A stretch of 8,497 nt of DNA. Source: Candidatus Fermentibacterota bacterium (GTDB lineage: Bacteria > JAFGKV01). The stretch lies in assembly GCA_030620115.1 (NCBI GenBank), contig JAUXFG010000161.1, forward strand, positions 1-8,497, in the 5' to 3' direction. Made by a program: the position numbers and the translations under genes. Shown here in pieces: positions 1-8,497 of this stretch (positions within the stretch are counted from its first letter, which is position 1; the number at the start of each line of letters is the position of its first letter). The notes beneath the pieces are model-generated. The model saw only the letters and a program-made list of their open reading frames with translations, was not told where the DNA came from and searched no databases.

Positions 1-161
1 AATCGAATTGAGGAATGATCACATGGCCCTCAGTCACGTGAATCCGGATGTTTGATGAAGGCGAGCGATAGGGAGTGGATGATTCCGATCCCGATCCCGA
101 TGATACTGTGGAGGAGAGAATAGCCCCGGTGTCATGTATGTCCAATAGTCAGCTTTTGCAG

Positions 162-240
162 AGGGGGATTGAGGCCTCCGGCTCGTAGAGCCTACGGCTC
201 GGTGAGGGGATTTCTCCAATATCGCACGGACTTTTTGAGA
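162..240 (+). repeat. Dispersed GGGGGATT...GGGGATTTCTCC repeat, copy 1, with inserted hairpin
   Basis: AGGGGGATTGAGG (162-174) and GGGGATTTCTCC (206-217), followed by a stretch ending CTTTTTGAGA, match in order the repeat at 6103-6150 (AGGGGGATCGAGG, then GGGGATTTCTCC, then CTTCTTGAGAAA). In this copy about 30 nt (175-205) separate the two halves. That insert contains a triple alternation GGCTC (180-184), GAGCC (188-192), GGCTC (196-200), which can form two alternative hairpins with 3-nt loops, closed by CCTC 175-178 with GAGG 204-207. Similarity downstream of TTTCTCC is about two thirds over 25 nt, so this is a diverged family member. Confidence 0.6.
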
Positions 241-477
241 AGTTACAGAAGTGCGGCCTAAGGAGTTGCTCAGAGTCGTTGGCGCCGTTTAGGATGTGAC
301 TGAAGGAGCGACGCGACATTGGACAGAATGGAACTATGTGAGCGAAGAGAATCGACATAGTTGCAGCTTGCTGCTCCAGTACATAAATACAGTGATGTAT
401 CAAGGATTGAACTAGGAACAGGTCGGCAGTTTTGGCGCTCAGATCGGCACCAGATTCGACCCATCGATGTAGGGGCA

Positions 478-493
478 TCCGCCAGCTGGCGGA
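478..493. repeat. 16-nt perfect palindrome
   Basis: TCCGCCAGCTGGCGGA is a perfect 16-nt palindrome in DNA that I otherwise cannot assign to a gene. It could be a short dispersed repeat or a protein binding site. No second copy occurs in this window. Confidence 0.5.
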
Positions 494-676
494 CCGTGCC
501 CACCGGCCTGCCACAGCGGCTTGTCACGGCGTTGTCATACATAGACGGAAGCCTTGGCGTAGCCGGGAGGCGTATCCGTTGCGATACGGCGAGGAAGACC
601 GCTGGCGCGCAACGCCGCAGACAGGTTCATGGCGGTCATTGCAGTAGAAGATTGGCGAGAGATCCGCGCTCAAGAT

Positions 677-681
677 GGGGA
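677..681 (+). promoter_or_regulatory. Ribosome binding site deciding the receiver protein start
   Basis: GGGGA lies 7 nt before the ATG at 689. The alternative in-frame ATG at 629 has only AGG 3 nt upstream, which is too close. The residues between 629 and 689 also lie outside the receiver fold, so 689 is preferred. Confidence 0.5.
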
Positions 682-688
682 TTTCAAG

Positions 689-1096
689 ATGGTAAGTTAT
701 TCCTGCGCAAACCCTGAGAATGCGGACCTGAAGAAAACAATCCTCATCGTAGACGACACGCCGGGAGTTCACAGATTGCTGAAACGATTCCTGGAAGGAG
801 AGGGATACCGAACTCTGACTGCCGATAATGGCTTTGAAGCCATCAGAATTGCCCAGCAACACCAGCCGGACCTTATCCTCCTGGACATAATGATGCCAGG
901 ATTGGATGGATTCCAGGTGTACAGAAAACTTCAGTCACTCCCTCGTACCAGAGGCATACACGTCATCTTCATATCGGCAAAACTTGAACTATCCGATGAG
1001 ATCCCGGGGATCGAGTCGGATGCGGTTGACTATTTGACCAAACCCTTCGATCTGAAGGAGCTAGGTGCTGCGGTGAAGCGGCATCTGACAACCTGA
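689..1096 (+). CDS. Single-domain response regulator (CheY-like receiver)
   Basis: A 135-residue protein made almost only of a receiver domain, the phosphoryl acceptor module of two-component systems, expected in the cytoplasm. Visible signature: acidic pair D22-D23 in ILIVDD, phosphoacceptor D66 in LILLDIMMPGLDG, Ser at 96 in FISAK at the usual Thr/Ser position, and conserved Lys 118 in DYLTKPFD. There is no C-terminal DNA-binding or enzymatic output domain, so it must act through a partner protein or as a phosphorelay intermediate. No histidine kinase is present in the window, so the cognate kinase is unknown. About 15 residues precede the fold. An in-frame ATG at 629 would add 20 residues but has a poorer ribosome binding site. 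The gene stands alone: the next gene begins 368 nt downstream, beyond a repeat-filled gap. Confidence 0.93.
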   Translation: MVSYSCANPENADLKKTILIVDDTPGVHRLLKRFLEGEGYRTLTADNGFEAIRIAQQHQPDLILLDIMMPGLDGFQVYRKLQSLPRTRGIHVIFISAKLELSDEIPGIESDAVDYLTKPFDLKELGAAVKRHLTT

Positions 1097-1113
1097 CACG
1101 TGACACGTCACAC
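1094..1113 (+). repeat. TGACACG short tandem repeat overlapping a stop codon
   Basis: TGACACG occurs twice in tandem (1094-1100, 1101-1107), followed by TCACAC. The first TGA is the stop codon of the receiver gene, so the repeat abuts the end of the coding region exactly. CACGTG (1097-1102 region) is palindromic. Confidence 0.5.
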
Positions 1114-1186
1114 CTAACCAAACACTCTTGAAATTCATTCCCAAAGCAACGTTGATCCATATTTCGACACTTCAGGTTGTGCGAGT

Positions 1187-1251
1187 GTTCAGGGGTTCAG
1201 GAAGAATCCGGTCTTTGGCCACTGGTCCCCCCCAAATCCTGAACCCTGAAC
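1187..1251. repeat. Inverted heptamer-derived repeat (hairpin)
   Basis: GTTCAGGGGTTCAGGA at 1187-1202 is complementary to TCCTGAACCCTGAAC at 1237-1251, with a single extra G bulged in the left arm. Intervening loop 1203-1236. Both arms are built of the GGTTCAG/CTGAACC heptamer seen around the larger composite repeats. No run of T follows, so it does not look like a Rho-independent terminator. Confidence 0.6.
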
Positions 1252-1442
1252 CCTCTCTTCTCCCTTCCCCAAATCCCCCAATCCCCAAACCGCCCAGATT
1301 CTTCGGTCGTTCCGCTCCCTCAGAATGACAGGCATTCACACATCCATCCCCGCACTACCACTGTCATTCTGAGCGACATCAAGGAGCGAAGAATCTCTCC
1401 CACATCCTCTCTCCATCATCTGAACCCTTAACCCTGAACCCC
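1238..1442 (-). repeat. Composite inverted-repeat element, copy 1
   Basis: Order on the plus strand: CTGAACC heptamers, a pyrimidine-rich stretch (1253-1295), a 35-nt arm at 1296-1330 (AGATTCTTCG...TCAGAATGACA), a 31-nt spacer (1331-1361), the inverted 35-nt arm at 1362-1396 (TGTCATTCTGAG...GAAGAATCT), a second pyrimidine-rich stretch, CATCAT and CTGAACC heptamers. It is in opposite orientation to the copies at 5636 and 8231. Read in the common orientation, its spacer shares GTGGTAGT at the left and GTGTGAATGC at the right with copy 2, at identical total length. It fills the gap between the receiver and methyltransferase genes. Confidence 0.85.
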
Positions 1443-1464
1443 CCCAGACAGGAAAGGCGATAAC

Positions 1465-1986
1465 ATGACTCACCAGCACACGCAGAGGAAAGCACAACAA
1501 CAGCGGGACGACCTTACCGGGGAGCATGCAGTTGGCGATGCGGGGCAGATAGTCTTGGCCTGCCTGTTTGCGGCAACGTGGATAGCCGACACATTCTTTC
1601 TCAATTACACGACTTTCCTCAACCAGTACGTGCCGCTTGGCGCCAGAATACCATGTGGAGTCATTCTGTTGGTTCTATCGGGCTACCTGGCGAGAACAGG
1701 CCTGTCTATCGTGTTCGGCGAGAAGAGAGAGAAGCCTGACGTGATCAGGAAAAGCGTGTTCAATGTGGTTCGCCATCCAGTATACCTGAGCGAGATTCTG
1801 CTCTATCTTGGTCTTCTGATGCTGAGGACATCACTGGCCGCTGCAGTGGTGTGCGTTCTTGCGATCGTCTTCCTGCATTGTATCTCTCGCTACGAAGAGA
1901 GGTTGCTGCTTGAGCGCTTTGGCGAGGAGTATGAGCAGTACATGCGGGAAGTGCCGATGTGGATCCCACGGCTTCGGAGAAGGTGA
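1465..1986 (+). CDS. Isoprenylcysteine carboxyl methyltransferase-like membrane protein
   Basis: A 173-residue integral membrane protein resembling the ICMT/PEMT-type methyltransferases, which bind S-adenosylmethionine near the membrane surface. Hydrophobic segments lie at about 27-46, 62-83, 107-119 and 123-140. The hallmark C-terminal part is present: VVRHPVYLSE (101-110), where RHPxY is the conserved SAM-contacting motif, and the closing RYEERLLLERFGEEYEQYM (142-160) with the paired glutamates, ending with PMWIPRL. The first 25 residues are polar and unlike the fold. The start is supported by GGAAAGG (1451-1457) seven nt before the ATG. The substrate cannot be told: bacterial members act on diverse small molecules or lipids, and most are uncharacterised. 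It stands alone between two repeat-filled gaps and converges on the CapA-like gene. Confidence 0.85.
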   Translation: MTHQHTQRKAQQQRDDLTGEHAVGDAGQIVLACLFAATWIADTFFLNYTTFLNQYVPLGARIPCGVILLVLSGYLARTGLSIVFGEKREKPDVIRKSVFNVVRHPVYLSEILLYLGLLMLRTSLAAAVVCVLAIVFLHCISRYEERLLLERFGEEYEQYMREVPMWIPRLRRR

Positions 1987-2085
1987 ATGGGGCTGATGGC
2001 CAAAACATGCGACGCTCACAACTGCATCCAGGCGCCACGCACAACCGCGTCGCTAATGCACCCGTTAATGACTGAGGTCCCGGGG

Positions 2086-2159
2086 GTCATCGCGAGCGAC
2101 AGCGCGGCGATCTCAATGGGCGGATGAGATTGCTTCGTCGCTACTCTCCTCGCAATGAC
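2086..2159. repeat. Paired inverted repeat, second type (GTCATTGCGAG family)
   Basis: Left arm 2086-2115 (GTCATCGCGAG...GCGATCTCA, 30 nt) and right arm 2125-2159 (TGAGATTGCTTCG...TCGCAATGAC, 35 nt) are inverted relative to each other around a 9-nt loop, ATGGGCGGA. Each arm is also a small imperfect palindrome (ATCGC/GCGAT in the left arm, ATTGC/GCAAT in the right). The element sits between the convergent methyltransferase and CapA-like genes, 13 nt from the latter's stop. It could stop or stabilise transcripts from both sides, but that is inference and there is no T tract. Confidence 0.85.
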
Positions 2160-2214
2160 TGGCCGGGATTTCTCACCGGGTTTCGTCGCGAGAGGGTCGA
2201 GATGGTTGTGGCTG

Positions 2215-2242
2215 TCCCGCACCCAACGCTTTGGGTGTGGGA
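2215..2242. repeat. 12-bp hairpin inside the 3' end of the CapA-like frame
   Basis: TCCCGCACCCAA (2215-2226) pairs with TTGGGTGTGGGA (2231-2242) through 12 positions, one of them G-T, around a CGCT loop. It lies in the last 30 codons of the CapA-like frame and encodes part of the Pro/Gly/Ser-rich tail beyond the FN3-like domain. No T run follows on either strand. Confidence 0.7.
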
Positions 2243-4257
2243 TGAGAAGTTCGGGCTAATGTGGGAAGTTCCGCGGTCACTTGGTAGTAACTCTGGTCGT
2301 GGGTCGTGCTGACATGCTCGTCTATGTATTCAGTGCCTTCCTGGGTAACGATGAGTTCCCACGGACCGTATGGATATTCGCTCCGGTAGATGTGATAGCT
2401 CTCTGCAAAAGGAATGGGCGACCAGGAGAGACGCATGGAATCATCGAGAGGCGTGATGCAAAGATCAGTGACCGACGTCTGAGAGCTCACATACAGGTCA
2501 ACGGGGATCTCCATGGTGCCGGCATACGGATCACTGGATCGCACGATGATTCGCTCACCATAATGCCCTTCCTCCAAACCAAGGGCATTAACATGAACCG
2601 TGATCTCCTGAGCACTGCCCGGCCCCAAGCATCCGCTTCGCGGAGCGCATTGAAGCCAGTCTGCAGCCATGCTTAACGCGAAACGCAAGGATCCGTCACC
2701 CGCGTTGGAGATCATTATCGGCGCTGAGGCGCTCCCGTTCACCGGCACGGCAATGGCCAGACTACAAGGATCCAAAACGATCTGGGGCAGATACATGAAA
2801 CCGAACTCGGTCTCTGTATATGATGCCGAGACGCTCTCGGCCTCTGAGCTCGACATGAGCTGCAGCCAGTAATAATCGTTGGGGACGGCTAGCTCGGCAT
2901 TCCCTCCAAAGGGTTGCCACTCCGTCCACTGAATGAGGCCCGCATTGTCAAACCACGAAAGCGCCTCTCCCTGTTCGGGGCAGTTGCTGAACAGCCTGAT
3001 GTCAAAGTAGTTCGTCTGCTCAGGAATCGTGAGTTCTTTGGAGTACAAGGCCCAATCCGAATCCCCCCATATCTGCACACCTATATCTTCGGTATCCAAG
3101 ATCGCTGAACCGTATCTTGTTTCGTAGTAACGTATTTGGATTGTCACCTCAGCGCCGTTCTGTGTTTTCATACACCCGTGCAGGGAGAAATCCGAATCCT
3201 CATAGCGTTTGACGCGCCGCTCGAAGTTCGTGACCACATTGATGCCCGAGTCAGCCTGGCGCCGGTGACAGAGAGAACGATCACCCTCGAATGATGTGGA
3301 TTCATCATACCATTCGTGCTCACTGTTCACATTCCAGAGAGTACAGCCTTCATTCTCGAAGTTCCCGAACCAGATGATCTCCCTGCCGAGACGGTACGAC
3401 CAGTCCTGCCCAGGGGATACCGCATCTACGGAGGAGATGTGACCGCAGCGCGCCAAGGGGATCGGCTTCGTAGACCACATGCCGTTCTCCTCAGTGACCG
3501 CGCAGCCCGCTGCAAAGGTACACTCGTTGGTTTCCATCGAGAGCGTGTCGAGTATGAGCTCCGCCATGATGTGATATCTGTCCACAAACAAGTACGTATC
3601 CAGCTCCTTTGATCGCCGTGCAAGATAGTCCAACAGGTGTTGACCTAATTCGCCGGTGGCCGGAACAGGAATCCAATCATCAAGATAGACCGGCGTGATG
3701 GAGAGCTCGGAGAAACCGGTCTCGTCTATCTTCGTATTCAAAATCATGGTGGGGAACGTCTCCGGATAGCGGAGATCAAAGGTAAAATTCCCCAAAGAGT
3801 GCGCAATCACCTTCCCATTGTAGAGCTCGAAGCCTTGAATCACGTGCGGATGATGACTAACTACGAGATCGGCGCCGGAATCAATGGCAGCCTGCCTTAT
3901 GGCCCGATCGCGATCCGAGGGGACCAAGAGCGATGAAAAGTACTCCTCATCTCCATAGGGATCCTGGAGTTCGGTCTCATCGTACTCCTCCCTGGGTATG
4001 GGGGCGTACTCGGTACCGGAATGGGTCCCCACAATGGTGAGATCCGCGTGGTCCCGAACCACCTCGATCTGCCGCGCTATGGCATACTCGGTCATATTGG
4101 CGAACCCAGGCTTGTTGTATCCCGCATTCAGGTAGGGCTGGTCGTTGTTATACTGCCCCGTACGATCACTGGAGAAAAGGAATGCGAGATTGACACCCGA
4201 TTTCGAGAAGAAAGCAGGCAGGTATGCCTCATATGAGTTCGCGCCCGCGCCTGCATA

Positions 4258-4260
4258 CTA
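4258..4260 (-). other. In-frame amber codon in the CapA-like gene
   Basis: The minus strand reads AAC GAT GTC TAG TAT GCA GGC GCG GGC, that is NDV-stop-YAGAG. The continuation from 4257 to 4096 stays open (54 codons: YAGAGANSYEAYLPAFF and onward) and joins the downstream ATG at 4095 in the same frame. In CapA-family proteins a GAG motif normally follows the ANNH helix region at this spacing, so the stop replaces a single variable residue just before it. No good start or ribosome binding site for re-initiation is seen at 4095. Confidence 0.93.
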
Positions 4261-5508
4261 GACATCGTTCTCAGCCAATACCGCCTGGGTCTGCTGCAGG
4301 CCAGGCAGCAGATAGTCAATGATATGATTATTGGCAATGGTCACCACATCGATCCCCGCATATACGAGTCCGGCAACGTTTTCCGGAGATGATTTGAAGT
4401 AGATCGGTTTGGTGGGGTGGTGCTCAGTGCAATCGGTGAGGGGGCACTCGAGGTTGGCCACCGTGATGTCCGCCGCCTGCCCCAGTATCGCCAGGGTCGG
4501 CTCGAATATGGCCTCAACACCCTGAGTAGGGATGATTCCCCCACTTTGCTCGTAGCCGCGGGCCAACATGATGTCTCCCACAAAATTCATGGTGACCGGA
4601 AAGGATGTCGGTCCGGGGTCGACATCCACCATGCAGGTTGCACGGCCCCAGAGATACGTGTCGTCCATCACCTCCAGAAGTACGGTGTACGCGTGGTCAT
4701 CCAGCACGAGATATGTGTGCATCGGATTCTGTTCCGTGCTTGTTGAATCGTCGCCAAAATCCCAATAGAACTCATGGCTCTCACTGTCAGGGTCATGAAC
4801 TATTCCAGAGAACTGCACATCAACGTGACGCATCCCCTGGGGGCTTGTACGAATCTTGCCTACGGACAGCCCGATCTCGACTTCCGGTGCTACGGGCAGA
4901 TCATCAGTGATGTCCACGATAAGATCGAAGTAAGCGATCCCAGGCTCTCCCCCATCGTTGTCGTTCACGAATACAAGCCCGGTAATCTCCGGCAGGTATC
5001 CAAAGAAGGCGAGCCAATCATCAGTCACGGGTAGAGGAAAAACGTTCCACTGGTCTTGTTCGAAAGCGCCCTGGTACACGGTGACCCATTCCTCGATATC
5101 CAACTGCTGGGTCCCTGCAAAGGAATAGAAGAGCACATGGGAACCGTCCATGATCCCAAAGCCGTGGATCTCCGGCGAACCCTGAGTATATGCGGCAATC
5201 TCCCAGACGTCACCGAAGTCAAGCGTTACCGGTTCGATCTCTTCTGTCTTCCACGTATTCCCAAACAGCTTGAGGGAGTATGGCGAGCCGTCATAGGTGA
5301 CTTCCGCATCCAGCAGCCATGAGTCCGGATCCAGATCTTGCTCTGCGTATGAACCCAACTCAACCTCCCCATCGTCGAAATCCTCGATGACCGTGGCCCG
5401 AAGGACAGATGGGAGGTTGTGCTCCCGAGGGTGGGATAGCGAAAACACGGGAGACAGAACTCCCAGCAATAACATGACGATGATGAGGCTGAATCTCCAT
5501 CTGCTCAT

Positions 5509-5635
5509 GACAATCCTGCAGCGTCTCTTTACTGATGGGAAAGATATCATACGGTCAGCTCGTTGAAGATGGTCACTCCAAAACGTCTTGTCAAAGCAAT
5601 GCATGTCCTTTATCCCAGTATGTAGCCGTTCATGG
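5509..5635. other. Upstream region of the CapA-like gene
   Basis: This 127-nt stretch between the CapA-like start and copy 2 of the composite repeat must hold that gene's leader, and possibly its promoter. A TTGACA hexamer reads on the minus strand at 5594-5589, but the sequence 17 nt further on (CATCTT) is a poor -10 match, so no promoter is called. AGGA at 5517-5514 is the likely ribosome binding site. Confidence 0.4.
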
Positions 5636-5824
5636 CTTCAGGGTTCAGGGTTCAGGGTTCAGATGATGGGGCAAGAAGCAAGGAGAGATTCTTCGCTCCT
5701 TGCAGTCGCTCAGAATGACAGTGGTAGTACCTATGCGGGTGTGTGAATGCGTGTCATTCTGAGGGAGCGGAGCGACCGAAGAATCTGGGAGGGGAGGGGG
5801 GAAGCGTTTAGCGTTCAGGGTTCA
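5636..5824 (+). repeat. Composite inverted-repeat element, copy 2
   Basis: Starts with nearly four GGTTCAG heptamers (5636-5662), then ATGATGGGG, a purine-rich stretch, a 35-nt arm at 5686-5720 (AGATTCTTCGCTCC...TCAGAATGACA), a 31-nt spacer (5721-5751), an inverted 35-nt arm at 5752-5786 (TGTCATTCTGAG...GAAGAATCT), GGGAGGGGAGGGGGG, and heptamer-like GCGTTTA GCGTTCA GGGTTCA. The outer 10 and 11 nt of the two arms match perfectly as an inverted repeat, while the central 14 nt differ. It lies between the divergent CapA-like and beta-helix genes. Confidence 0.88.
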
Positions 5825-5902
5825 CCAAGATCTGAACCGTTGATTCGTGAGTTCTGGATGGAGAAGGCACGAGAATGGAACGATTTGAGGATATGCCATC
5901 CA

Positions 5903-5980
5903 AACCCTGAACCTTCAAACCCTGAACCTTGATCCTCTGAACCTTGAACCACTGAACCTTGAACCTTGAACCTCTGAACG
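5903..5980. repeat. Degenerate CTGAACC/TTGAACC heptamer array
   Basis: About ten heptamer units of the form (C/T)TGAACC or close variants (CTGAACC, TTCAAACC, TTGATCC, TTGAACC, ACTGAACC) follow each other with 1-2 nt offsets. This is the reverse complement of the GGTTCAG units that border the composite elements, so the 5636-5980 interval is bounded by heptamers in opposite orientations. Confidence 0.75.
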
Positions 5981-6087
5981 CTCACCATTGATTTCGTATG
6001 CTTGGAGTAGCATATGAGAGACTTCACGGTGTTATACAGTTGGTGGAACCGGTATGGCATCTCAATAGATCCGGATATCCGACCTCC

Positions 6088-6150
6088 TCCCCCTTTCGCA
6101 AAGGGGGATCGAGGGGGATTTCTCCGACAACGTCCGCGCTTCTTGAGAAA
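6088..6150 (+). repeat. Dispersed AAAGGGGGAT...GGGGATTTCTCC repeat, copy 2
   Basis: TCCCCCTTT (6088-6096) pairs with AAAGGGGGA (6100-6108) as a 9-bp hairpin with a CGC loop, followed by TCGAGGGGGATTTCTCC and a stretch ending CTTCTTGAGAAA. This is the uninterrupted form of the repeat seen split at 162-240. It ends about 50 nt before the beta-helix gene, so it would lie in that gene's leader if transcription starts further upstream. Confidence 0.7.
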
Positions 6151-6185
6151 CCACGAACCGGTCACATGCTACTTGGGCGCTTTTC

Positions 6186-6191
6186 AGGAGG
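6186..6191 (+). promoter_or_regulatory. Strong ribosome binding site of the beta-helix gene
   Basis: AGGAGG, a full Shine-Dalgarno match, with 6 nt (GATCTC) before the ATG at 6198. It fixes the start even though the resulting signal peptide is unusual. Confidence 0.85.
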
Positions 6192-6197
6192 GATCTC

Positions 6198-8102
6198 ATG
6201 CCGGCTGCTGTAATGATCCTGGTCATCCTCTTCTCGCACCACGTGCAAGAAACACTCAGAGATGCCGGCAGGGCCTACGTCGCCGGCGCCCGGCCACCAG
6301 CGATAGAGGCAGTAAAACCAAGCCTCCGTAGCGGAGCGGCCCGTGCGATTCTCGATCTCAAGAACGGGTTTGATTCTCTGTTGAACGACCCCGCCCAGCT
6401 CATCATCGGAGACACGCCGGCTGAGACCCTGACCATCAGTGGTGAGTGGACCCAATCTGAAGACATCATCATCATCAATGACGGGGTTCTTCTTATCAAG
6501 AACGCCGACCTCTCCATGGAGGCCGATATCCTGGTATTGAATCAAGGAAGGCTGCGGGCGGACAGCTCGACAGTGGTGTTCGATCAGCAATTCATCTATC
6601 AGCGTGGCATCATCGTGGCAAATGCAGCAGTGTTCGAGATGAACGACTGTTGCGTGGCGGCCAATGGGTATCCCTATAACTTCTCGATCCTGGACTCATC
6701 GACTGTGCAAATAGCACGAGTTCACTACAATGATTTCACCACATACGCGCTCTTTGGAAGCCCTACGCTGGACAAACGCCACGTCAATCTTGCGGGCGAG
6801 TTCGTGGTGCTCGACGCCGCGCAGTGTACCTTCGTGGACATCGACACCATGCTCGTATGGTGCAGCATGATGGACTCGTCGGTGATAGACTTCGCCTTCC
6901 CCCCGCCGGGCCCTGTATTCAATTGGCGATTCGATTCGAATACCACAGGAGTCGCCGGCGTTGATTACAGTGTGTACTGCGATTCCGTGTATTACCCCTG
7001 GTGGGGCATGTTCTCAGGCACCGGGTCTGACGTCACCATAAGGGACTCCCAGATCAGAACGTGTGGGATATTCTTCGAAGATGCCGCCGTGGACACGATC
7101 TCAGGTCTGGTGAACGGCGTATCGTACGGCGATCACACGCTTCCTCTCGCCGATAGAACCCTCCGATTCATCAACACGAACGTGCAGACCATCTCCCTCT
7201 ATCCGTGGGACCGCGCGCAGATCTCTTTCTCGGCCTGTATCCTCGGCGAAGTGCTCACCATGGACGAATCCTTCGCAGTGGGGCAGAGCTACTTCTTGGA
7301 TGGCTCGGGTGGCCATATCGGAGCAACCGGTCAATCAGTCAACATCGCCGCCTTGGCCATGCTTACATGTGACGCGTTAGTGGGAGAGAACGCGGCTCTC
7401 ATCTTGGCGGCATGTGCCCAGTTATGGGGACACAATTGGGCGGAGGATCATGCAAGGCTCTTTCTTGTGCAGACTTCCACTTCTTCCCTCCCTGTGGCCT
7501 TTGATAGCGCCACCGTAGGCTACGAATTCGTGTCCGGCCCCGCCACTGGCCCCATCGACGCCATGGTGCCGATCTTGGGATCGGTCTGGGTTGATGCCGG
7601 CCCCAATGGCAATGCCAATCTTCTGGGATACAGGGTATTCTTCGAACGCCCCGGTGATACCACGAGGTGGCAGATCGACGCGGAGCAGAGAAACGAGGTC
7701 AGGGAAGATACACTGATCGTGTGGGATACCGGCTTCCTCACCCCTGGCAACTACACCATCGTGGTGCAGTTCTACGATACATGGGGAGATACGCTGGAAG
7801 GATTCTGCCCCATCAGGCTCGAAGAAATGACCGTTGCCGAGGAAGATCTTGCCAAGATCCTGACCTTTGATGCCTTCCAGTCAGGCGATGGGCTCCGGTT
7901 CCTTTTCTCGCTGCCCAGCGCGGGAGATGCCAGCCTCACACTGTACGACATCGCAGGGAGACTCATTGGCACTCCCTGCACAGGAAAAAAAGAACCCGGG
8001 ATATGGACATTTGACTTCCGCCCCCCCGCCTCAGGTTTCTATCTGGCGCGCCTCGAAACCGACTCGGGAATTGTGGTCCGGAAGCTCTCCTATCGAAGAT
8101 AG
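6198..8102 (+). CDS. Secreted beta-helix protein with C-terminal sorting domain (T9SS type A-like)
   Basis: A 634-residue predicted extracellular protein. Residues 4-13 (AVMILVILFS region) form a hydrophobic core of a probable signal peptide, which lacks the usual basic residue. About 70-440 are short repetitive beta-strand turns rich in V, I, D, N and S (for example GVLLIKNADLSMEADILVLNQGRLRA, 96-121), which looks like a right-handed parallel beta-helix. Residues 450-540 (GSVWVDAGPNGNANLLGYRV, then LIVWDTGFLTPGNYTIVVQF) form an immunoglobulin-like domain common in secreted proteins of FCB bacteria. Residues 556-634 form a Por-type sorting domain: LTLYDIAGRLI (580-590), then SGFYLARLETDSG and the basic end VVRKLSYRR. 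No catalytic residues could be assigned; a polysaccharide-binding or surface role is possible. It is divergent from the CapA-like gene, 689 nt away. It ends in TAG exactly at the natural end of the sorting domain. Confidence 0.85.
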   Translation: MPAAVMILVILFSHHVQETLRDAGRAYVAGARPPAIEAVKPSLRSGAARAILDLKNGFDSLLNDPAQLIIGDTPAETLTISGEWTQSEDIIIINDGVLLIKNADLSMEADILVLNQGRLRADSSTVVFDQQFIYQRGIIVANAAVFEMNDCCVAANGYPYNFSILDSSTVQIARVHYNDFTTYALFGSPTLDKRHVNLAGEFVVLDAAQCTFVDIDTMLVWCSMMDSSVIDFAFPPPGPVFNWRFDSNTTGVAGVDYSVYCDSVYYPWWGMFSGTGSDVTIRDSQIRTCGIFFEDAAVDTISGLVNGVSYGDHTLPLADRTLRFINTNVQTISLYPWDRAQISFSACILGEVLTMDESFAVGQSYFLDGSGGHIGATGQSVNIAALAMLTCDALVGENAALILAACAQLWGHNWAEDHARLFLVQTSTSSLPVAFDSATVGYEFVSGPATGPIDAMVPILGSVWVDAGPNGNANLLGYRVFFERPGDTTRWQIDAEQRNEVREDTLIVWDTGFLTPGNYTIVVQFYDTWGDTLEGFCPIRLEEMTVAEEDLAKILTFDAFQSGDGLRFLFSLPSAGDASLTLYDIAGRLIGTPCTGKKEPGIWTFDFRPPASGFYLARLETDSGIVVRKLSYRR

Positions 8103-8132
8103 CTTCGTCGCGTCCGCAGTGTCACCATCACC

Positions 8133-8195
8133 GGCCATGAGAGACCATGGCCCTCCAGCGCGAATGTGTCTCGCGCATCCGCCTTCGCACTGGAG
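8133..8195. repeat. Two adjacent hairpins after the beta-helix gene
   Basis: GGCCAT 8133-8138 pairs with ATGGCC 8147-8152. Immediately next, CTCCAGCGCGAA 8153-8164 pairs with TTCGCACTGGAG 8184-8195 with one mismatch in 12 and a 19-nt loop. They begin 30 nt after the stop codon and could end or protect the transcript. No T tract follows, so they are not called a Rho-independent terminator. Confidence 0.6.
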
Positions 8196-8235
8196 CTACG
8201 GCGCGACAAGAAGGCGCAAAGGACGCAAAGAGGAA
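8177..8235 (+). repeat. Short dispersed-repeat-like segment (TCCGCCTTCG... and CGCAAAG units)
   Basis: ATCCGCCTTCGCACTGGAG, GCTACGGCGCGACAAG and then GGCGCAAAGGACGCAAAGAGG follow one another. CGCAAAG occurs twice at 9-nt spacing (8216-8222 and 8225-8231 region). From memory, similar strings recur between genes in many bacteria, but no second copy occurs in this window, so the family assignment is weak. Confidence 0.4.
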
Positions 8236-8412
8236 ATGGGGGAATGGGGGAAGGGAGAGGAGAGCGTTCAGCGTTCAGCGTTGAGATGATGGGGGACGGG
8301 GAGAGGAGAGATTCTTCGCTCCTTGTGGTCGCTCAGAATGACAGGGGTGCTTGATGCTGGATGTGTGTCATTCTGAGGGAGTGGAGCGACCGAAGAATCT
8401 GGGAGGGGGGAT
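8231..8412 (+). repeat. Composite inverted-repeat element, copy 3
   Basis: Purine-rich GGAAATGGGGGAATGGGGG, AAGGGAGAGGAGAG, three GCGTTCA-type heptamers (8264-8284), GATGATGGGGG, purine-rich stretch, 35-nt arm 8309-8343 (AGATTCTTCGCTCC...TCAGAATGACA), a 22-nt spacer (8344-8365), the inverted 35-nt arm 8366-8400 (TGTCATTCTGAG...GAAGAATCT) and GGGAGGGGGGATT. Same orientation as copy 2. The spacer is 9 nt shorter than in the other two copies, and the right-hand heptamers are missing. Confidence 0.85.
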
Positions 8413-8497
8413 TGATTGCTGCAGTGATAAGTCGTGAGGACAAGAGATTCTGATTCCCCTTCTCTCCGGGAATCTCCCCCCCATCAACCCATTCCCC
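8413..8497. other. Right edge, no gene
   Basis: No coding signal. A 7-bp hairpin pairs GATTCCC (8452-8458) with GGGAATC (8468-8474), followed by a C-rich end. It may be the start of another repeat that continues beyond the window. Confidence 0.3.

Follow-up and report, generated by a model that had tools for sequence, protein, structure and literature searches.

The paired repeats lying between the genes of this DNA are probably dimers of CGTC-tagged REPs, whose arms would fold as single-stranded DNA hairpins, would have spread by a non-RAYT route and would now be under selection. The stretch analysed (8,497 nucleotides, hereafter the window) is contig C191 of a draft genome of 4.1 Mb in 296 contigs. 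It contained three A-type pairs (1296-1396, 5686-5786 and 8309-8400) and a single B-type pair (2086-2159), made up of the following parts.

1296..1330, minus strand: A1 arm of A dimer 1 (TGTC-ATTCT-GA-GG-GA-GC-GGA-AC-GA-CC-GA-AGAAT-CT), matching the A-arm pattern with 0 mismatches
1331..1361, no strand: spacer of A dimer 1, 31 nt, the length shared by 66 of the 110 tail-to-tail A dimers
1362..1396, plus strand: A2 arm of A dimer 1, pattern with 0 mismatches
2086..2113, plus strand: B-left arm, stem ATCGC/GCGAT, tag outside
2127..2159, minus strand: B-right arm, stem ATTGC/GCAAT, tag outside
5686..5720, minus strand: A2 arm of A dimer 2, pattern with 0 mismatches
5721..5751, no strand: spacer of A dimer 2, 31 nt
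5752..5786, plus strand: A1 arm of A dimer 2, pattern with 0 mismatches
8309..8343, minus strand: A2 arm of A dimer 3, pattern with 0 mismatches
8344..8365, no strand: spacer of A dimer 3, 22 nt, below the usual length (22 nt in 2 of 110 tail-to-tail dimers)
8366..8400, plus strand: A1 arm of A dimer 3, pattern with 0 mismatches

All six A arms in the window matched the 35-nt pattern TGTCATTCTGAG-N2-A-N7-GA-N2-GAAGAATCT without a mismatch (dinucleotide shuffles, 0.00). The A and B pairs were of opposite polarity, with the TGTC tags inside the pair in A and outside it in B. The arm positions and stem sequences given in the original prediction were all correct, as was, within the window, its count of one pair in each of the four gaps that follow the first gene. 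Among its gap coordinates, those of the third gap (5509-6197) are better placed at 5605-6197 by the ORF limits.

Genome-wide, 469 A arms were detected with up to 3 mismatches (none with a reversed-pattern control), and B elements were found in at least 55 places. Gaps between genes were surveyed in 1.74 Mb of the 4.1 Mb, on contigs picked partly for holding arms, yielding 503 gaps of at least 150 nt. Neither type was present in 355 of them (71%), while 88 had a single A block and no B, 48 a single B block and no A, and 4 both kinds. The suggestion that every gap carries a pair thus failed outside the window, which is dense and not typical. Both types were located almost wholly outside genes, 5 of 165 A blocks and 1 of 68 B blocks falling within called genes. 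A third arm type, with a core like TGAGTG..GAGC and an A2-like end, was found at L030 1316-1350, L041 10814-10848, L045 12008 and L049 11895. It was always single and unpaired in the sampled contigs.

Read from the tag, the A1 arm is composed of TGTC, ATTCT, GA, GG, GA, GC, NNN, GC, GA, CC, GA, AGAAT and CT, and the A2 arm differs from it in the middle (GC, GA, CT..AG, GA, GC). The layout of the A arms is a 5-bp stem, a tandem G.A step, 1-2 bp, another G.A step and 2 bp closing a loop of 3, with a CT(G/C) tail. The tag was TGTC in A arms, and in B arms it was GTC preceded by a base that varied. In this genome the stem started with a complementary AT (ATTCT, ATTGC, ATCGC). On the tag-bearing strand the stem was interrupted by tandem G.A mismatches and was often capped by GC-GNA-GC. 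In the cross-phylum set of arms described below, the GNA loop occurred in 42 of 66 arms with both cap pairs formed, N being A in 14, T in 12, C in 9 and G in 7. GNA loops closed by G-C pairs form extraordinarily stable DNA mini-hairpins (PMC4686876). The heptamer d(GCGNAGC) of Hirao, Yoshizawa et al. (cited in PMC4686876) is the apex of many A1-type arms, with N variable. As presented in that article it is known from synthetic oligonucleotides, whereas here it belongs to a natural repeat known from its sequence.

A DNA folding program returned the proposed fold of the A arm, in which the G.A steps form 2x2 internal loops. Under DNA folding energies a single A arm folded no better than shuffles, and whole A dimers were much more stable than their shuffles (z about -6). 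Folded as RNA, the dimers were also strongly structured whichever strand was taken (z -2.9 to -7.1). Such folding would suit elements acting in RNA, as transcribed hairpins that terminate transcription or stabilise mRNA 3′ ends, and roles of this kind are proposed for REPs in PMC3733652. However, no preference for convergent gaps was found in the sampled contigs, where convergent and divergent gaps numbered 18 and 19 for A and 13 and 11 for B, with the background no different. In addition, the G.A steps and the GNA loop lie on one strand per arm, the paired arms being on opposite strands, and a search of Rfam matched no family. We consider an RNA-level role unlikely. A DNA-level reading is favoured indirectly by the G.A and GNA signature and the lack of a bias towards gene ends. 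A preference of B elements for convergent gaps, seen under a first crude gene call, was gone under a coding-score gene call. The asymmetry between G.T and A.C wobbles, considered as a guide to the folded strand, was roughly even by eye and was not used.

The original prediction had pointed to compensatory changes in the stems, for which the window itself offers one A stem and two B stems. Among the A arms of this genome the terminal stem was practically invariant and provided no useful covariation signal. The genome-wide alignment of arms, suggested as a check, therefore neither supported nor refuted covariation. Since the terminal stem is fixed within A, public collections were searched with three stem pairs left free, which produced 85 distinct matches, some on viral contigs and some in named genomes. 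Spread over many phyla, 70 of the 85 were fully complementary, with ten different stem sequences. Watson-Crick counts at pairs 7-31, 8-30 and 9-29 were 77, 79 and 72, against maxima of 53, 68 and 60 in permutations that leave relatedness in, the stem types coming from Chloroflexi, Deltaproteobacteria, Clostridia, Bacteroidetes, Gemmatimonadetes and others. The inner pairs were assessed in 107 distinct sequence windows from more loci (full stem in 85). Pairs 13-25, 16-22 and 17-21 exceeded all 4000 permutations, and control pairs slid by one were near chance and not above the permutations. The cross-phylum pattern imposed the AT start, the outer G.A steps, A15 and G23-A24. The inner G.A steps are free of any pattern condition only in the own-genome data, where positions 14/24 and 15/23 were conserved although the search pattern left them unconstrained. 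Compensatory change is thus strong across the wider superfamily and emerged once other phyla were included. Covariation among phyla supports the predicted arm structure and, with it, the idea that the arms are kept as foldable units.

The A and B types fit into the superfamily of CGTC-tagged REPs set out by Di Nocera et al. (2013; PMC3733652), which bears out the proposed relationship between them, both belonging to one REP-like superfamily. CGTC REPs were described in 2013 by Di Nocera, De Gregorio and Rocco, in whose account of the family (PMC3733652) they have no known mover and no dedicated transposase. According to that account, the shared features include a TGTC/GTC tag at one end, a stem starting with AT, high copy number, intergenic location and inverted dimers, heterodimers among them. 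Wide spread across phyla and the absence of an adjacent transposase (here with regard to Y1 transposases) are also shared. Unlike the plain stem of 8-9 bp with a loop of 4-5 nt given in the text of PMC3733652, the stem here contains tandem G.A interruptions, and the tail is CT-G/C where that text has CCA. REPINs and GTAG REPs associated with RAYT, as portrayed in PMC6006769 and PMC3116915, are also tagged palindromes that form hairpins as inverted dimers. However, they are described there with a GTAG tag and an adjacent RAYT, and the tag of A and B is TGTC/GTC. The comparison within the phylum covered three genomes, namely this one and two from another genus of its family, G001 and G002. Neither of the latter two contained the A framework as an exact match. 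Both carry a related CGTC repeat with the outer stem ATTGC/GCAAT and the inner stem GTCC/GGAC, for example GTCATTGCGAGTCCGCCCGAGGACGAAGCAATC.

In orientation the A dimers depart from CGTC REPs, for which PMC3733652 gives head-to-head as typical and calls tail-to-tail rare. Tail-to-tail dimers accounted for 110 of 113, with 3 head-to-head, a spacer near 31 nt and one A1 arm always joined with one A2 arm. Loci from other genomes were head-to-head in 47 cases and tail-to-tail in 12, the latter mostly within arrays, and the B pair in the window is head-to-head. It is possible that the tail-to-tail A unit arose when the junction of two head-to-head dimers in an array became the copied unit. Inverted arms at a nearly fixed distance might also be expected of a MITE mobilised by a DDE transposase with target-site duplication. 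However, matching 5-8 mers, the trace that target-site duplication would leave, were not enriched at the element ends at any offset, and each arm is itself a tagged palindrome, a better fit to REPs. A MITE origin is thus highly improbable.

The original prediction had likened these repeats to REPs moved by RAYT (TnpA-REP) transposases, and had proposed looking for Y1 or RAYT genes flanked by either repeat. Four Y1_Tnp genes were found in the genome, and no A or B arm lay within about 1.5 kb of any of them. One, L011, encodes a RAYT of the DHLH...YIHYNP type with the look of subclass 2.2. It is situated amid eight GTAG REPs, forming a REPtron (locus L023, 12474-17691), with no CGTC arm seen on its contig closer than about 8 kb. 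The GTAG REP had 24 copies in 0.9 Mb. Judged from sequence, a GTAG REP/RAYT system is present in the genome separately from the CGTC arms. Two further Y1 genes, L009 (896-1917) and L010 (1354-2468), were bounded by their own inverted repeats containing GGGGTCAG. This sequence fits the GGGGWSAS motif of TIRYT genes, making L009 and L010 putatively TIRtron-like.

The presence of a RAYT in the genome, together with the high copy number, intergenic location and inverted hairpin dimers of the arms, is what would be expected if they were REPINs moved by that RAYT. Apart from the arrangement of the four genes, the wider survey also argues against this origin. A CGTC-like arm was near a Y1 gene at 1 of 42 Y1 loci from several genomes. 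No Y1 match was found in 12 of 48 CGTC-bearing genomes, some of which may be incomplete assemblies, and these 12 include 8 of the 20 with at least 25 CGTC arms. Moreover, arm density was no higher where Y1 genes exist, with medians of 3.9 CGTC arms per Mb with Y1 and 14.7 without. Movement of the arms by RAYT is therefore unsupported, and we regard it as improbable.

Strong constraint on the resident A copies is suggested by the way in which they vary. The sample comprised about 1.74 of the 4.1 Mb, on contigs picked partly for arms, and the spacer comparison was confined to those of exactly 31 nt. Scanning all sample positions for the 21 framework positions gave 255, 34, 4, 2 and 1 sites with 0, 1, 2, 3 and 4 mismatches, followed by background. 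Decayed A arms were almost absent, although spacers were about 15% apart between nearest copies. Between nearest relatives by spacer, divergence was 1.3% for framework positions, 14.4% for arm centres and 15.2% for spacers. The tag, outer stem and outer G.A steps were almost unchanged from copy to copy, in contrast to the drifting arm centre and spacer. Neutral decay would leave intermediate arms and almost none were seen, so that strong constraint is the simplest reading.

Fast turnover is its main rival. Under constant duplication and loss with no benefit to the host, arms would look clean because broken copies cannot be copied and soon vanish. The sharply bimodal framework mismatches are consistent with such selfish turnover, as is the patchy distribution, with no exact A-framework match in G001 or G002. 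However, a nearest neighbour with an identical spacer was found for only 2 of 64 dimers, with roughly 40% of the genome sampled, and spacers differing by about 15% between nearest neighbours make residence times look long. Turnover alone is possible, and we hold it to be a doubtful explanation.

For CGTC REP dimers under selection, the following sequence of events is proposed. On the tag-bearing strand each arm would form a hairpin with an unpaired TGTC/GTC tag followed by a 5-bp stem and tandem G.A mismatches. Beyond these would come a stem of 1-2 bp, tandem G.A again and a small GC-rich cap closing a loop of 3 nt, frequently GNA. The tag and folded arm would be read by a protein, most likely on DNA that is single-stranded in replication or extruded as a cruciform. 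Copies would have been spread by an enzyme other than this genome's RAYT, and those now resident may be held by selection on the recognition feature. Tentatively, the sheared G.A steps and GNA caps could be what a non-RAYT protein recognises, under purifying selection and with a shared host role at hundreds of intergenic sites. These data extend CGTC REPs to further phyla with a covariation-backed structure bearing a DNA-like signature. They also add several CGTC-rich genomes with no Y1/RAYT gene found, and a recognition framework that stays constant against drifting spacers. A defined substrate is now available with which to search for the mover or binder of CGTC REPs.

Other features were observed in the window. 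A further dispersed repeat, GGGGATTTCTCC...TTGAGAA, was present at 206-241 and 6114-6149, the two copies being 78% identical. A PGA_cap/CapA-like gene on the minus strand was split by a single in-frame TAG at 4258-4260. Its halves are in one frame and both match the same Pfam family, and the TAG may represent a nonsense mutation, an assembly error or readthrough. Heptanucleotide tandem repeats were abundant in intergenic DNA, both in the window (1235-1441, 5640-5990 and 8263-8285) and in sampled contigs of the same genome. Their units included TGAACGC and TGAACCC, with GTTGAAT-like and AGATTNN-like units as well. Lag-7 matches in intergenic DNA were about three times as frequent as at most other lags, and about three times as frequent as in coding DNA. 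These intergenic repeats resemble the STRRs of cyanobacteria.
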